Part shown: positions 1 through 53,292 of the stretch, one piece after another | Layout of the letters: every line of letters begins with the position of its first letter | How positions within the stretch are numbered: position 1 is the stretch's first letter | Virus record (IMG/VR): IMGVR_UViG_3300032093_000188 | Span: 1 to 53,292 of that record | Length of the DNA stretch: 53,292 nucleotides | From: a virus | Reading direction: 5' to 3' (one strand) | Notes under the pieces: model-generated | Database searches by the model: none | What the model saw: the letters and a program-made list of their open reading frames with translations, nothing else | Told to the model about the DNA's origin: nothing | Program-made: the position numbers and the translations under genes

Positions 1-258
1 AACAGGGTATTCCGCCCCATTTACTTTGACAACGCGGACTTCACTAATCTGTTCTTTCTTGAATAGGACTCGGCGGAGGGGGATTTGTTTTAGAATGTTT
101 TGCTGTTTTACTGAAACGCTACGCTCTTTAATGCGGTCAACTCCATGAAAAGTTTGAGCCGCAACCCTGACAGCAAACCCGCCGTCAAATTTAACCAAGC
201 AACGGTCAAGAGTTTTCTCAACCTCGGGCGAAAGCTTGTAGTAAAGAATTTTTTGCAT
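1..258 (-). CDS. hypothetical protein, 3' part cut off by window edge
   Basis: Open frame of at least 86 codons from ATG at 258 to the window edge without a stop. It begins MQKILYYKLSPEVEKTLDRC and is rich in Lys, Val and Arg. No family recognised. It is preceded by a promoter-like pair and is the first gene of its transcription unit. Confidence 0.75.
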   Translation of the reverse strand, partial: MQKILYYKLSPEVEKTLDRCLVKFDGGFAVRVAAQTFHGVDRIKERSVSVKQQNILKQIPLRRVLFKKEQISEVRVVKVNGAEYPV

Positions 259-263
259 ATTTT

Positions 264-292
264 AGGTTAATATGCTGACGGATGTTTGTCAA
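264..292 (-). promoter_or_regulatory. sigma70-type promoter for the gene starting at 258
   Basis: -35 TTGACA (287-292), 17-nt spacer, -10 TAACCT (264-269), then 5 nt to the ATG. Confidence 0.5.
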
Positions 293-381
293 ACGATTTC
301 TTTCCAGCCTCGAAGAAGATATTCGCCAAGTTCGTATTCTGTTACTGCGGCGAAATTAAAATTCAAACAAATTCCTGCCAA
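289..381 (-). CDS. possible 30-aa overlapping ORF or -1 frame continuation
   Basis: The -1 frame relative to the gene at 363-716 stays open past that gene's TGA and encodes a protein-like tail with residues FAAVTEYELGEYLLRGWKEIV before a TGA at 289. The only nearby start is TTG at 381. It could be a tiny gene, a frameshift product or an indel that split one longer gene. The rest of 259-362 holds only the promoter. Confidence 0.3.
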   Translation of the reverse strand: MAGICLNFNFAAVTEYELGEYLLRGWKEIV

Positions 382-716
382 TCTTTCTCCACCATCGCCC
401 GATATTCCTCTTCCGTCAAGGGGAAACTGCTAATCATTGCTTCTGGTTCGGCGCGAACGATGAATTGGCCTACTGGCAAGCGTGAAATACACGAAAGATT
501 TTCGCCGTCTCCAATGAATGAGTGAAAGTAGCCGCCATTTTGGCCGTTTGGTTCCTTTTTCTTCTTTAAAAAGGACAGGCGGGCGTCAATTTGGGCCATA
601 ATTTGGCCTTTTTCTTTGCGCGGAATGTCGGTGTCGGCGGTTAGTTCGTTCTTTGCTTGAATGAGTTGTTCACGAGACAGGGTTTCGATTTCGTCTAGTA
701 GGTCGTAGAGATTCAT
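363..716 (-). CDS. hypothetical protein (117 aa)
   Basis: Begins MNLYDLLDEIETLSREQL, a helical acidic N-terminus, and ends MVEKDWQEFV. The start overlaps the stop of the upstream gene by ATGA, so translation is probably coupled. A possible -1 frame continuation follows its stop. No domain recognised. Confidence 0.75.
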   Translation of the reverse strand: MNLYDLLDEIETLSREQLIQAKNELTADTDIPRKEKGQIMAQIDARLSFLKKKKEPNGQNGGYFHSFIGDGENLSCISRLPVGQFIVRAEPEAMISSFPLTEEEYRAMVEKDWQEFV

Positions 717-1216
717 GGGTTTGTCGGATAATAAATTGCCTCAATTGTTGGACAAGAGTAGCCATTGCTCACATTGAAGTGGTGGACCGCCCGTGCGGCA
801 AAGATTTTCTTATCCTCAAGGTTAAGGGCAACTGCCGCAAAATGCAAGAACTCTTCTTCGGAAAGTTTCGGCAAAGCCTGCGCCCATCCTTGACAACCAG
901 TGCCAGCTATTTTGTTTGCGGCCTCGTATCGGGCATAATCCCATTGGCTGATTCGGTCAGAATAAGCGCAAGCGATTTTTGTGTTGTCTGGAATTTCGGC
1001 CTCGTAGCTTTTGTCGCTGAAAGCGAATTGTTCGCCAATTCCCTCATCGCGCCCTAAAATATTAAAGTAACTTGAATAAAAGCTTGTTTTATAAGTTTGT
1101 TTCTCTGAATTTTTCGGCCAATTTTTACTTTCGCAAATCAAAGCGCCTTGGCTATCTTTGTTGAGATAGTGGTTGTTCCATGTCTGAGGGCGGGCGGTTA
1201 GAATTGTTGTTTTCAT
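713..1216 (-). CDS. hypothetical protein (167 aa)
   Basis: Soluble, mixed alpha/beta-looking protein with a central Tyr/Asp-rich part and a C-terminal stretch (EEEFLHFAAVALNLEDKKIF) typical of a folded domain. It lies 1 nt after its upstream neighbour and overlaps the next gene by 4 nt. No family recognised. Confidence 0.75.
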   Translation of the reverse strand: MKTTILTARPQTWNNHYLNKDSQGALICESKNWPKNSEKQTYKTSFYSSYFNILGRDEGIGEQFAFSDKSYEAEIPDNTKIACAYSDRISQWDYARYEAANKIAGTGCQGWAQALPKLSEEEFLHFAAVALNLEDKKIFAARAVHHFNVSNGYSCPTIEAIYYPTNP

Positions 1217-1217
1217 T

Positions 1218-1784
1218 TTACCAATAGTATTCGCAGTTTTCGCTAACGTACCAGTCTTTACTGTCTTTTGAATCCAAGGCGTAACCGTAACCGTATTCTT
1301 CGCCTGTTTCCTTGAATGAACACTCTCCGCTCCACGTAATCAAGGTAAAACCTTTGACGCAGGAACTTTTTGTCACTTGACGACATTCGACATCTTTAAT
1401 CTTGGCTTGTGGAAAAGTGCGCCGCAATTCTTTAATCATCTTCTGATAGTAAGGGATCGTCTGAGGACAATATCCCACCAAAAGGTGCACATTAACAAAC
1501 TGCGGCCCGAGATATGGGCGAACACTATCCCTAAGCAGTTTTTCAGACTCTCTCCTAAGAGATTCAGCCTCTTCTACAATTGCGCACCATTCTGGACTCA
1601 TTGGCACATCTTTTTTATCGCGGCGAGCATCGCCGTAAAGTTTTTCAACCCTTTTAAGAAGTTTGTCGCTTTTTTCTTTCGCGGCGCGAAATGTTGTGGT
1701 TAGTTCTTGGCCGTCTTTTAGCATTTTAACTGCTTTGTCAACAAGATAATCCAATCGGCGGTAAATGTATTTGCGGTAGTTCAT
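1218..1784 (-). CDS. hypothetical coiled-coil protein (188 aa)
   Basis: The first ~95 residues are strongly charged and helical (KEKSDKLLKRVEKLYGDARR, EEAESLRRESEKLLRDS), predicting coiled coils. The C-terminal half is Tyr/Trp/Gly-rich and ends SENCEYYW. It is first in its unit behind a clear promoter. Function unknown. Confidence 0.75.
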   Translation of the reverse strand: MNYRKYIYRRLDYLVDKAVKMLKDGQELTTTFRAAKEKSDKLLKRVEKLYGDARRDKKDVPMSPEWCAIVEEAESLRRESEKLLRDSVRPYLGPQFVNVHLLVGYCPQTIPYYQKMIKELRRTFPQAKIKDVECRQVTKSSCVKGFTLITWSGECSFKETGEEYGYGYALDSKDSKDWYVSENCEYYW

Positions 1785-1789
1785 TGGTT

Positions 1790-1818
1790 ATATTATCGCA
1801 TTATTATCGGTTTGTCAA
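1790..1818 (-). promoter_or_regulatory. promoter for the gene starting at 1784
   Basis: -35 TTGACA (1813-1818), 17-nt spacer, -10 TAATAT (1790-1795), 5 nt to ATG. Confidence 0.65.
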
Positions 1819-2040
1819 CCCCGCAATTTCCCATACGTTAATTTCTTGGATCAATTCGGCGTGTTGTTTGTGCCAAGCCGCATCTTGGCCTAGTGCATAA
1901 AAGTATTCGCCGCAATGGGTGAATTGAATCACGGTAGGGCGACATTCGTACCATGCAACCCAAAAGCTGTTTGGTTGAGGATTGGGCGGAATGGTTGGTT
2001 CGTCAGTTTCAAGAGTTTGGTTTTTAACGAGAAGTTTCAT
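1804..2040 (-). CDS. hypothetical protein (78 aa)
   Basis: ATG at 2040 (MKLLVKNQTLETDEPTIPPN) is chosen over an upstream start at 2058 because it falls just after the stop of the preceding gene. It has a proline-rich linker and then a compact region with Trp and Cys residues. Its 3' end covers the promoter of the next gene. Confidence 0.7.
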   Translation of the reverse strand: MKLLVKNQTLETDEPTIPPNPQPNSFWVAWYECRPTVIQFTHCGEYFYALGQDAAWHKQHAELIQEINVWEIAGLTNR

Positions 2041-2042
2041 GT

Positions 2043-2375
2043 TTAATCCCAATTCCAAGGGTTTTCTTCCTTAATTTTAGCAGTTGGCCCGAATTCGTCA
2101 AGCTTTTCCTCGTCTTTGGACGCGAGAAGATTGCGTTCGGCGCTACGGTTCTTCTTTTTGTCGAATTTTTTGGTCAATTTTTTCGCGGCAGTATTTTGGT
2201 TGTTCTCGGAAGAAAGGCACTTGGCAAATTTAACGAGTTCGCGGGCCGAATAATCGACACTCGCCCAAGGGTAATCGCTTTGGCCGATCTTGCGAATGTT
2301 GTAGCGGTTTGGAAAGATTGGCTCCACAAACCAGCCAATGCTTTTAAGATGTTTGATAGCGTCTTGCGTGTTCAT
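2043..2375 (-). CDS. hypothetical protein (110 aa)
   Basis: Starts MNTQDAIKHLKSIGWFVEP; the first ~60 residues look like a small alpha/beta domain. A basic stretch (KKLTKKFDKKKNRSAERN) follows that could contact nucleic acid. First gene behind its own promoter. Confidence 0.75.
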   Translation of the reverse strand: MNTQDAIKHLKSIGWFVEPIFPNRYNIRKIGQSDYPWASVDYSARELVKFAKCLSSENNQNTAAKKLTKKFDKKKNRSAERNLLASKDEEKLDEFGPTAKIKEENPWNWD

Positions 2376-2380
2376 GGGTT

Positions 2381-2409
2381 AAATTAACGCATTAATTTAG
2401 CAGAGTCAA
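2381..2409 (-). promoter_or_regulatory. promoter for the gene starting at 2375
   Basis: -35 TTGACT (2404-2409), 17-nt spacer, -10 TAATTT (2381-2386), 5 nt to ATG. It overlaps the stop codon of the upstream gene. Confidence 0.55.
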
Positions 2410-2768
2410 CTGTTTCTGTAAAATTCGTCTCTTACATGGTGGCCGAATTCGTCAAACCCGTCAAAACTAAACGTCGCGCTTTTGTCGGCCCCTTCTTTTG
2501 TGCGCAAAAGCAAGAGGGCTTGGTGAAGTCTATTTTTCTTTCGGCGCGAAAGGTCGAGCGTGAAGTGAATCGGACACTGACTTTCTTTGTTGAAAGCGGA
2601 GAGGTTGTCCACGCTAATGCAGTGAGTCAAATAATTTTCGCTGAAATTAACGCGAAAAGTCAACTGGTCATCATTGATTGTGGCCCAAGATTCGCCGCGA
2701 GCTTTAACAATGCCGTCGATAGCGTAGTCTCGGAGAACGGCGGAAACTATTTCGTCTAGTGAGTTCAT
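2406..2768 (-). CDS. hypothetical protein (120 aa)
   Basis: Single-gene unit between two promoters. Begins MNSLDEIVSAVLRDYAIDG and ends GFDEFGHHVRDEFYRNS. Predicted beta-rich centre. No recognised domain. Confidence 0.75.
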   Translation of the reverse strand: MNSLDEIVSAVLRDYAIDGIVKARGESWATINDDQLTFRVNFSENYLTHCISVDNLSAFNKESQCPIHFTLDLSRRKKNRLHQALLLLRTKEGADKSATFSFDGFDEFGHHVRDEFYRNS

Positions 2769-2774
2769 GGGTTG

Positions 2775-2803
2775 AATCTAACCCTCCAACTAACAAACGT
2801 CAA
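2775..2803 (-). promoter_or_regulatory. promoter for the gene starting at 2768
   Basis: -35 TTGACG (2798-2803), 17-nt spacer, -10 TAGATT (2775-2780), 6 nt to ATG. Confidence 0.5.
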
Positions 2804-3269
2804 CCACATTCTCCAATTTCACCATCACAAACGGCGATTGGTTTTTGTCGGCGAGTTCGGGGCGAGTTTTCTTTGGCTCTAATTCACTAGACAAGACCAT
2901 GTTTTGTATCTGTTCTTCGGAGACTTGTTTTCCATCCAAAAAGAATAGGCTTTTAGGCTTGTTGCCTGCAACATTTACGCCAAAGCAGGTATTTCCGCCG
3001 AAACTTTCGTAGAACTTTAGACCGTCTTTGTAAAAGCATCGCTTGAATCCTTTTGGAAGATGGGGGGATTCCCGTTCGCCCGATTGAATTCCAGCTTTGA
3101 CGTTAGCTGTGTTAGCATACTCAACACCAAACAATCCTTGAATTTGAGACTGTTTCTCAATATGAACGGAGAAGCCTTTCTTGAGCTTAACGGGGCGGCG
3201 CGTTGTAATTGAGAAAATGCTGCCTTTTGGGCGAGAGGAAAGTTTGGCGGTTAGTTGGTCAATTTTCAT
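2790..3269 (-). CDS. hypothetical phage protein (159 aa)
   Basis: Begins MKIDQLTAKLSSRPKGSIFS and carries a 'FFLDGKQVSEEQI' segment. The overall pattern (short helix, RPKGS turn, beta strands, then dGK-vs-E) resembles a conserved hypothetical family I associate with tailed phages, from memory only. The start is 2 nt past the upstream stop. Function unknown. Confidence 0.75.
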   Translation of the reverse strand: MKIDQLTAKLSSRPKGSIFSITTRRPVKLKKGFSVHIEKQSQIQGLFGVEYANTANVKAGIQSGERESPHLPKGFKRCFYKDGLKFYESFGGNTCFGVNVAGNKPKSLFFLDGKQVSEEQIQNMVLSSELEPKKTRPELADKNQSPFVMVKLENVVDVC

Positions 3270-3271
3270 GC

Positions 3272-3646
3272 TTACAAACTACCACACGATCCATACTCTA
3301 GTAAGTTCAAAATGTCGCCAACCGCTTCTTTTTCGCCGTCCATTTGACTGCGGCGGAAATCGTTTTCGCGGCCCGAATAAGTGTCTTGCGAATAACTTGC
3401 AAGTCGTCGCGCCCAATAAAAGATTAGACTTTCTTTGGAGATTTCTGGGTGAGCGTTTTGGCAAGCGTCAAAAATGCTTTTGGCCGCTTGGAATTTCCCC
3501 GCCAAGTTCACAAAGTATGGCAACCGATCATATCGCTCAGCCTCAATGTTCTTGAGAATTGGCTTTTTGCAATCGGCGATTTTACCGTCAAGATTGGCCG
3601 AAAGTTGTGCGGTCTGGGTTTTAAATTTTGTCAGGTCGAAGGTCAT
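3272..3646 (-). CDS. hypothetical protein (124 aa)
   Basis: Mostly helical (MTFDLTKFKTQTAQLSANLD, FQAAKSIFDACQNAH) with a C-terminal DGEKEAVGDILNLLEYG helix. Translationally coupled (ATGA) to the upstream 43-aa gene. Confidence 0.75.
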   Translation of the reverse strand: MTFDLTKFKTQTAQLSANLDGKIADCKKPILKNIEAERYDRLPYFVNLAGKFQAAKSIFDACQNAHPEISKESLIFYWARRLASYSQDTYSGRENDFRRSQMDGEKEAVGDILNLLEYGSCGSL

Positions 3647-3774
3647 GGTTTAAGGCGCGTTGGTAGTTCTACTCCGTGTTTCAGATAGTGCCAAATCATT
3701 GTTTGCGGGGTGCCGCGTTCATGGTTTGTTCCCAATGGCAGTTCGGGATGGTGTTTTGGCCGTTTAATCTTCAT
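3643..3774 (-). CDS. small hypothetical protein (43 aa)
   Basis: ATG at 3774 encodes MKIKRPKHHPELPLGTNHER and continues to a TGA at 3643 that overlaps the next start as ATGA. It fills the interval between its neighbours exactly and overlaps the upstream stop by 11 nt. Basic and His/Pro-rich. No known family. Confidence 0.65.
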   Translation of the reverse strand: MKIKRPKHHPELPLGTNHERGTPQTMIWHYLKHGVELPTRLKP

Positions 3775-3994
3775 ATCCAGACTCTAGCCTCTGAATTCTA
3801 CTTTGCAAGAAATATTTTTGCACAACGTCTAACGGTTCGCTGCTTGAATACGCGCAAATGCTAATGCCGTTAAATACAAACGACACTTTAACTGGCAACC
3901 CATCGCGGGCAACGTGTTTCTTGGCAAAGGCGATGGCGTCTTTGGTTGTTGACCAAATATCACCTAGACAGAATTCGTAGGTTACTTCGCGCAT
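3764..3994 (-). CDS. hypothetical protein (76 aa)
   Basis: MREVTYEFCLGDIWSTTKDA start; predicted small beta/alpha fold. It sits 2 nt downstream of the gene at 3997-4332. Unknown function. Confidence 0.7.
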   Translation of the reverse strand: MREVTYEFCLGDIWSTTKDAIAFAKKHVARDGLPVKVSFVFNGISICAYSSSEPLDVVQKYFLQSRIQRLESGYED

Positions 3995-3996
3995 AG

Positions 3997-4332
3997 TTAA
4001 AGCATCGCGTTAAATTCCTGCATTGTCAATGGGTTATTGTCAATATATTCGCCGTCTTTTGGCGGTTCAATCTTGTATAGGAGAATTGGAGTCATTTCTT
4101 TCGCCCGCTCTTGTTCGGCGGCGGCAATGATTTTTTGCCAAAATGTTTTGCGGCGGTTTCTGTTTAGCGCCTTAATGAGAAGAGCGGTTTCTCTATTATT
4201 CGGGCCGAAATAAAAACTCCGATACTTTCGCGGCTTGCCTTTGTATTTGCCCAAACTGTTATGCCAATCATTGAGATAGATTTCTGCCGCAAGTTGGGCG
4301 GTTTTGTCTTTGTAGAGGAGAAGTTTAGTCAT
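3997..4332 (-). CDS. hypothetical protein (111 aa)
   Basis: Starts MTKLLLYKDKTAQLAAEIYL. The central part is basic (ALNRNRRKTFWQKIIAAAEQ). Soluble. No recognised domain. Confidence 0.75.
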   Translation of the reverse strand: MTKLLLYKDKTAQLAAEIYLNDWHNSLGKYKGKPRKYRSFYFGPNNRETALLIKALNRNRRKTFWQKIIAAAEQERAKEMTPILLYKIEPPKDGEYIDNNPLTMQEFNAML

Positions 4333-4335
4333 GGT

Positions 4336-4542
4336 TTAAAGGGGAATACAAAAATATCGCGAAAACTTTTCAGTGTCCTTGCCGTCTTTCCAAACATATT
4401 CTAATCCAAGCCCCAGCCCAAGGATTTCAAACGTAAAAATAACATTGTGACTATCCATTGTTGCGCCGATATACAAAAAGTCAAGGGCACAATTTTTTTG
4501 AAGGAATAAGTGGAATCTGTTTCCTGATAGAAGCGAAATCAT
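4336..4542 (-). CDS. hypothetical protein (68 aa)
   Basis: Starts MISLLSGNRFHLFLQKNCAL, with an aliphatic stretch ILGLGLGLEYVWKDG. Overlaps its upstream neighbour by 4 nt. Unknown. Confidence 0.65.
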   Translation of the reverse strand: MISLLSGNRFHLFLQKNCALDFLYIGATMDSHNVIFTFEILGLGLGLEYVWKDGKDTEKFSRYFCIPL

Positions 4543-4748
4543 GGGTTCAAATCTTTAAGAGCTTCGGGCGACCAGTTTTCATACTCTGTTTCAATCATCT
4601 CAAAGCTCAAGCACTTTCTAATGTCATCGCCGAAAGTTTCGGCGAACGGCCAATTCTTGCGGCAAAAACTCATTTCGCCAGGATTGTAAACGCAATGCTT
4701 ACAATCAGAGCAAATATCATTGTCGGAAATGGAAAGCTGTCGGTTCAT
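4539..4748 (-). CDS. hypothetical Cys-containing protein (69 aa)
   Basis: N-terminal cysteines (CSDCKHCVYN, then SFCRKN) suggest a small metal-binding knuckle. The C-terminal half is acidic. ATGA-coupled to both neighbours. Confidence 0.7.
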   Translation of the reverse strand: MNRQLSISDNDICSDCKHCVYNPGEMSFCRKNWPFAETFGDDIRKCLSFEMIETEYENWSPEALKDLNP

Positions 4749-4978
4749 GGGTTTAGTTTGCGCGCTTTATTCCACTCGTCAAGATTCTTTTCGCAAAGTT
4801 CAATCCAGTCAATCATCGCGTAGTCTCTCATAAGAATGGCCCGTTTCTTTGCTTCAAAGAGAAATTCGGCGTATTGTTTTGGACGGTTTTGGAAATAGAG
4901 GTTGATTTTGTAATAGCGCCAGCCGTTGATTAGGCCAAGATGGCGGATGCAGGATAGGAGGGTTTTGATTCCAGACAT
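4745..4978 (-). CDS. hypothetical helical protein (77 aa)
   Basis: Starts MSGIKTLLSCIRHLGLING and ends CEKNLDEWNKARKLNP; almost entirely helical. First gene behind a near-consensus promoter. Confidence 0.75.
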   Translation of the reverse strand: MSGIKTLLSCIRHLGLINGWRYYKINLYFQNRPKQYAEFLFEAKKRAILMRDYAMIDWIELCEKNLDEWNKARKLNP

Positions 4979-4984
4979 GGCTAT

Positions 4985-5012
4985 ATTATAGGCTATTATT
5001 TTGACCTGTCAA
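4985..5012 (-). promoter_or_regulatory. near-consensus promoter for the gene starting at 4978
   Basis: -35 TTGACA (5007-5012), 16-nt spacer, -10 TATAAT (4985-4990), 6 nt to ATG. Confidence 0.75.
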
Positions 5013-5554
5013 CTCCAAACAAACTCCCCAACGCCAGATTTTTTCTCGACTGAAACAGGTTTATTAACTGGAGCTTCGGCACTTGTAACCAATTCCAACT
5101 TACCTTTGGCCGATTTGTCTTTTTTGAGCCAGATTTCGTGAACGCGGTTTGCCCATTTTGGGCGGCGAAAGTATTTGCCTTGAATTTCGCCCGTTTCTTT
5201 GTGGCGCAAGAAGTACTTGTGTTTGGCGGTATTGTTAACCTTGGATGAGTCATAACAACGCTCTGTACTTGCTCCAATTTCCACGCATACGGATTTCCAT
5301 AGCGCCCCATGTCCGTGGCCCTTTCGGCCATATTTTTTTACCGCCAAAGCGTGGGCGAGTTCGTGCTTTATCGTACTTTCGACTTCCTCAACTGGATTGT
5401 CAAGCGTTAGCCTCCGCGAAAGAAAAATCATCTTCTTTCTGTAGTGACAAAGGCCGAAACGCCTAACCGATTTATCAAAGGCAAACTTCCAATCATTCAA
5501 CCCATGTTCACGCATGAGATTGAGGGCTAACTTGTGAGCGTCTAGTAGGTTCAT
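5009..5554 (-). CDS. SprT-like zinc metalloprotease
   Basis: A 181-aa protein with the SprT/Spartan-type zinc site KHELAHAL (HExxH, residues ~81-88) followed by a second histidine region GHGHGALW ~15 residues later. The N-terminal ~75 residues are an alpha/beta domain as in SprT. The C-terminal part is basic (KYFRRPKWANRVHEIWLKKD) and could bind DNA. The family cleaves DNA-bound or DNA-crosslinked proteins; catalysis here is inferred from motif only. Upstream of the RuvB-like gene's downstream neighbours in a shared minus-strand unit, so a DNA-repair or replication role fits. Confidence 0.8.
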   Translation of the reverse strand: MNLLDAHKLALNLMREHGLNDWKFAFDKSVRRFGLCHYRKKMIFLSRRLTLDNPVEEVESTIKHELAHALAVKKYGRKGHGHGALWKSVCVEIGASTERCYDSSKVNNTAKHKYFLRHKETGEIQGKYFRRPKWANRVHEIWLKKDKSAKGKLELVTSAEAPVNKPVSVEKKSGVGEFVWS

Positions 5555-5555
5555 A

Positions 5556-5753
5556 TTACTTCATAGTCCCATATTTAAGGTAATGCAAGTCCCATTTTTT
5601 ATCGGGCTTGGCGATCATCTTGTTTTCGGTTGATGAATATTGGAGCCAGTTTAATTCTTCTGCTCTTCTGTCAAGGGTAATTGGCATTAAAAACTGCTCA
5701 TATAAAATAACGCCAATTAAAACACCGACATAAATATTAATCAATGTTTTCAT
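5556..5753 (-). CDS. small single-pass membrane protein (65 aa)
   Basis: An N-terminal hydrophobic segment (residues ~4-22, INIYVGVLIGVILYEQFLM) forms one membrane anchor, followed by a soluble charged tail. Start overlaps the stop of the RuvB-like gene by 4 nt. Function unknown. Confidence 0.7.
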   Translation of the reverse strand: MKTLINIYVGVLIGVILYEQFLMPITLDRRAEELNWLQYSSTENKMIAKPDKKWDLHYLKYGTMK

Positions 5754-6685
5754 TTGCCGATCATCTTGATTACTTCTTTGCCTTTTGTGGTTAGCTCGCG
5801 CTTTCCATTAAGGCGGAGAAACCCCTTCTTCAACAAATGATGTTCATGATCTTGGCGCAAAGCTGTTGCTGGAATGCTCAAGCAAGCAGAGATTTCTGTC
5901 AAAGTCATTGGCCCGCGTTCGTCAAGCAATTTAAGAACGCTAATCTCGGTATTGTCCAACCCGTGAACCTTAATATCGACAAGGCCGCTCAAGTTAACGA
6001 AATCCGCCGAATCAAAGGATTTTCGCTTTTTAATGGCGCAAAAGTTTTCAACCTTGCGGGCAATTTGTTCAGCGGCGCGAGGATTTGGCTTGATACTACC
6101 AACCAGTTCTTCCAAGACGTTATCCTCGAATTCAATATCGGGCACGTTTAAGCGAACAATTTCCATGAGTTCTGTTGTTGAATAGGGCGCAAGAGCAATG
6201 ATTTCCATACGACTCTTCAATGGTTTGCCCAACTTGTTAGGATCAGTGGTCGCAAAGTTCATTGACAACTTGCAAAAGTCAAACTCATAGTCTGTGCCGT
6301 CGTGATTAACGCGGCGAACGTGAGACTTTTCTGTATTAAGCAAGGTCAAAAACCACGTTTGAACGCTGCGGGGAAGTTCGTGCGCCTCATCAAAAAGAAT
6401 GCAAACATTTTCCCTATCAAGGATATGCGGCATGTAAACATTATCAATAAACCACTGAACGCTTTTAACGTTCGCAGAGTTAATTTCAATGTATTTGCCC
6501 TTTGTACCTGATTGAGTAATTTCTTTTGCAAAGGAGCGGATAAATGCAGTTTTGCCGTTACCGAACGCAGCGGTAAACAGAATATGTGGCAACGGCTTTC
6601 CAGCCTCTCTTGTTTCAAGATGAAATTGAAGAAGCGATTTCACGGCTGATTGGCCGATTAGATTAGCGAATGGTGTCTTAGTCAT
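5750..6685 (-). CDS. ruvB-like: RuvB-like AAA+ Holliday-junction ATPase
   Basis: 311 aa. N-terminal AAA+ module with Walker A around residues 38-46 (TAAFGNGKT), Walker B CILFDEAHEL (~95-104), sensor-1-like FATTDPNKL and an arginine-finger candidate in KSRMEIIALAPYS. The C-terminal ~75 residues form a winged helix (TLTEISACLSIPATALRQD, LLKKGFLRLNGKRELT) laid out as in bacterial RuvB. RuvB drives branch migration of Holliday junctions with RuvA; no ruvA or ruvC is seen in the window. A clamp-loader-like AAA+ is the main alternative, but the C-terminal winged helix favours RuvB. First gene behind its own promoter. Confidence 0.8.
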   Translation of the reverse strand: MTKTPFANLIGQSAVKSLLQFHLETREAGKPLPHILFTAAFGNGKTAFIRSFAKEITQSGTKGKYIEINSANVKSVQWFIDNVYMPHILDRENVCILFDEAHELPRSVQTWFLTLLNTEKSHVRRVNHDGTDYEFDFCKLSMNFATTDPNKLGKPLKSRMEIIALAPYSTTELMEIVRLNVPDIEFEDNVLEELVGSIKPNPRAAEQIARKVENFCAIKKRKSFDSADFVNLSGLVDIKVHGLDNTEISVLKLLDERGPMTLTEISACLSIPATALRQDHEHHLLKKGFLRLNGKRELTTKGKEVIKMIGK

Positions 6686-6691
6686 GTGATT

Positions 6692-6719
6692 ATTATACGG
6701 TGATTATTCTGGTTGGCAA
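6692..6719 (-). promoter_or_regulatory. promoter for the RuvB-like gene
   Basis: -35 TTGCCA (6714-6719), 16-nt spacer, -10 TATAAT (6692-6697), 6 nt to ATG at 6685. Confidence 0.65.
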
Positions 6720-6889
6720 GAGCATTCTGTTAAAAGTTCATCGTGAATTGCTTTTCCAGCAACGGTTTCGGCCTGCTCATGTTCGCAGTATTCGCATTTG
6801 CGAATTTTACCGAAGCGAGGAGTGCTAGAAATACATATAATCGTGTGCTCCCATTCAAGCATTTTATGGGACGGGTGAGGTTCCTTCAT
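6704..6889 (-). CDS. small putative zinc-binding protein (61 aa)
   Basis: ATG at 6889 (MKEPHPSHKMLEWEHTI) preferred over 6937, which would overlap the upstream gene. CxxC-type cysteines CEYCEH and terminal CSCQPE could hold one zinc. Confidence 0.65.
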   Translation of the reverse strand: MKEPHPSHKMLEWEHTIICISSTPRFGKIRKCEYCEHEQAETVAGKAIHDELLTECSCQPE

Positions 6890-6890
6890 A

Positions 6891-7097
6891 TTAATCAAAT
6901 TTGAAAACTTCAACTGGCGTTTCTGGTTCTTTTTCAACTTTCGGCGTAATTATTTGAAACGTTTGGGCGAAATTCTTTGCCGCACGTTTTTGAAGTTCAA
7001 CTCGCGATGCCAAAAATGGCTCGTCGTCGGAAAATCCGAGTGCGCGGAGTTGATTGATTGTCATAGTGACAAAGGATGTGGAGCCGTGTGTTCTCAT
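6891..7097 (-). CDS. hypothetical protein (68 aa)
   Basis: Begins MRTHGSTSFVTMTINQLRAL, with a GFSDDEP turn and an acidic Pro/Glu tail. First gene behind a promoter; an internal ATG at residue 12 is a possible alternative start. Confidence 0.65.
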   Translation of the reverse strand: MRTHGSTSFVTMTINQLRALGFSDDEPFLASRVELQKRAAKNFAQTFQIITPKVEKEPETPVEVFKFD

Positions 7098-7106
7098 ATT
7101 TTTGTT

Positions 7107-7134
7107 ATATTAGGTTAAATTGGCCGATTGTCAA
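7107..7134 (-). promoter_or_regulatory. promoter for the gene starting at 7097
   Basis: -35 TTGACA (7129-7134), 16-nt spacer, -10 TAATAT (7107-7112), 9 nt to ATG. Confidence 0.6.
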
Positions 7135-7503
7135 TCAATAATCTTCGGGCCATTCAATATTTTCACCAATGATTTCCTCAACTTTTTGGCGCAAAGTCCA
7201 CTTCATGCTGTCAAGCACATCAACAACTTGTTTGATTCCCTCGCCAGAAAGAATGTTTGCAAGCCTATTTCCAACAAGCCTGTCAACTTCTTCTTTGCGG
7301 ATTTTCATCATGTCGGCCATTGCCTTTTCCCAAGAAACAGATTTGCCGTTTACAAGAAGCTCAACTTCAACATGCCTGTTAAGCGCTCCATTCGGGAGAT
7401 TGCCAACATAATAATCAATTTCCTTATGACCCTTTTGGCAAAGGATATTCATCAAGGCAATAGACGCGGTTGTTTCGGCGACAAGATCGTGTTTTTCTTT
7501 CAT
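7135..7503 (-). CDS. hypothetical protein (122 aa)
   Basis: ATG at 7503 (MKEKHDLVAETTASIALMNI) chosen because the longer frame to 7584 would run into the upstream gene. Helical protein with a mid NLPNGALNRHVEVELLVNGK hairpin and a helical KIRKEEVDRLVGNRLANIL segment. No recognised family. Confidence 0.7.
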   Translation of the reverse strand: MKEKHDLVAETTASIALMNILCQKGHKEIDYYVGNLPNGALNRHVEVELLVNGKSVSWEKAMADMMKIRKEEVDRLVGNRLANILSGEGIKQVVDVLDSMKWTLRQKVEEIIGENIEWPEDY

Positions 7504-7519
7504 GCTGTAATATAACCAC

Positions 7520-7963
7520 TCACTTGCCCTTGTCCAGTCGTTTATACGCCAATATTTTGCGGCGATTTGCATCGTGCCATTCAACGGGTTCGCCAGTCAA
7601 GCTATTGTTGTAAAATGCGTCGAAGATTTGGCCGTTTTTGATTACTTGCAAGTGTTCTGTTGTGAAAACGAGGTAAGTTCCGCGTTTGAACTTCTGGAAA
7701 TTCTTGAGAACAGGCCGCTTTTTGGGCCAAACGGTTTTTCTCTTCTTACCAAAACCTTTTGTCAAGGCGAGAGCTTCATCCCATGTCATATACTTACGCC
7801 AATAATAGATTTTACGAGCGGGCCAGCCCTTTTTCTCGCGCAATTTTTTGAGTCGGCGCTGAACCGTATAAACTGGCTCGCCCGTGATAAGGGAAACCGC
7901 CACTGTTCCGCAAGAAATGTCGCACTCGGGATAGTCGGCGCGATTAAAGGTTTTAAGTTTCAT
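7520..7963 (-). CDS. hypothetical protein, possible papain-like (C39-like) fold
   Basis: 147 aa from ATG at 7963 (MKLKTFNRADYPECDISCGT). The ordering of an N-terminal Cys in ISCGTVAVSLITG, a later His in FTTEHLQVIKNG and an Asp/Asn in FDAFYNN is that of papain/C39-like cysteine peptidases and inactive relatives. This is a weak motif reading; no peptidase family is claimed. Overlaps the upstream stop by ATGA. Confidence 0.65.
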   Translation of the reverse strand: MKLKTFNRADYPECDISCGTVAVSLITGEPVYTVQRRLKKLREKKGWPARKIYYWRKYMTWDEALALTKGFGKKRKTVWPKKRPVLKNFQKFKRGTYLVFTTEHLQVIKNGQIFDAFYNNSLTGEPVEWHDANRRKILAYKRLDKGK

Positions 7964-8247
7964 AGACCTTGGCCGTTCGCCCATGAAGCGGGAATATCTT
8001 CTCGGGGAATTCCGTTGTCGAGTAAATGCGCCGCTAACCAATGACGCATAAATGCATAAAGATATTCTCGACCTTTGTTTCCAAGAATTTTGCGGCGAAA
8101 GCTTTTGTTTTTCTCGAAACAATTTTCAGCGCGAGTGAGAATATAACTTTCCGCCGAATCATTATCGAAAGTGGCGAAAGTTCGCGCTTCACTAATAACA
8201 ATGTCGGCAACAATACAAGGAACAATGGGCGTCTCGTCTGAAATCAT
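7960..8247 (-). CDS. hypothetical protein (95 aa)
   Basis: Starts MISDETPIVPCIVADIVISE and ends IPASWANGQGL. Begins ~36 nt downstream of the end of the structured RNA. No motif recognised. Confidence 0.7.
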   Translation of the reverse strand: MISDETPIVPCIVADIVISEARTFATFDNDSAESYILTRAENCFEKNKSFRRKILGNKGREYLYAFMRHWLAAHLLDNGIPREDIPASWANGQGL

Positions 8248-8282
8248 AAGACAACTTTGGCCGAAAAAGAAGAAAAGTCAAG

Positions 8283-8911
8283 AAAAAAAATTGCCTTGGC
8301 TAGACTGAGGCTGACGCATTACTAAAGCGTTCCTCATCAGCTTTCGTGTTTAGGAATGGCCTCATACACGCAAGGCAAAATTGTAGAAACCAGAATCCAG
8401 CGGGCAGGCCCATTACTTCCTGCCTTGAGCTATTTACCAGCTACTTGCTACGCGCAGCTTTGGCTGGCTAAATGGACGCCTCGCAACTCAAAATGGTTGC
8501 TCACGACCCAAGTGAACCACTGTATCACCGCTGGATTCTGGTTTCAGAAAATTAGTGTGAATTTTTTTGGTGGCGTTAAGCCTGCCATCGAATCTTTCCA
8601 CGGATTAGGTAACTCACAAACTATTACTAACCAGTCTCAAAAAGACTTGGATGACTATTGCTAGTTTTTATACTTTCGGCATTTTCAAGGCGTAACTCTC
8701 AATAAGCCTACATCTGTTATAAAAACAACACCAATACTTGAACAGATACGATTTCTTGGGTTGGGAGCTTAAGAACGGCAGGGTTTCCACCTGCATAACG
8801 TGTCAAGTTAGATTTTGGGTTCGACTTGCCCTCTCCTTTCGGATTCGTTCTCGGGCCAGATTTTAGGTCTGGCAATTTACTCAAGCATACAACTTGTGAT
8901 TCGTATATGCC
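8283..8911 (-). ncRNA. large ornate structured RNA (~630 nt), family unassigned
   Basis: The only stretch over 300 nt without a credible gene. It contains perfect helices: 8386-8403 with 8528-8545 (18 bp), enclosing hairpins 8403-8408/8419-8424, 8432-8441/8463-8473 (one bulge) and 8483-8487/8496-8500; a nested domain 8291-8298/8371-8378 enclosing 8306-8311/8359-8364, itself enclosing 8314-8317/8327-8330 and 8331-8334/8352-8355; then 8631-8637/8643-8650, 8712-8718/8741-8747, 8778-8782/8790-8794 and 8855-8860/8868-8873. Read on the minus strand, the last helix arm is followed directly by eight U (8283-8290), like an intrinsic terminator, and a TTGACA-17-TAAGTT promoter lies at 8918-8946. Size and complexity recall the phage-associated ROOL and GOLLD RNAs, but I cannot match a consensus. 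One G-U pair would favour the plus strand, so strand is likely rather than certain. Confidence 0.75.
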
Positions 8912-9126
8912 GCCTTAAACTTACGATAGTTCTTATATCCTGTCAAGCCTTTTTCGCTCATTACACGGAAAATGGCGTTAATGGAAACCTTTTGGCGGCG
9001 CATTGTTGAGACTGTTTCGGCCTCAGATTCAGCCATGATTTCGCGTGGGCGTCCTTTGTTAGACCCCCTGCCCTTCGAGAGAATTCGGGCGCGAGCGATT
9101 AGTGTGTTGATTGTGGTTTTGTCCAT
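8881..9126 (-). CDS. hypothetical basic protein, possible HTH (81 aa)
   Basis: Basic protein with a GRPRE motif and a helical segment KVSINAIFRVMSEKGLTGY resembling a small helix-turn-helix. Its 3' end contains the promoter of the structured RNA and its stop lies inside the RNA's predicted 5' end, so a functional link is possible. DNA or RNA binding is inferred only from charge and helix pattern. Confidence 0.65.
   Translation of the reverse strand: MDKTTINTLIARARILSKGRGSNKGRPREIMAESEAETVSTMRRQKVSINAIFRVMSEKGLTGYKNYRKFKAAYTNHKLYA
8918..8946 (-). promoter_or_regulatory. promoter for the structured RNA
   Basis: -35 TTGACA (8941-8946), 17-nt spacer, -10 TAAGTT (8918-8923), inside the 3' end of the upstream gene. 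Predicted start near 8911, just before the first hairpin. Confidence 0.55.
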
Positions 9127-9164
9127 GTTTTTTTGTTTTGTTGTTAAATTTTATGCGGAGCAAA

Positions 9165-9386
9165 CTAATGGATTCCATTGACGACTGACTGTAGCTCAAA
9201 GATTGCGCTTTGCAAGTCTTTTTTGACAAGTTTTGCGGCGTTTGGTTCTTTTTCGTATTTGGCGATTAGTCCGCCGATGAGATAATAAAAGTTCTCCTGC
9301 CAGTCAACGGCATCTGTCGAGCAGTCGATTAGCTGTTGGCGGGGATTGTTTGTGAGGCAGGGTGAGATTCGGTCGATGAGTTTCAT
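9165..9386 (-). CDS. hypothetical protein (73 aa)
   Basis: MKLIDRISPCLTNNPRQQLI start, helical, with ENFYYLIGGLIAKYEKEP and a C-terminal LQSAIFELQSVVNGIH helix. No recognised domain. Confidence 0.7.
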   Translation of the reverse strand: MKLIDRISPCLTNNPRQQLIDCSTDAVDWQENFYYLIGGLIAKYEKEPNAAKLVKKDLQSAIFELQSVVNGIH

Positions 9387-9398
9387 GTTTTTGTAAGG

Positions 9399-9629
9399 TT
9401 AAGCCATTTCGGTGATTGCTTTGTCGAGAAGGTCTTGGGCCGTTTGTAGGGCGTTTTTATTTTCGGTTTTCTTATACTCTTCCATGTTGAACGTAACGCT
9501 TCTGTGTTCGCCATTAGAATAAACAATGACGATTTGAGGATAGTAAGAGCCTTCGTCCCATTTTGTGCTCGGATAAATTTCCCGAATGTTGGTCCAATTG
9601 TAGATTCGGTTGTGGATTTTTAGTTTCAT
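9399..9629 (-). CDS. hypothetical protein (76 aa)
   Basis: ATG at 9629 (MKLKIHNRIYNWTNIREIYP) rather than 9647, to avoid overlap with the upstream gene. Beta-rich first half (YYPQIVIVYSNGEHRSVTF), helical C-terminus. Confidence 0.7.
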   Translation of the reverse strand: MKLKIHNRIYNWTNIREIYPSTKWDEGSYYPQIVIVYSNGEHRSVTFNMEEYKKTENKNALQTAQDLLDKAITEMA

Positions 9630-9630
9630 G

Positions 9631-9816
9631 TTAATCAATTCTAACAAAATCTTCTCCTTCTGTCAAGCTGGAAGTGTCAATTTTTGGGTCGGTTTCGTCG
9701 ATTTCTTCGCCAGCGATGAAACTTTCGGTTTCCCAATAAGGATTCCAGCAACAACCGTCGCCGCAATAGTCGCCGTTGTCAACGTATAGTTCGCAATCGT
9801 GTAAGAGGCTAATCAT
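9631..9816 (-). CDS. small acidic Cys-rich protein (61 aa)
   Basis: Contains a cysteine cluster DYCGDGCCWNPYW and a very acidic C-terminus (GEEIDETDPKIDTSSLTEGE). Possible metal or disulfide site. Unknown function. Confidence 0.65.
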   Translation of the reverse strand: MISLLHDCELYVDNGDYCGDGCCWNPYWETESFIAGEEIDETDPKIDTSSLTEGEDFVRID

Positions 9817-9820
9817 GTGT

Positions 9821-9904
9821 TTATTTTTTAATCAAGAAAAGAACTGGCAACGAGAGGAAACAAAGAAACGCGAGCCAGGTTAGGATTTTGTAGGTTGTTT
9901 GCAT
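9821..9904 (-). CDS. 27-aa single-pass membrane microprotein
   Basis: ATG at 9904, TAA at 9821. Almost the whole product is one hydrophobic helix (ILTWLAFLCFLSLPVLFLI) capped by KK. It fits exactly between its neighbours, supporting a real gene despite its size. Confidence 0.55.
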   Translation of the reverse strand: MQTTYKILTWLAFLCFLSLPVLFLIKK

Positions 9905-9905
9905 G

Positions 9906-10091
9906 TTAGTTAAGATCAATAACCGCTTTGTCGGGAGGTGTCAAGCCATAGTTTTTGTCTTTTGTCGGCAATTTGTTAGTTGCCATTTGAAATAGAGCTA
10001 TGGCAATTATAATGGCGGCCAAAATGCTAAAAATTAGCCAAACAATTGGGCCGAAAATGATCCAGCCAAAGATTTTAGCGAGTTTTTTCAC
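9906..10091 (-). CDS. small membrane protein (61 aa)
   Basis: GTG start at 10091 inside the 3' end of the upstream gene. A long hydrophobic stretch (residues ~8-36, with WLIFSILAAIIIAIALF) forms one or two membrane passes, followed by a soluble tail. Confidence 0.65.
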   Translation of the reverse strand: MKKLAKIFGWIIFGPIVWLIFSILAAIIIAIALFQMATNKLPTKDKNYGLTPPDKAVIDLN

Positions 10092-10224
10092 GTTCGGCGA
10101 TTAGTTTTTGAGCTTCGTTGATGACATCGAGCAAAAAATCATTGAAACGCTTCTCGTCTCCCGTGTTAGCGTCTTTGTTGATGAGGGGCCAGAGGGCGTT
10201 TTGGATGTCTTTTAGGGTGAACAT
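10075..10224 (-). CDS. small helical protein (49 aa)
   Basis: ATG at 10224 encodes MFTLKDIQNALWPLINKDAN and ends in a basic helix; TAA at 10075. Overlaps the downstream GTG start by 17 nt. Confidence 0.6.
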   Translation of the reverse strand: MFTLKDIQNALWPLINKDANTGDEKRFNDFLLDVINEAQKLIAEREKTR

Positions 10225-10225
10225 A

Positions 10226-10375
10226 TTAGTATCGGGCGCGGCAATCAACGTTCGGGCAAACGCCTTGGCTGTGACGGGTGAAATTTAGAGTTGTTCCACA
10301 TTTTCGGCAAAAACCGCAGAATTTGCAGATTTTGCCGAGGTAGTAGAGGAATCGAAGGTGTAGTTTACGAATCAT
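10226..10375 (-). CDS. small zinc-ribbon protein (49 aa)
   Basis: ATG at 10375 (MIRKLHLRFLYYLGKICKFC) chosen over a much longer upstream frame antisense-free of motifs. CKFC/CRKC followed by CPNVDC gives a two-knuckle zinc ribbon, common in small nucleic-acid-binding proteins. Confidence 0.65.
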   Translation of the reverse strand: MIRKLHLRFLYYLGKICKFCGFCRKCGTTLNFTRHSQGVCPNVDCRARY

Positions 10376-10637
10376 AGTTTTGAGCGCGGAGTTCGTCAAG
10401 CATTTTTCTTTTTTCTTGTTCGAGCTTGTTGAGGTCAATGCAGAAAAATTCAGCAAGAAGTTTCTCATTTGTGGTAAAAATAGGAACGTATTCTTCGCTT
10501 CGCCACGGATCATCATTTTCGCACAAAGAACAAATGCGATAGTTTTTCTCGTAGTCAAGCCATTCCAAGAATTCGCCAATTGCTTGGGATTTGTCTTTTA
10601 CGGCGGAAAGTTTGTCGTGTTCGGGGTAGTCTTTCAT
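10365..10637 (-). CDS. hypothetical phage protein (90 aa)
   Basis: Starts MKDYPEHDKLSAVKDKSQAI, then GEFLEWLDYEKNYRICSLCE. This N-terminal pattern recalls a widespread small phage family of unknown function (recalled, not searched). C-terminal coiled helix LNKLEQEKRKMLDELRAQ. Confidence 0.75.
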   Translation of the reverse strand: MKDYPEHDKLSAVKDKSQAIGEFLEWLDYEKNYRICSLCENDDPWRSEEYVPIFTTNEKLLAEFFCIDLNKLEQEKRKMLDELRAQNYDS

Positions 10638-11059
10638 AGCGATAGTGTAGTATGCCAGTATTCTTCAAAGCTGTCAACCAATTTCCAACAATAATCTTTC
10701 TTGCAATCGCTGTTGTAGAGGTATGAGCCGTCTGGAAGGATGAAAGATAGGAAACCGTCTCCAAACCAGTAATAAAGCATTTTAACTTTTCCCCCGAGTG
10801 TTTCTAGTTCGGCACAAGTAAAATGAAATTCGCAAGTTTCATCCGCGAAAGGAACTAACTTGTCTGGGTCATCACTATGACCCCACTCTGGAACAGGTTG
10901 TTTGGGCAATTCTACAACATTTTCGCGCAAATTAAAAGTTGAATAACAGCCGAGAGAATAGTTTGGGCCAATTCGATTTTGGTCGAAAAATAGGTGGCGC
11001 AAATGTTCACCTACGAGATTGGGATTGTCTCGGGCGTCGATGGGGAGATTAAAAGTCAT
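10634..11059 (-). CDS. hypothetical protein (141 aa)
   Basis: Aromatic-rich, beta-type protein (MLYYWFGDGFLSFILPDGSY) beginning MTFNLPIDARDNPNLVGEHL. ATGA-coupled to the next gene. No domain recognised. Confidence 0.75.
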   Translation of the reverse strand: MTFNLPIDARDNPNLVGEHLRHLFFDQNRIGPNYSLGCYSTFNLRENVVELPKQPVPEWGHSDDPDKLVPFADETCEFHFTCAELETLGGKVKMLYYWFGDGFLSFILPDGSYLYNSDCKKDYCWKLVDSFEEYWHTTLSL

Positions 11060-11061
11060 AA

Positions 11062-11763
11062 TTAAAGAGGACTATTTCTATTATTCTCTTCCTCAAGTTC
11101 CACCGAAGCTTTCAACGTGTCAAAATCAAAATCAGCCGCGCCGATTGTTACTTTTGAGGCTTGGCGGTTGCCAATGTGATTTTCGCTCATGGTTTCGTAA
11201 AGCTCCTTAACTAGAGACTTGGAAATTTCGGCGCATCCAAATTTCCACGTTTGGCCGTTGTCTTGGGCGGTGTATTTTTCGCCGCGATGGTTGGTTGTTT
11301 CTACGACTGAAACTGGTTTACATATGGAAAATGGGTATAGACAACCGTTAACAGACCTCACTCCAATACAATATCCATTATTTGAGATTTCGCAATCCAT
11401 CATGGGGCTAGTTTTTCCGCTAACTTCAAGTGCAAGAAAAACATCTTTACAGATATAGGTTTTCTTATCGTGATAATTATAAAAATTCTTACCAATCAGT
11501 TTTTTTGCCTCAATTAATTGAGATTTAATCTCATCAAGGGTGATTGGCTTCTTTTCGTTCATAAAGTTGTCGAGGGCGAGTTGGGCGGCTTCTTTTGAGG
11601 GGTAGTATGTGTTTGATGCGTTATTGTAAGAGTAAACGCCAACGCTTCCATCTTTATTTAGATAAACATCTTTCTCCAAGTGGATGTAATAAGTCCCTCC
11701 GACATTTCTGGCGTGTGGATTTTCTTTAATGCAGGCATTCGGATATTTTCCTTTATTTGTCAT
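11062..11763 (-). CDS. hypothetical protein (233 aa)
   Basis: Starts MTNKGKYPNACIKENPHARN. The N-terminal ~75 residues (GGTYYIHLEKDVYLNKDGSV, YYPSKEAAQLALDNF) look like a small repeat-type domain, followed by a helix and a second globular region. Promoter directly upstream and divergent from the plus-strand gene at 11859. Confidence 0.75.
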   Translation of the reverse strand: MTNKGKYPNACIKENPHARNVGGTYYIHLEKDVYLNKDGSVGVYSYNNASNTYYPSKEAAQLALDNFMNEKKPITLDEIKSQLIEAKKLIGKNFYNYHDKKTYICKDVFLALEVSGKTSPMMDCEISNNGYCIGVRSVNGCLYPFSICKPVSVVETTNHRGEKYTAQDNGQTWKFGCAEISKSLVKELYETMSENHIGNRQASKVTIGAADFDFDTLKASVELEEENNRNSPL

Positions 11764-11771
11764 AGTCCAAC

Positions 11772-11800
11772 ATGATACACATTTTGGGCCGCTTTGTCAA
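11772..11800 (-). promoter_or_regulatory. consensus promoter for the gene starting at 11763
   Basis: -35 TTGACA (11795-11800), 17-nt spacer, -10 TATCAT (11772-11777), 8 nt to ATG. Divergent region 11764-11858. Confidence 0.7.
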
Positions 11801-11847
11801 CAAACTTTTTTTTCTTTTTTGGCGGCAAGGTTTAACTGTTTGAGCTG

Positions 11848-11853
11848 TAATAT
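11848..11853 (+). promoter_or_regulatory. -10 box for the plus-strand gene at 11859
   Basis: TAATAT followed by 5 nt then ATG, the same geometry as the minus-strand promoters. No convincing -35 box. Confidence 0.4.
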
Positions 11854-11858
11854 AGGGC

Positions 11859-12491
11859 ATGGTTCTCGTTTCCCAAGCTCTCCGCCGATTCAAAAAGCTG
11901 CCAAGAGAAATAAAAAACTATTTGCGAGAACTAGACCAAAAATGCCAAAAATATGGCGTAAAATTAATCCTAAGCGGCGGAAAGTCAGTTAATTTTGGCA
12001 GCGGAAGATGTGGCGGATATTTTGACGACGCAAGTAAAATTCTCAAAGTGGCAATCGGCGGAAACGAAGAGAGTATTTTAAGTGTCGCACTCCATGAGGA
12101 GTCGCACCTTGACCAGTGGAAAAACCCGCGCTCAATCTGGCACGATTATAAAACCTATAATGGCTACAACAGATTCTTCCACCACATCAACGGCGGGCGA
12201 ATTTACAAGAAAAAAGAAGCAGTCCAAGCGGCCATTTCTATCGAAAAAGAGTGTGAACAGTTCACCATCAAGAAAATAAAAGCAAAATGGCTCGGTTTTG
12301 TCAATTTAGACAAATATATTGCTAATTCTAACTGCTATTTATTCTCCTACTTATATATGGCGGAGACTCGTAAGTGGCCCTCTAAAACTCCTTGTGATCG
12401 CAAGTTTCGCGCTCATTGTCACACAAAATTGTTGAGGAGTTATCGGCAGATTCCTGAAAACCTTCGGGCGGCGTTTGATCGGTATCTTTAA
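11859..12491 (+). CDS. putative zinc metalloprotease with HEESH motif
   Basis: 210-aa plus-strand gene in a minus-strand region. Contains SVALHEESHLDQW around residues 77-89, an HExxH zinc-binding signature, preceded by a helical basic N-terminus (RRFKKLPREIKNYLRELDQK). The second half is Tyr/Lys-rich and unclassified. The HEESHLDQW arrangement resembles other phage-encoded HExxH proteins of unknown substrate. Its last 110 bp run antisense to the gene at 12382-12621. Confidence 0.65.
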   Translation: MVLVSQALRRFKKLPREIKNYLRELDQKCQKYGVKLILSGGKSVNFGSGRCGGYFDDASKILKVAIGGNEESILSVALHEESHLDQWKNPRSIWHDYKTYNGYNRFFHHINGGRIYKKKEAVQAAISIEKECEQFTIKKIKAKWLGFVNLDKYIANSNCYLFSYLYMAETRKWPSKTPCDRKFRAHCHTKLLRSYRQIPENLRAAFDRYL

Positions 12492-12621
12492 TCTTTTGGA
12501 GAATAAAATCATAAACCTCTTTTAGCGCCAAAAAATCGGCTTGAAGTTCTGATACTTCTTTGTTTTGGCTCTTTGAGGAATCAAAGATTTCTAAGAGTTT
12601 TTCAAATGGCGGGAGATTCAT
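12382..12621 (-). CDS. hypothetical helical protein (79 aa)
   Basis: Starts MNLPPFEKLLEIFDSSKSQN with a coiled region EVSELQADFLALKEVYDFIL and a hydrophilic tail lying antisense to the plus-strand gene. Support comes from a correctly spaced promoter just upstream and a terminator closing the preceding unit. Confidence 0.6.
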   Translation of the reverse strand: MNLPPFEKLLEIFDSSKSQNKEVSELQADFLALKEVYDFILQKIKDTDQTPPEGFQESADNSSTILCDNERETCDHKEF

Positions 12622-12626
12622 TCTTT

Positions 12627-12655
12627 ATCTTCGCCCCAAGATAACAAATAGTCAA
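12627..12655 (-). promoter_or_regulatory. promoter for the gene starting at 12621
   Basis: -35 TTGACT (12650-12655), 17-nt spacer, -10 GAAGAT (12627-12632), 5 nt to ATG. Weak -10 but same geometry. Confidence 0.4.
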
Positions 12656-12656
12656 C

Positions 12657-12685
12657 AAAAAAACCCTCACCTTTTCGGGCGAGGG
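12657..12685 (-). terminator. intrinsic terminator after the holin-like gene
   Basis: Stem 12678-12685 with 12664-12671 (8 bp including one G-U), 6-nt loop CGAAAA, followed by seven U (12657-12663). The clearest Rho-independent terminator in the window. Confidence 0.85.
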
Positions 12686-12710
12686 CTAATTGGTTAGGGT
12701 TAAAGGGCGA

Positions 12711-12890
12711 TTACTTTTTCTTGAAATTCAGGGCCAAATAGTTGACTACTTTCGCAATCTTAGCAACCCATCCATTATCCTTGTCAGAGGGCGTAAGGTT
12801 GGCTACGAGAGAGGCTACGGTAACAACGCCTGTAACAATGGCAATAAGAGTTTCTGAATTTTCAGTTAGGAATTTGATTGTGTCGTTCAT
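12711..12890 (-). CDS. holin-like small membrane protein (59 aa)
   Basis: ATG at 12890 encodes MNDTIKFLTENSETLIAIVT; one membrane helix (residues ~14-32, TLIAIVTGVVTVASLVANL) is followed by TPSDKDNG and an amphipathic second helix with KVVNYLALNF. This short layout resembles small phage proteins often annotated as holins, which open the inner membrane for endolysin. It ends just before an intrinsic terminator. The holin role is inference from size and topology only. Confidence 0.6.
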   Translation of the reverse strand: MNDTIKFLTENSETLIAIVTGVVTVASLVANLTPSDKDNGWVAKIAKVVNYLALNFKKK

Positions 12891-12919
12891 AAGAGAAGGT
12901 CTTTCTCCCCTATATTACA

Positions 12920-13051
12920 CTAGAATTTCTTAAATTCCGCCCATGCTTTTCTTTTGTTTTGGCGTATATTTTGGGCCGTTTTGGTTTTTTGTGGGCCATT
13001 CCACCACCAGTAGAGGAAGCTAATGACTGACCAGTAGAGAAGTTTTAGCAT
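12920..13051 (-). CDS. small membrane-associated protein (43 aa)
   Basis: ATG at 13051 gives MLKLLYWSVISFLYWWWNGP, an aromatic hydrophobic helix, then a strongly basic tail. Positioned directly upstream of the holin-like gene; a lysis role is possible but unproven. Confidence 0.55.
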   Translation of the reverse strand: MLKLLYWSVISFLYWWWNGPQKTKTAQNIRQNKRKAWAEFKKF

Positions 13052-13063
13052 TTTGGGCCGAAA

Positions 13064-13474
13064 TTAGTCGGTGTATTCTACATCGTGGATGTTCCCCTTG
13101 ACTACAACCCTTTTCCAAACTCTTGCGTCCATATCCAAGAGCGCTTGGTCATCGTGATTCTTTGTTGATCTACAAACAAATGATCCTTCGTTCCAAATTA
13201 CTTCTGATTCATATGATGGGTCGTTTGTCGCTATCAAAATATCACCACGATAGATTTTTCTACCTTTAATGTCGAAATAACCAGTCCACGGTTCCACAAT
13301 ATAATTTCTAGAATCGAGCGTCTCAATAGAGACGCCCCAATCTCCGCTAAAAACAATTTCTACAATCTTGCCATCTGGCCGCAAAACAAATTCACTCGTT
13401 GTTCGCTGATTGGAGGGCCAAGATGGGGAGTTGGTGTAAAGATTGTGAGATTTGCTAAAGATTCTAAAATTCAT
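13064..13474 (-). CDS. hypothetical protein, YopX-like character (136 aa)
   Basis: The C-terminal half contains WTGYFDIKGRKIYRGDILI and VIWNEGSFVCRS, the pattern of YopX-family phage proteins (TGLkDknGkeIyeGDil, V.w..g.f). YopX proteins are common in phages with unknown molecular function. Overlaps the upstream gene by 4 nt. Confidence 0.7.
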   Translation of the reverse strand: MNFRIFSKSHNLYTNSPSWPSNQRTTSEFVLRPDGKIVEIVFSGDWGVSIETLDSRNYIVEPWTGYFDIKGRKIYRGDILIATNDPSYESEVIWNEGSFVCRSTKNHDDQALLDMDARVWKRVVVKGNIHDVEYTD

Positions 13475-13779
13475 GGTTTCTCAAAAATAAAATACGCCTC
13501 ATACGTTTCACAATATGCTGGCTTGTCGTAGGTTACTTTCCATCCAACCTTACGATAGGTTTCTTCAATGTCTAGCCATTTGTTGGCGAAAATTTGTTCT
13601 CGAAAAGCGGCGGGATTGTCCATTCCAGCACAAGCTTCTTTTAGGATTTCGTCTTGAAGGATTTTGGCCGATTTTCCACTAAGTTTTTGGCAAATTAGCT
13701 TGTTTGTTACCTCGATAATGCATGGCGGAATATCGGGCCGAATAGGCTTGGCTTCTTCTGGAGAGATTGGCTTAATCAT
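13471..13779 (-). CDS. hypothetical protein (102 aa)
   Basis: Begins MIKPISPEEAKPIRPDIPPC and continues IIEVTNKLICQKLSGKSAKI, a pattern I recall from small conserved phage proteins. Helical middle, aromatic C-terminus. ATGA-coupled on both sides. Confidence 0.75.
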   Translation of the reverse strand: MIKPISPEEAKPIRPDIPPCIIEVTNKLICQKLSGKSAKILQDEILKEACAGMDNPAAFREQIFANKWLDIEETYRKVGWKVTYDKPAYCETYEAYFIFEKP

Positions 13780-14192
13780 CGCTTTTGTTCTGGTTCCGAA
13801 TAATACACATCAACAAAATACGGCTTACCTTTGATAAAGTCAAGCGCGTCTTGTCTTTTTTCTACATACAAGTCGAGAACGGGAACATCGCGGCCCATTT
13901 CTCGGGCAGCTTTTCTTGTGCGCAGGGCCGAGCCCGTGTCAACCACACTGCCTTTAATGCCAAACTCTGGAATCTCAACCTTTGTATAATAGGGAAAGTC
14001 TTTGGGATCAGCGGCGATTGTTTTGTAGGAAATCAGGGGTTCACCTGTTGAAGTAAACCCACGACGAGTCCAGCCATCTTCCGCTTTCCAGTAAACCGTA
14101 AGGCGAACAGTCTTTTTATTCGGCGGAAGGTTGGGTTTTGGGGCGCTACAAGAACAAATTAGAGCGGCCAAAAGAAAAAGAAACGGTTTCAT
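13776..14192 (-). CDS. lipoprotein with a 3D (double-psi beta-barrel) domain
   Basis: N-terminal signal peptide with lipobox (MKPFLFLLAALICSC) predicts an exported lipoprotein of the cell envelope. The mature part has the 3D-domain hallmarks: KTIAADPKDFPYYTKVEIPE, then GSVVDTGSALR and a final Asp-containing strand VPVLDLYVEKRQDA. The 3D domain occurs in MltA-type lytic transglycosylases and in resuscitation factors, so peptidoglycan cleavage during lysis or entry is a reasonable inference. 138 aa, much shorter than MltA. Lies 0.9 kb upstream (in transcription order) of the holin-like gene. Confidence 0.75.
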   Translation of the reverse strand: MKPFLFLLAALICSCSAPKPNLPPNKKTVRLTVYWKAEDGWTRRGFTSTGEPLISYKTIAADPKDFPYYTKVEIPEFGIKGSVVDTGSALRTRKAAREMGRDVPVLDLYVEKRQDALDFIKGKPYFVDVYYSEPEQKR

Positions 14193-14377
14193 GCGTCGTT
14201 CGATTTGTCGTTTTCAACCAAAAAGCGTTGGAGTTCTTTAGTTTCGGCGGTTCCTTGTAGAATGTTTTCACAAATTCCAGCCAATTTTGCGAGGTCGCCA
14301 AACAAAAGACGCTTGCAATGTTCGGTTTCATAGTGCCACTGGTAAAGGGCGGCTTGTTGGAGGTCTTGGAAGGTCAT
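14189..14377 (-). CDS. hypothetical helical protein (62 aa)
   Basis: MTFQDLQQAALYQWHYETEH start; all helical with one HCKRLL patch. Overlaps the lipoprotein start by 4 nt. Unknown. Confidence 0.65.
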   Translation of the reverse strand: MTFQDLQQAALYQWHYETEHCKRLLFGDLAKLAGICENILQGTAETKELQRFLVENDKSNDA

Positions 14378-14378
14378 A

Positions 14379-14801
14379 TCAATAAAACCTTTCTTGAAGC
14401 TCTACAACATGGTCGGCCAATTCTAGGATTCTTGCGTTTAAACTTCGGGCGCTGGTTTTAAATCCCGTGCGAAGTTCAAAGTCTTGTAGGGCATTTTCGG
14501 CGGAATCTAGTTCATCGTTAAGTTTTTCAATTTCGGAGCGAACATTTCCCTCCACTTCGGCGGTTTCTTTTTGAGAAACTTCTAGGTCGTGCTTTAAATC
14601 GGCGATTTCATTTTTTGCTTTTGTAAAGGTGCAATCGTCAACTAGAACTTTAATACATTGCGCCCTACCCTCAACATTATAAATTTTACGAACAGGAATT
14701 TCTTCTCCATCTGAAAATTCCACGAAGATTTTCTTGGGCCGCTCAATTGGCAGGTTAAGCGTTCTGGTTTTTGCGCCGTATCTAAAAGACAGTTTTTGCA
14801 T
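14379..14801 (-). CDS. hypothetical coiled-coil protein (140 aa)
   Basis: A ~50-residue beta-type head (MQKLSFRYGAKTRTLNLPIE, KIFVEFSDGEEIPVRKI) is followed by a long coiled coil (EIADLKHDLEVSQKETAEVE, EKLNDELDSAENALQDFEL). Confidence 0.75.
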   Translation of the reverse strand: MQKLSFRYGAKTRTLNLPIERPKKIFVEFSDGEEIPVRKIYNVEGRAQCIKVLVDDCTFTKAKNEIADLKHDLEVSQKETAEVEGNVRSEIEKLNDELDSAENALQDFELRTGFKTSARSLNARILELADHVVELQERFY

Positions 14802-14802
14802 A

Positions 14803-15045
14803 TTATTGTTGAGTTAATTCGTCCTCCCATTTGGGGAGAAGGCTGTCTGCATAGTCGATGACAAAATCGGTTATGTCAACATCAACTTCGCCATTGTTAA
14901 ACGATACGCCAGTGATTTCATAATATGCTGGCCTTGGCGGAGTCCCTAGTGAATGCTGCCACTCTCCAGTTTGAGGTTCTGCGGGATGGTAAACGGCCTC
15001 AAAAGTTAATCGGCTGTCGGATGGACATTTAATGGTTTCAGTCAT
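14803..15045 (-). CDS. hypothetical protein (80 aa)
   Basis: Beta-rich acidic protein starting MTETIKCPSDSRLTFEAVYH, with YYEITGVSFNNGEVDVDITD. Resembles small phage proteins of unknown role. Confidence 0.7.
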   Translation of the reverse strand: MTETIKCPSDSRLTFEAVYHPAEPQTGEWQHSLGTPPRPAYYEITGVSFNNGEVDVDITDFVIDYADSLLPKWEDELTQQ

Positions 15046-15380
15046 TGGCCGAGTTGGTGGTAGTATTTTTTGAAATTTTCTTCTGTTTCCATTGAAAGAT
15101 AGCCTCCTACGCCGTCTTTGTCAACATCGCAATAGTTCAAATCGTCGTGAGAACCTAATTTATAATCGGCGAATTTACTTTTTACGCTCTCAGGCTGAAT
15201 GTTTCGGTCGATAGAATGAAGGTAAACCATCTTTTCGCCGCCATTTTGCCACTCGTCGCCTTCATTGTCGGGAGATTGCAGCAGTTCGTAAATGACATTC
15301 TGGCATTCTTTTTGTGGCCCGCGATAGACAAAAAGTTTCTTTTTGTTCGGCGGGGGGTTTGGGGCGGGGGATGAGGTCAT
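15042..15380 (-). CDS. hypothetical protein (112 aa)
   Basis: Starts MTSSPAPNPPPNKKKLFVYR with a proline-rich leader, then acidic Asp/Glu-rich body. ATGA overlap downstream. Confidence 0.7.
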   Translation of the reverse strand: MTSSPAPNPPPNKKKLFVYRGPQKECQNVIYELLQSPDNEGDEWQNGGEKMVYLHSIDRNIQPESVKSKFADYKLGSHDDLNYCDVDKDGVGGYLSMETEENFKKYYHQLGQ

Positions 15381-15383
15381 TTG

Positions 15384-15584
15384 TTAATCAATCTTAATTG
15401 CAAATATGTCTCCATTTTTATCTTCTTTATGAGAACCATAGCTCCGCCAAGGTTTAACATCAGGTCGTAGTTGGACTTCCGAAATTTCTTCCACTTCGTT
15501 ATAGCCTCCCTCGTAGCCGCGAATTACAACGATTTTTTCTGGATCAAAACTTTGAAGTTTTTCAATTAGAGTTTTGACTTTCAT
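15384..15584 (-). CDS. conserved small phage protein (66 aa)
   Basis: ATG at 15584 (MKVKTLIEKLQSFDPEKIVV) preferred over 15614. The pattern MKvk-LI-kLq-fdpe--V followed by GYEGGYNEVEEI is a widespread small phage/prophage protein of unknown function, recognised from memory. Confidence 0.75.
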   Translation of the reverse strand: MKVKTLIEKLQSFDPEKIVVIRGYEGGYNEVEEISEVQLRPDVKPWRSYGSHKEDKNGDIFAIKID

Positions 15585-15585
15585 A

Positions 15586-15939
15586 TTACACCTTAATCCC
15601 ATGAAGTTTTTCAAGACGCTTCAAACATTCGAGAACACCTTGGCGCTTACTAAAGCTGTCTTTCACATAACAATCGGCGCGAACTTTGATTTCTTCTTCG
15701 CCGCGTTTGAGTTCAAGAATTGTTGCCCCGCCGCGTTCGCTGAAAAGGTGGTATCCAAATGCGCCCATAGTGCCAGTGCCAGTGTTATAACTCATAGCTT
15801 CTCGAATCTTTTTGTCGGCCAAAAGAGGCTCAAACTTGTCTTTCCACTTTTTGCGGCGGTAGTGATGGATTTTAACTTCAAAACCCTGACTTTTCAGGTT
15901 CTTGATTGCGGCGGTGTTGGGTGGGGTTTTTTTATTCAT
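15586..15939 (-). CDS. hypothetical protein (117 aa)
   Basis: ATG at 15939 (MNKKTPPNTAAIKNLKSQGF) chosen over 16026. Basic alpha/beta protein; ends SKRQGVLECLKRLEKLHGIK. Confidence 0.7.
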   Translation of the reverse strand: MNKKTPPNTAAIKNLKSQGFEVKIHHYRRKKWKDKFEPLLADKKIREAMSYNTGTGTMGAFGYHLFSERGGATILELKRGEEEIKVRADCYVKDSFSKRQGVLECLKRLEKLHGIKV

Positions 15940-15946
15940 ATTATTT

Positions 15947-16141
15947 TTACTTGAATTTAACAAAAGAAACAAAAACGAGGACAGCGGCCAAAAGTGCAAC
16001 TGGCGCAGATACGAAAATTGGCGCAACTAAAGAAGCTAACCAGTAAACAACAACAAGCGGCACAACAAATGACAAAATCGCAATCAACGACATTAAAAAG
16101 CAGCCGAAGCCGTTATTTGGGAGAAGGATTGTTTTCTTCAT
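15947..16141 (-). CDS. small membrane protein (64 aa)
   Basis: Two hydrophobic segments (FLMSLIAILSFVVPLVVVYW and APIFVSAPVALLAAVLVFVS) predict a two-pass inner-membrane protein. First gene behind its promoter. A holin-like role cannot be excluded. Confidence 0.7.
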   Translation of the reverse strand: MKKTILLPNNGFGCFLMSLIAILSFVVPLVVVYWLASLVAPIFVSAPVALLAAVLVFVSFVKFK

Positions 16142-16144
16142 AGA

Positions 16145-16393
16145 TTAATTATAGCTTATAATTTCAACAAGGTCAACCGTTTTTTCTACTTTTCTTGGTT
16201 CGTAAAAGCCGCGAATGGGGCCTTTATCGCCCCACTTTTCGCAAGGGCGATCATTTGACCAGCATACTTCAAAATATTCATCGCCGATTTTGTGATAAGT
16301 TTGACCCTCTCTGTTGCCATTTTCGTCGTAACGAAATTCACGATCAATAGCGGGATTGGCTTTGAGCCAGTCGTTTAGTTCGTCTTTTGTCAT
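16145..16393 (-). CDS. hypothetical protein (82 aa)
   Basis: MTKDELNDWLKANPAIDREF start, then GEYFEVCW-type beta strands and GFYEPRKVEKTVDLVEI. Single-gene unit between two promoters. Confidence 0.75.
   Translation of the reverse strand: MTKDELNDWLKANPAIDREFRYDENGNREGQTYHKIGDEYFEVCWSNDRPCEKWGDKGPIRGFYEPRKVEKTVDLVEIISYN
16148..16176 (-). promoter_or_regulatory. promoter for the gene starting at 16141
   Basis: -35 TTGACC (16171-16176), 17-nt spacer, -10 TATAAT (16148-16153), 6 nt to ATG. Confidence 0.7.
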
Positions 16394-16399
16394 GGGTAG

Positions 16400-16428
16400 A
16401 TTATAGGTTAGGAGTTAGGGGTTGTCAA
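16400..16428 (-). promoter_or_regulatory. full-consensus promoter for the gene starting at 16393
   Basis: -35 TTGACA (16423-16428), 17-nt spacer, -10 TATAAT (16400-16405), 6 nt to ATG. Exact consensus in both boxes. Confidence 0.8.
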
Positions 16429-16433
16429 GGGTT

Positions 16434-16868
16434 TTACCAAAGATTTTCGCTATATAAAGTTCCTTCTGTTGATACTTTGTTTTTAATTTGGCCATTGGTT
16501 TCAGCAATTTTCCATGCTTCTCCCCTGTCGTAGAATCGCCCGAATTGGTCAACAAAGCCTTGCTCGTAACCCGTAAATGGGTAATTGGCCGCTTTAATTT
16601 GGCCGCGCATTAGGTTGTCGAAATGTCTTGCGCCGCAAAAAATTGTTCCCGTCTCAATGTGTTTGTTGGCGGCACAAACAATCCACGGCTTAATTTCTGG
16701 GTCGGGTTGCCAATTTGAATCCAATTCTGTTCGGCAAACCCATCCGCGAGAAGTGTTAATGCCGTCATCATCAGAAATCAAATAAATTTCGGCCCATTGT
16801 CCTTTGACGAGGACAAAATCGCCCGTTTTTAATTCAGTCAGGTGGTCAACTTTGTGGTGTTTGGTCAT
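16434..16868 (-). CDS. hypothetical protein (144 aa)
   Basis: Begins MTKHHKVDHLTELKTGDFVL, an SH3/KOW-like beta start (VKGQWAEIYLI), with a central FCGARHFDN motif and a C-terminal GFVDQFGRFYDRGEAWKIAE segment found in other small phage proteins of unknown function. Confidence 0.75.
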   Translation of the reverse strand: MTKHHKVDHLTELKTGDFVLVKGQWAEIYLISDDDGINTSRGWVCRTELDSNWQPDPEIKPWIVCAANKHIETGTIFCGARHFDNLMRGQIKAANYPFTGYEQGFVDQFGRFYDRGEAWKIAETNGQIKNKVSTEGTLYSENLW

Positions 16869-17217
16869 TTTTCAAGAATTCGGCGATTTCTCTTCCATCT
16901 TTATACTCTTCAACAATATAGCATTCGTTAATTGCTTCTGGCTGTTTCAATTTAAAAAGTTCAATTCGAGCGTCAACCTTTTCTTGCCAATCTTTCTCTA
17001 CGAAGAACTTAACATAAACAGGGTTTGGACCACTGCTCATTGACCAGTCAGATGGCCGCAGTTTTTCTTTATTGGCCGCGAATAATTCGCGCAATTCTAG
17101 GCTGTTTTTGTGTAGAATTTTGACGGCCTTTTCCATAACATCTTTTGGCATTAGAAGGCCGCAATAGGTGTTTGCCGAAAGGTCGTAGAGTTTTTCGCTG
17201 TGTAGTTTGAGGTTCAT
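16846..17217 (-). CDS. hypothetical protein (123 aa)
   Basis: Starts MNLKLHSEKLYDLSANTYCG; helical, with GPNPVYVKFFVEKDWQEKVD. The 3' end overlaps the next start by 23 nt. First gene of its unit. Confidence 0.75.
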   Translation of the reverse strand: MNLKLHSEKLYDLSANTYCGLLMPKDVMEKAVKILHKNSLELRELFAANKEKLRPSDWSMSSGPNPVYVKFFVEKDWQEKVDARIELFKLKQPEAINECYIVEEYKDGREIAEFLKNDQTPQS

Positions 17218-17225
17218 ACTGGAAC

Positions 17226-17254
17226 AGTATCACCTTCAACTAATGCTTTGTCAA
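17226..17254 (-). promoter_or_regulatory. promoter for the gene starting at 17217
   Basis: -35 TTGACA (17249-17254), 17-nt spacer, -10 GATACT (17226-17231), 8 nt to ATG. Confidence 0.6.
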
Positions 17255-17255
17255 C

Positions 17256-18146
17256 TTATTTTGCGGCCAATTGTCGGATTTTGAAGATAGCATGGTCTTT
17301 TGCCTTCAATTCACACTCGAAAACAACCCCTCGCCCATAATCTTTTGGATAAGAAACTGGCAAATCTGCATGTTTCCGCGTGCCATTTACTCCTTCGCTA
17401 TAATGGAAAATTGGTTCAACGGGCCAAGTATCGTAGGCCAAATCAAATGCCTCTTGGTCAGTCAACCCATCTGGCAACAAAGAATGATGCAATGTGTCGA
17501 AAGTGATTGGAATACCGCGAAAATACTCTACCAAATTTTTGACGCTCCAAACACCATTAGCATTGTCATTATTTTCTAGGACAAGGCGATTGCGAACATT
17601 GTCTGGCAAACTATCGTAAACTTCCCAAACACGATTGGCAATTTTAACGGGATCGCCTTCGGCGCGGACATGAATGTTTAGCGGTGCGCGATGGTCATTT
17701 GGCAAGTCTAGCAAGTCAAAAATTTCGGCGTGCTGTTGAAGGTCGAGAATACTATTGTTAATACACTCAGGATTGTCACTGGAAAGTGTGATATACTCGC
17801 TAGGATGAGCGGAAAGGCGCAAAGGAGATTCGGCCAAAACTGCTTTGATTTGCTCGCAGACTGATTTGATTGCGGTAAAATTTGGAAGATCGCTAATGCG
17901 CAAATTAACATTTTTGTGTGTCAAAATTGGCGCAAGACTACTAGACAGTCGATAACCTTGAATGTTGTTAAGCTGACAAAACCGAATTGTCCGCAAAGTG
18001 TTTTTGAAATTGTGAAGAATACGCTCAGAAAGTTCAATCAAAGATTCATCAAATGGCCGCTTGCAAAACTGCGTATAAGTCATCGTTTTGAACGAATGGC
18101 CGTTGTCAGAGAGGGTTTTGGAGATGCAGCAGAGGGAGAGTTTCAT
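17256..18146 (-). CDS. uvsE: UV damage endonuclease UvsE/UVDE
   Basis: 296 aa from ATG at 18146 (MKLSLCCISKTLSDNGHSFK). TIM-barrel repair nuclease with the expected order of motifs: RLSSSLAPILTH, then LRLSAHPSEYITLS (metal-binding His), LNIHVRAEGDP, RLVLENNDNA (metal-binding Glu), GIPITFDTLHHSLLP (Asp/His) and a C-terminal IFHYSEG. The enzyme nicks 5' to cyclobutane dimers and other lesions, beginning excision repair. Length matches the bacterial family (~300 aa). An organism or phage exposed to sunlight is hinted at but not shown. Confidence 0.9.
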   Translation of the reverse strand: MKLSLCCISKTLSDNGHSFKTMTYTQFCKRPFDESLIELSERILHNFKNTLRTIRFCQLNNIQGYRLSSSLAPILTHKNVNLRISDLPNFTAIKSVCEQIKAVLAESPLRLSAHPSEYITLSSDNPECINNSILDLQQHAEIFDLLDLPNDHRAPLNIHVRAEGDPVKIANRVWEVYDSLPDNVRNRLVLENNDNANGVWSVKNLVEYFRGIPITFDTLHHSLLPDGLTDQEAFDLAYDTWPVEPIFHYSEGVNGTRKHADLPVSYPKDYGRGVVFECELKAKDHAIFKIRQLAAK

Positions 18147-18150
18147 GCTT

Positions 18151-18486
18151 TTATTTAACCCAGCCAATAGACAAAATCAAGGAATTTTTGAAAACTTCCG
18201 CCGAATGTTCTTCAATATCAGGTCTAAAAATATGATAATGAATTGGAAACTGCCAAACAAAACTTTCTGTTCCAGAGCTATTCTTTCGCCAAAATCTCCA
18301 AAGACCCCATAAAGTTAGGTTGAATCTATGGTGTTCTTTATTTTCTACCTTGTCGAAATGCCAGTGGATTGTAGATTTAGGAATTTTCAAAAGAAAACAG
18401 TCCCAAGTTTTACCCTCCCAGAGCAAAAGTTTTTGAAGCGATTGAGTAGCTTTTTGTCGGCCAGACTTCCAGTTGAATAGTTTCAT
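18151..18486 (-). CDS. hypothetical Trp-rich protein (111 aa)
   Basis: ATG at 18486 (MKLFNWKSGRQKATQSLQKL) follows a properly spaced promoter; a longer frame to 18543 would ignore it. Many Trp/Phe/His residues (TIHWHFDKVENKEHHRFNLT). Ends 4 nt before uvsE. Confidence 0.7.
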   Translation of the reverse strand: MKLFNWKSGRQKATQSLQKLLLWEGKTWDCFLLKIPKSTIHWHFDKVENKEHHRFNLTLWGLWRFWRKNSSGTESFVWQFPIHYHIFRPDIEEHSAEVFKNSLILSIGWVK

Positions 18487-18491
18487 ACTCC

Positions 18492-18519
18492 AACCTACCC
18501 TAATTCCACCAATGGTCAA
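18492..18519 (-). promoter_or_regulatory. promoter for the gene starting at 18486
   Basis: -35 TTGACC (18514-18519), 16-nt spacer, -10 TAGGTT (18492-18497), 5 nt to ATG. Confidence 0.5.
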
Positions 18520-18730
18520 CCGATAAATCGGCCAAAAGCTCACAAACCCGCTCCATAAACAAAGGCTCGCCCAATTTCATCCACGACAACCATTGTAACC
18601 CATGATTTAAAGCAGAACTCCTGAACCAGAATTTTTTCTGGCTTTTATATGGATATTTAGGATCAACGCATTCCCAACTGTATGAGAAGAGGGAATGTTT
18701 AATTGTGTGAATAGTAGAGAATTTATTCAT
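18500..18730 (-). CDS. hypothetical protein (76 aa)
   Basis: ATG at 18730 (MNKFSTIHTIKHSLFSYSWE) overlaps the upstream stop by 8 nt; the longer frame to 18838 is antisense-like. Trp-rich end (ALNHGLQWLSWMKLGEPLF). Confidence 0.65.
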   Translation of the reverse strand: MNKFSTIHTIKHSLFSYSWECVDPKYPYKSQKKFWFRSSALNHGLQWLSWMKLGEPLFMERVCELLADLSVDHWWN

Positions 18731-19211
18731 CGAGCAAGCTTTCCAATTCTTCTCTTTGTTTTTGGGCCGCTTTTTTGACATACGGAACAGCCTTGTCGAA
18801 GAATTCTTCCCAAGAATCGAAGCTTTCTCTTTGTTCAAAGTTTGCGTCGATTAGTTTGTTTTTGCCAATGGTAATATTAATACTGTATTCAAATAACCCC
18901 GTCTTGAAACTGACATGTCCGCCGTTATTTTTCCATGTTGGTTGTTCAAGAAACCAGCCCTTCTTTTGCGGGAAAGATTTTACGATGTTTTGCCACTTTT
19001 GGGCGCGCTCAACCTCCTCCTGTGAAATGGCGTCACAGGGTTTTGGGCCGCCAATCAGATAAAACTTCACGCCATTCTTTTCAAAGAAAAGTCTAACATC
19101 AAAGTCGTCGTCTTTTCTGTTTTCTTCGTAGTCTTGGCTATAATAACCATAATAGACTTCTTCGTTGTCGGGGATTTCAGCAATTAGTTCTTTTAGTTCG
19201 GCGGCTTTCAT
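18723..19211 (-). CDS. hypothetical protein (162 aa)
   Basis: Starts MKAAELKELIAEIPDNEEVY, the same small fold as the 15384-15584 protein (LIEKLQSFDPEKIVVI), then a longer alpha/beta body and a C-terminal coiled helix KAAQKQREELESLLDE. Confidence 0.75.
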   Translation of the reverse strand: MKAAELKELIAEIPDNEEVYYGYYSQDYEENRKDDDFDVRLFFEKNGVKFYLIGGPKPCDAISQEEVERAQKWQNIVKSFPQKKGWFLEQPTWKNNGGHVSFKTGLFEYSINITIGKNKLIDANFEQRESFDSWEEFFDKAVPYVKKAAQKQREELESLLDE

Positions 19212-19213
19212 AA

Positions 19214-19495
19214 TTAATATGCCTCCAAATCTTTCGGCGTTTTAAAACAATTAAGGCAAAGCTCCAAAGCCACAAAGTTTCTAATCCTCTCCTCCAAAAG
19301 CCATTCAGCAGCTTGCCATTCTGGATTGTTAACGGCAATGCTTCCGTTTCTATTGCGAGTTCCTTGTTTGATGCCGTGTTTACGCATTATGTCGTAGAAT
19401 TTGCGGCGAATTTTGTTAAACGAATCAGAATTCTTGATTGGCAAATCTTGAATGTCTGAGAAGACTTTAGATAGGAGTGCTTTTTTACCTTTCAT
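19214..19495 (-). CDS. hypothetical protein (93 aa)
   Basis: ATG at 19495 (MKGKKALLSKVFSDIQDLPI); a GTG at 19504 is an alternative. Helical with KIRRKFYDIMRKHGIKQGTR and a C-terminal LCLNCFKTPKDLEAY. Confidence 0.7.
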   Translation of the reverse strand: MKGKKALLSKVFSDIQDLPIKNSDSFNKIRRKFYDIMRKHGIKQGTRNRNGSIAVNNPEWQAAEWLLEERIRNFVALELCLNCFKTPKDLEAY

Positions 19496-19497
19496 TG

Positions 19498-19647
19498 TTA
19501 CCACAAATTGTACATCTCTTTGTTTGCAAGGTCAATTAATTCTTGGTCAGAAAATTGGCTGATATTTTCTGGCATTTCTACGCCCCAATAAGAGCAGTAA
19601 GATTTAATTGTTGCTAAAACTATATCTCTCAGGGATTCGTATTGCAT
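19498..19647 (-). CDS. small helical protein (49 aa)
   Basis: ATG at 19647 (MQYESLRDIVLATIKSYCSY), ending FSDQELIDLANKEMYNLW. The longer frame to 19734 would overlap the upstream gene. Confidence 0.65.
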   Translation of the reverse strand: MQYESLRDIVLATIKSYCSYWGVEMPENISQFSDQELIDLANKEMYNLW

Positions 19648-19648
19648 G

Positions 19649-19885
19649 TCAAAGTTCCTCCAATTCCAAATCCGACAAGTCGTTAAAGTCTTCGGGTTGT
19701 TGGTTTTCGTCATAGCAACAAAGCATTCCGCCAATGCTTCCTCTCAATTCGTTGGCAAACCTCTTTATCCTCTCAAGATGAGATGGCATAATTGGTTGAT
19801 CTAAGGGAATAATAGCTAGTTCTGCGGCTAAATTATTAAATTCCCAAGCAATGTTTCGGCGGAGGCCGTCAAATGATATTTTCAT
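19649..19885 (-). CDS. hypothetical helical protein (78 aa)
   Basis: MKISFDGLRRNIAWEFNNLA start; helical and ending in an acidic FNDLSDLELEEL. Possibly related to the preceding 49-aa product, which also ends in a SD-EL helix. Confidence 0.7.
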   Translation of the reverse strand: MKISFDGLRRNIAWEFNNLAAELAIIPLDQPIMPSHLERIKRFANELRGSIGGMLCCYDENQQPEDFNDLSDLELEEL

Positions 19886-20240
19886 ATTTTACAAGGATTT
19901 CGTTAATAATTCTCAAATCTTGAAGAGACAAATTTTTAGTATTTCTGCCGTATTCAAATGTTTTCCATATTTTTTGGGAAATTTGACGCTCTTCCTTTTC
20001 GTTTAGCCAATCTTGCTCTGTTTCGTAAAGTTTATGGTCTTCGCAATATTGGGTTTTTTGCCGCCATGTGTCGATGTGAAATTCGACAAAAGAGTTCCAG
20101 TCAAGGTGTTTGAGCGCGAAATACTTTCGCCCAACGGAATGGACAATCATTGGCGTGAGTTTTTGTTCAACTCCGTGCCGAAATGCGTTGCCGACATTTA
20201 AACTATAGAGGATTTCGCCGAGTATGGGTTTTCTTTTCAT
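19869..20240 (-). CDS. hypothetical protein (123 aa)
   Basis: Starts MKRKPILGEILYSLNVGNAF; a beta-type first half and helical second half (EKEERQISQKIWKTFEYGRN). No domain recognised. Confidence 0.75.
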   Translation of the reverse strand: MKRKPILGEILYSLNVGNAFRHGVEQKLTPMIVHSVGRKYFALKHLDWNSFVEFHIDTWRQKTQYCEDHKLYETEQDWLNEKEERQISQKIWKTFEYGRNTKNLSLQDLRIINEILVKYENII

Positions 20241-20241
20241 G

Positions 20242-20460
20242 TTATTCTTCTGGAAGTTCTTCTTTTGTTACTCTCAACAAGTCAAAGTCGTCCAATTTTC
20301 GGGCGTTTGCAAGCTCTTTTGCGCGAAGGTCGGTATTTTTTACAGCCCGAACAATAGGGTAAAGGCTTTCGGCGCATTCTGTCACGCGATTTCGGCCCTG
20401 ATTTTGAACCATTTTGGCCCAAGATTGGTCAGCGGGGAGGGATAGGTTGTTATCAAGCAT
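20242..20460 (-). CDS. hypothetical protein (72 aa)
   Basis: ATG at 20460 (MLDNNLSLPADQSWAKMVQN) overlaps the phosphoesterase 3' end by 8 nt. Helical, basic centre. Confidence 0.65.
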   Translation of the reverse strand: MLDNNLSLPADQSWAKMVQNQGRNRVTECAESLYPIVRAVKNTDLRAKELANARKLDDFDLLRVTKEELPEE

Positions 20461-21112
20461 GATGATCTGGAGCGTATAGGGTTTTCTTATCCATGATTTC
20501 ACAAACATCTTTAAACTCGAATAACGGTTTGCCGTGATATTTTAGAGCATTGTCAATTCCAACGTCAAGGAGTTTCATTTCGTCGTTGTAATAATTTGCA
20601 ATTTCAAGGCTTCCGTGGCTATGGCCGCAAACACATCCCCACCCATGTTGCATTCCGTCCCAAATTGTCGGAGCAAAATGATTGCAATAAAATTTTCGCC
20701 TATCAATAGAGACATAAAAAGCATCACCCATCATTGTCACATTTCGGGCAATTTTGAGGGGGTAAATGTCAACATCATCAAATCTTTCGGCCAAATAATT
20801 ATTTTTGGCCCGTTGATAAGAAGTTTTCAATCCCGAATTATGATTGCCCCAACACATATAAGTCTCGCATGGAATAGCATCAAGCAAAGATTGAACCCTT
20901 TCATCGCTTGTGTTAAGCGCAAAATCACCCAAATAAATCAAAAGATCATCTGGTTGAAGAGATAATAGGTTTTTGACTACGAATTCAGTATGGTCTTCCC
21001 ATGAATCAAATCCACGAGGTTTAAAAATAAAGTCTCGCTTGTGATCAATGTGAAAATCAGACGAAAAATAAATATGAGAATAATCTTTGGTTCGGAAATT
21101 TAGCTTTTGCAT
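20453..21112 (-). CDS. calcineurin-like metallophosphoesterase
   Basis: 219 aa with the complete two-metal phosphoesterase signature in order: FSSDFHIDH (DxH), IYLGDFAL (GD), MCWGNHNS (GNH), CNHFAP and CGHSHGS (GHxH). Family members hydrolyse phosphomono- or diesters, including 2',3'-cyclic phosphates and phosphoproteins. It immediately follows an RNA ligase gene (13-nt overlap) and a P-loop kinase, so removal of RNA-end phosphates before ligation is the favoured but inferred role. Confidence 0.85.
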   Translation of the reverse strand: MQKLNFRTKDYSHIYFSSDFHIDHKRDFIFKPRGFDSWEDHTEFVVKNLLSLQPDDLLIYLGDFALNTSDERVQSLLDAIPCETYMCWGNHNSGLKTSYQRAKNNYLAERFDDVDIYPLKIARNVTMMGDAFYVSIDRRKFYCNHFAPTIWDGMQHGWGCVCGHSHGSLEIANYYNDEMKLLDVGIDNALKYHGKPLFEFKDVCEIMDKKTLYAPDHHA

Positions 21113-22179
21113 GTTTGGATGATTAGTTCGGCCAACATTTTATCTGGCATTGGTTTGTTGTCAAGCGCCATGAATGCATAACTTTTGCGCCAGTCGTTAT
21201 ATTTGGCGATAATTTTTGCGGCGGCTTCTTTTCGGGAATCATGTCGAACATCTTCAAGAAACCACGAAACTTTCGCTGAATCTCTAACAATTTGTTTGTG
21301 AGCGTCAACAACTTTTTGAATATCTTTGGCCGCTTGTGTGGCAAGCTCAAAATCCAAACTTTGCTCCACAACCTTAAAAAACTCATCGTAATCCGCCGAT
21401 TTACTGGTTGTCATGTAAAAATCAACCAGATTAGAAATACTGGAAATATGAGATTTAAGACGATGGCGTGAAAGATAGAGGTCGGCCTTAATTTTCTTCA
21501 TCGTTCCAGACTGTTCGTGGTAGAGAACAACTCCCTCCTTATCTTGCCATGCCTTTACGTCGTCTAGGCATTCTTGAACGGATGAGTAAGTGAATTTCTT
21601 AGGACGCTTAACTCCCCAAGATTCGGCCATTACGTCGCAATTATGTTGCGTTTCTAGTCTGGCGCTTTTGTTTTGGATGATTCCGAGGAGGATTAGCTCT
21701 GGCTCGCTTGATTCTCTAATCACAATTACGCGACTTGGAGTGGTCCATTCACAGAGTATCGTATAATTTTCAGAGTCAATATAGCAGTTATTAAATAGAC
21801 TCGGATATTTTTGAATCAAGAAATCAACTTCTTCCGCGCCGTTGTCGTGAATTCGAGCGTCAAAACAACCCCTTGTGCGAAAAATGATTTGGCCGTCAAT
21901 TTTACTTAAAAGAGCCAGCGATCCATCTAGCTTGTGACGAGCCTCAAACTCCCATTCTGGATTCCAAGGTTCAAAATTTGGAGATTCGAGCCAATTCACG
22001 AACTTTGAAAATCCCCTAGAAATTACCCTACCATCCGATTTCCGAATCGCAACAGACCGATAATGTTTGTTCTCGTCGTTCCAATCAACGCCCATATCTT
22101 TTGGCGTAATCAAAACGCAATCGTGGCCGAAGATTTGGCCGTCTTTGTAATTAAACTGGTCGCCGAGTTGTGGGATCAT
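21100..22179 (-). CDS. T4 Rnl1-like RNA ligase
   Basis: 359 aa, close to T4 RNA ligase 1 in length. Nucleotidyltransferase motifs: motif I HKLDGSLALLSK with Lys83 as AMP-accepting residue; motif IIIa-like ILCEWTTPSRVIVI; motif IV KEGVVLYHE; motif V MKKIKADLYLSRH. The family seals 5'-phosphate to 3'-OH RNA ends, classically in tRNA anticodon loops cut by host nucleases. Overlaps the downstream phosphoesterase by 13 nt and the upstream 64-aa gene by 4 nt. Confidence 0.85.
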   Translation of the reverse strand: MIPQLGDQFNYKDGQIFGHDCVLITPKDMGVDWNDENKHYRSVAIRKSDGRVISRGFSKFVNWLESPNFEPWNPEWEFEARHKLDGSLALLSKIDGQIIFRTRGCFDARIHDNGAEEVDFLIQKYPSLFNNCYIDSENYTILCEWTTPSRVIVIRESSEPELILLGIIQNKSARLETQHNCDVMAESWGVKRPKKFTYSSVQECLDDVKAWQDKEGVVLYHEQSGTMKKIKADLYLSRHRLKSHISSISNLVDFYMTTSKSADYDEFFKVVEQSLDFELATQAAKDIQKVVDAHKQIVRDSAKVSWFLEDVRHDSRKEAAAKIIAKYNDWRKSYAFMALDNKPMPDKMLAELIIQTCKS

Positions 22180-22370
22180 TTTTTGAGTTTTGATATTTCT
22201 AATTCAATTTGGCGCATTCTCATCCTAAACCCCCAATCGCAAACTTCAAGAATTTGTTCGTCTGCGCCAGATGATTTCAAAAAGTTGGCCGCTGTTTCTC
22301 TTTTGGCTCTCAGAGAGTCTAGCAGTTGTTTTCTTTTTTGGAGGGTTTTTTCTTTGTGAGCTAGAGACAT
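22176..22370 (-). CDS. small coiled protein (64 aa)
   Basis: Basic helical protein (MSLAHKEKTLQKRKQLLDSL) between the kinase and ligase genes, overlapping both. Conserved position suggests an accessory part of the RNA-repair set, but no motif shows this. Confidence 0.65.
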   Translation of the reverse strand: MSLAHKEKTLQKRKQLLDSLRAKRETAANFLKSSGADEQILEVCDWGFRMRMRQIELEISKLKK

Positions 22371-22771
22371 AGGGACATTTTAATGTTATTCGCCTGCCTG
22401 TCAAGTGTAGAAGTTGGAACGTTGTGAGAATCTTTTCCTCCATGTCTGTTTTCAATCACGGCGAAAATGACTGGAATGTTTTCTACTTTAGCGCAATCCG
22501 AATAATATTGCCAATCGCTAGGTTTTGCATTGGTGTTGGCAACGATGATTAGTTCGATTTTTGGATCGAAAACCGCTTCGTGGAACCTCTTTTTGCAGAA
22601 AGAGTGAGCCTGCCCAAGTTTCGAGGTGTCAAATCTGTATTCGCCGTCAACAACAAAGAAATCATCGGCGCAACAAATTGCCACTTTTTCTGGAGAAAGT
22701 GACAAAAGAGTTTCGGCGAAAAAGCTCTTACCGCTGCCTGAAACGCCTCTAGTAATTATAATTGTTTTCAT
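22361..22771 (-). CDS. P-loop kinase (polynucleotide-kinase-like)
   Basis: 136 aa. Walker A at GVSGSGKS (residues ~9-16), followed by CADDFFVVDGEYRFD, KLGQAHSFCKKRF, IVANTNAKPSDWQYY and a distal NRHGGKDSHNVP-type lid. This order is that of the NEDD4BP2/PNK-like P-loop kinase family, whose members phosphorylate 5'-OH polynucleotide ends. With the ligase and phosphoesterase it forms an RNA-end healing and sealing set. Substrate is inferred from context. Confidence 0.8.
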   Translation of the reverse strand: MKTIIITRGVSGSGKSFFAETLLSLSPEKVAICCADDFFVVDGEYRFDTSKLGQAHSFCKKRFHEAVFDPKIELIIVANTNAKPSDWQYYSDCAKVENIPVIFAVIENRHGGKDSHNVPTSTLDRQANNIKMSLCL

Positions 22772-22773
22772 GT

Positions 22774-23211
22774 TTAATAGATCAAATTATCATCGGACAT
22801 AGCATTTTCAAGAAGATAAACCGCTTTTCTAGCATCTTCTGAAAGATTTCCAAGGTATATTCTCGACCCTCCTAGCTTCAATTTCACCTGGAAAATTTCA
22901 AAATCGGGCGAATCTTTTTCTAATTCGGCCAAAAATTCTTCCAGCGCATTTAGCCAATTAATCGGCCAACACGAACAGTCAAACCCATAATATCCATCAG
23001 GCACTCTATTAAAGTATCTAATTTGAAGAGTTGTCTCTTTTTCGTATGAGCCTTGAAACTCTGGAAAACTATTAAATCCAATTACAGCGCCTCCCTCCCA
23101 TCCACAACCGCCGCTTTTTGATTTGCGCCGTTCTTTAAATGGATTAAAACTGAGCTTTTCTTCCAGTTTGTGTTTTTGAATAATTTGGCGGGTGGTTTCT
23201 AGGATAGTCAT
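22774..23211 (-). CDS. hypothetical protein (145 aa)
   Basis: ATG at 23211 (MTILETTRQIIQKHKLEEKL) follows the upstream stop. Contains a Gly-rich CGWEGGAVIGFNSF and a Trp-rich YYGFDCSCWPINWL, then a C-terminal helical end. No family recognised. Confidence 0.7.
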   Translation of the reverse strand: MTILETTRQIIQKHKLEEKLSFNPFKERRKSKSGGCGWEGGAVIGFNSFPEFQGSYEKETTLQIRYFNRVPDGYYGFDCSCWPINWLNALEEFLAELEKDSPDFEIFQVKLKLGGSRIYLGNLSEDARKAVYLLENAMSDDNLIY

Positions 23212-23212
23212 A

Positions 23213-23440
23213 TTATTGGGCAGCAGCTTGAGCGTAAATCGTGATAATTGCCAACATTGCAGCTTTTCTAGCGTCATTCTCAAACAGGGAGAATAGGCTG
23301 GCTGGAACTTCTGTATCGCTGTCTGGATGCAGTAATGCAGCGGCCATCATCATGTCTGTCCTTAGCTTGTTAAGGTTAACGTCTTTAGAGGGTTTCTCCA
23401 TTTCGGCGGAGATGGATTTGAGGAGTTTTTTGAGGTTCAT
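23213..23440 (-). CDS. hypothetical helical protein (75 aa)
   Basis: MNLKKLLKSISAEMEKPSKD start, with NKLRTDMMMAAALLHPDSDT; entirely helical and ending YAQAAAQ. ATGA-coupled to the upstream 35-aa gene. Confidence 0.7.
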   Translation of the reverse strand: MNLKKLLKSISAEMEKPSKDVNLNKLRTDMMMAAALLHPDSDTEVPASLFSLFENDARKAAMLAIITIYAQAAAQ

Positions 23441-23544
23441 TTTGGGCGGGAGATGTTTTTCATTTTATCAATCATGGTTTGCCACTCGCTGCTAGTCGGG
23501 CGGCGCTTGATTGGGATTGGTTTGCGAGGGTCTGGTTTGTTCAT
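23437..23544 (-). CDS. 35-aa basic microprotein
   Basis: ATG at 23544 encodes MNKPDPRKPIPIKRRPTSSE and a helical end; TGA overlaps the next start. It has its own promoter, which supports it as the first gene of this unit. Confidence 0.6.
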   Translation of the reverse strand: MNKPDPRKPIPIKRRPTSSEWQTMIDKMKNISRPK

Positions 23545-23545
23545 A

Positions 23546-24718
23546 TTAGAGTTTAATCCACAATCTAAACTTGTCAACGCCATTTCCGTGAAAAAACACC
23601 CACAGTCCCGTCTGCGTAACGATCAAACAAAACCAGAACCAAAACCACGCCCAACCATCTGGTTCAATGCTCAGGTGGTCAAATTTATGCCAATTGGTTT
23701 TTTCGTATTCGTCCAAGATTAACCGTTCAATTTCTGGCAAAAGGTTTTCGCCGACTGGATTCTGTAGCAAAAGTTGCTCCAAGTCTCTCTTGAGAATGTC
23801 CGAATCACTCCACCCAAACACCTTTGACCAGCCATTTCCATAAACTAATACGAGGTCATTCTTCTTACCGCCAATCCAAAAAGATTTCAAACTTTCGGCC
23901 AAGGTGTGATTGGGCGAATCAAACCCCACGATGATTAAATTAACCTTTTTAATCGGGCCGAGTTTGGCGTTTAAAATGTCCCATTGTTTTGTGGAAATTT
24001 TAGACGCTGCTGTTCCTAAAACCCTGTTAGACGAGAATGGGTTGTTTGATTCAGGATACTTGAACAGGAGCTTTTCTGTTTCTGGCGAGACTTTGACAAA
24101 ATTAAAGACAGATTGGGCCGCTTTTAGGCGATTTACAACTGATTTTTGGCAATGAATTGGCTCGATTATTGAACTCGGGCAACTCGTTTCGTAGTCAAAC
24201 GGGTCGCCGCCGATTTGGCGCGAATTGTGCTCAAAGGTTGACCTGTCACCGCGAATTTTCTTTTCGTTTTGCCATTGGGTTTTCCAGTGGTTGTATTGGT
24301 CTTTGGAGATAGAATAGCTGGTGTCGATGTTAGAATAACAAGTAAAATACTCGCTATGCCATCGGGTTCTTGGCTCCCAATGGTCGAAAACCCTGCGAGA
24401 CTTAGTTACCCTGCGTGTTTGTCTTCTTCCTTTTGAATCGGTATAGCTTTCAGTATCAGAATAGTATTCTGTGCGGTAAATCGCCTCTTCATAATATTCT
24501 TGCCATGCCGAAAACTGCCGAGCATGAGTAATTTGGCCAGACCACGTTTCAAAATCAGCCGTTTGACTGTTGAAGGAAGTCCAGTGAACGGTTCCAGCGA
24601 CAAGGAAAGCCGCCGCGCTTCCAACTAACCACTCCCACCAAACAACCTTCTTAGAAAAGAAGAAAAGAAAAGTGCCGATAAAAATCGGCACTAAACATGA
24701 AAAATAAAGCGCCCACAT
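23546..24718 (-). CDS. large membrane protein (390 aa)
   Basis: Two N-terminal membrane helices (YFSCLVPIFIGTFLFFF and WLVGSAAAFLVAGTVHW), a ~290-residue soluble domain rich in Tyr/Ser/Arg (EAIYRTEYYSDTESYTDSKG), and one C-terminal helix (WAWFWFWFCLIVTQTGLWVF). It lies 1 nt after a LemA-like membrane protein, and the two probably act together in the inner membrane. No enzymatic motif seen. Confidence 0.75.
   Translation of the reverse strand: MWALYFSCLVPIFIGTFLFFFSKKVVWWEWLVGSAAAFLVAGTVHWTSFNSQTADFETWSGQITHARQFSAWQEYYEEAIYRTEYYSDTESYTDSKGRRQTRRVTKSRRVFDHWEPRTRWHSEYFTCYSNIDTSYSISKDQYNHWKTQWQNEKKIRGDRSTFEHNSRQIGGDPFDYETSCPSSIIEPIHCQKSVVNRLKAAQSVFNFVKVSPETEKLLFKYPESNNPFSSNRVLGTAASKISTKQWDILNAKLGPIKKVNLIIVGFDSPNHTLAESLKSFWIGGKKNDLVLVYGNGWSKVFGWSDSDILKRDLEQLLLQNPVGENLLPEIERLILDEYEKTNWHKFDHLSIEPDGWAWFWFWFCLIVTQTGLWVFFHGNGVDKFRLWIKL
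23550..23577 (-). promoter_or_regulatory. promoter for the gene starting at 23544
   Basis: -35 TTGACA (23572-23577), 16-nt spacer, -10 TAAACT (23550-23555), 5 nt to ATG. Confidence 0.55.
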
Positions 24719-24719
24719 A

Positions 24720-25283
24720 TTAGTTCAAGCTAATGTCGTCGTCTTTACCAGTAGAGAAGGTTTGTTCGGTTCTCTCCGAAGTGATAACTTTAGGGTCAAT
24801 CTTTTGGTGGCCGAAAACGCTCAGGAAGAACCCTTTGGGTTGCGAAACTAGCAGTGCGTTATATTGTTCGGCGATGCTAACGAGTTCTGTTTGCTTCATT
24901 GTCCAAGTGTCTCGCGAGCCAGTGATGATGTTCATTAGCTGGTCGTAAACTTTTAAGTCAACATTTGGAACGCTCTCCTTAATCCAAGTCATCGTTTGGT
25001 TTTCGCCGCCAGTTGAACGAGAACTTGCGTAGGAATTAAAAATTTCCTTGAATGCTTCTTTCTTTTGTTCGGGAACTTGGGCAGATTGTTTAATCTTTTT
25101 CCAGAGGTTGTCCAGCTCACTACTATTCGCGACAACCTTCATTTCATAACTATTTCTTAGGGAAGAGGCGGTATTATGCCAAGATAGAACCGTTAGTCCG
25201 AAAACGATTGTTCCGATGAATCCGCAAGCGAGAATTGCTAGAGCGGCGAGAATGGCGGTTGTTTTGTTTAGGTATTTTTGCAT
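24720..25283 (-). CDS. LemA-like membrane protein
   Basis: 187 aa: one N-terminal membrane helix (LAALAILACGFIGTIVFGLT) then a helical-bundle region of LemA type, with ELDNLWKKIKQSAQVPEQKK and KQTELVSIAEQYNALLVSQP. LemA proteins are small membrane-anchored bundles of unclear function. Match is by topology and helix pattern. Upstream lies a TTGACT-16-TATCAT promoter-like pair with a ~38-nt leader, unlike the leaderless norm here. Confidence 0.6.
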   Translation of the reverse strand: MQKYLNKTTAILAALAILACGFIGTIVFGLTVLSWHNTASSLRNSYEMKVVANSSELDNLWKKIKQSAQVPEQKKEAFKEIFNSYASSRSTGGENQTMTWIKESVPNVDLKVYDQLMNIITGSRDTWTMKQTELVSIAEQYNALLVSQPKGFFLSVFGHQKIDPKVITSERTEQTFSTGKDDDISLN

Positions 25284-25295
25284 GTGGTGTTTGGT

Positions 25296-25472
25296 TTATT
25301 TGTGTGAAAGAATGATAATCGCAAAATTCAGCAAGTCAATGTATTTATTCCTAACCTCTCCGTCTCCGCCCGAATGACCTTCCATCCACGCAAAATCCCA
25401 TAGGGCGTCTTTTTGACTTTGCGAAAGTGTTTTTTCGCCCAAAAACTCGTCTTCTAGTTCGGCGCGAAAGTT
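25296..25472 (-). other. -1 frame coding continuation of the 25454-25651 gene
   Basis: This frame has no ATG before its middle but encodes a convincing protein end (LEDEFLGEKTLSQSQKDALW, then DFAWMEGHSGGDGE) to a TAA at 25296. It joins the upstream gene in the -1 frame at the A-rich run 25471-25475 (AGAAAAAC). Either programmed -1 frameshifting or a one-base indel would make a ~118-aa protein. Confidence 0.45.
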
Positions 25473-25651
25473 TTTCTTTCCTGCTCTTGAAAATCGTCCC
25501 AGAGTTTGCGTTGTTTCTTGAATTCGTCCCTAGCCAACACTTCAACATACTCTTTTGAGTCGAGAATATAGTCTTGGGGGATAATGATTTGGCCGTTTAG
25601 AATTCTTTCTTTAATTTCGGCGCGGATTTTGGCTTTGTCGGGGTAGGTCAT
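25454..25651 (-). CDS. hypothetical protein (65 aa in zero frame)
   Basis: MTYPDKAKIRAEIKERILNG start with a charged helical body (EVLARDEFKKQRKLWDDFQE). Coupled to the ligase gene by ATGA. The zero-frame end RKTFAPN may be bypassed by a -1 shift into the next frame. Confidence 0.7.
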   Translation of the reverse strand: MTYPDKAKIRAEIKERILNGQIIIPQDYILDSKEYVEVLARDEFKKQRKLWDDFQEQERKTFAPN

Positions 25652-26655
25652 TTTCTTTGATCGTAATTTAGGGATAAAATCTTGAAGCTTGTTTTGGACG
25701 TATTAACCACAACGCCCTCAAACAATTGGCCGTTTAGGTCGTCCAGTTTAGTGTATTTGTCAACCAGTTCTCTCGTCAAAACAACATCTTTCTCTATAAT
25801 TGGAACAGCGGGCAATCCCAATTCCTCACAAACAAGAGGAAAATAAAACGGCGAATCCTTTCGATGATATTGAAGCGTGTCCAAATCCAAGACAGAGAAA
25901 CACGCCCAATCTAGCGGCAGTTTTGCGTGTGGATTTGTTGGAAAGTTTTGAACGCCATCGCCGTAAATTTCACCGCGCAGGGCTAGGGATTTGTCGTGTT
26001 TTTGACAAAAGGAGAGTAGTTTATCAAGAACCCCATACTTTTCATTAGCTCGGGTGAATCGGTTGGAGCAATCCGTTTTAATTTCCAAGCTGCGAGAGCA
26101 GATTCCAGTCTTCCACTCGTCTCCCACCTTTTTACAGTATAAAGTTGAGCTTTGGCCGTCAATTTTCAACGTAATATCAGAGGTTTCTCCAATTGGAACG
26201 TATTTAAGAGACTGTACGCGATCTTCATCCGTCTTGAAAATGCCATACGGAAGATTGCCTTTGGCATTTAGTTCTTGGGGTTGAGGGGCTTCGTATTTTA
26301 AAATACCGATCAAATGGCCGACTTCTTCCCCAATAGAACAAGTGAAATCTCCAAACTGATCTTCTATAAATTCGGGCGAAAATACCTCATTTGGCGATAC
26401 GATAATTCCGAAGCTCCACTCGCCTCTTATACGCAACGCTTTGACACGTTTTGGCGCGTATTTCTTAAATGTTTCGGCCCAAGGCGTGGAGGGAAGAGTG
26501 CTATCTGGATGAATAAGCACGACAATATCTCCCACTGAGTATTTGTCCTTGGGAATGATGATATTATATCCTCTAACTTTCGCAACCAAAAGCTTGTCGG
26601 CGTTGGAGTGCGGAAGGATTTCTGAGATTCTTTCAATAGTGGCGAGATTGTTCAT
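25648..26655 (-). CDS. RNA ligase of the DRB0094/Rnl5-like family
   Basis: 335 aa. An N-terminal ~120-residue OB-like domain (ATIERISEILPHSNADKLLV, IIIPKDKYSVGDIVVLI) precedes the nucleotidyltransferase domain with motif I TLKIDGQSS (Lys164), motif III-like LALRGEIYGDG, motif IV LFEGVVVN and motif V SFKILSLNYD. The N-terminal OB fold plus C-terminal ligase domain is the layout of Deinococcus DRB0094-type ligases, which seal 3'-OH RNA to 5'-phosphate ends. A second RNA ligase besides the Rnl1-like one. First gene of its unit, divergent from the sulfation pair. Confidence 0.85.
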   Translation of the reverse strand: MNNLATIERISEILPHSNADKLLVAKVRGYNIIIPKDKYSVGDIVVLIHPDSTLPSTPWAETFKKYAPKRVKALRIRGEWSFGIIVSPNEVFSPEFIEDQFGDFTCSIGEEVGHLIGILKYEAPQPQELNAKGNLPYGIFKTDEDRVQSLKYVPIGETSDITLKIDGQSSTLYCKKVGDEWKTGICSRSLEIKTDCSNRFTRANEKYGVLDKLLSFCQKHDKSLALRGEIYGDGVQNFPTNPHAKLPLDWACFSVLDLDTLQYHRKDSPFYFPLVCEELGLPAVPIIEKDVVLTRELVDKYTKLDDLNGQLFEGVVVNTSKTSFKILSLNYDQRK

Positions 26656-26664
26656 TGTGCGTGT

Positions 26665-26693
26665 AACCTACCTCAAGAAAGGAAACTTGTCAA
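26665..26693 (-). promoter_or_regulatory. promoter for the Rnl5-like ligase
   Basis: -35 TTGACA (26688-26693), 17-nt spacer, -10 TAGGTT (26665-26670), 9 nt to ATG at 26655. Its -35 box touches the first base of the divergent APS-kinase-like start. Confidence 0.55.
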
Positions 26694-27127
26694 TGACTAT
26701 TTTGGTGACATCTAGAAGCGGACAGGGAAAGTCCTATTTTTGCCGTCAATTTTTAAAACACGTTTCCGCCGCTTATTTCAATAACAATGATGTGAGGCGT
26801 CAAACAGACAACAACGATTTCTCTATGAGCGGGCGAATTCTTGCGGCCCAAAACATGAGAAAACTAGCCAGCCAATCTTTCGCCGAAATTAAACTCATTG
26901 ACATGATTTGTCCAACGCCCGAGTTGCGCAAAATAGTGGCTCCAGACGTTATTGTTTTTATAGACAGCGACAAACCTTCTAAATATCCTGACACAGACGC
27001 TCTATATGTTCGCCCAACAAAAGATGAAGCGGCCCATTTCTTTTCTTGCTGGACTCGAAAAACAAACGAACTCGTTCAACGGTTAGTATATTTTTTGCAA
27101 ACCCTGCCAAAAGTTCCAGATGTTTAG
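26693..27127 (+). CDS. APS kinase-like protein (CysC-like)
   Basis: 144 aa from ATG at 26693, with AAGGAA ~14 nt upstream as a possible ribosome site. P-loop SRSGQGKS (residues 7-14), then YFNNNDVRRQTDNNDFSMSG, matching the CysC block DGDNVRxGLNxDLGFS, and RILAAQNMRKLASQ, matching the ENIRRxAEVA helix. APS kinase phosphorylates adenylylsulfate to PAPS, the sulfate donor. It is shorter than cellular CysC (~200 aa), and the first Gly of the P-loop and parts of the lid are changed. The overlapping sulfotransferase gene strengthens the assignment. Confidence 0.75.
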   Translation: MTILVTSRSGQGKSYFCRQFLKHVSAAYFNNNDVRRQTDNNDFSMSGRILAAQNMRKLASQSFAEIKLIDMICPTPELRKIVAPDVIVFIDSDKPSKYPDTDALYVRPTKDEAAHFFSCWTRKTNELVQRLVYFLQTLPKVPDV

Positions 27128-27785
27128 TCCGATTTCAACTTGCGAAAGCAAATGGGTGTATTCTTTTATCGCATTACAGATTCCCAAGACTGCTAGTTCC
27201 AGCATTGCTAAGTGTTGCGGTAGTCGCAATTTAATCCAAAAGCATCGAGGACTCTTTCAAGAAACTTTTGGCCGAAATCCATTATACAAGGGAGTTTTCG
27301 ATGTGCGCCATGTTATCCCCGAACACATTTTTTCGCTGATCGGAAGGCAGGTTTATGACTATTTTTCATTTGCAATAGTCAGGAATCCATTCCACCGCAT
27401 TGAATCGGCGTATTTATTTGGCCGCAAGATAAAATTGCATGGAGTTTATGGGTTGCCAGAGGATTGTTCGTTTGAGCAGTTCGTGGATTTCCTTTACGAA
27501 AGTTGGGAAGCGAATCGTCAAGACGTTCTCATTTTAAAACCTCAAACTACTTGGACGCATTCTGCTGTTTTTCGGCCCACTGAAATTCTCAAGCTGGAAG
27601 AGCTAGAAAAAAGTTGGCCTCAAATGCTAAAAACTTATGGAATAAGAGGTCTTCCGCCCCTAACAAGAGAAAATGTTACAGACCGTTCGCAATCCTTACC
27701 TTGGAACAAGGCTTCTCGGAGCAAGGTAATAGAGATGTTTGAATCTGAGTTTGATCTTTTGGGGTATTCTAGGACTTTTGTTTGA
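27120..27785 (+). CDS. sulfotransferase (carbohydrate-type)
   Basis: 221 aa. The 5'-PSB loop QIPKTASSSI (residues ~20-29) and the 3'-PB element AIVRNPFHRIESAY (Arg88, Ser96) are the two PAPS-binding signatures of the sulfotransferase-2 superfamily. The family transfers sulfate from PAPS to hydroxyl groups of sugars or other acceptors; the acceptor here is unknown. It overlaps the APS-kinase-like gene as ATGTTTAG, so the two are co-translated. C-terminus converges on the next minus-strand gene with a 17-nt overlap. Confidence 0.85.
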   Translation: MFSPISTCESKWVYSFIALQIPKTASSSIAKCCGSRNLIQKHRGLFQETFGRNPLYKGVFDVRHVIPEHIFSLIGRQVYDYFSFAIVRNPFHRIESAYLFGRKIKLHGVYGLPEDCSFEQFVDFLYESWEANRQDVLILKPQTTWTHSAVFRPTEILKLEELEKSWPQMLKTYGIRGLPPLTRENVTDRSQSLPWNKASRSKVIEMFESEFDLLGYSRTFV

Positions 27786-28272
27786 TCCAATAATCTACAA
27801 TCTCTTTAATCTGTTCAATCTCTTCTATTGGAGAGAATGGTAAATTCTTTCGTGATTCAAGAAGCTGAGAGATTTTCTCTAAATGGCCGAGTTCGCAGTC
27901 TTTCAAGAGGACATAGGTTGTCAAACTTTTGCCGTCTGGGCCATTTGTTCCCCAAATTGCATTTTCAGCCCGCCATTCAAAGCTTTCCGTGTCTGGAATT
28001 TCTTCGGGGGATAGAAGGCGAACGTCTTCTAGGTTCCAAAGGCCATATTTTCGTGGTTTGTTGAGATTCCAGTCGTTATAGAGTTCGGCAAATGTCTGAG
28101 GAACCATAATCCAAATAGGTTTGCCCCAGCATTGCCCATACCAGCCATGACCATCTAAATCTTGACCGCCATCCATAATAATACGATCCTCCCCCTCTCC
28201 TATGGTTCTGTAATCGTGACGAGCTACCGAAGCAACTACCTGTTTATTATTGTGAAATCCTAAAAGTTTCAT
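27769..28272 (-). CDS. hypothetical protein (167 aa), intact copy of a duplicated 5' end
   Basis: Begins MKLLGFHNNKQVVASVARHD and carries Trp/Gly-rich motifs (GHGWYGQCWGKPIW) and an acidic helical end. A truncated relative of its N-terminus lies at 28944-29015, on the far side of the GIY-YIG gene. Function unknown. Confidence 0.75.
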   Translation of the reverse strand: MKLLGFHNNKQVVASVARHDYRTIGEGEDRIIMDGGQDLDGHGWYGQCWGKPIWIMVPQTFAELYNDWNLNKPRKYGLWNLEDVRLLSPEEIPDTESFEWRAENAIWGTNGPDGKSLTTYVLLKDCELGHLEKISQLLESRKNLPFSPIEEIEQIKEIVDYWIKQKS

Positions 28273-28895
28273 ATTCTTTTCTTTCCTCGCATTTTCTTTT
28301 TATAGGGCGGTAATGGGGTAGGAGAATAAGACCACATAAAACCACCCATTGATTGTTTCTTACCTCGGCAACATGCTGATATATTATCTTTGTGAATACC
28401 AGTGAAATTAGCAGCCTTCGTTACGGAATCGAAATTCCTAATAAGGGTTCCGCTTAGATCAAACATATAAACATTTTTTTTATTTGCTAAATAAATTCCT
28501 ATTTTTGCCTCGGGAGACATTTTTAACCCCAACTTTGACTTTCTAATTTTTTCTCTAGACTCTTCGGAATGTTTAAAGCCCTGGTTAGATTCGGCGGTTT
28601 TGCTCGCATTATATCCAAAGTCTTTCTCATAGCTTTTGTAGAGGTCTAAAAAATACTGTTCTCTTTCGACCAAAACAGAAACGTCGCAAAACTCAATAAC
28701 TAAAAATTCAAATGAATTAAGCCCGTATTTATTATATGCCCTTTGAAAGTATCTATTTGCGCCATGTTGTCTTTTTAAAGAACTTCTGTGGCTCTTCCAT
28801 CTAAGCCTAATATTACTGGAGCTACCAATATAGATTTTTCCATTTATTTTATTCTTAATCCCATAAATACCGCTTCGATTTAAATTTTGGTGCAT
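28269..28895 (-). CDS. GIY-YIG homing endonuclease with NUMOD motifs
   Basis: 208 aa from ATG at 28895. The GIY-YIG nuclease core is clear: SGIYGIKNKINGKIYIGSSS with IRLRWKSH (catalytic Arg) and later VEREQYFLDLYKSY (catalytic Glu). It is followed by NUMOD3-like DNA-binding repeats (GFKHSEESREKIRKSKLGLK, MSPEAK) and a NUMOD1-like segment VTKAANFTGIHKDNISACCR. Such enzymes cut an intron- or gene-less allele and are copied in by repair. AT-richer than its neighbours, consistent with recent arrival. Confidence 0.9.
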   Translation of the reverse strand: MHQNLNRSGIYGIKNKINGKIYIGSSSNIRLRWKSHRSSLKRQHGANRYFQRAYNKYGLNSFEFLVIEFCDVSVLVEREQYFLDLYKSYEKDFGYNASKTAESNQGFKHSEESREKIRKSKLGLKMSPEAKIGIYLANKKNVYMFDLSGTLIRNFDSVTKAANFTGIHKDNISACCRGKKQSMGGFMWSYSPTPLPPYKKKMRGKKRI

Positions 28896-28943
28896 CAATA
28901 AATTATTACACCAAAACTCTTTTGAAGTCTGTCAAATTATAAT

Positions 28944-29015
28944 TTAATTTATATAATCATAATGGGCGACAGATGTTAGGATTTTTTTATTGTTAGTTAC
29001 GCCGAGCAGTTTCAT
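28944..29015 (-). pseudogene. truncated 23-aa copy of the 27769-28272 gene N-terminus
   Basis: ATG at 29015 encodes MKLLGVTNNKKILTSVAHYD and stops after 23 codons; it aligns to the start of the intact gene (MKLLGFHNNKQVVASVARHD). A promoter-like pair with the standard spacing remains upstream. The homing endonuclease lies between remnant and intact copy. Confidence 0.65.
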
Positions 29016-29020
29016 GTTTT

Positions 29021-29049
29021 AATTTGTCCTATTTTTAGCGATTTGTCAA
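29021..29049 (-). promoter_or_regulatory. promoter upstream of the truncated copy
   Basis: -35 TTGACA (29044-29049), 17-nt spacer, weak -10 CAAATT (29021-29026), 5 nt to ATG at 29015. Confidence 0.45.
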
Positions 29050-29264
29050 TCTCCCTTTCCCAAATAATCTGCCCCAACGTCGTCACACCAGCACTGAACA
29101 TTTCCTGGCCTGACAACGCTCAACCCGCAATTTGGCCGATTACACTTTTGCCAAACTCCGCCGAAACCATCACAAACCGTTTTTTCGGGGCAAAATTCGC
29201 CAAACCCGCAATCGCATTTTCGGTTCTCAACACCGACTATAATTTCTAGATTATCTAGGTTCAT
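29046..29264 (-). CDS. small Cys-rich putative zinc protein (72 aa)
   Basis: Eight cysteines in CDCGFGEFC, VCDGFG, KCNRPNC and CWC contexts predict one or two structural zinc sites. Starts MNLDNLEIIVGVENRK. Unknown partner. Confidence 0.7.
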   Translation of the reverse strand: MNLDNLEIIVGVENRKCDCGFGEFCPEKTVCDGFGGVWQKCNRPNCGLSVVRPGNVQCWCDDVGADYLGKGD

Positions 29265-29410
29265 TTTTGTGTATAATTATCAAACCCATTGTCGTAAAGA
29301 ACTTCTTCTATTCTATCGCAAAGATATGATCCTTGTTTTCCGCATTCGTAATCATTATCAATCATCCATTGGCGGATTGCTTTTAACAGGTCGGCGATTT
29401 CTTTGTTCAT
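29261..29410 (-). CDS. small helical protein (49 aa)
   Basis: ATG at 29410 (MNKEIADLLKAIRQWMIDND) overlaps the upstream stop by 4 nt; a longer frame to 29446 is less likely. Two cysteines in ECGKQGSYLC. Confidence 0.65.
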   Translation of the reverse strand: MNKEIADLLKAIRQWMIDNDYECGKQGSYLCDRIEEVLYDNGFDNYTQK

Positions 29411-29649
29411 TGTTTTGGGCGGTTTGGATGATAAAAATGTGTGCATTTTACAAAACCAGACTCATACTCTTCTCGCGTCAACAAATCGTCTTGATTATAC
29501 TCGCGGAATCCGTCATATGATTTAATCACATCGCCGAAATGTTTTTGCCACTCAGCAACGGTTTTGCGCTTTTTAAAAATGCGGTCGTAATTTTCGTCCC
29601 ACTTGTTTTTGTCAACGGGGCGTGGTTTGCTGCCTTTGCCCGCGCTCAT
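29407..29649 (-). CDS. conserved small phage protein (80 aa)
   Basis: Starts MSAGKGSKPRPVDKNKWDEN, a pattern (SaGKGs-PRPVd--kw-eNydrIF) I recall from many phages. Basic N-terminus; function unknown. Confidence 0.75.
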   Translation of the reverse strand: MSAGKGSKPRPVDKNKWDENYDRIFKKRKTVAEWQKHFGDVIKSYDGFREYNQDDLLTREEYESGFVKCTHFYHPNRPKQ

Positions 29650-29828
29650 GATTTGTGGATTTTTAAGTATTCGTTAATCAGGATTTGTCGATTATTCTCG
29701 CTCTGACAGCAAGGGATTTCGGTCGTGGTTATTGGCTTTTGCCGCGAATCAAGACCAAAAATGATAAAATCAGAGAAAACTGTCTCCAAATGAGCTTTTG
29801 CTAGTGTGATTGCAGCGGGTTCAGGCAC
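29646..29828 (-). CDS. hypothetical protein (60 aa)
   Basis: GTG start at 29828 overlapping the upstream TGA. Begins MPEPAAITLAKAHLETVFSD; alpha/beta. Unknown. Confidence 0.6.
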   Translation of the reverse strand: MPEPAAITLAKAHLETVFSDFIIFGLDSRQKPITTTEIPCCQSENNRQILINEYLKIHKS

Positions 29829-29979
29829 AGGTTTTTAGTAGTAGTGGTTGGTTTTTCCTTTTGTTGAGAAGAAAGATACACCAGCTTTTGCCGTTGTCAA
29901 ATCTTTTCAATTCGCCGATTGAAATTTGCCAGCCTTTTGGGCAACGGTAGAAGTTGAAAAATGAAAACTCAAAAGCCAT
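29821..29979 (-). CDS. hypothetical protein (52 aa)
   Basis: ATG at 29979 (MAFEFSFFNFYRCPKGWQIS) to TGA at 29821. Beta-rich, resembling a small ligand- or DNA-binding sheet. Overlaps the sigma-like gene's end by 11 nt. Confidence 0.6.
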   Translation of the reverse strand: MAFEFSFFNFYRCPKGWQISIGELKRFDNGKSWCIFLLNKRKNQPLLLKTCA

Positions 29980-30490
29980 TTTTCAAAAGAGCTTGGGCCG
30001 CTGCGATTAGCTTCTTCCCTTGGCGGCATTTTTCAACATGGACAGTAGATGGTTTGACGTTATACTCGGCGCAAATTTGTTCAACGGGTTTTTCATTGAA
30101 CACGGCCTCGTAGAATAGTTTAAACCATTTGCTTTTTTTGGGGTTAATTTCTTGAATTGCTCGCTTTAAAAGGCGGCGATGAGTTTCAGGCTGTTCTTTA
30201 CTTTCGGCAGGTAGAGTGTCTAGGTTGTTTTCTTCGCCGATTGTTTCGTAGTTCTTGGAGAAGGTTTTCTTTTTATCCATCAAATCGACAAGTCTCCACC
30301 TTGTTCTTACGGAAAGAAAACCGTCAACGTTTTTATTTTCGTCAACAGTTCCAGCGCTCAGTCTTTTCCAAAAGTCAAGCAACACATTTTGCGCCAAATC
30401 TTTTGAATCGGCCTCAGAAAGGCCAGCCCCAACACCTCGGGCCGTGATTTCTTTGAACTTTTGGGTGTAGAATTCGTTGAAATTTAGCAC
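29969..30490 (-). CDS. sigma-70 family (ECF-like) factor
   Basis: 173 aa, GTG start at 30490. Region-2-like segment SEADSKDLAQNVLLDFWKRL then VRTRWRLVDLMDKKK; region-4-like segment EKPVEQICAEYNVKPSTVHV followed by KCRQGKKLIAAAQALL, the typical HTH placement of ECF sigma factors. It would redirect host RNA polymerase to phage promoters; the late tail operon upstream region, which lacks the usual TTGACA/TATAAT pair, is one candidate target. Sequence divergence leaves some doubt. Confidence 0.65.
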   Translation of the reverse strand: MLNFNEFYTQKFKEITARGVGAGLSEADSKDLAQNVLLDFWKRLSAGTVDENKNVDGFLSVRTRWRLVDLMDKKKTFSKNYETIGEENNLDTLPAESKEQPETHRRLLKRAIQEINPKKSKWFKLFYEAVFNEKPVEQICAEYNVKPSTVHVEKCRQGKKLIAAAQALLKNGF

Positions 30491-30714
30491 AGGATTTGGC
30501 TGATTTGGATTTCTCCTTCGAGAGGTTGCCAGTTGGAGTTTTCGAGTTTAGGATTAGAGACTTGTTGGCCGATGTGATAGCCCGAGTTTTTTTCTGCGGC
30601 GAAACAAATTAGTGTTGTTGCGGTTTCGGGAAATCCTCCAGCAATACTAATTTTTGAAATTCTAGAGGCTACCCATAAAGACTTTCGGGCGCTGTCAGTG
30701 TAGTATTCAATCAT
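30484..30714 (-). CDS. hypothetical protein (76 aa)
   Basis: MIEYYTDSARKSLWVASRIS start; short beta/alpha protein. Overlaps the sigma-like gene's GTG start by 7 nt. Confidence 0.65.
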   Translation of the reverse strand: MIEYYTDSARKSLWVASRISKISIAGGFPETATTLICFAAEKNSGYHIGQQVSNPKLENSNWQPLEGEIQISQILC

Positions 30715-30715
30715 A

Positions 30716-30889
30716 TTATCTTACTTTTAAGTTTTCTGCGACAGCCCATTCTTCGGCCTCTTTTCTGGCTTCTTCGGCGGTTTCGTATGAACCATATCCT
30801 GTTTGAACTGGTTCTGGAAAACCGTTAGAATCGTCAACAAGAACGGCAAACCATCCCCTTAGTCCGTGGCTAGTTGTTAGGTAATACAT
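30716..30889 (-). CDS. hypothetical protein (57 aa)
   Basis: ATG at 30889 encodes MYYLTTSHGLRGWFAVLVDD, then GYGSYETAEEARKEAEEWA, an AP2/integrase-arm-like sheet plus helix common in small phage proteins. Fits its interval precisely. Confidence 0.65.
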   Translation of the reverse strand: MYYLTTSHGLRGWFAVLVDDSNGFPEPVQTGYGSYETAEEARKEAEEWAVAENLKVR

Positions 30890-30890
30890 A

Positions 30891-31106
30891 TCAAAATTGA
30901 CTCAACTGTTTCTCCAAACGCTCAACCGTTTCTGCGCTGTGCCAGATTTCGGGTTTTGGGCCGCTGGTGTAGATTCCTTCTGTTGTTTTTACTTCTGTAT
31001 TTGGGGCCAAAATAAGAACCTTGGGTTGATAGATTCTAGAAAGCGGCGAAATGTCGGGCTTTTGGGCGCAAGAAGTTAGAAGGAGGATTAGAAGGAGTTT
31101 TTTCAT
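30891..31106 (-). CDS. small lipoprotein (71 aa), spanin candidate
   Basis: N-terminal lipoprotein signal MKKLLLILLLTSC with lipobox Cys at residue 13, then a proline-containing 58-residue mature chain ending in a helix. Size and signal fit an outer-membrane o-spanin, which would act with a membrane i-spanin at lysis; the nearby 31718-31966 coiled protein is a possible partner. Inference only. Confidence 0.65.
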   Translation of the reverse strand: MKKLLLILLLTSCAQKPDISPLSRIYQPKVLILAPNTEVKTTEGIYTSGPKPEIWHSAETVERLEKQLSQF

Positions 31107-31107
31107 G

Positions 31108-31716
31108 TTAGCAATTATTTTCTTTCAGCCATTCTTCTGTGGGTTTTTCTGATTCTCCATCGACATCCAAATACCAAGGCTCTCCTTTTTCAAATTTTTG
31201 GCAAGATTCATTGGCGAATTGAATGTCAGAATCTTCGGAATCAGCGAATTGTTTCTTCAAACATGAATAGGTGGTTCCTTCTACTGTGTAATTAGAATAT
31301 CCATAATCGGCGGAACAAAAGAATTTGCATGTTGAACATTTACCGTTCCTTTTAAAGAAATCAGTGCCAAGAGTTTTATCCTGTTGAATGGTTTTATCTC
31401 GGTTTTTGGCCGTAATTGGTTTATAGTCTCTCAACTTTGAGAAAATCTTTAGTTGAACATTATCACCGACTTCATACGAATCTCCTATTCCAGATGGATG
31501 GATGGCATGAATTTCGCCGCGAAATCCATCTTTTGTTTTTGAAAAACAGGCGATTGCGTTTCTGGCGTTCCAATCAAAAGTCTTATAAACCTTTCCCGCA
31601 TATAAACCAATACCAACGCCTTCTGGTAACTTGTCCAGAGAAACGTTAATCGTTGGAAAACCAATTGCTGCTCCTTGGCCGATTCCTTTTACTCTTTTGG
31701 TAATTATTGTTTTCAT
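31108..31716 (-). CDS. riboflavin kinase-like protein with Cys-rich extension
   Basis: 202 aa. Residues ~1-105 match the flavokinase barrel: KRVKGIGQGAAIGFPTINVS (G-GRG--LGFPTaN block), VGIGLYAGKVYK, NAIACFSKTKDGFRGEIHAI and VGDNVQLKIFSKLRDYKPI. The family converts riboflavin to FMN with ATP. The C-terminal ~95 residues add a cysteine set (CSTCKFFC, SCLKKQ, SCQKFE) resembling a metal-binding module not present in RibF. The FAD-dependent ThyX in the same genome gives a plausible use for flavin. Confidence 0.75.
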   Translation of the reverse strand: MKTIITKRVKGIGQGAAIGFPTINVSLDKLPEGVGIGLYAGKVYKTFDWNARNAIACFSKTKDGFRGEIHAIHPSGIGDSYEVGDNVQLKIFSKLRDYKPITAKNRDKTIQQDKTLGTDFFKRNGKCSTCKFFCSADYGYSNYTVEGTTYSCLKKQFADSEDSDIQFANESCQKFEKGEPWYLDVDGESEKPTEEWLKENNC

Positions 31717-31717
31717 A

Positions 31718-31966
31718 TTATTTCTGGAAAAATTTCTTGATTTCGGCCAGTTTTTTCTTTTCTTCGACTATTTCTGAAACAATTTCGTCCGCATAGGCTT
31801 GACTTTCGGTTGTGGTTTTTGATCTAGCAACTTGGCGCTGTTTATCCAGTTTGTCAAGCCGCGAATCAAATTTCTCAAGAAGATCAAAATAAACAGTCTG
31901 ATTTTTCAACCGAAAGTATTGCGTAACGACTTCTAAGAAAGACTGAATGAGGGCGAAGATTGTCAT
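31718..31966 (-). CDS. coiled-coil protein, possible i-spanin-like (82 aa)
   Basis: Short hydrophobic-amphipathic start (MTIFALIQSFLEVVTQYFRL) then coiled coil (DSRLDKLDKQRQVARSKTTT, EIVEEKKKLAEIKKF). Lies next to the endolysin, separated only by an HNH endonuclease. The N-terminal helix is weak for a membrane anchor. Confidence 0.6.
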   Translation of the reverse strand: MTIFALIQSFLEVVTQYFRLKNQTVYFDLLEKFDSRLDKLDKQRQVARSKTTTESQAYADEIVSEIVEEKKKLAEIKKFFQK

Positions 31967-32613
31967 TTGTTTTTAATGCTTTCTAGCTCGGAAGATAAAG
32001 CTATTGTTGGCTTATTTAAGGTAGGCGGAATTTCATGTTCGTCAAGTTCAAATTTGGCAAATTCTCCATGTATTTGGATCGCTGCTTTTCTATAAGCATC
32101 ACGAGCATCTTCCTCTCTTTTAAAGTATCCTAAATGATAATTTATGCCCTTATTTGTTATTCCAACCCTCCATTTATTCGCATATTTGGCAAAGCAAACG
32201 CCTTTATATTTACTGCTCGCATTCTTGTTTCCCTCTCTATTCAGGGAGTTTTGATTGTAATCAACTAATCTAAGATTTGATACTTTGTTATTCAGTGGGT
32301 TCCCATCTACATGGTCTATTAAAAGATTCATTGGGTCAATATCATGAGCTAAAGCATATACAATTCGATGTACGAAATGTACATTTCCATATATGTTAAT
32401 TCTCCATGAGATTTTCTTTTTTCTTCCTCTTAATTTTTCTAGGCCACCAGCGGGTTTTCCAGCGCTATCTCTGTTAAATTCGATCCAACGGCCATCGCTA
32501 GAAAAATGATGACGAGGACGGGTTTTCCATCTTAATCCTGTTGGACTATTCTCATCAACTTCAAAAGTCTCCTTAAGAAGCTCGATTGGTAGTGATCTTG
32601 GCTTGCAACTCAT
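31963..32613 (-). CDS. HNH homing endonuclease with AP2 DNA-binding domain
   Basis: 216 aa. HNH core VHRIVYALAHDIDPMNLLID followed by HVDGNPLNNKVSNLRLVDY, then an AP2/ERF sheet SKYKGVCFAKYANKWRVGIT with YFKREEDARDAYRKAA helix. This HNH-AP2 fusion is a standard mobile phage endonuclease. It overlaps its neighbours by 4 nt on both sides, so it has fitted cleanly between two possible lysis genes. Confidence 0.9.
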   Translation of the reverse strand: MSCKPRSLPIELLKETFEVDENSPTGLRWKTRPRHHFSSDGRWIEFNRDSAGKPAGGLEKLRGRKKKISWRINIYGNVHFVHRIVYALAHDIDPMNLLIDHVDGNPLNNKVSNLRLVDYNQNSLNREGNKNASSKYKGVCFAKYANKWRVGITNKGINYHLGYFKREEDARDAYRKAAIQIHGEFAKFELDEHEIPPTLNKPTIALSSELESIKNK

Positions 32614-33185
32614 TTCGTCGCTTGAAAATGCATTGCGTCATATCCCCAAAAAGCGCCAGCAGAAAGCCACCCCTCTTTAGCAAATTCTTCCATAATTTCC
32701 AATGGCATGTCGGCTTTCATAGGCCAAGAATCTCTAAACGTATTATCGTCAGCGTCAAGGTCAATGGCCGCTCCCCATGCATGAACGCTATAACTAGAAC
32801 CGCCACGTTTATTGCGGAAATTATAAACGCCGCCAAAATCTTCTGCCTCTTCAAGAATTTCGCGGTTTTTGCCATATTTTTCTCCAATACTTTTCAATAC
32901 GCGAACGAGAGAATCGGCCACTTTCTTATGGCAACGGAATTTTGTAATCTTTTTACCCTCGTAAAAGGTCGTAAATGGAAAATTTACAGTTACAAGATTT
33001 CTTTCGTCTCCAGGATTTCCGTAGAATCGACACATAGAAGCGGTATCACTTTTCGGCCACGGATTGGGGTTTGGCATTAGCGAACGAAGATGTTTTTGGC
33101 AAGCGGCGATTGATTTTGGCCCCCAAAATCCGTCTGGAGTCGCGCCGATTTTTGATTGAATTGATTTGATTTGCTCTGTTGTCAT
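32610..33185 (-). CDS. M15-family endolysin with N-terminal PG-binding domain
   Basis: 191 aa. Residues ~5-32 (IKSIQSKIGATPDGFWGPKS) resemble a peptidoglycan-binding repeat. The catalytic part has the M15/VanY zinc triad: SSYSVHAWGAAIDLDADDN (SxHxxGxAxD) and the terminal YDAMHFQATK (second His). These enzymes cut the L-Ala-D-Glu or D-Ala crosslink of murein, releasing virions. N-terminal binding domains on endolysins occur in Gram-negative phages. First gene after a short gap and the tRNA-like element. Confidence 0.85.
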   Translation of the reverse strand: MTTEQIKSIQSKIGATPDGFWGPKSIAACQKHLRSLMPNPNPWPKSDTASMCRFYGNPGDERNLVTVNFPFTTFYEGKKITKFRCHKKVADSLVRVLKSIGEKYGKNREILEEAEDFGGVYNFRNKRGGSSYSVHAWGAAIDLDADDNTFRDSWPMKADMPLEIMEEFAKEGWLSAGAFWGYDAMHFQATK

Positions 33186-33200
33186 GTTGTTTTGGTTATA

Positions 33201-33272
33201 TTAACTGATTGTTTTCAAATATTCTCCGAATGAATCGGGGGTCCAGACTTTGCCGACATTGTTGTAGCTCAT
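33201..33272 (-). CDS. 23-aa ORF, possible remnant of an amidase N-terminus
   Basis: ATG at 33272 encodes MSYNNVGKVWTPDSFGEYLK and stops two codons later than TI. The NVGKVWTPdsF pattern recalls the start of phage N-acetylmuramoyl-L-alanine amidases (memory-based). It may be a decayed lysis gene or a microprotein. Confidence 0.4.
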   Translation of the reverse strand: MSYNNVGKVWTPDSFGEYLKTIS

Positions 33273-33296
33273 AGTTTTTGTTTTTTGTTTTTAAAT

Positions 33297-33416
33297 TGGT
33301 CGCCCGCAGGGATTTGAACCCCTTCTCTCCAGCCATAGGAGCGCTTTAACGATTGCTAGATCGTCACATTTTCGTCTCTAGCAAGACTACTTTGTGCCTA
33401 GTTAAGCTATTGGGCG
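33297..33416 (-). tRNA. tRNA-like element, aberrant, anticodon unassigned
   Basis: A T-arm (GGGG-TTCAAAT-CCCT) followed by GCGGGCG and an encoded ACCA pairs its GGGCG with CGCCC at 33412-33416, giving acceptor and T-arm of a tRNA. A D-arm-like segment TAGCTTAACTAGGCA follows the 5' end. At 120 nt it is too long: between D- and T-arms lie three hairpins, GTCT-TGCTAG-AGAC, ACGAT-CTAGCA-ATCGT and CTCC-TATGGCT-GGAG. The first two loops are perfect complements (33353-33360 and 33377-33384 form an 8-bp alternative helix). It may be a tRNA with an insertion, a decayed type II tRNA, or a tRNA mimic. Confidence 0.6.
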
Positions 33417-33442
33417 GTTTTTGGTAAGTTTTTTGTTGGTTT

Positions 33443-33685
33443 TTACCGAAAACAAGCTTGGTTATATCCTTCGGGCGAATCTGGGAAATACAACTCATCC
33501 TCGTAAAGGTAGGTTTTCTTGCCGCAGTCAAATTGGACGGTTAAGTTTTGACCGAGGCTATTTTGTGCTACAGTGGTTCCAGTTTCGCCGAAAAGTGCGG
33601 GAATTCCATTGAAAGATTCAATAGCGCTGAGGTTTTTCGCCACTGCGACTCTTTTGCCGATTAGGGTTTTGGGTTTTGGTGTCAT
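33443..33685 (-). CDS. hypothetical protein (80 aa)
   Basis: Starts MTPKPKTLIGKRVAVAKNLS with a KOW/SH3-like sheet (TVAQNSLGQNLTVQFDCGKK). First gene behind a promoter. Confidence 0.7.
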   Translation of the reverse strand: MTPKPKTLIGKRVAVAKNLSAIESFNGIPALFGETGTTVAQNSLGQNLTVQFDCGKKTYLYEDELYFPDSPEGYNQACFR

Positions 33686-33690
33686 AAATT

Positions 33691-33718
33691 ATTTTAGCTT
33701 AGTTTTTCAGTTTGTCAA
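33691..33718 (-). promoter_or_regulatory. promoter for the gene starting at 33685
   Basis: -35 TTGACA (33713-33718), 16-nt spacer, -10 TAAAAT (33691-33696), 5 nt to ATG. The -35 box overlaps the stop of the next upstream gene. Confidence 0.6.
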
Positions 33719-33819
33719 CCAACATTCGGCGGAAATGTGCCATTCTTCCAACAAGAAAACACAAAATAAATCAAACAAAACGCCCCAATCAATAAAAGAT
33801 AGTCTTGCGGATATTTCAT
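33715..33819 (-). CDS. 34-aa single-pass membrane microprotein
   Basis: ATG at 33819 encodes MKYPQDYLLLIGAFCLIYFV, one membrane helix, then a short Cys/Trp/Pro tail; TGA at 33715. Confidence 0.55.
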   Translation of the reverse strand: MKYPQDYLLLIGAFCLIYFVFSCWKNGTFPPNVG

Positions 33820-33829
33820 CGCGGCCAAA

Positions 33830-34024
33830 TTAGTGAACATACTTGATGAAACCTTTCTTGTTTTGGAGGAGAATTTTCTGCGAGAGAGTCATTTTTTCAG
33901 TGAGAATTATATGTTTTTCGGCGAAAACTTGTTCGTAGGTTACGGAAAATTTCCCATGCGCGGCATAGAGCATGCCAAACACCATTGCAAAAGATAGGGA
34001 TGCGGTGATTAGGAAGGGTTTCAT
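33830..34024 (-). CDS. small membrane or secreted protein (64 aa)
   Basis: Hydrophobic N-terminus (FLITASLSFAMVFGMLYAAH) then a basic soluble part. Could be a signal anchor. ATGA overlap with upstream gene. Confidence 0.65.
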   Translation of the reverse strand: MKPFLITASLSFAMVFGMLYAAHGKFSVTYEQVFAEKHIILTEKMTLSQKILLQNKKGFIKYVH

Positions 34025-34305
34025 TCGAGGACTTCTAGGGCTACTTTACCACAGTTTTCGGCGGTTGTCAACCATGCAAATAAGGTTAAATGGTTGTCGC
34101 CGATAATTTCTACATGTTGAATTTCCAAGTCGGCAATTTCTTCGCCGAAAACATTTTGAATGCTAAGACTATACAATCCAAGCGGAAACCGTTCGTCAAT
34201 ACTTTTGGCCGTTTCTTTTAGCAAGTTTAGCTCTGTCTCCCAAACACTGTTATGATGTTTGGCGAAAAGAGGGGATTCGTCAACGAGTTTTAGTTTGGTT
34301 GTCAT
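34021..34305 (-). CDS. hypothetical protein (94 aa)
   Basis: MTTKLKLVDESPLFAKHHNS start; mixed alpha/beta with LQHVEI-type strands near the end. First gene of its unit. Confidence 0.7.
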   Translation of the reverse strand: MTTKLKLVDESPLFAKHHNSVWETELNLLKETAKSIDERFPLGLYSLSIQNVFGEEIADLEIQHVEIIGDNHLTLFAWLTTAENCGKVALEVLE

Positions 34306-34310
34306 TACAC

Positions 34311-34339
34311 AAGTAACTCTAGGGATTTGCTTTTGTCAA
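34311..34339 (-). promoter_or_regulatory. promoter for the gene starting at 34305
   Basis: -35 TTGACA (34334-34339), 17-nt spacer, -10 TTACTT (34311-34316), 5 nt to ATG. Confidence 0.5.
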
Positions 34340-34635
34340 GTTTTTTTGTTTTCGCGGAGTTTGAAAAGGGTGATTCCTTCGTTTAGGTCTTTTAGTTTTT
34401 CTTCTGTTCTTTCTATTTCCTTTTCGAGAAGAGGTTGGAGGAAAGACTTGGCCTGTTCAAGGGTTTCAAAGTATTGTTCGTGGTTTGTTTTTCGGGCCAC
34501 GGCTTTAAAAATGTCATTTTCGCCCTCGAAAAGAGCACGTTGAACCAGCCAAACACTTTTTTCATTGGCTTTTTGAACCAAAACTTCATGGATTGAGAAG
34601 GTGTGAGATTGGGCCTTATAAAAAGTTTTATACAT
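34336..34635 (-). CDS. hypothetical protein (99 aa)
   Basis: Beta-type first half (MYKTFYKAQSHTFSIHEVLV) and a long C-terminal helix (LQPLLEKEIERTEEKLKDLN). Overlaps the SpoU gene by 8 nt. Confidence 0.7.
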   Translation of the reverse strand: MYKTFYKAQSHTFSIHEVLVQKANEKSVWLVQRALFEGENDIFKAVARKTNHEQYFETLEQAKSFLQPLLEKEIERTEEKLKDLNEGITLFKLRENKKT

Positions 34636-35089
34636 CGAATTCCTTTCTCTTCGTCATTCGGTCATACAAAATGACATTAGCTGTTGCGGCTAAATTCATG
34701 CAGTGGTTCGTTGGAACATAAACCTTATATTTCGCAAACTTGAGAACGCGGTCATCAAGGGTTGAATCCTCACTGCCGAATACATACATGGCTCGTTCTG
34801 GATGAACAAAATTACAAAGATTAGTCGCTCCGTCCACTAAATCAACCGCTACAACTTCGCAATCCTTTGGAACAGACGCTTCAATATCTTGGACTTCTAG
34901 AAGAGGAATGTGTTTGTGAGCTTTTTGGGTGTCGAGCTTGGATTTATTGTATCTTTGGCCCGAAACAACAATCAAATCAGCGCCATAACAACCCGCCGCA
35001 CGAAGAACGCCGCCAACATTGCTGGCAGATTTTGGGCGGTCAAGAGCAATGCAGGAGTAGCCGCGTTTTTGTTTTTTGTGTTTAATCAT
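34628..35089 (-). CDS. SpoU/TrmH-family RNA methyltransferase
   Basis: 153 aa. SPOUT-knot motifs in order: motif 1 SASNVGGVLRAAGCYGADL (N..G...R), motif 2 AMYVFGSEDSTL and motif 3 CMNLAATANVILYDRM. Members methylate 2'-OH of tRNA or rRNA riboses using SAM. Short, single-domain form similar to TrmL-type enzymes. Its target could be host tRNA or the tRNA-like RNA 1.3 kb away; no direct evidence. Confidence 0.85.
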   Translation of the reverse strand: MIKHKKQKRGYSCIALDRPKSASNVGGVLRAAGCYGADLIVVSGQRYNKSKLDTQKAHKHIPLLEVQDIEASVPKDCEVVAVDLVDGATNLCNFVHPERAMYVFGSEDSTLDDRVLKFAKYKVYVPTNHCMNLAATANVILYDRMTKRKEFDV

Positions 35090-35295
35090 TTTTCTAATTT
35101 CGGATTTTCAAAGCTCCAAAGTTCGTGCGAATCAATCTCAACAACCCAATCTGGTTGTTTGGGCAAAGGTTCGCAAGCCTCGTTGGCTCGATAGAATTCT
35201 TGCGGATAGGAGAACCACTCGTATTTCTTATCGGCGGGAATTAGGTAGTTATGGCCGTCATCATCGGTTGTGAATTTAAATCTCTTGTTTTCCAT
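35086..35295 (-). CDS. hypothetical protein (69 aa)
   Basis: ATG at 35295 (MENKRFKFTTDDDGHNYLIP) overlapping the upstream gene's end by 20 nt; ends SHELWSFENPKLEK. Aromatic and acidic. Confidence 0.7.
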   Translation of the reverse strand: MENKRFKFTTDDDGHNYLIPADKKYEWFSYPQEFYRANEACEPLPKQPDWVVEIDSHELWSFENPKLEK

Positions 35296-35650
35296 ATTCG
35301 TAAACGCACTCATCGAAATCCAATTTGTCTTTAACCATGTCCCAAATTTCTTCTGGATCGCTGCTTTCTTTAAAATCGTCTGCGTAATACTTTGAAACCT
35401 CAAAATACTTGAGAATGTCGTCTTTGCTCATTTCGCCAATGATTTCTTCCAAAGATTTGTCGTCAATATAAAGGCTGGAGAACCACATATCGCATCCTCC
35501 TTCGTCATTATATTCGCTATGACCCTCAAATTCAAAGGTTTTGGCGTCTGGTTTGAAAAGACAAATCCATTGGCCGATAGAATCTAGGTATTCTTCTTCG
35601 GCGGCGGATTGTTTGGCTTTGAGGGCTTCGTTGATTTCAGTTAGTTTCAT
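35276..35650 (-). CDS. acidic hypothetical protein, paralogue of next (124 aa)
   Basis: Contains FEFEGHSEYNDEGGCDMWFS then LYIDDKSLEE; the upstream neighbour has ISFEGGENYNDEEYYDDLMD then FYVDGESV, so the two look like diverged tandem copies. Very acidic. Function unknown. Confidence 0.7.
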   Translation of the reverse strand: MKLTEINEALKAKQSAAEEEYLDSIGQWICLFKPDAKTFEFEGHSEYNDEGGCDMWFSSLYIDDKSLEEIIGEMSKDDILKYFEVSKYYADDFKESSDPEEIWDMVKDKLDFDECVYEYGKQEI

Positions 35651-36029
35651 ATGAGCAGGTTTTGGTTTTGATGAATTCTGGCATTTGGTTCATTAGTTCT
35701 TCTTTAATTTCGCGCCATTGATCCCACGGGTCTTCTTCGTCTGTATAGGGAGACTTTTCGCCGAAAAGTTTTTCGTAAACTTGAGAACCGAGTTTAAAAT
35801 TAGACTGAACGGATTCTCCATCAACATAAAAATCCATCAGGTCGTCGTAATATTCCTCGTCGTTGTAGTTTTCGCCACCTTCAAAAGAAATAGATTTCGC
35901 CTCAAAGAATTCAACCACTCCTTTTAGAAATTTTTGTTGCTCTTGTTCTAGGCTTTTTTCGTAAGCCTCTGTTAGAGGTTTGATGCTCATTTGATAGGTT
36001 TGGTTTAGGGTTTTAAGCGGGTGGTTCAT
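35637..36029 (-). CDS. acidic hypothetical protein, paralogue of previous (130 aa)
   Basis: Helical N-terminus (TYQMSIKPLTEAYEKSLEQE), then the shared FEGxxxYNDE block and an acidic YTDEEDPWDQWREIKEELM. Overlaps the downstream paralogue by 14 nt. Confidence 0.7.
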   Translation of the reverse strand: MNHPLKTLNQTYQMSIKPLTEAYEKSLEQEQQKFLKGVVEFFEAKSISFEGGENYNDEEYYDDLMDFYVDGESVQSNFKLGSQVYEKLFGEKSPYTDEEDPWDQWREIKEELMNQMPEFIKTKTCSYETN

Positions 36030-36370
36030 AGAGTTTTTGAGAGTTTTTTCGCTTTTTTATACATCCAAGGCTCTAGTGGAATTTTCAATAACCAATCGGC
36101 TACGGTTGGAATAAAGCCAAAATCCTCCAACATGTGTTGTTCTCCGACTATTCTCACTGGAATTTCTTTCCCAACGGAGTTTTTAATGATTTGGCCGAAA
36201 ATCTTTTCCGCCATAAAGATTCCCTCCGAGTGATGCCTCAGAGCGCGGTGTTGTGCCTCCGCAATATAAGATTTGCTTTCGTCAAACCAGCAATGTAGTG
36301 GAAGGTAGTCTTCCAGCTTACCGCCAAATTTCTTTGCGGAGCTTTTTGCGTGAAAGTATGAATGGGCCAT
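36026..36370 (-). CDS. DUF6915-like protein (114 aa)
   Basis: ATG at 36370 (MAHSYFHAKSSAKKFGGKLE). The set HAxSSAkkFGG, LHCWFDESKSYIAEAQHRAL, RHHSEGIFMAEKIFG and GEQHMLEDFGFIPTVADWL matches a conserved phage/bacterial family I know as DUF6915. His-rich and possibly metal-binding, but no activity is known to me. Confidence 0.75.
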   Translation of the reverse strand: MAHSYFHAKSSAKKFGGKLEDYLPLHCWFDESKSYIAEAQHRALRHHSEGIFMAEKIFGQIIKNSVGKEIPVRIVGEQHMLEDFGFIPTVADWLLKIPLEPWMYKKAKKLSKTL

Positions 36371-36371
36371 A

Positions 36372-36590
36372 TTATTCGTAAGTATGAACAACCTCCTGAA
36401 CAAGAACTAATTCCGCCGCGTAATGTTGGTCTTGTCCTTGTAAATTTAGGATAACATTTTTAGCGTCTTGCTCTGTGTCAAAGTAGCCCCTCAATGAGTA
36501 GTCTTCATCGTAATACGCTCCTAAAACTGGAGGTTGTTTGAGAAGCCCATCAGGACTGCGTTCGTAGAATTTGTATTTAAAGGTTAGCAT
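36372..36590 (-). CDS. hypothetical protein (72 aa)
   Basis: MLTFKYKFYERSPDGLLKQP start with GYFDTEQDAKNVILNLQ, a small sheet-helix protein. First gene behind its promoter. Confidence 0.7.
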   Translation of the reverse strand: MLTFKYKFYERSPDGLLKQPPVLGAYYDEDYSLRGYFDTEQDAKNVILNLQGQDQHYAAELVLVQEVVHTYE

Positions 36591-36592
36591 GT

Positions 36593-36874
36593 TTAACTAT
36601 CATCTACTGCCTCAGAAAAGTCAAGCGTTGTTTTGGTCGCTTCTTTAAATTCTTCGAGGGTCATAGTTCCGTCAAATGCGTCTCCAATCAAATTAGAGAA
36701 TATCATGTCACCATCTACAGCAGCATATTCTGAGAAATCTCCAAATTCGCCAACGTAAACGCGAACTCGGCCATTTCTATAGCGACCATAAATCATCCTA
36801 TCATCAATTGTTAATGCGTCGATTTGGAAGGGATAGGAGCCGCCGTGGTTAAGGATTGTTTTGATTTTAATCAT
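36593..36874 (-). CDS. hypothetical protein (93 aa)
   Basis: ATG at 36874 (MIKIKTILNHGGSYPFQIDA) selected because it overlaps the upstream gene by 4 nt. Beta-rich (YGRYRNGRVRVYVGEFGDFS) with an acidic end. Confidence 0.7.
   Translation of the reverse strand: MIKIKTILNHGGSYPFQIDALTIDDRMIYGRYRNGRVRVYVGEFGDFSEYAAVDGDMIFSNLIGDAFDGTMTLEEFKEATKTTLDFSEAVDDS
36596..36624 (-). promoter_or_regulatory. promoter for the gene starting at 36590
   Basis: -35 TTGACT (36619-36624), 17-nt spacer, -10 GATAGT (36596-36601), 5 nt to ATG. Lies inside the 3' end of the upstream gene. Confidence 0.5.
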
Positions 36875-37107
36875 TTTTTCTCCCAATATCCTTCGTATTT
36901 GTTGAATAGGCCGAAAAACTTTTTCCCAACAACTTTCTGTCGCCAAATTCCAGCGCCAATTTCTTTTACTTTTCCGCCGCAAAAACCACAAGGGTTAACT
37001 GGATGGAAGTCCCAATATTGGCCAATTGCTTTGCATTCAGCGCATTCTGCTAGACTCGTATAGCCTCCGCAGTAGTAAGCGGGAGGGATTTGGGGTGGGT
37101 TATTCAT
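36871..37107 (-). CDS. small zinc-ribbon-like protein (78 aa)
   Basis: Two CxxC pairs (CAECKAIGQYW and CGFCGGKV) plus an N-terminal YYCGGY give a likely zinc ribbon. Pro-rich start MNNPPQIPPAYYCGG. Confidence 0.7.
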   Translation of the reverse strand: MNNPPQIPPAYYCGGYTSLAECAECKAIGQYWDFHPVNPCGFCGGKVKEIGAGIWRQKVVGKKFFGLFNKYEGYWEKK

Positions 37108-37113
37108 GTTTTG

Positions 37114-37431
37114 TTAAGAGACAAGCCATTCGTGGTTAGATATAGTTTCAATTCGTTCGTAACCATCATGTTCTGTAATTTCAAACGCTGTCCCTTCTGC
37201 AATCCATTCCACCTCAAGGTCTTCTGCCCCCCCCGTGTAAATGTTAATTCCAAGAAGGTCTTGGATGAATTCGTCGGTTATCTCTTCTCTCTTTCCGTCG
37301 AGAACTTTTTGAACGATTTTTGGATGAAAAAGCAAGTCTTTATGTTCCGTATTCCAGCTATACCATCCCGCCCCATATCTTGGTGAATATAGAACTGCCA
37401 CTTTTCCGTCTTTGATTAGTTTTTCGGCCAT
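37114..37431 (-). CDS. hypothetical protein (105 aa) with internal G8 tract
   Basis: Starts MAEKLIKDGKVAVLYSPRYG; the N-terminal 45 residues resemble a small conserved phage fold (GAGWYSWN). Codons for TGG run through eight G at 37227-37234, a slippage-prone tract that could switch the last ~36 residues. Confidence 0.75.
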   Translation of the reverse strand: MAEKLIKDGKVAVLYSPRYGAGWYSWNTEHKDLLFHPKIVQKVLDGKREEITDEFIQDLLGINIYTGGAEDLEVEWIAEGTAFEITEHDGYERIETISNHEWLVS

Positions 37432-37946
37432 ATGCTGTGTTTGATTTTGTATAAGTCTTCTGTTTTGATAATGGACAGCAAATCGCGCCGCCCGAATCTC
37501 TTGTAACCATTATACAACGCCTTTTTGGCCGAGTCAACACGATTTTCGAGATTGCACAGTTTTTTTGCCAATTCCAGCAATTCTTTCCTCGAAACAATAA
37601 CAAATTCGTTCTCTAATTCAAAAGCAATTGTTGTTGCGCCCTTTTCTTCCTTTGTAAGCCAGCCCTCTCCGCCGTTGCCATTACGAAATTCCAGCCACAA
37701 AATGGTGTAATCTACATTTTCGTCCGTTCTTTTCTTGCGTTTGGCTCCTTTTACGTCGATTCTCCACTCTTCTTTCCCCTTTGAAAGAATGAAATCTACA
37801 TGAGAAAACTGTTCTTCACGACGGGCCACCCTTACGGAATAGCCTTTTTCTTCGGCCAATTTCTTAAAAACTACCTCGGCGGAAAATCCCATCTCCCCGC
37901 AGCCGTGTTTGTCTAGTGCGTGTTTGAATTTTTTGTGTTCAATCAT
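37416..37946 (-). CDS. putative PD-(D/E)XK nuclease-like protein (176 aa)
   Basis: ATG at 37946 (MIEHKKFKHALDKHGCGEMG). GFSAEVVFKKLAEEKGYSVR helix (possible catalytic Glu), then HVDFILSKGKEEWRIDVKGAK, where Asp and DVK fit the D...(D/E)xK nuclease core. The C-terminal part is helical and basic (ALYNGYKRFGRRDLLSI). Substrate unknown; assignment rests on this short motif. Confidence 0.6.
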   Translation of the reverse strand: MIEHKKFKHALDKHGCGEMGFSAEVVFKKLAEEKGYSVRVARREEQFSHVDFILSKGKEEWRIDVKGAKRKKRTDENVDYTILWLEFRNGNGGEGWLTKEEKGATTIAFELENEFVIVSRKELLELAKKLCNLENRVDSAKKALYNGYKRFGRRDLLSIIKTEDLYKIKHSIWPKN

Positions 37947-38440
37947 AGTTTCAAGTAAAAGCAATCTCCCGTTTGTTTCGCCCCGAGTCTCTTCATTAGC
38001 CGCTCAAATGGTTTTCGGCGGAATTCCCTGTTTTGGTTCCAAGCTACAACGTCATAACTGTATTTTTCCTTCAATCGGCGGAAAAACTCTTGCAGCATTT
38101 TTATAGAATCGTATGGGTCTAGGGTTTTTTCTGATGCGCCCATAATCATTGTCGCCAATTTACCAGCGGGTAAGGTTGCGGTTGGGTCGTCCAGCCAGCT
38201 TTTCCCATCTCCAAAAATCACAAATCGGCCATTTTTCTCTAGAAAACACAGGTTATTCTCAAAATTCCGCCGAAAATAGTCAAAAATCTTGTCGTGTCGG
38301 CCCGACAACGAGCCTTTTCCCAATTCGGGCAACGGCGGACTTTTCAGGCAAAAGGTTTTCCAAATTTCTAGAACCTTCTTTTCTTTCGCGAAAAAGCTGC
38401 CGTTAATATAAAACTCTTCGATAGTTTGACATTTATTCAT
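37943..38440 (-). CDS. putative GNAT-fold protein (165 aa)
   Basis: ATG at 38440 (MNKCQTIEEFYINGSFFAKE) overlaps the TnpB stop as ATGAATAA. The C-terminus (PFERLMKRLGAKQTGDCFYL) resembles that of the clear GNAT protein at 49392-49835 (LKKLYQKLGLKQDGVCWLKL), and an upstream helix EFFRRLKEKYSYDVVAWNQN fits alpha4. Acetyltransferase activity is not shown. Confidence 0.6.
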   Translation of the reverse strand: MNKCQTIEEFYINGSFFAKEKKVLEIWKTFCLKSPPLPELGKGSLSGRHDKIFDYFRRNFENNLCFLEKNGRFVIFGDGKSWLDDPTATLPAGKLATMIMGASEKTLDPYDSIKMLQEFFRRLKEKYSYDVVAWNQNREFRRKPFERLMKRLGAKQTGDCFYLKL

Positions 38441-39632
38441 CTTTAAGAGATGTTGTTTTCGATGCTCGCGCTTTCGTTTTACTGCTTCGTTGTGTCCTGC
38501 CCCGAAGAACGTAGTTCTTCGTTGGTCTTCCGTCCACTCCACAGTCTGACACCGCTTGTCCAGCGGCCAAAATGTTTTTCGCGGCGTTCACGTCTCTGTC
38601 GTGGCTTGCGCCGCAAGCGCCACACGTCCATTGCCTTATTTCTAGGCCAAAGCTAGCCTTCGCTCCACAACATGAGCAGGTTTTGCTACTTGGGAACCAA
38701 CGATCTACGATTAGTAGTTCTCGCCCATACCACTCGCACTTGTATTCAAGTATAGTTCTGAATTCGCGCCAGCCTTGCTCGCTAATTACGCGAGAAAGTT
38801 TGCGGTTCTTGACCATACTTGACACAGACAAGTCTTCCAAAGCAATCGCTTGGTTTTCGCGAACGAGTTGAGTTGACAATTTGTGGAGGAAATCTTTGCG
38901 CACATCTGCGATGCGCTGGTGAACACGGGCAACTTTTTTGCGGGCGCGTTCACGGTTTTTAGAACCTTTCTTTTTGCGAGAGTGACGCCTTTGCAGGCGT
39001 GCTAGTTTCTTGCGCAATTTACGAATCGCTTTCGGAGATTGAAATTTTCGCCCGTCTGAGAGAGTTGCGAAGTTTTCAATACCAGCGTCGATACCGATTC
39101 GTTTGTCGGAAGGCGGAAGTTTGGCAATTTCCTCCTCGCATAGGAATGAGGCAAACCATTGACCGCTAGCATTTTGAGAAACGGTTACTGAATTTGGGAT
39201 ATTGGAAAGCGGGCGCGACCAAACGACTTTAAAGGGTGTTTTAATCTTCGCGAGAAAAAGATAGTCGCCTTTTAGGCGGAAAGCGTTATCTGTGAACCGC
39301 GCAGAACCGCCATTTTTGCGAGCTTTAAACGAGGGATACGCGGCGCGTTTCTTGAAGAAATTGCCGAACGCAACATCTAAATTATTCAAACTTTGCTGCA
39401 AGCAAACGCTCGACACTTCATTAAGCCAAGCCTTTTCGGGAGAGCCTTTTAACTCCGTCAACGCCTTGCACGATTTGGCGTAGTTTATGGATTTCTTCTC
39501 TTTAACCCACGCCTCTCTTCTCTGTGCTAGCGCCCAATTATAGACAAATCTGCACGATCCAATTGTTTTGCGTAGAACAGCCTCTTGTTCTGGCGCTGGA
39601 TAGATACGAAATTTATAACCGCGATGATTCAC
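38433..39632 (-). CDS. tnpB: TnpB (IS200/IS605-type RNA-guided nuclease), standalone
   Basis: 399 aa, GTG start at 39632. N-terminal helix-turn-helix (GYKFRIYPAPEQEAVLRKTI, CRFVYNWALA), then RuvC motifs: Asp in IGIDAGIENFATLSDG, Glu in AIALEDLSVSSM, a CSCCGAK...CGACGASH zinc finger, and Asp in DRDVNAAKNIL. All catalytic residues are present, so the protein is likely active. TnpB is an RNA-guided DNA nuclease normally encoded beside TnpA; no TnpA is present here. It sits exactly at the junction between the minus-strand array and the plus-strand late operon. Codons are richer in GC than its neighbours. Confidence 0.92.
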   Translation of the reverse strand: MNHRGYKFRIYPAPEQEAVLRKTIGSCRFVYNWALAQRREAWVKEKKSINYAKSCKALTELKGSPEKAWLNEVSSVCLQQSLNNLDVAFGNFFKKRAAYPSFKARKNGGSARFTDNAFRLKGDYLFLAKIKTPFKVVWSRPLSNIPNSVTVSQNASGQWFASFLCEEEIAKLPPSDKRIGIDAGIENFATLSDGRKFQSPKAIRKLRKKLARLQRRHSRKKKGSKNRERARKKVARVHQRIADVRKDFLHKLSTQLVRENQAIALEDLSVSSMVKNRKLSRVISEQGWREFRTILEYKCEWYGRELLIVDRWFPSSKTCSCCGAKASFGLEIRQWTCGACGASHDRDVNAAKNILAAGQAVSDCGVDGRPTKNYVLRGRTQRSSKTKARASKTTSLKDE

Positions 39633-39652
39633 TCTAAATATATTACACTAAT

Positions 39653-39667
39653 TGTTAAAAAATAACA
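39653..39667. repeat. perfect hairpin, candidate left-end element of the TnpB unit
   Basis: TGTTA-AAAAA-TAACA, 5-bp perfect stem, 21 nt upstream of the TnpB start. IS605-type elements carry terminal hairpins; whether this one is used is unknown. A matching 5-bp hairpin (CATCT-CTTAA-AGATG) spans the TnpB stop codon on the minus strand. Confidence 0.4.
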
Positions 39668-39720
39668 TAGAACTTTTTAAATATCTTATTTTTACTATTC
39701 CAAAGCGTGGTTAGTGTGCC

Positions 39721-39750
39721 TTTACAGTGTAACTCACTATCAAGGATAAC
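39721..39750 (+). promoter_or_regulatory. candidate late promoter/operator before the tail operon
   Basis: Contains the palindrome TTACAGTGTAA (39722-39732) and a possible TTTACA-18-GATAAC pair ending 11 nt before the gpL start at 39762. No strong sigma70 match, so a phage-specific factor may be needed. The rest of 39633-39761 is AT-rich without a gene. Confidence 0.35.
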
Positions 39751-39761
39751 GGTTTAAACTC

Positions 39762-40691
39762 ATGGCTCTATCAGAAAAAAGCAAAAGAAACTTGCTGCAA
39801 ATCGCCCCAAGCGCGGTGGTGAATCTCTATAGGCTTTACTATGATACGTTGCAAGAACCCGAAAATTACTTTCCCTTTGTAAATGGCACGAATGGTTTTA
39901 ATGGGTCAATCGTTTTCGGGGGAATCAGATATTCTCCTATTGCCGCCGAAATTGACTCCACGGAAACCAACATCCAGCAACGAATTTCTCGCCCAAAAAT
40001 CCGAATTTCCAACGTTGGAGGACAAATTTCTCAACTTTTGCGCCGAAAAAATGAATTTCGTAACGCTAAAATTGTGATAATCAAAACAATGGTTCGGTGT
40101 TTGGATGCTGAAAACTTTGACGCTGGCACAAACCCATACGGAATTCCAGACCCAAACGGCATTCTTTCTCGTGAGGAATATGTTGTTTCTCAAAAGACTG
40201 GCGAAAACAAGGAACTTGTGGAGCTTGAGCTAACTTATCCATTTGACCTTGAGAGCTTTAACATTGCGGGGAAAACCATTATTGCAAACTATTGTCCCTT
40301 CCAGTATCGTGGCAAAGGATGCAATTATTGTGGTCCTCCAATTTGCAAATCCGACGATTCTGATTTCTCCTCGCCATTCACGGGTGATTTTGAGCTAAAA
40401 TCGGCGCGAAACCTTTGGGTAAACGGTGAAACATACCAGCGAGGTGCTTGCGTTTACGTTGAAAACTACAAAAATCCGCCAAAAACATTTTTCGTTTGCA
40501 TTGCCAGCCACGTTTCCAGCCCAACAAATCATCCAAACCAGCCAAACGGCTCTCTCTATTGGGAGAAAGACGAGTGCTCAAAAACAATCACTGGCTGCAA
40601 AAAGCGCTTCATGGACGATCCAACAAACCTTTGCTACAAGGGTTATCTTCCTTTCGGCGGGTATCCTGCAACCAACAAATATCGGTTTTAA
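39762..40691 (+). CDS. L: minor tail protein L (gpL-like, Fe-S cysteine set)
   Basis: 309 aa. N-terminal YYDTLQEPENYFPFVNG-type sheet domain, and a C-terminal part with the gpL cysteine pattern: NYCPFQYRGKGCNYCG, later KTITGCKKRFMDD and the closing LPFGGYP motif. In lambda gpL sits at the tail tip and its cysteines hold a 4Fe-4S cluster. First gene of the plus-strand operon; its TAA overlaps the next start (TAATG). Confidence 0.9.
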   Translation: MALSEKSKRNLLQIAPSAVVNLYRLYYDTLQEPENYFPFVNGTNGFNGSIVFGGIRYSPIAAEIDSTETNIQQRISRPKIRISNVGGQISQLLRRKNEFRNAKIVIIKTMVRCLDAENFDAGTNPYGIPDPNGILSREEYVVSQKTGENKELVELELTYPFDLESFNIAGKTIIANYCPFQYRGKGCNYCGPPICKSDDSDFSSPFTGDFELKSARNLWVNGETYQRGACVYVENYKNPPKTFFVCIASHVSSPTNHPNQPNGSLYWEKDECSKTITGCKKRFMDDPTNLCYKGYLPFGGYPATNKYRF

Positions 40692-41056
40692 TGATTAAAC
40701 AATTGATAACAGCTTCAAAAACTAGCCCAATGGCCGAAATCTGCGGGTTTATTGGCTTTGACGGCAAAGAGTTTTTGTTTAAGCAAATGCACAACCACAA
40801 TCCAGAGCCAAACAAGTATTTTTCTATTTCGCCACTGGATTATTTAAAGTTTAAAAACGAGTATATTTTCGTGGCCGTGTTTCATTCTCATATAAACAGT
40901 GGTTGTGAGCCTAGCGAATTTGACTTGGCAAACTCTAAGAATTGCGCGTTGCCTTTTTTAGTTTACTCTATTCCAGAAAACAAGTTTCACTTGCATGTTC
41001 CTGAAAACAGCGAAGTGAACGAAAACCTTTTAGAGGAGTTTGGAAAGCTGTTATGA
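40691..41056 (+). CDS. K: tail assembly protein K-like, JAB/MPN domain only
   Basis: 121 aa from ATG at 40691. JAMM zinc motif: Glu in MAEICGFIGF and FHSHINSGCEPSEFD (HxH...SxxD). Lambda gpK joins this domain to an NlpC/P60 peptidase; here the second domain is absent. Position between L and I is the expected one. Likely acts in tail-tip maturation. Confidence 0.85.
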   Translation: MIKQLITASKTSPMAEICGFIGFDGKEFLFKQMHNHNPEPNKYFSISPLDYLKFKNEYIFVAVFHSHINSGCEPSEFDLANSKNCALPFLVYSIPENKFHLHVPENSEVNENLLEEFGKLL

Positions 41057-41730
41057 CCACCGTTTTCATTCATGGTTATTTGGGCCAAAAATATGGCAAA
41101 AAACACTGCTTTTCGCTTTCCAAACCAAGAGATGTGTTTAGGGCTTTAGAGTGTTCTTTCGAGGGGTTCAACAAAGAAATTATTGAATTGGGCAAAAATG
41201 GTTGCCAATACACTCTTGTTGTTGATGACAGGGAGCTTTCCAACGAAAATGACTTGTCCGTTGTTTCAAAAATGAAAACAATTCACATTGTTCCCACGAT
41301 TTTTGGCGCTGGCGTAGCAGCGTTGGTTGTGGGCGCTCTTGCAGCAATTGGCGGCGTTGCGCTCGGCGGAACAGCAACACTAATCGGGTCAATGCTTTTG
41401 GCTGTGGCATTTTCGGCCATTTCTTTTGGTTTGCAAAGCCTCCTAACAAAACCGCCACAAGCAAATGCCATTTCTCAAAGCAACCCCAACCAATCAACTG
41501 CCGCAACCAGTGCAACAAGCAAGTCGTTCCTTTTCTCAAACAGAGAAAACGTTGCATCTCAAGGGAATCCTATTCCTCTCGCCTATGGAAGACTCCGCGT
41601 AGGAAGCGCTATTATCCAAGAAAACATCAAAAGTTACCCAAACAGCGTAAGCACTTTTGATGAATTTGCCTCCCAAAGCCTTGAAGAGGGTCAAAGTTAC
41701 ATGAGCATTGTCCACAACCAGCAAATTTAA
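41053..41730 (+). CDS. I: tail assembly protein I (gpI-like)
   Basis: 225 aa. An N-terminal ubiquitin-like ~75-residue domain (TTVFIHGYLGQKYGKKHCFS) is followed by a Gly/Ala-rich hydrophobic stretch (AALVVGALAAIGGVALGG) and the hallmark end FSNRENVASQGNPIPLAYGR. Required with gpJ for tail-tip assembly in lambdoid phages. Overlaps K by 4 nt and J by 1 nt. Confidence 0.9.
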   Translation: MTTVFIHGYLGQKYGKKHCFSLSKPRDVFRALECSFEGFNKEIIELGKNGCQYTLVVDDRELSNENDLSVVSKMKTIHIVPTIFGAGVAALVVGALAAIGGVALGGTATLIGSMLLAVAFSAISFGLQSLLTKPPQANAISQSNPNQSTAATSATSKSFLFSNRENVASQGNPIPLAYGRLRVGSAIIQENIKSYPNSVSTFDEFASQSLEEGQSYMSIVHNQQI

Positions 41731-44700
41731 TGCAGCACTTTTTAAACAAAAAATCAATTATCGAGGGTGCTGGAAGAAGGGGCGGAGATGTCAGCATAAG
41801 CATTCCTCCGCCAGCGCCGCCGCCGCCAGCAGAATTGCAGCCACCAAAACTAGGCGCTCTTCAAAGTTTGGCAAGTTATTCTTACGCCGAAAACATTGAC
41901 CTGATTTCAGACGGGCCTATTGACGGACTCGTTAATCAAAACGGCCAATATGTTCAAGGCCATCGCATTTTTGAGGGCATTTACTTTGACGATGTTCCTG
42001 TTAAGAAAAGCATTGATGCAAGCTATACTGGCACAAGCGCCGTGGCAAGTGCGGAATTTTCCCTGACTGGATTAGCGAATAATCTTTACAGTTTATGGTT
42101 TAGATCGGGAAGTTTTAATGAAAAAAATTTCACTGGAGCAGCCAGTGTCAACGCAACTGGCGGAACAGAATTTTTAACAGGCAGATACGGGCCAAGTGTT
42201 TTAAAAACACGCTCTTATTTTGCAAATCATGCGTCCGTTAACGATCCATACACATGTTTAACATATTCTCCAGTCTCTTCGAGCGGCGATATTGGAAATA
42301 TTTTCGAGTGTCCAACTTCTGTTGTTCGGGACAACTCTTTTGAAATCACATGGGAGAGAGACGACATTGCCAAAAGCATTTACAAGTCCATAGACCTTAT
42401 TGCCACGGTTGCAGAATCGCCTGCTGGATTCGGCGTTGACGCTTCTCAAAACGCTTCGGCGAAAAAGCTGAGATTCAATTATAACAGTTGGGTCGATGTA
42501 AAGAATAACGTTCTCTCTTTTGACGAGACAAAAGACGATTCTGAGTATCCGTTTTTCGCCGTAAAAATCAATTTTGGAGAACCTTTCGATGAGACGGTTC
42601 AAAACGACTGCTCAAACACGGTTGCAATTTTTCAAACACCAGAAAAGACGCAAACTGTGTCTTCTGATTTTGTCGTTGACGAATATACAAATTGTGTATT
42701 GCTTGAGGATGTTCGGAATCAAGCGTTCCAAAGGTTGGAAATTGACGATTTGACTTCGGCCAAGAAGTTTGGCGCGATGAATTATATTGATTTAACCTAT
42801 GTTAGAAAAACGTCATCAACTGTTGTTGAAATCGGCGGATCAATAATTTTGTTTGGGGCCAAAAATGGCGACGGCCCAACTCAAGAAAGCGTTCAAGCAA
42901 TTAAAGATTTCGTGTCCAAGCTTGTTGTATTGAACTATGCAAATGAAAAATACAACTATAACAATGTTCTGGCGGAGGCAAGAATGGGCGATGAATTTCA
43001 GACGCCGCTCTCTTATTTCAGAAAAGTTTATATTTCAAAAGAATATGGCGTAAAATTAGCTGGCCCGTTCAATGTCGGCGGATCAATTTTCCGCGTTTCA
43101 AACTTTGGTGATGCAAATGGTTTTTCGACTCTCGGATACTCTGAGATACCTTTGGCCGAAAATGCTTCTGGAGAAGGTTCAACAGACAATCGTAGCGGCA
43201 AAAGCTTTTCGAGCTATGCTGGAAACAATAAATCAACTTACGTTGAGAGCGCAATTCCCATTGTTCACGTCATTGAAAACAGCAATGTTGACAGGGTGTA
43301 TTTAACAATTGGTGTTCGCGCCCTTTCCGATACAAACCAAATAGACCAAAGTTTAAATGGAATCGGAAGCGTTCAAGCTGGCGCAAAACTACCAACAGCA
43401 GTAAGATTTACTGTTGAATGGGGTCTTCAAGACTCTTTTGGTCGAGAGGTTGAGTCAACCGTCCAAAAAAGAGTTTACCAGATTAGCGGTATTGCTGATA
43501 ATGCTGTGCTTGTTGACATTGGCCGCGAAGAAAATTCGTCTATTTTATCTAAATATTCATTTGTGGCCGCGTCAAATTCGGGCGGAGCGCTAAACGCATC
43601 TTCTGGAATTGTTCTGCCAAGTGTTGAATCTGGTAAAAAACGATTCGTTCGCGTCACAAGAACAACCCATGAATCTAGCTCCGTCTTGGTTCGCCGTGAA
43701 ATTTCACTAGAAAAAGTGACTGAAATAATCAGTACATCATTCTCTTACCCAAATTCGGCGATTATCGGCACGAAAATTGACAGCCGAAACATTTCACAAA
43801 TTCCGCCGCGTTCCTACGACGCAAGACTGAAAAGGGTTTTTGTTCCAAGTAACTATTTCCCCCTCAAACCAAACGGCGAAGACAAGCGAAGGTATAGAAC
43901 TCAAGAGGATTTTAGCGCTGCAACTGCCAGCGATTTGCAAATTTACAGGGGAAATTGGGACGGCACATTCAAAGAGCTATGGACTGATAATCCAGCTTGG
44001 GTGTTGTTTGACCTGTTGATTAATCAAGAGTATGGCCTTGGAAACTTTCTTGACCCAAGACAAATCAACGTTTGGGAGCTTTATAAAATCGGCCAATTCT
44101 GTGATGCCGTGGATAAAAACGGTGTGTTTGTTGGTGTTCCAAACGCTTTTGGCGGCAAAGAGCCAAGATATTCAATTAACATTATTTTGGGCGACAGAAC
44201 TGATGTTTTTCAAACAATTAATTCAATTGCCGCGTCTTTCAGGGGCAGTATTTTTTATCACAATGGAGAGGTTAACTTCGCCGACGACAGGCTAAAAGTT
44301 CCAGCTTTTGAGTTTTCAAACTCAAACGTCAAAGAAGGGATTTTCTCTTATTCTTCGTCTCGCCGCGATCAAGAGTTTAACGTGGTTGAAGTGGCCTACT
44401 TGGACGAAAACGACGACTTTAAAAGTAAGGTTGAATACGTTGAAAACGTGGAAAGTATTCGTAAAAGAGGCGTTCTCAAAACAACCTACGATTCTTTTGG
44501 AGTAACGTCTAAAACGCTGGCGAATAGAATCGGCCAACATATTCTTTACGGGACAACCGACGAAAATGAAAGTGTCAGCTTTACGGCTGGAATGGACGCT
44601 TTGATTGTCAAACCTGGAGATTTGATTAATGTAAACGACGAACTCAAAACCCAACAAAAAAACTTTGGCCGCGTTTTGTCAATCGACCCAGACTCTAGAA

Positions 44701-45794
44701 CGGTCAGATTAAATGAAAAATTCCAAAGTGGGGTATTTTTGGGCGAATTAACCCTTGTTTCGCCAAGCGGCGGCAAAAGTTGGGACGAAATGTATGGCAA
44801 AGCTCGTTACAGCGGTGGATTGTCTTTTGAAGACATATACACTAACGATGTACCTAGCATCCAAAGCTACAAAATTACTGGATATGATAATTCGCCCGAA
44901 TATGGTTGCAATGTTTATTTGTCTCCGCGCCAAGAATATCAGCAAATTTTAGTAACTGGAATTCAACAGTCTGGAGTTGCTGGCCCGAGAACTGGATTGT
45001 ATTCTGGAATTGGAACAAGCGGCGGATACACTTTGTTTTCTGGGATTAATGCCACAACTGGTTACAGCATATCGAGAAGCGGAACGTACTGGTATTTGCG
45101 GGCAGTCAAGTCTGGCATCGTTATTACAAGTGGATCACCAAACACGTCTTTCCCGACAGGAGTTTGGGCAACTGGCGGAGTTGTTGATTACACCTCAGTT
45201 GACAATCCAAACTTGGATTTCTTGCATAATGTTCAAGTTGGAACACCATATTCCGTTTCTGTTTCTGGCGTGCCTAAAGAAGTTTATAAAATTGCCAGCA
45301 TTCGAGAAATCGCGCCGAATGAGTTTGAAATGGCCGCTATCAAATTTAACTCTGGCAAGTTTGCAGAAATTGAGGCAGCGCAAAACTTGAACGACTTTTA
45401 CGATACATTCTCGTTCATTCAGCGGCCAAAACTCAACACTTCATCATCAATCGTTGAAAATTATCAGTTAAACGATGTTGTTATAACCGCATTTTCCAGC
45501 GGAAATTTCGGCGGAACAAGTGTCGTTGACCTGTCTGGATCATGGAATCCTGTTGTTGGAGCAAGTAGTTATTATGTTACGCTGTCGAAACCAAATGGTT
45601 CAAGAGTGACATCCTCAACAGAAACAAATAACTATGTCCTGCTAGACCAAGAGCAAGTTGGCTTTTACAGGCTGTCCGTGAGTGCTAAAAACCAAAGCTT
45701 GGGATACACCTCAAGAACTTCATCAACTGGAGTAACGATTTTGCCTAGCGCCAGCTTAATTACGCCCCACATTACCAACATTTCAATCGCCTAA
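41730..45794 (+). CDS. J: central tail fibre / host-specificity protein J (gpJ)
   Basis: 1354 aa. N-terminal DLISDGPIDGLVNQNGQYVQ block (residues ~55-75), two large middle domains, and the family signature NPAWVLFDLLINQEYGLGNF with WELYKIGQFCDAV around residues 750-790. Later come the fibronectin-type domain boundary FAEIEAAQNLNDFYD and Ig/Fn-like repeats to the end. gpJ forms the tail tip and contacts the receptor; the C-terminal domains usually set host range. The longest gene in the window. Confidence 0.95.
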   Translation: MQHFLNKKSIIEGAGRRGGDVSISIPPPAPPPPAELQPPKLGALQSLASYSYAENIDLISDGPIDGLVNQNGQYVQGHRIFEGIYFDDVPVKKSIDASYTGTSAVASAEFSLTGLANNLYSLWFRSGSFNEKNFTGAASVNATGGTEFLTGRYGPSVLKTRSYFANHASVNDPYTCLTYSPVSSSGDIGNIFECPTSVVRDNSFEITWERDDIAKSIYKSIDLIATVAESPAGFGVDASQNASAKKLRFNYNSWVDVKNNVLSFDETKDDSEYPFFAVKINFGEPFDETVQNDCSNTVAIFQTPEKTQTVSSDFVVDEYTNCVLLEDVRNQAFQRLEIDDLTSAKKFGAMNYIDLTYVRKTSSTVVEIGGSIILFGAKNGDGPTQESVQAIKDFVSKLVVLNYANEKYNYNNVLAEARMGDEFQTPLSYFRKVYISKEYGVKLAGPFNVGGSIFRVSNFGDANGFSTLGYSEIPLAENASGEGSTDNRSGKSFSSYAGNNKSTYVESAIPIVHVIENSNVDRVYLTIGVRALSDTNQIDQSLNGIGSVQAGAKLPTAVRFTVEWGLQDSFGREVESTVQKRVYQISGIADNAVLVDIGREENSSILSKYSFVAASNSGGALNASSGIVLPSVESGKKRFVRVTRTTHESSSVLVRREISLEKVTEIISTSFSYPNSAIIGTKIDSRNISQIPPRSYDARLKRVFVPSNYFPLKPNGEDKRRYRTQEDFSAATASDLQIYRGNWDGTFKELWTDNPAWVLFDLLINQEYGLGNFLDPRQINVWELYKIGQFCDAVDKNGVFVGVPNAFGGKEPRYSINIILGDRTDVFQTINSIAASFRGSIFYHNGEVNFADDRLKVPAFEFSNSNVKEGIFSYSSSRRDQEFNVVEVAYLDENDDFKSKVEYVENVESIRKRGVLKTTYDSFGVTSKTLANRIGQHILYGTTDENESVSFTAGMDALIVKPGDLINVNDELKTQQKNFGRVLSIDPDSRTVRLNEKFQSGVFLGELTLVSPSGGKSWDEMYGKARYSGGLSFEDIYTNDVPSIQSYKITGYDNSPEYGCNVYLSPRQEYQQILVTGIQQSGVAGPRTGLYSGIGTSGGYTLFSGINATTGYSISRSGTYWYLRAVKSGIVITSGSPNTSFPTGVWATGGVVDYTSVDNPNLDFLHNVQVGTPYSVSVSGVPKEVYKIASIREIAPNEFEMAAIKFNSGKFAEIEAAQNLNDFYDTFSFIQRPKLNTSSSIVENYQLNDVVITAFSSGNFGGTSVVDLSGSWNPVVGASSYYVTLSKPNGSRVTSSTETNNYVLLDQEQVGFYRLSVSAKNQSLGYTSRTSSTGVTILPSASLITPHITNISIA

Positions 45795-47026
45795 TGTACA
45801 CTTTCCAACAAATTTATAACAAGGCAACTCCACCAGCAGTTGGCGAAGGAAGCGGCATTTGTATTCCAGAAGACGCTACACTAACAATTTCAGCCCTTGA
45901 CAAGTATAATCAAACCGTTAACACTCGTTCTCAATATGGTGGACAGAATAATCTTACGTTTGATGTTGACGTTCGATACACTAACGGCTCTTTTGCTCCA
46001 AGCGGGGCGAATTTTGAAACGGGATTAATCGGTCCAACTTATGTTTTCTCAAAAGAGAAAAACATTCAAGCATTCAGCGGTGATCCTCAAAGAGCTTATC
46101 GTTTAACGTTTAAATTGAGAGAGCAATCGCCCACTTCAATGTCTAGCGGGAGATACACAATTTATCACAACGCTGCCGTTGTCAGCGGATTTTCAGGCGT
46201 TTTGGATGGAACAAGCGGCCCAAACAGACAAACTGGCAAGATTGATATTAGCTTGTATATGAGCGGCGCAGATTATTATGATGTTTCTAAATTTGAAATT
46301 TATTCGGGGGCGTCTCCTAGTTTCTCAGTAGTAACGGGAACTGGCGCTGGCGCAAACTTGCTAAAAAGCATTAGCATTTTTGAACAAAAAACCGCCTACA
46401 CCTTGACAATTAATGAGGGCGAGCAACCAGTTGATGGTAATTATTACCATTATAAGATTTTGCCGTATGACAACTTTGGATCGGGCGTTTTATTTACTGG
46501 CTATGCAAGCGGATTAATGTATAATGGAGAAATAGCGTCTCCGCCGATTAATAACTTGACGGGCCGTTCTGTTGTAATTTTACAGGATGGAGCGTATTGT
46601 ATTCATACTCTTCATACTGGCACAATTGTTGGATCGGATTATCAAATCTTGGATGTTGTGGCTAACATTTCTGGCAACATGAGAACTGGTGAGTATTATA
46701 ATCCTAATTTAAGCTCTTCAATTTCTCAAAGTGAGACTTATCCCTTCCGCACAATCAAATACACGGCCCAATTAACAGACGCGAGTGGTTTCTGCTCATC
46801 TAGGGAGATTCTGATTACAGACAATACTTTGTCAAGGATTTCGGGCCATTCTGGATTAAGCGTTTCTGAATACGCCGTTTCCGACACTGGAAACTTTACA
46901 AGGATTCTTGTTTCGGGCGAAGGAACTGGAATTTCTGATTACACTCGCGGCACGGGATATATTTATTTAATGGCTCAACTACAAAACCCTAACGGTCAAT
47001 ACAAACTTTGGAGGACTATTCTTTGA
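45794..47026 (+). CDS. tail-tip/fibre protein (410 aa), probable receptor-contact part
   Basis: Starts MYTFQQIYNKATPPAVGEGS one base into the gpJ stop (TAATG). Beta-rich throughout, high in Ser/Thr/Gly/Tyr (YTIYHNAAVVSGFSGVLDGT), as in fibre proteins. Position directly after J suggests it extends the gpJ fibre or is a separate receptor-binding subunit. No known domain. Confidence 0.75.
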   Translation: MYTFQQIYNKATPPAVGEGSGICIPEDATLTISALDKYNQTVNTRSQYGGQNNLTFDVDVRYTNGSFAPSGANFETGLIGPTYVFSKEKNIQAFSGDPQRAYRLTFKLREQSPTSMSSGRYTIYHNAAVVSGFSGVLDGTSGPNRQTGKIDISLYMSGADYYDVSKFEIYSGASPSFSVVTGTGAGANLLKSISIFEQKTAYTLTINEGEQPVDGNYYHYKILPYDNFGSGVLFTGYASGLMYNGEIASPPINNLTGRSVVILQDGAYCIHTLHTGTIVGSDYQILDVVANISGNMRTGEYYNPNLSSSISQSETYPFRTIKYTAQLTDASGFCSSREILITDNTLSRISGHSGLSVSEYAVSDTGNFTRILVSGEGTGISDYTRGTGYIYLMAQLQNPNGQYKLWRTIL

Positions 47027-47490
47027 TCGCTCAAAATAACTTTTATTTCTCGAACTCTAGTCGATTTTTAAGCCAATATTTGACTGGCGACTTTCCATTA
47101 ACAAATACGCCTTCGATTGTTTCTGGATTATCTATGGGGTTAAATAATGGTAAAAAATACCAAATAGACTACAACCTTCACTATTCTGGCTCTTCTACCA
47201 CGGAAGGGGTTTCGATAGGGTTTAGCGGCACGAATCAGGCTGTTTATGCGCGGGGAAATTTGCTAATCAATGATTACTCAAAATCGCCCAAAACCTACGC
47301 TGTTACTGGTTACAACCAGATGAACACAAGTGATCATGGGGATACCTCCGTGTCAAATATTTTGTTTAACGCTTTTGTGGTTAACGGGGATAATGCGTCA
47401 ACCCTTCACTTGCTCGCGGCAAAAGAAACTAGCGGGCCTAACACTGTTTCAATTACAGCGGGAAGTTGGGTTACTGTTACTGAGTATTAG
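47008..47490 (+). CDS. distal fibre or tail-tip protein (160 aa)
   Basis: No ATG: the frame opens at TTG 47008, and a second TTG at 47023 overlaps the upstream TGA as TTGA, which I consider the likelier start. Ser/Asn/Tyr-rich beta protein (FLSQYLTGDFPLTNTPSIVS, ITAGSWVTVTEY). Last gene of the tail operon. Confidence 0.65.
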   Translation: MEDYSLIAQNNFYFSNSSRFLSQYLTGDFPLTNTPSIVSGLSMGLNNGKKYQIDYNLHYSGSSTTEGVSIGFSGTNQAVYARGNLLINDYSKSPKTYAVTGYNQMNTSDHGDTSVSNILFNAFVVNGDNASTLHLLAAKETSGPNTVSITAGSWVTVTEY

Positions 47491-47647
47491 TCGGCGTAAA
47501 ACTCAAACCCAAAATCTTCAAAAATTGACCCTTCTTGTTGTGGGGAAGGGTGTTATAGGCTTTCTTCAATCGGCGGTAAACGCGGCGACTAGCGGGGTTT
47601 TCTGGATTGACGAGTTTGCGGATTTGTTTGGCGACGGTTTTTCTCAT
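47477..47647 (-). CDS. small basic protein (56 aa)
   Basis: ATG at 47647 encodes MRKTVAKQIRKLVNPENPAS, then RRVYRRLKKAYNTLPHNKKG; very basic and helical, likely nucleic-acid binding. TAA at 47477 gives a 14-nt convergent overlap with the last tail gene. Confidence 0.65.
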   Translation of the reverse strand: MRKTVAKQIRKLVNPENPASRRVYRRLKKAYNTLPHNKKGQFLKILGLSFTPTNTQ

Positions 47648-47652
47648 GGTTT

Positions 47653-47680
47653 ATATTAACTCGCGGCGAGCTTTTTGTAA
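47653..47680 (-). promoter_or_regulatory. promoter for the gene starting at 47647
   Basis: -35 TTACAA (47675-47680), 16-nt spacer, -10 TAATAT (47653-47658), 5 nt to ATG. Lies in the 3' end of thyX. Confidence 0.5.
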
Positions 47681-48420
47681 CCATTTGTTTTTACCATTTG
47701 ATAAACGCCGTATTTTTCGAGAAGAACCCTGTCCAAAACGTGACAATCATATGCATCCTCAAAATTGAAAAGCATTTTACTGATAATCGGACACTCTTGA
47801 ATAAAAATATCTCGAATCGCTTCTGCTACCAATCGGCACTCTTTTTGGGCCGTCTTGTGGAGACGCTGATTAAGCGTCGTAATCCAATCTCGAATTTTGC
47901 CGTTAAAATAAAGAGTTGTTTGAGTCGTTTCAGGGAGAATCATTCGGGCGCATTCTTTAGCTACTCCTTGATGAAGCAAGTCTTGATATAGGTCTTTTGT
48001 CATTTTCAAGCTAAAGGCAATAGCTTCTGACGCTAAAAGCGGCCTATTATTGTCTCTTGGATCAAAAACTTCCGTAGAGCTTTGACGATTATTCGCGCAC
48101 TGTTTTCTAATCTCAATAGGTTCAAATTCTGAAACGGCCTTGTATCTTTGGGAGAATTCCTGTGGAGAGAGGCTCCAATGTCGGAGAAGTTCGCGGCCAA
48201 TCGCTCTGCTGGTCACGATTTCAAACCCAAGATTACATGTTCCAAAAACGCTCCAATGGCCATTACTAATGCAATGTCTAAGAAGTTTGTGTGGTTCATT
48301 AAATAGCTCATTCGTTTCCCTAGAAGAGCTGATTCGGGCAATGCCCGTGATGATTTCGTCGATTGACTTTCCTTCGTATTCGTGAAGGCCGATGGTTTTT
48401 GTTAGTAGGCGGACTTGCAT
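47656..48420 (-). CDS. thyX: FAD-dependent thymidylate synthase ThyX
   Basis: 254 aa. Signature LLRHWSLSPQEFSQRY (residues 78-93) is the ThyX RHRxxSxxxxSxR motif with Trp for the second Arg. Other family blocks: LLRHCISNGHWSVFG, ALASEA-type ARMILPETTQTTLYFNG near residues 155-175. The enzyme converts dUMP to dTMP with methylene-THF and reduced FAD, supplying phage DNA synthesis. The upstream 48421-48509 interval is A-rich on this strand and has GCCGAAAATAA twice. Confidence 0.92.
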   Translation of the reverse strand: MQVRLLTKTIGLHEYEGKSIDEIITGIARISSSRETNELFNEPHKLLRHCISNGHWSVFGTCNLGFEIVTSRAIGRELLRHWSLSPQEFSQRYKAVSEFEPIEIRKQCANNRQSSTEVFDPRDNNRPLLASEAIAFSLKMTKDLYQDLLHQGVAKECARMILPETTQTTLYFNGKIRDWITTLNQRLHKTAQKECRLVAEAIRDIFIQECPIISKMLFNFEDAYDCHVLDRVLLEKYGVYQMVKTNGYKKLAAS

Positions 48421-48509
48421 TTTTATTATTTTCGGCCCGTTTCTTGGGGTTTTCGTTATTTTCGGCGGAAAGTTGTTATTTTGGGGATGGTTTGTGTGGT
48501 TTTTATTAT

Positions 48510-48845
48510 TTAGTCTTTCAACTCCACAATTTCAACTAGCTCCCACAACTTAGCGCGAAACTCTTTTTCTCTTTTTTCTGCCTGTGAGTAGTCATAGTTT
48601 TGGCGTTCTCGTCCATCTGCTCCAATATATTTTTCTGTTGGAGGATATTTGTATCTTTGTTCTTCATATGAAAAATGATTCAAAACAGCCGCTTTCGCAT
48701 GATTCATTGCTTTCCACGAGCTTTTGCCACTTGTCATAACTAGGTTTTTGCCTTTATACTTAGCAACGTAGGTTTTTAATTTCTTCTCCTTTTGAGAGGA
48801 AATCATGGAATCGAGAAGGGTTGGGAGTTCGTCTAGGGTTTTCAC
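48510..48845 (-). CDS. hypothetical basic protein (111 aa)
   Basis: GTG at 48845 overlaps the upstream stop as GTGA and is preferred over a GTG at 48881. Basic (QKEKKLKTYVAKYKGKNLVM) with a charged C-terminal helix (KREKEFRAKLWELVEIVELK). Unknown. Confidence 0.65.
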   Translation of the reverse strand: MKTLDELPTLLDSMISSQKEKKLKTYVAKYKGKNLVMTSGKSSWKAMNHAKAAVLNHFSYEEQRYKYPPTEKYIGADGRERQNYDYSQAEKREKEFRAKLWELVEIVELKD

Positions 48846-49006
48846 TTGTTTAGTTCTTCGATTAAGGCTTTCAGCATACACTTGACCTGATCGCTTTCGA
48901 TTTCAAAGTCATCATCTTCGTTATAGTAAAGGGGATATTTTTCCCACTTTGCTTCTTTGTATAACTGATTGGCGCGGGTTAGGACTTTTTCGTAGTCTAG
49001 GTTCAT
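48842..49006 (-). CDS. small acidic protein (54 aa)
   Basis: ATG at 49006 encodes MNLDYEKVLTRANQLYKEAK and an acidic ESDQVK-containing helix; TGA at 48842. Fills the interval between neighbours. Confidence 0.65.
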   Translation of the reverse strand: MNLDYEKVLTRANQLYKEAKWEKYPLYYNEDDDFEIESDQVKCMLKALIEELNK

Positions 49007-49007
49007 A

Positions 49008-49202
49008 TTAGAATTCCAGTTTTAATTGTTTTTCTACTTTTCTTTTGCCCGTTTCTACGTCTTCAAGAGTAACGGCCCAAATTGAAAATGTGTCAACATC
49101 TGTTCCCATTCCGCCGCGACCCATACATGGCTCCATTTTATATCCAAGGTATTCGCGGGAAATTTCGCGGAAGATTGGCTGTTTCTTAGAGAAGGGCCAC
49201 AT
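49008..49202 (-). CDS. hypothetical protein (64 aa)
   Basis: ATG at 49202 (MWPFSKKQPIFREISREYLG) rather than 49298. Short membrane-proximal-looking start, then GTDVDTFSIWAVTLEDVETG sheet. Unknown. Confidence 0.65.
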   Translation of the reverse strand: MWPFSKKQPIFREISREYLGYKMEPCMGRGGMGTDVDTFSIWAVTLEDVETGKRKVEKQLKLEF

Positions 49203-49203
49203 T

Positions 49204-49395
49204 TTATTCTCTGTCAAAAACCCTATCAAGTTTTGCCATTTCGATAAATTCAGGATCGTCGGCATAATATTCCTCAACTTCGGCGCGGGAAAAGCCATCT
49301 TCTTTTAGAATCGAGGCAAAGCATTCGCAAGTTACGCCATAAACGCCGTTTTCTTCTTCCAATTTGAGGATTTGGTTTTTTCGTTGTTCTGTCAT
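49204..49395 (-). CDS. hypothetical acidic protein (63 aa)
   Basis: ATG at 49395 (MTEQRKNQILKLEEENGVYG) overlaps the GNAT gene end by 4 nt. Acidic helix EVEEYYADDPEFIEMAKLDR. Confidence 0.65.
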   Translation of the reverse strand: MTEQRKNQILKLEEENGVYGVTCECFASILKEDGFSRAEVEEYYADDPEFIEMAKLDRVFDRE

Positions 49396-49835
49396 AGTGT
49401 TTTGGGGTTTTGGAGTTTTAACCAACAAACGCCGTCCTGTTTTAGGCCGAGTTTTTGGTATAATTTTTTTAGTTTGTCATTGTTTCGGGCCGATACTGAA
49501 CCCATGATTAGTGTATCATATGACTTGGCAAAGTCAAGCGCCGCTTTCAACAATTTCACGCCGTAACCTGTTTTTGATAGCCAAAGCATTTCTTGGAAGG
49601 CTGTTCGGTTGAACAGCGGATTGAACCCTGACTGTCCCAAAAATATGCTATCCAATGCTTCATTCGACCAACAGTGATAATTCCAAGTTAGTAATTGAGA
49701 GTTGGCGAGGGTTGCTAAACCTTCTTTGCTAATCGGCAAAACATGCCCCGCATTTTGGTTGTCAAAAAACCACTGCTTTTCAAGATTGTCTAGGAGCGTT
49801 AGGTATTCGGCGGGATTAGTGATTTTTCTAACCAT
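49392..49835 (-). CDS. GNAT-family acetyltransferase-like protein
   Basis: 147 aa. The alpha4-beta7 end VSARNNDKLKKLYQKLGLKQ DGVCWLKL is typical of GNATs (N-x-ka--ly-klGF), with an FQEMLWLSKTGYGVKLLKAA region taking the acetyl-CoA loop position. Substrate unknown; phage GNATs can modify host proteins or phage virions. A -10-like TAATAT ends 5 nt before the ATG, but no -35 is seen because the GC-rich element lies there. Confidence 0.7.
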   Translation of the reverse strand: MVRKITNPAEYLTLLDNLEKQWFFDNQNAGHVLPISKEGLATLANSQLLTWNYHCWSNEALDSIFLGQSGFNPLFNRTAFQEMLWLSKTGYGVKLLKAALDFAKSYDTLIMGSVSARNNDKLKKLYQKLGLKQDGVCWLKLQNPKTL

Positions 49836-49851
49836 GCATTATATTAACTCG

Positions 49852-49954
49852 CCTCCCACGAAACTTGCCGCACCCAACCTCGCCAAAGGCTCGGTGGGAG
49901 GGCTGGAGTTCTGCCAACCCCCCCCCCACAACTCCGCCAGTATTTTTTCGGCGG
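49852..49954. other. GC-rich structured element with C10 tract
   Basis: Between divergent genes. Perfect stem 49852-49859/49894-49901 (8 bp) with inner GCC-AAA-GGC, stem 49905-49910/49930-49935 with ten C (49918-49927) in the loop, and stem 49934-49938/49950-49954. GC content far above the surroundings. Could be a leader RNA, attenuator or recombination hotspot. Confidence 0.5.
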
Positions 49955-49984
49955 GGGAAATAGAAGAGAAAGTTAGCCTATCTT

Positions 49985-50230
49985 ATGACTCGCCTACCAC
50001 TTTACTACAGAGAAAACGAGGAAACTAAAAGAATTGGTTCTGTCGTTCTTCTGGACGATTCTAACATCGTCGTCACCAACCAATATATCGTTTTAGACGC
50101 TCAAAAACCGTATCTCGTCGCTCTCGATGGGCATAATGAAGATTTACGAGTCGTCGTTCGAGCTGATCCCGTGACAGTGGGACTAGACTTACCGCCATAC
50201 TTCTTCCGAATAGCACTTTCAGAGCATTAG
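49985..50230 (+). CDS. hypothetical protein, plus strand (81 aa)
   Basis: MTRLPLYYRENEETKRIGSV start and a credible beta fold (VLLDDSNIVVTNQYIVLDAQ). Codon use leans to GTC, CTC and CGA, unlike its neighbours. It overlaps the minus-strand frame 50073-50417, and only one of the two need be real. A further plus frame at 50259-50423 has AGGAG 5 nt before ATG. Confidence 0.5.
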   Translation: MTRLPLYYRENEETKRIGSVVLLDDSNIVVTNQYIVLDAQKPYLVALDGHNEDLRVVVRADPVTVGLDLPPYFFRIALSEH

Positions 50231-50417
50231 CAATTCTTTTCACGCCTTTAGGAGCTAGATGCCTCAAACCCTCCTCATCAACGCTGTCCGTGGAATTCAA
50301 GGCAGAACAATTTCGCTGCACCGAACAGCCGCAAGCGTCGGGCTGTGCGGGCGTTTGTTCGGCGGTTGTGGTTTCAGCGGCGATAGGCGGCTGTCGGTGA
50401 GCTGGGTCGGTGGGCAT
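50073..50417 (-). CDS. hypothetical protein, minus strand (114 aa)
   Basis: Starts 2 nt after the upstream gene's stop, as expected for this operon, with a Pro/Thr/Ala-rich leader (HRQPPIAAETTTAEQTPAQP) and a basic helical end. Antisense to the plus-strand frame 49985-50230. Confidence 0.4.
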   Translation of the reverse strand: MPTDPAHRQPPIAAETTTAEQTPAQPDACGCSVQRNCSALNSTDSVDEEGLRHLAPKGVKRIANALKVLFGRSMAVSLVPLSRDQLERRLVNLHYAHRERRDTVFERLKRYIGW

Positions 50418-50419
50418 TT

Positions 50420-50683
50420 TTAAATTTTGGTTTTATTTTCAGGGATAACATTTTCCGCACTGTTTGGGGCATGAGGATCAAAAAATGGCGTGTTTTCGGG
50501 CGGCAAACCTAATTGAGGAATTGGCGGAACTCCAAAATTAAATGGCGCGTCTTGAATTGAGCGGATTTCGATTTTTGGGCGAGTGCCTTCAATTTTTATT
50601 TCTTCTAACCGAAGATCAACAAATCTCCACCAAAAAACGGCCAAAAGTGCCAATAGACAAGGAAAAAAGTTCCAGTGTTTCAT
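50420..50683 (-). CDS. membrane-anchored protein (87 aa)
   Basis: N-terminal membrane helix (NFFPCLLALLAVFWWRFVDL), then a proline-rich exposed chain (NFGVPPIPQLGLPPEN). Possibly periplasmic. Unknown function. Confidence 0.7.
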   Translation of the reverse strand: MKHWNFFPCLLALLAVFWWRFVDLRLEEIKIEGTRPKIEIRSIQDAPFNFGVPPIPQLGLPPENTPFFDPHAPNSAENVIPENKTKI

Positions 50684-50686
50684 GTT

Positions 50687-51475
50687 TTAGGCAGTGAGAA
50701 TTTCAATCAACTTGCGACAATCAGCTACGGGAATGTCCTTATAGCTAGTCCATGTTACGTTAGTAACTTTTTTATACTTTTGTTCCGCGAAATGTTTTTT
50801 GAATTCGTCAAAGGATTTGAACTTTTTCTTGGCATGTTGCTCAAGAGTGTAGTTCGGATCGTAGGCATTTGGGGCGTTGTCCTGTTCTTCGTGAACAGCG
50901 TTTTTGCCCTTGAAAATTTCATCGTCACCAACAATGTTGATGTTTAAGAAATTGCGAACGCAGCGAACAAACGCCCGATTTTCGGCTTGAGTTTCTTTAA
51001 ACAGGTCACACATTGGGCCGCAGTTTTCGCTTGTGGAATTGGCAATTGATTGGAAATTTACATAACCGCCATCTGTTTCAAAATTAGGCAACCAATGAAT
51101 CGAACAAATAGCCGAAACTCCATTTGGGAGATATTCTAGTTTGTAATTTACATTGGAATACCCGCGTAAACGCGCCAATTCCTTATATCCGCCCAATTTA
51201 CAGAGAAGTTGATGATCTTCCAATCCTTCGATGGAGGTTGGAACTTCTTTACCCGCTCGCTCAAACCAGCCCTTATTTGGGTAGAGGAATTTTGGATTAA
51301 TCATGGCCCGCCAATCAACGAAAGCATCTGGCGTGAACTTGTAATCCACATTATCAAGCAACCCAAACTGGTTGCGTTTCAGTTTGAATGGGCCGTTCTG
51401 GTAATTTTCTGGATAGGTTCGAGGAAGAACGATTGTTTCAGGCTGTTCGGCGGCAGATGTTGTGTCAGTTGTCAT
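50687..51475 (-). CDS. hypothetical protein, possible Rad52/ERF-like annealing protein (262 aa)
   Basis: Middle region RLRGYSNVNYKLEYLPNGVS and strands around SIHWLPNFETDGG are followed by a helix AENRAFVRCVRNFLNINIVG, which has the beta-sheet-then-helix order of Rad52/ERF single-strand annealing cores. C-terminal VADCRKLIEILTA tail also recalls such proteins. The assignment is tentative; no catalytic motif exists to confirm it. Confidence 0.5.
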   Translation of the reverse strand: MTTDTTSAAEQPETIVLPRTYPENYQNGPFKLKRNQFGLLDNVDYKFTPDAFVDWRAMINPKFLYPNKGWFERAGKEVPTSIEGLEDHQLLCKLGGYKELARLRGYSNVNYKLEYLPNGVSAICSIHWLPNFETDGGYVNFQSIANSTSENCGPMCDLFKETQAENRAFVRCVRNFLNINIVGDDEIFKGKNAVHEEQDNAPNAYDPNYTLEQHAKKKFKSFDEFKKHFAEQKYKKVTNVTWTSYKDIPVADCRKLIEILTA

Positions 51476-51477
51476 GT

Positions 51478-52632
51478 TTAAATGTAAAAGTAAAAGTACT
51501 CAAAGTCAAGCCAAAAATCCTGACTGTCTAAAATTTGATTCGCCCGAGAGAATGGGATGTTTCTTTTGTAGTGAGCCACTGATGGGTAGATTTGGCCGTT
51601 GCTGATGATTTGTTTTTTCGTGAAGAATTTAGCGTCTTTGGGGATTTTGTCAAGCTCTTTTTCTTCGGGGTAGTCTAGTTCTTCTACAACGTAGTCGAAG
51701 AACTTTTCTCTCATCTGGGGCAGAATTTCTTTCTTTTCGCAGAAGATTAATACGTCTAGGCCGAGGTTTTTGGCCACTTTGAGATATTCTGCCGAAAAAC
51801 TTTCTAGAGAATTGGCCATTAGAATCAGTCGCCCAATGTTCGGGCGAAACTGTTTTAAGCCGTCTAGGGTTACGGGTTGTTTGGCGATAATGTGAGCCTT
51901 GTAGCCGTTCGCCAGCCAGTGAAACAAACACTGTTCGTTATGCTGCAAATCCATTCGGAAATGCAAGTAACCGTTTTTTAAAGCGGTGTTTTCTTGGAAA
52001 TGGTCTGGAACAATTTCCATTACGGGATTGTAATAATCTTCGCCGACACGAATTGTTTTCATGTTCAGTTGAACACCTTTACAGAGAAGGTCGAAAACTG
52101 CTTGACAAACCCTCTCAACCTTAATTGTGCGAATCATTTTGGGCGACTCGTTGGGTTGATAGGAGGGTTTGCGGTTGCCCCATTCAGGCTCTAGAATGAT
52201 TTTTTTATCGGCGGGCAACCAGTTTGTTGTCACCTGAGAAGAATATGTGTGACTAAACAAAACAACCGATGGAATTTCATAGGCCGCTGCAATGTGGGAG
52301 CACACGGAATCAATCCCCATGAACAAACTCGCTCGCTTCATTAAATAAAATGTCTGGCCCCATGATAACCCTAAAAATTGGCCGTCTGTTCCGTCAATGA
52401 TTGGATCGTTTTTGCCGCCAATTTGATAGATTCGATAGCCTAGTTTGTGAAGGACGGGTTTTAGGAGAGAGATAACTTCGGGGAAAAGCTCGTAATATTT
52501 CGAGGGCAGCTTGTTATCGTTGTGAATGAGAATGAACTTTTCCGCCGTGAGGGGGAAGAATTTTTCGTTTAGGATTGGTTTTTCTTTAGGGATAACGCCA
52601 AGAGCGGTTGCGTACACGGATTGAAGGTTCAT
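51478..52632 (-). CDS. GT9 (heptosyltransferase-like) glycosyltransferase, C-terminal half plus extension
   Basis: 384 aa. Residues ~25-150 match the donor half of GT9 enzymes: FILIHNDNKLPSKY, YRIYQIGGKNDPI, FYLMKRASLFMGIDSVCSHI and AAYEIPSVVLFSHT. GT9 adds heptose or related sugars to LPS core. The acceptor half is missing; a protein matching it is encoded upstream at the window edge. The remaining ~200 residues are an unclassified alpha/beta extension. Confidence 0.75.
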   Translation of the reverse strand: MNLQSVYATALGVIPKEKPILNEKFFPLTAEKFILIHNDNKLPSKYYELFPEVISLLKPVLHKLGYRIYQIGGKNDPIIDGTDGQFLGLSWGQTFYLMKRASLFMGIDSVCSHIAAAYEIPSVVLFSHTYSSQVTTNWLPADKKIILEPEWGNRKPSYQPNESPKMIRTIKVERVCQAVFDLLCKGVQLNMKTIRVGEDYYNPVMEIVPDHFQENTALKNGYLHFRMDLQHNEQCLFHWLANGYKAHIIAKQPVTLDGLKQFRPNIGRLILMANSLESFSAEYLKVAKNLGLDVLIFCEKKEILPQMREKFFDYVVEELDYPEEKELDKIPKDAKFFTKKQIISNGQIYPSVAHYKRNIPFSRANQILDSQDFWLDFEYFYFYI

Positions 52633-52647
52633 TCCTCTATAATAACT

Positions 52648-52902
52648 TTAGCCTGATGTAGAATGAATGCTCATATCAGCATTAATAAATCCAAATCCAG
52701 CATCAAGTTCGTCAACTGCGCTGCAAAAATCTATACCTCTTTTGTCCATGAGGTTATCAATATCTTCTTCAAGGCTTCTGTCGTAAACACGAAGATCGGA
52801 ATCTCCTATCGTAAACAATCCAATTCTTTTTGAGGGCGGATTCATTAATAGCTTCTCCACTCTATCAACCCAGATTTGTTCTTTTTTCGTTAGCTTTTTC
52901 AT
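52648..52902 (-). CDS. hypothetical protein (84 aa)
   Basis: MKKLTKKEQIWVDRVEKLLM start with an acidic alpha/beta body. It lies between the two GT9-like halves and has its own promoter. Confidence 0.7.
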   Translation of the reverse strand: MKKLTKKEQIWVDRVEKLLMNPPSKRIGLFTIGDSDLRVYDRSLEEDIDNLMDKRGIDFCSAVDELDAGFGFINADMSIHSTSG

Positions 52903-52907
52903 GTCTA

Positions 52908-52936
52908 ACTATGACAGATTTGAGCTAGATTGTCAA
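52908..52936 (-). promoter_or_regulatory. promoter for the gene starting at 52902
   Basis: -35 TTGACA (52931-52936), 17-nt spacer, -10 CATAGT (52908-52913), 5 nt to ATG. Confidence 0.55.
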
Positions 52937-52984
52937 GTTTTTTTTTGTTTTGCGGTGTTTTCCTGAGTGGGAAATTGGCCGTTT

Positions 52985-53292
52985 TTAGGGAAGCCATTCT
53001 GTTTTGTAAGGTTCTGTCGATTGATATGCCAACATGCGCTGAGTTTGACAATGTGGATATTTAACAATATCAAAATAGCCAATGTGCGTCCCGTTGCCAA
53101 TCATAAAAAACATGTTTTCAAAAACTGGTGCCCAAGCTAAGACCTTATGAACGGCTGGGTTTGACTCTACCAACTCAAAGAATTCTGGTTTTGTCACAAA
53201 ATAGATGTTGTATTCTGGATAGAGCGCTTTAAATTGGCCGAGCAAACTGTTGATTATCACAATGTCTCCTGCCGACTCAGGAATCACGATTG
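52985..53292 (-). CDS. GT9-like N-terminal half, 5' end outside the window
   Basis: Frame open to the edge; an internal GTG at 53287 is unlikely to be the start because the preceding codons continue the fold. IPESAGDIVIINSLLGQFKA and LYPEYNIYFVTKPEF, then VESNPAVHKVLAW match the acceptor-half pattern of GT9 (GD--l--P-l--LK--yP). It ends after ~100 codons, before any donor domain. Confidence 0.7.
   Translation of the reverse strand, partial: IVIPESAGDIVIINSLLGQFKALYPEYNIYFVTKPEFFELVESNPAVHKVLAWAPVFENMFFMIGNGTHIGYFDIVKYPHCQTQRMLAYQSTEPYKTEWLP

What the first reader, a model, noticed from the sequence alone, without database searches (positions are those of the whole stretch)
38433..39762. Lone, intact TnpB at the early/late gene boundary
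TnpB keeps all three RuvC acidic residues and its zinc finger but has no TnpA. It sits between the minus-strand array and the plus-strand tail operon, and its stop overlaps the start of the downstream gene. Hairpins occur at both ends (39653-39667 and over the stop codon). It may have been adopted as an RNA-guided nuclease or regulator.
Basis: partly seen in the sequence, partly recalled or inferred. Interest (0 to 1): 0.6.

Follow-up and report, generated by a model that had tools for sequence, protein, structure and literature searches.

The report
Stranded phage TnpB, nuclease still intact
A phage carries a small transposon-derived gene for an RNA-guided DNA cutter (TnpB) that landed in the first codons of a phage gene and seems to have lost the end it needs to jump, yet keeps an intact nuclease and guide-RNA region, so it most likely survives by cutting relatives that lack it at that spot; this is a tidy example of a known kind.

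Summary
The TnpB is real and intact, but it lies on the MINUS strand (39632→38433, 399 aa), and the gene whose start its stop overlaps is the minus-strand gene 38440→37943, not a tail gene. A related 165-kb phage contig has the same locus without it. That comparison defines a 1,303-bp IS200/IS605 TnpB-only element (38426–39728, ±2 bp) with IS608-type termini: TTAC on the left, TCAA on the right. It inserted about three codons into the downstream gene. Its right end now supplies a candidate in-frame ATG overlapping the tnpB stop, which explains the overlap that looked like adoption. Six other copies form one clade (100/100) found only in viral contigs; three sit in that relative. Most keep end hairpins. 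The window copy has no detectable left-end hairpin and a shortened right one, so it is probably immobile. Yet tnpB is under strong constraint (dN/dS ≈0.09), all RuvC/zinc residues are kept, and a guide-RNA scaffold with compensatory base changes spans its 3′ end. Best reading: an RNA-guided homing/retention nuclease aimed at empty alleles of its own site. No matching target was found and no activity is shown. New member of a known kind; modest interest.

The parts
38426..39728 (-). Whole TnpB-only IS200/IS605-type element (1,303 bp, +/-2 bp at the ends)
   Evidence: Absent from the homologous locus of a related phage contig, L166
39729..39732 (-). TTAC flanking the left end: insertion target and presumed TAM
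   Evidence: TTAC present in the empty relative L166 (GAGTTACAC); IS608 inserts 3' of TTAC (PMC5934647)
39676..39728 (-). Left-end tip without a detectable hairpin
   Evidence: Fold z-score -0.63; other copies have a stem here
39639..39649 (-). AGTGTAATATA, block conserved before the tnpB start in the copies; possible promoter -10
   Evidence: Exact or nearly exact in all seven copies; promoter role is inference
38433..39632 (-). tnpB, 399 aa, GTG start, intact RuvC triad and zinc finger
   Evidence: dN/dS 0.089 against L158
38426..38590 (-). Predicted guide-RNA (omega-RNA/reRNA) scaffold over the tnpB 3' end and the right end
   Evidence: 8 pairs with compensatory changes, covariation 0.183 against 0.088 in shuffles
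38439..38453 (-). Shortened right-end hairpin CATCT/AGATG over the tnpB stop
   Evidence: 5-bp remainder of the stem seen in other copies
38426..38429 (-). TCAA, right cleavage site at the right end
   Evidence: All seven copies end in ATGTCAA; same as IS608 CR
38406..38425 (-). Predicted guide ACTATCGAAGAGTTTTATAT
   Evidence: Sequence directly 3' of TCAA; only match within 3 mismatches in the window; guide role by analogy with ISDra2
37943..38440 (-). Interrupted phage gene (165 aa, unknown function) with a candidate new ATG start in the right end, overlapping the tnpB stop by 8 nt
   Evidence: Homologue in L166 reads VSYTFEAFNING... at the start; no Pfam/PHROG match

Best explanation
A TnpB-only IS200/IS605-type element inserted 3' of a TTAC about three codons into a phage gene and has since probably lost the left-end structure that TnpA needs, so it is now effectively fixed. 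Its tnpB and the overlapping guide-RNA scaffold are still maintained. The 3' end of the transcript should be processed into an RNA whose guide is the first ~16-20 nt of the interrupted gene. The RNP would cut TTAC-flanked empty alleles in co-infecting close relatives or in element-less replicas, and repair from the element-bearing copy would copy the element in (homing/retention). The donor is spared because its guide match is preceded by TCAA, not TTAC. Shown by sequence: insertion, ends, intact nuclease, constraint, scaffold covariation. Inferred: guide-RNA production, TTAC as TAM, cleavage, homing, immobility, and use of the new start codon.
For: Empty site in a related phage. IS608-type termini TTAC/TCAA and GAAT/AAAG-like guide tetranucleotides across copies. 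Intact RuvC triad and zinc finger. dN/dS 0.089; window branch 30 synonymous and 9 nonsynonymous codon changes. Scaffold covariation. Left-end hairpin missing and left tip 50% identical to L158 while most of tnpB is above 75%. Homing/gene-drive action of TnpB is demonstrated in plasmids (PMC11870625).
Against: No empty allele that the present guide would match was found: exact-pattern scan gave none and L166 differs at 7 of the first 16 guide positions. Only three phage lineages inform the site. The constraint cannot be dated to after the insertion, so part of it may stem from an earlier mobile phase. The right-end stem is shortened, which might weaken the guide RNA.
Confidence: 0.6

Rival explanations
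1. A still-mobile TnpB-only IS mobilised in trans by a TnpA from the host or another element; the left end works although its hairpin is unrecognisable.
For: Three diverged copies at different sites in one phage contig and others elsewhere show that the family moves; TTAC and an AAAG six bases inside are retained; no TnpA in any record, so movement must be in trans.
Against: No hairpin at the left end (fold z -0.63), right-end stem down to 5 bp and GAAT changed to GAAA.
Confidence: 0.2
2. A dying passenger: the element is immobile and tnpB merely has not yet broken.
For: Degenerate ends; no matching target found; the element is identical in the three near-identical records, so its recent fate cannot be read.
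Against: dN/dS 0.089 at a synonymous divergence near 1, with the window branch as constrained as its sister; guide scaffold pairs kept by double changes shared with L158.
Confidence: 0.12
3. TnpB adopted as a regulator of phage or host genes.
For: Placed at the divergent junction of two gene blocks with its stop overlapping the next gene; apparently immobile yet conserved; phage TldRs are a precedent for TnpB-derived regulators (PMC13418256).
Against: RuvC is intact, unlike TldR; the guide is simply the flanking DNA, with no second match within 3 mismatches in the window; the overlap is explained by the insertion point.
Confidence: 0.08

Closest known systems
IS608 (ISHp608) of Helicobacter pylori, IS200/IS605 family
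   Same: Insertion 3' of TTAC, right end TCAA; in sister copies GAAT before the right hairpin and AAAG/AAAA before the left hairpin
   Different: No tnpA; window copy lacks a left-end hairpin; some sister copies appear to use TTAT
ISDra2 TnpB of Deinococcus radiodurans (RNA-guided nuclease)
   Same: Aligned over residues 3-356 with the same catalytic triad and zinc finger; guide RNA overlaps the 3' end of tnpB and the right end (PMC8612924)
   Different: TTAC rather than TTGAT as target; no partner TnpA; activity not shown here
TldR, phage-encoded TnpB-like nuclease-dead repressors
   Same: TnpB-derived gene lodged in a phage genome without tnpA
   Different: RuvC triad intact here; guide is the donor flank, with no second target found
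Phage homing endonucleases (free-standing, T-even type; from general knowledge)
   Same: Would act on element-less alleles of co-infecting relatives
   Different: Target set by an RNA guide; protein family unrelated; homing not shown here

Membership tests
TnpB RNA-guided nuclease (IS200/IS605 type) | TnpB domains with intact RuvC triad and zinc finger | tested here: met
   Pfam above cut-offs; residues aligned to ISDra2 TnpB
TnpB RNA-guided nuclease (IS200/IS605 type) | Structured guide RNA overlapping the tnpB 3' end and the right end | tested here: met
   As sequence and covariation only; the RNA itself was not observed
TnpB RNA-guided nuclease (IS200/IS605 type) | TAM-dependent RNA-guided cleavage | not testable with these tools
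   Needs biochemistry
IS200/IS605 element, IS608-like ends | Insertion 3' of a short target (TTAC) without target duplication; right end TCAA | tested here: met
   Occupied versus empty site; TCAA in all copies
IS200/IS605 element, IS608-like ends | Subterminal hairpins at both ends | tested here: not met
   Window: left hairpin missing, right one shortened to 5 bp; present in L158, L160, L178 and others. Hence called a degenerate derivative of such an element, not a complete one
IS200/IS605 element, IS608-like ends | Y1 transposase TnpA in the element (absent by definition in TnpB-only derivatives) | tested here: not met
   No PF01797 match in the window or related records
IS607 TnpB with RAGATH-18 reRNA | RAGATH-18 RNA above threshold, outside the coding sequence, and a serine-recombinase TnpA | tested here: not met
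   22.7 bits against a cut-off of 44.9, inside the coding sequence; no PF00239 match; family description in PMC11061315
TldR regulator | Inactivated RuvC nuclease site | tested here: not met
   All three acidic residues present

The most novel reading that the evidence does not exclude
A virus-restricted TnpB lineage in which the nuclease has outlived transposition: in this phage the immobilised TnpB works as a free-standing, RNA-guided homing endonuclease that marks and excludes close relatives at a conserved gene start, as protein homing endonucleases do in T-even phages.
Probability: 0.3. Interest if true: 0.6.

Novelty: new member of a known kind. Interest (0 to 1): 0.35.

Why it matters
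It offers a clean occupied/empty site pair plus six sister copies for asking whether TnpB can persist by homing alone once transposition is lost. It also shows how an IS200/605 right end can furnish a candidate new start codon to the gene it interrupts, so that gene overlap is not by itself a sign of adoption.

Tried and rejected
Plus-strand reading of the finding's coordinates: 20 stops. RAGATH-18/IS607 assignment: sub-threshold and no serine recombinase. A weak HgcC Rfam hit in L160 (24 bits against 50) was set aside as below threshold. Search for exact empty alleles of the window site and of the L178 site in viral contigs: none. Guides of the sister copies against the window: no 20-nt match better than 3 mismatches, and none of the hits listed is preceded by TTAC/TTAT. 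Clean empty sites for the L158 and L160 copies in the window: flanks homologous but not tight. Rejoining the flanks restores a long ORF on both sides only for L178; in the window the rejoined ORF runs 13 codons upstream and 160 downstream, and the other copies give nothing beyond shifted controls. Regulator reading: no second guide match in the window. Structure prediction was not run because sequence homology to solved TnpBs is unambiguous. The host was not identified.

Full report
Observation. The window is a 53,292-bp linear virus record. The tnpB ORF lies on the minus strand, 39632 (GTG) to 38433 (TAA), 399 aa. Pfam recognises HTH_OrfB_IS605, OrfB_IS605 and Cas12f1-like_TNB. It aligns with ISDra2 TnpB over residues 3–356 (E=1.8e-78), with D182, E266 and D347 at the positions of D191, E278 and D361 and both CxxC pairs present. 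No Y1 or serine TnpA was found in the window or related records, while the control genomes rang.

Empty site. Contig G003 (165 kb) carries a homologous locus. Window 37956–38409 and 39727–46670 align to adjacent stretches of L166 (5498–5951 and 5966–12927), and the 1.3 kb between is missing there. On the minus strand the window reads GAGTTAC|ACTGTAAAGG…ATGTCAA|ACTATCGAAGAG and the empty relative GAGTTAC|ACCTTCGAGGCA. L169, a more distant relative, also lacks the element and has TTTACAC at the site. The element is therefore 38426–39728 (1,303 bp; 2-bp ambiguity). The identical element sits at the same site in two other near-identical records, L002 (99.9%) and L003 (99.5%).

Effect on the neighbour. 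In L166 the downstream gene reads VSYTFEAFNINGKF…; rejoining the window flanks gives VSYTIEEFYINGSF…. If GTG is the native start, the insertion lies after codon 3 and separated the old start from the gene. The right end now carries ATG AAT AAA TGT CAA in frame, giving MNKCQTIEEFYING…, and this ATG overlaps the end of tnpB by 8 nt. The gene remains an intact 165-aa ORF; the 160 residues compared are 63% identical to the relative, with pN 0.22 and pS 0.79. Use of this ATG is inferred; the same frame stays open further upstream within tnpB, to a GTG at 38542.

Family of elements. Seven distinct copies were compared: window; L158, L160 and L161 (all three in G003); L159; L174; L178. Lengths are 1,293–1,321 bp. 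They form a 100/100-supported clade of viral-contig sequences only. The best cellular hit among 84,980 species was about 53% identical, and the best phage, plasmid and viral-contig relatives outside the clade were at most about 55%. The better-preserved copies end GAAT–hairpin–…ATGTCAA. A TTAC or TTAT lies 95–117 nt before every start codon: L158 has TTAC with AAAG at the hairpin foot, while L160, L161, L174 and L178 have TTAT with AAAA. This is in line with base-pairing recognition in IS608 (CL TTAC, CR TCAA, GL AAAG, GR GAAT; PMC5934647). Joining at TTAT and TCAA restores an uninterrupted ORF around L178. The TTAT assignments for the other copies rest on position and pattern, not on an empty site.

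Decay of ends versus constraint on the gene. The window's left end has no hairpin (fold z −0.63; L158 −2.7, L160 −3.2, L161 −1.7, L174 −1.1, L159 −0.3). The L161 and L174 z-scores are modest, but their stems align with those of L158, L160 and L178. L159 also looks degenerate. The outermost 60 bp of the window element is 50% identical to L158, against 61–98%, mostly above 75%, over the rest. Its right-end stem is down to 5 bp, partly through compensated changes. In contrast dN/dS for tnpB is 0.089 against L158, and changes assigned to the window branch are 30 synonymous and 9 nonsynonymous. That comparison excludes the part of the gene overlapping the guide RNA. It cannot say how much of the constraint postdates the insertion.

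Guide RNA. On a 171-column alignment of the 3′ ends, a structure with an enclosing stem (ACTGT/GCAGT in the window; CCTGT/GCAGG and CGTGC/GCACG elsewhere), a long CGAAGAAC hairpin and the right-end hairpin has 95.9% paired cells, 8 pairs with compensatory changes and a covariation score of 0.183, against 0.088±0.017 in shuffles and at most 0.058 when slid. Seven related sequences are few, and the structure was partly derived from them. A blastn of the whole element against known phages finds only this ~80-nt region, in Alicyclobacillus and Microcystis phages (75–79% identity), which fits extra constraint on the RNA. A RAGATH-18 match is sub-threshold (22.7 against 44.9 bits). That family belongs to IS607 TnpBs, whose guide RNA lies outside the gene (PMC11061315), so IS607 membership is rejected.

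Mechanism. By analogy with ISDra2 (PMC8612924) the guide would be 38425→38406, ACTATCGAAGAGTTTTATAT. The only match within 3 mismatches in the window is the donor site, preceded by TCAA. Empty alleles would carry TTAC. L166 has the TTAC but differs at 7 of the first 16 guide positions (read from the alignment), so it is unlikely to be cut; no matching empty allele was found. Homing or retention, shown for IS200/605 TnpB in plasmids (PMC11870625), is the best-supported reading but is inferred here. A TldR-like regulator (PMC13418256) is disfavoured by the intact RuvC site.

Verdict. A real, well-delimited, probably immobilised IS200/605 TnpB-only element with a conserved nuclease; ordinary in kind, useful as a test case.

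Noticed in passing
window 39639-39649 and 12911-12921 (minus strand); G003 53349, 83453, 111256, 115494: AGTGTAATATA sits just before the tnpB start in most copies, with no clear ribosome-binding site between (possible leaderless transcript), and recurs exactly once elsewhere in the window, before GGGGAG and an ATG; it may be a shared promoter.
   Followed up: partly
L177 (G003 111273-116698): Two diverged tnpB copies lie about 4 kb apart, and a third elsewhere on the same 165-kb phage contig, each with a different predicted guide and with no TnpA on the contig.
   Followed up: partly
L178 (element 4594-5902 of the reversed locus): A sister element interrupts what looks by eye like an FkbM-type methyltransferase gene; rejoining the flanks at TTAT and TCAA restores one open frame (150 codons left, 44 right).
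   Followed up: partly
window 20453-22179 and 25648-26655 (minus): Two different RNA-ligase families (phrog_562 and phrog_968) are encoded about 3.5 kb apart, with a phosphoesterase next to the first; possibly an RNA-repair set, although no tRNA gene was found in the window.
   Followed up: no
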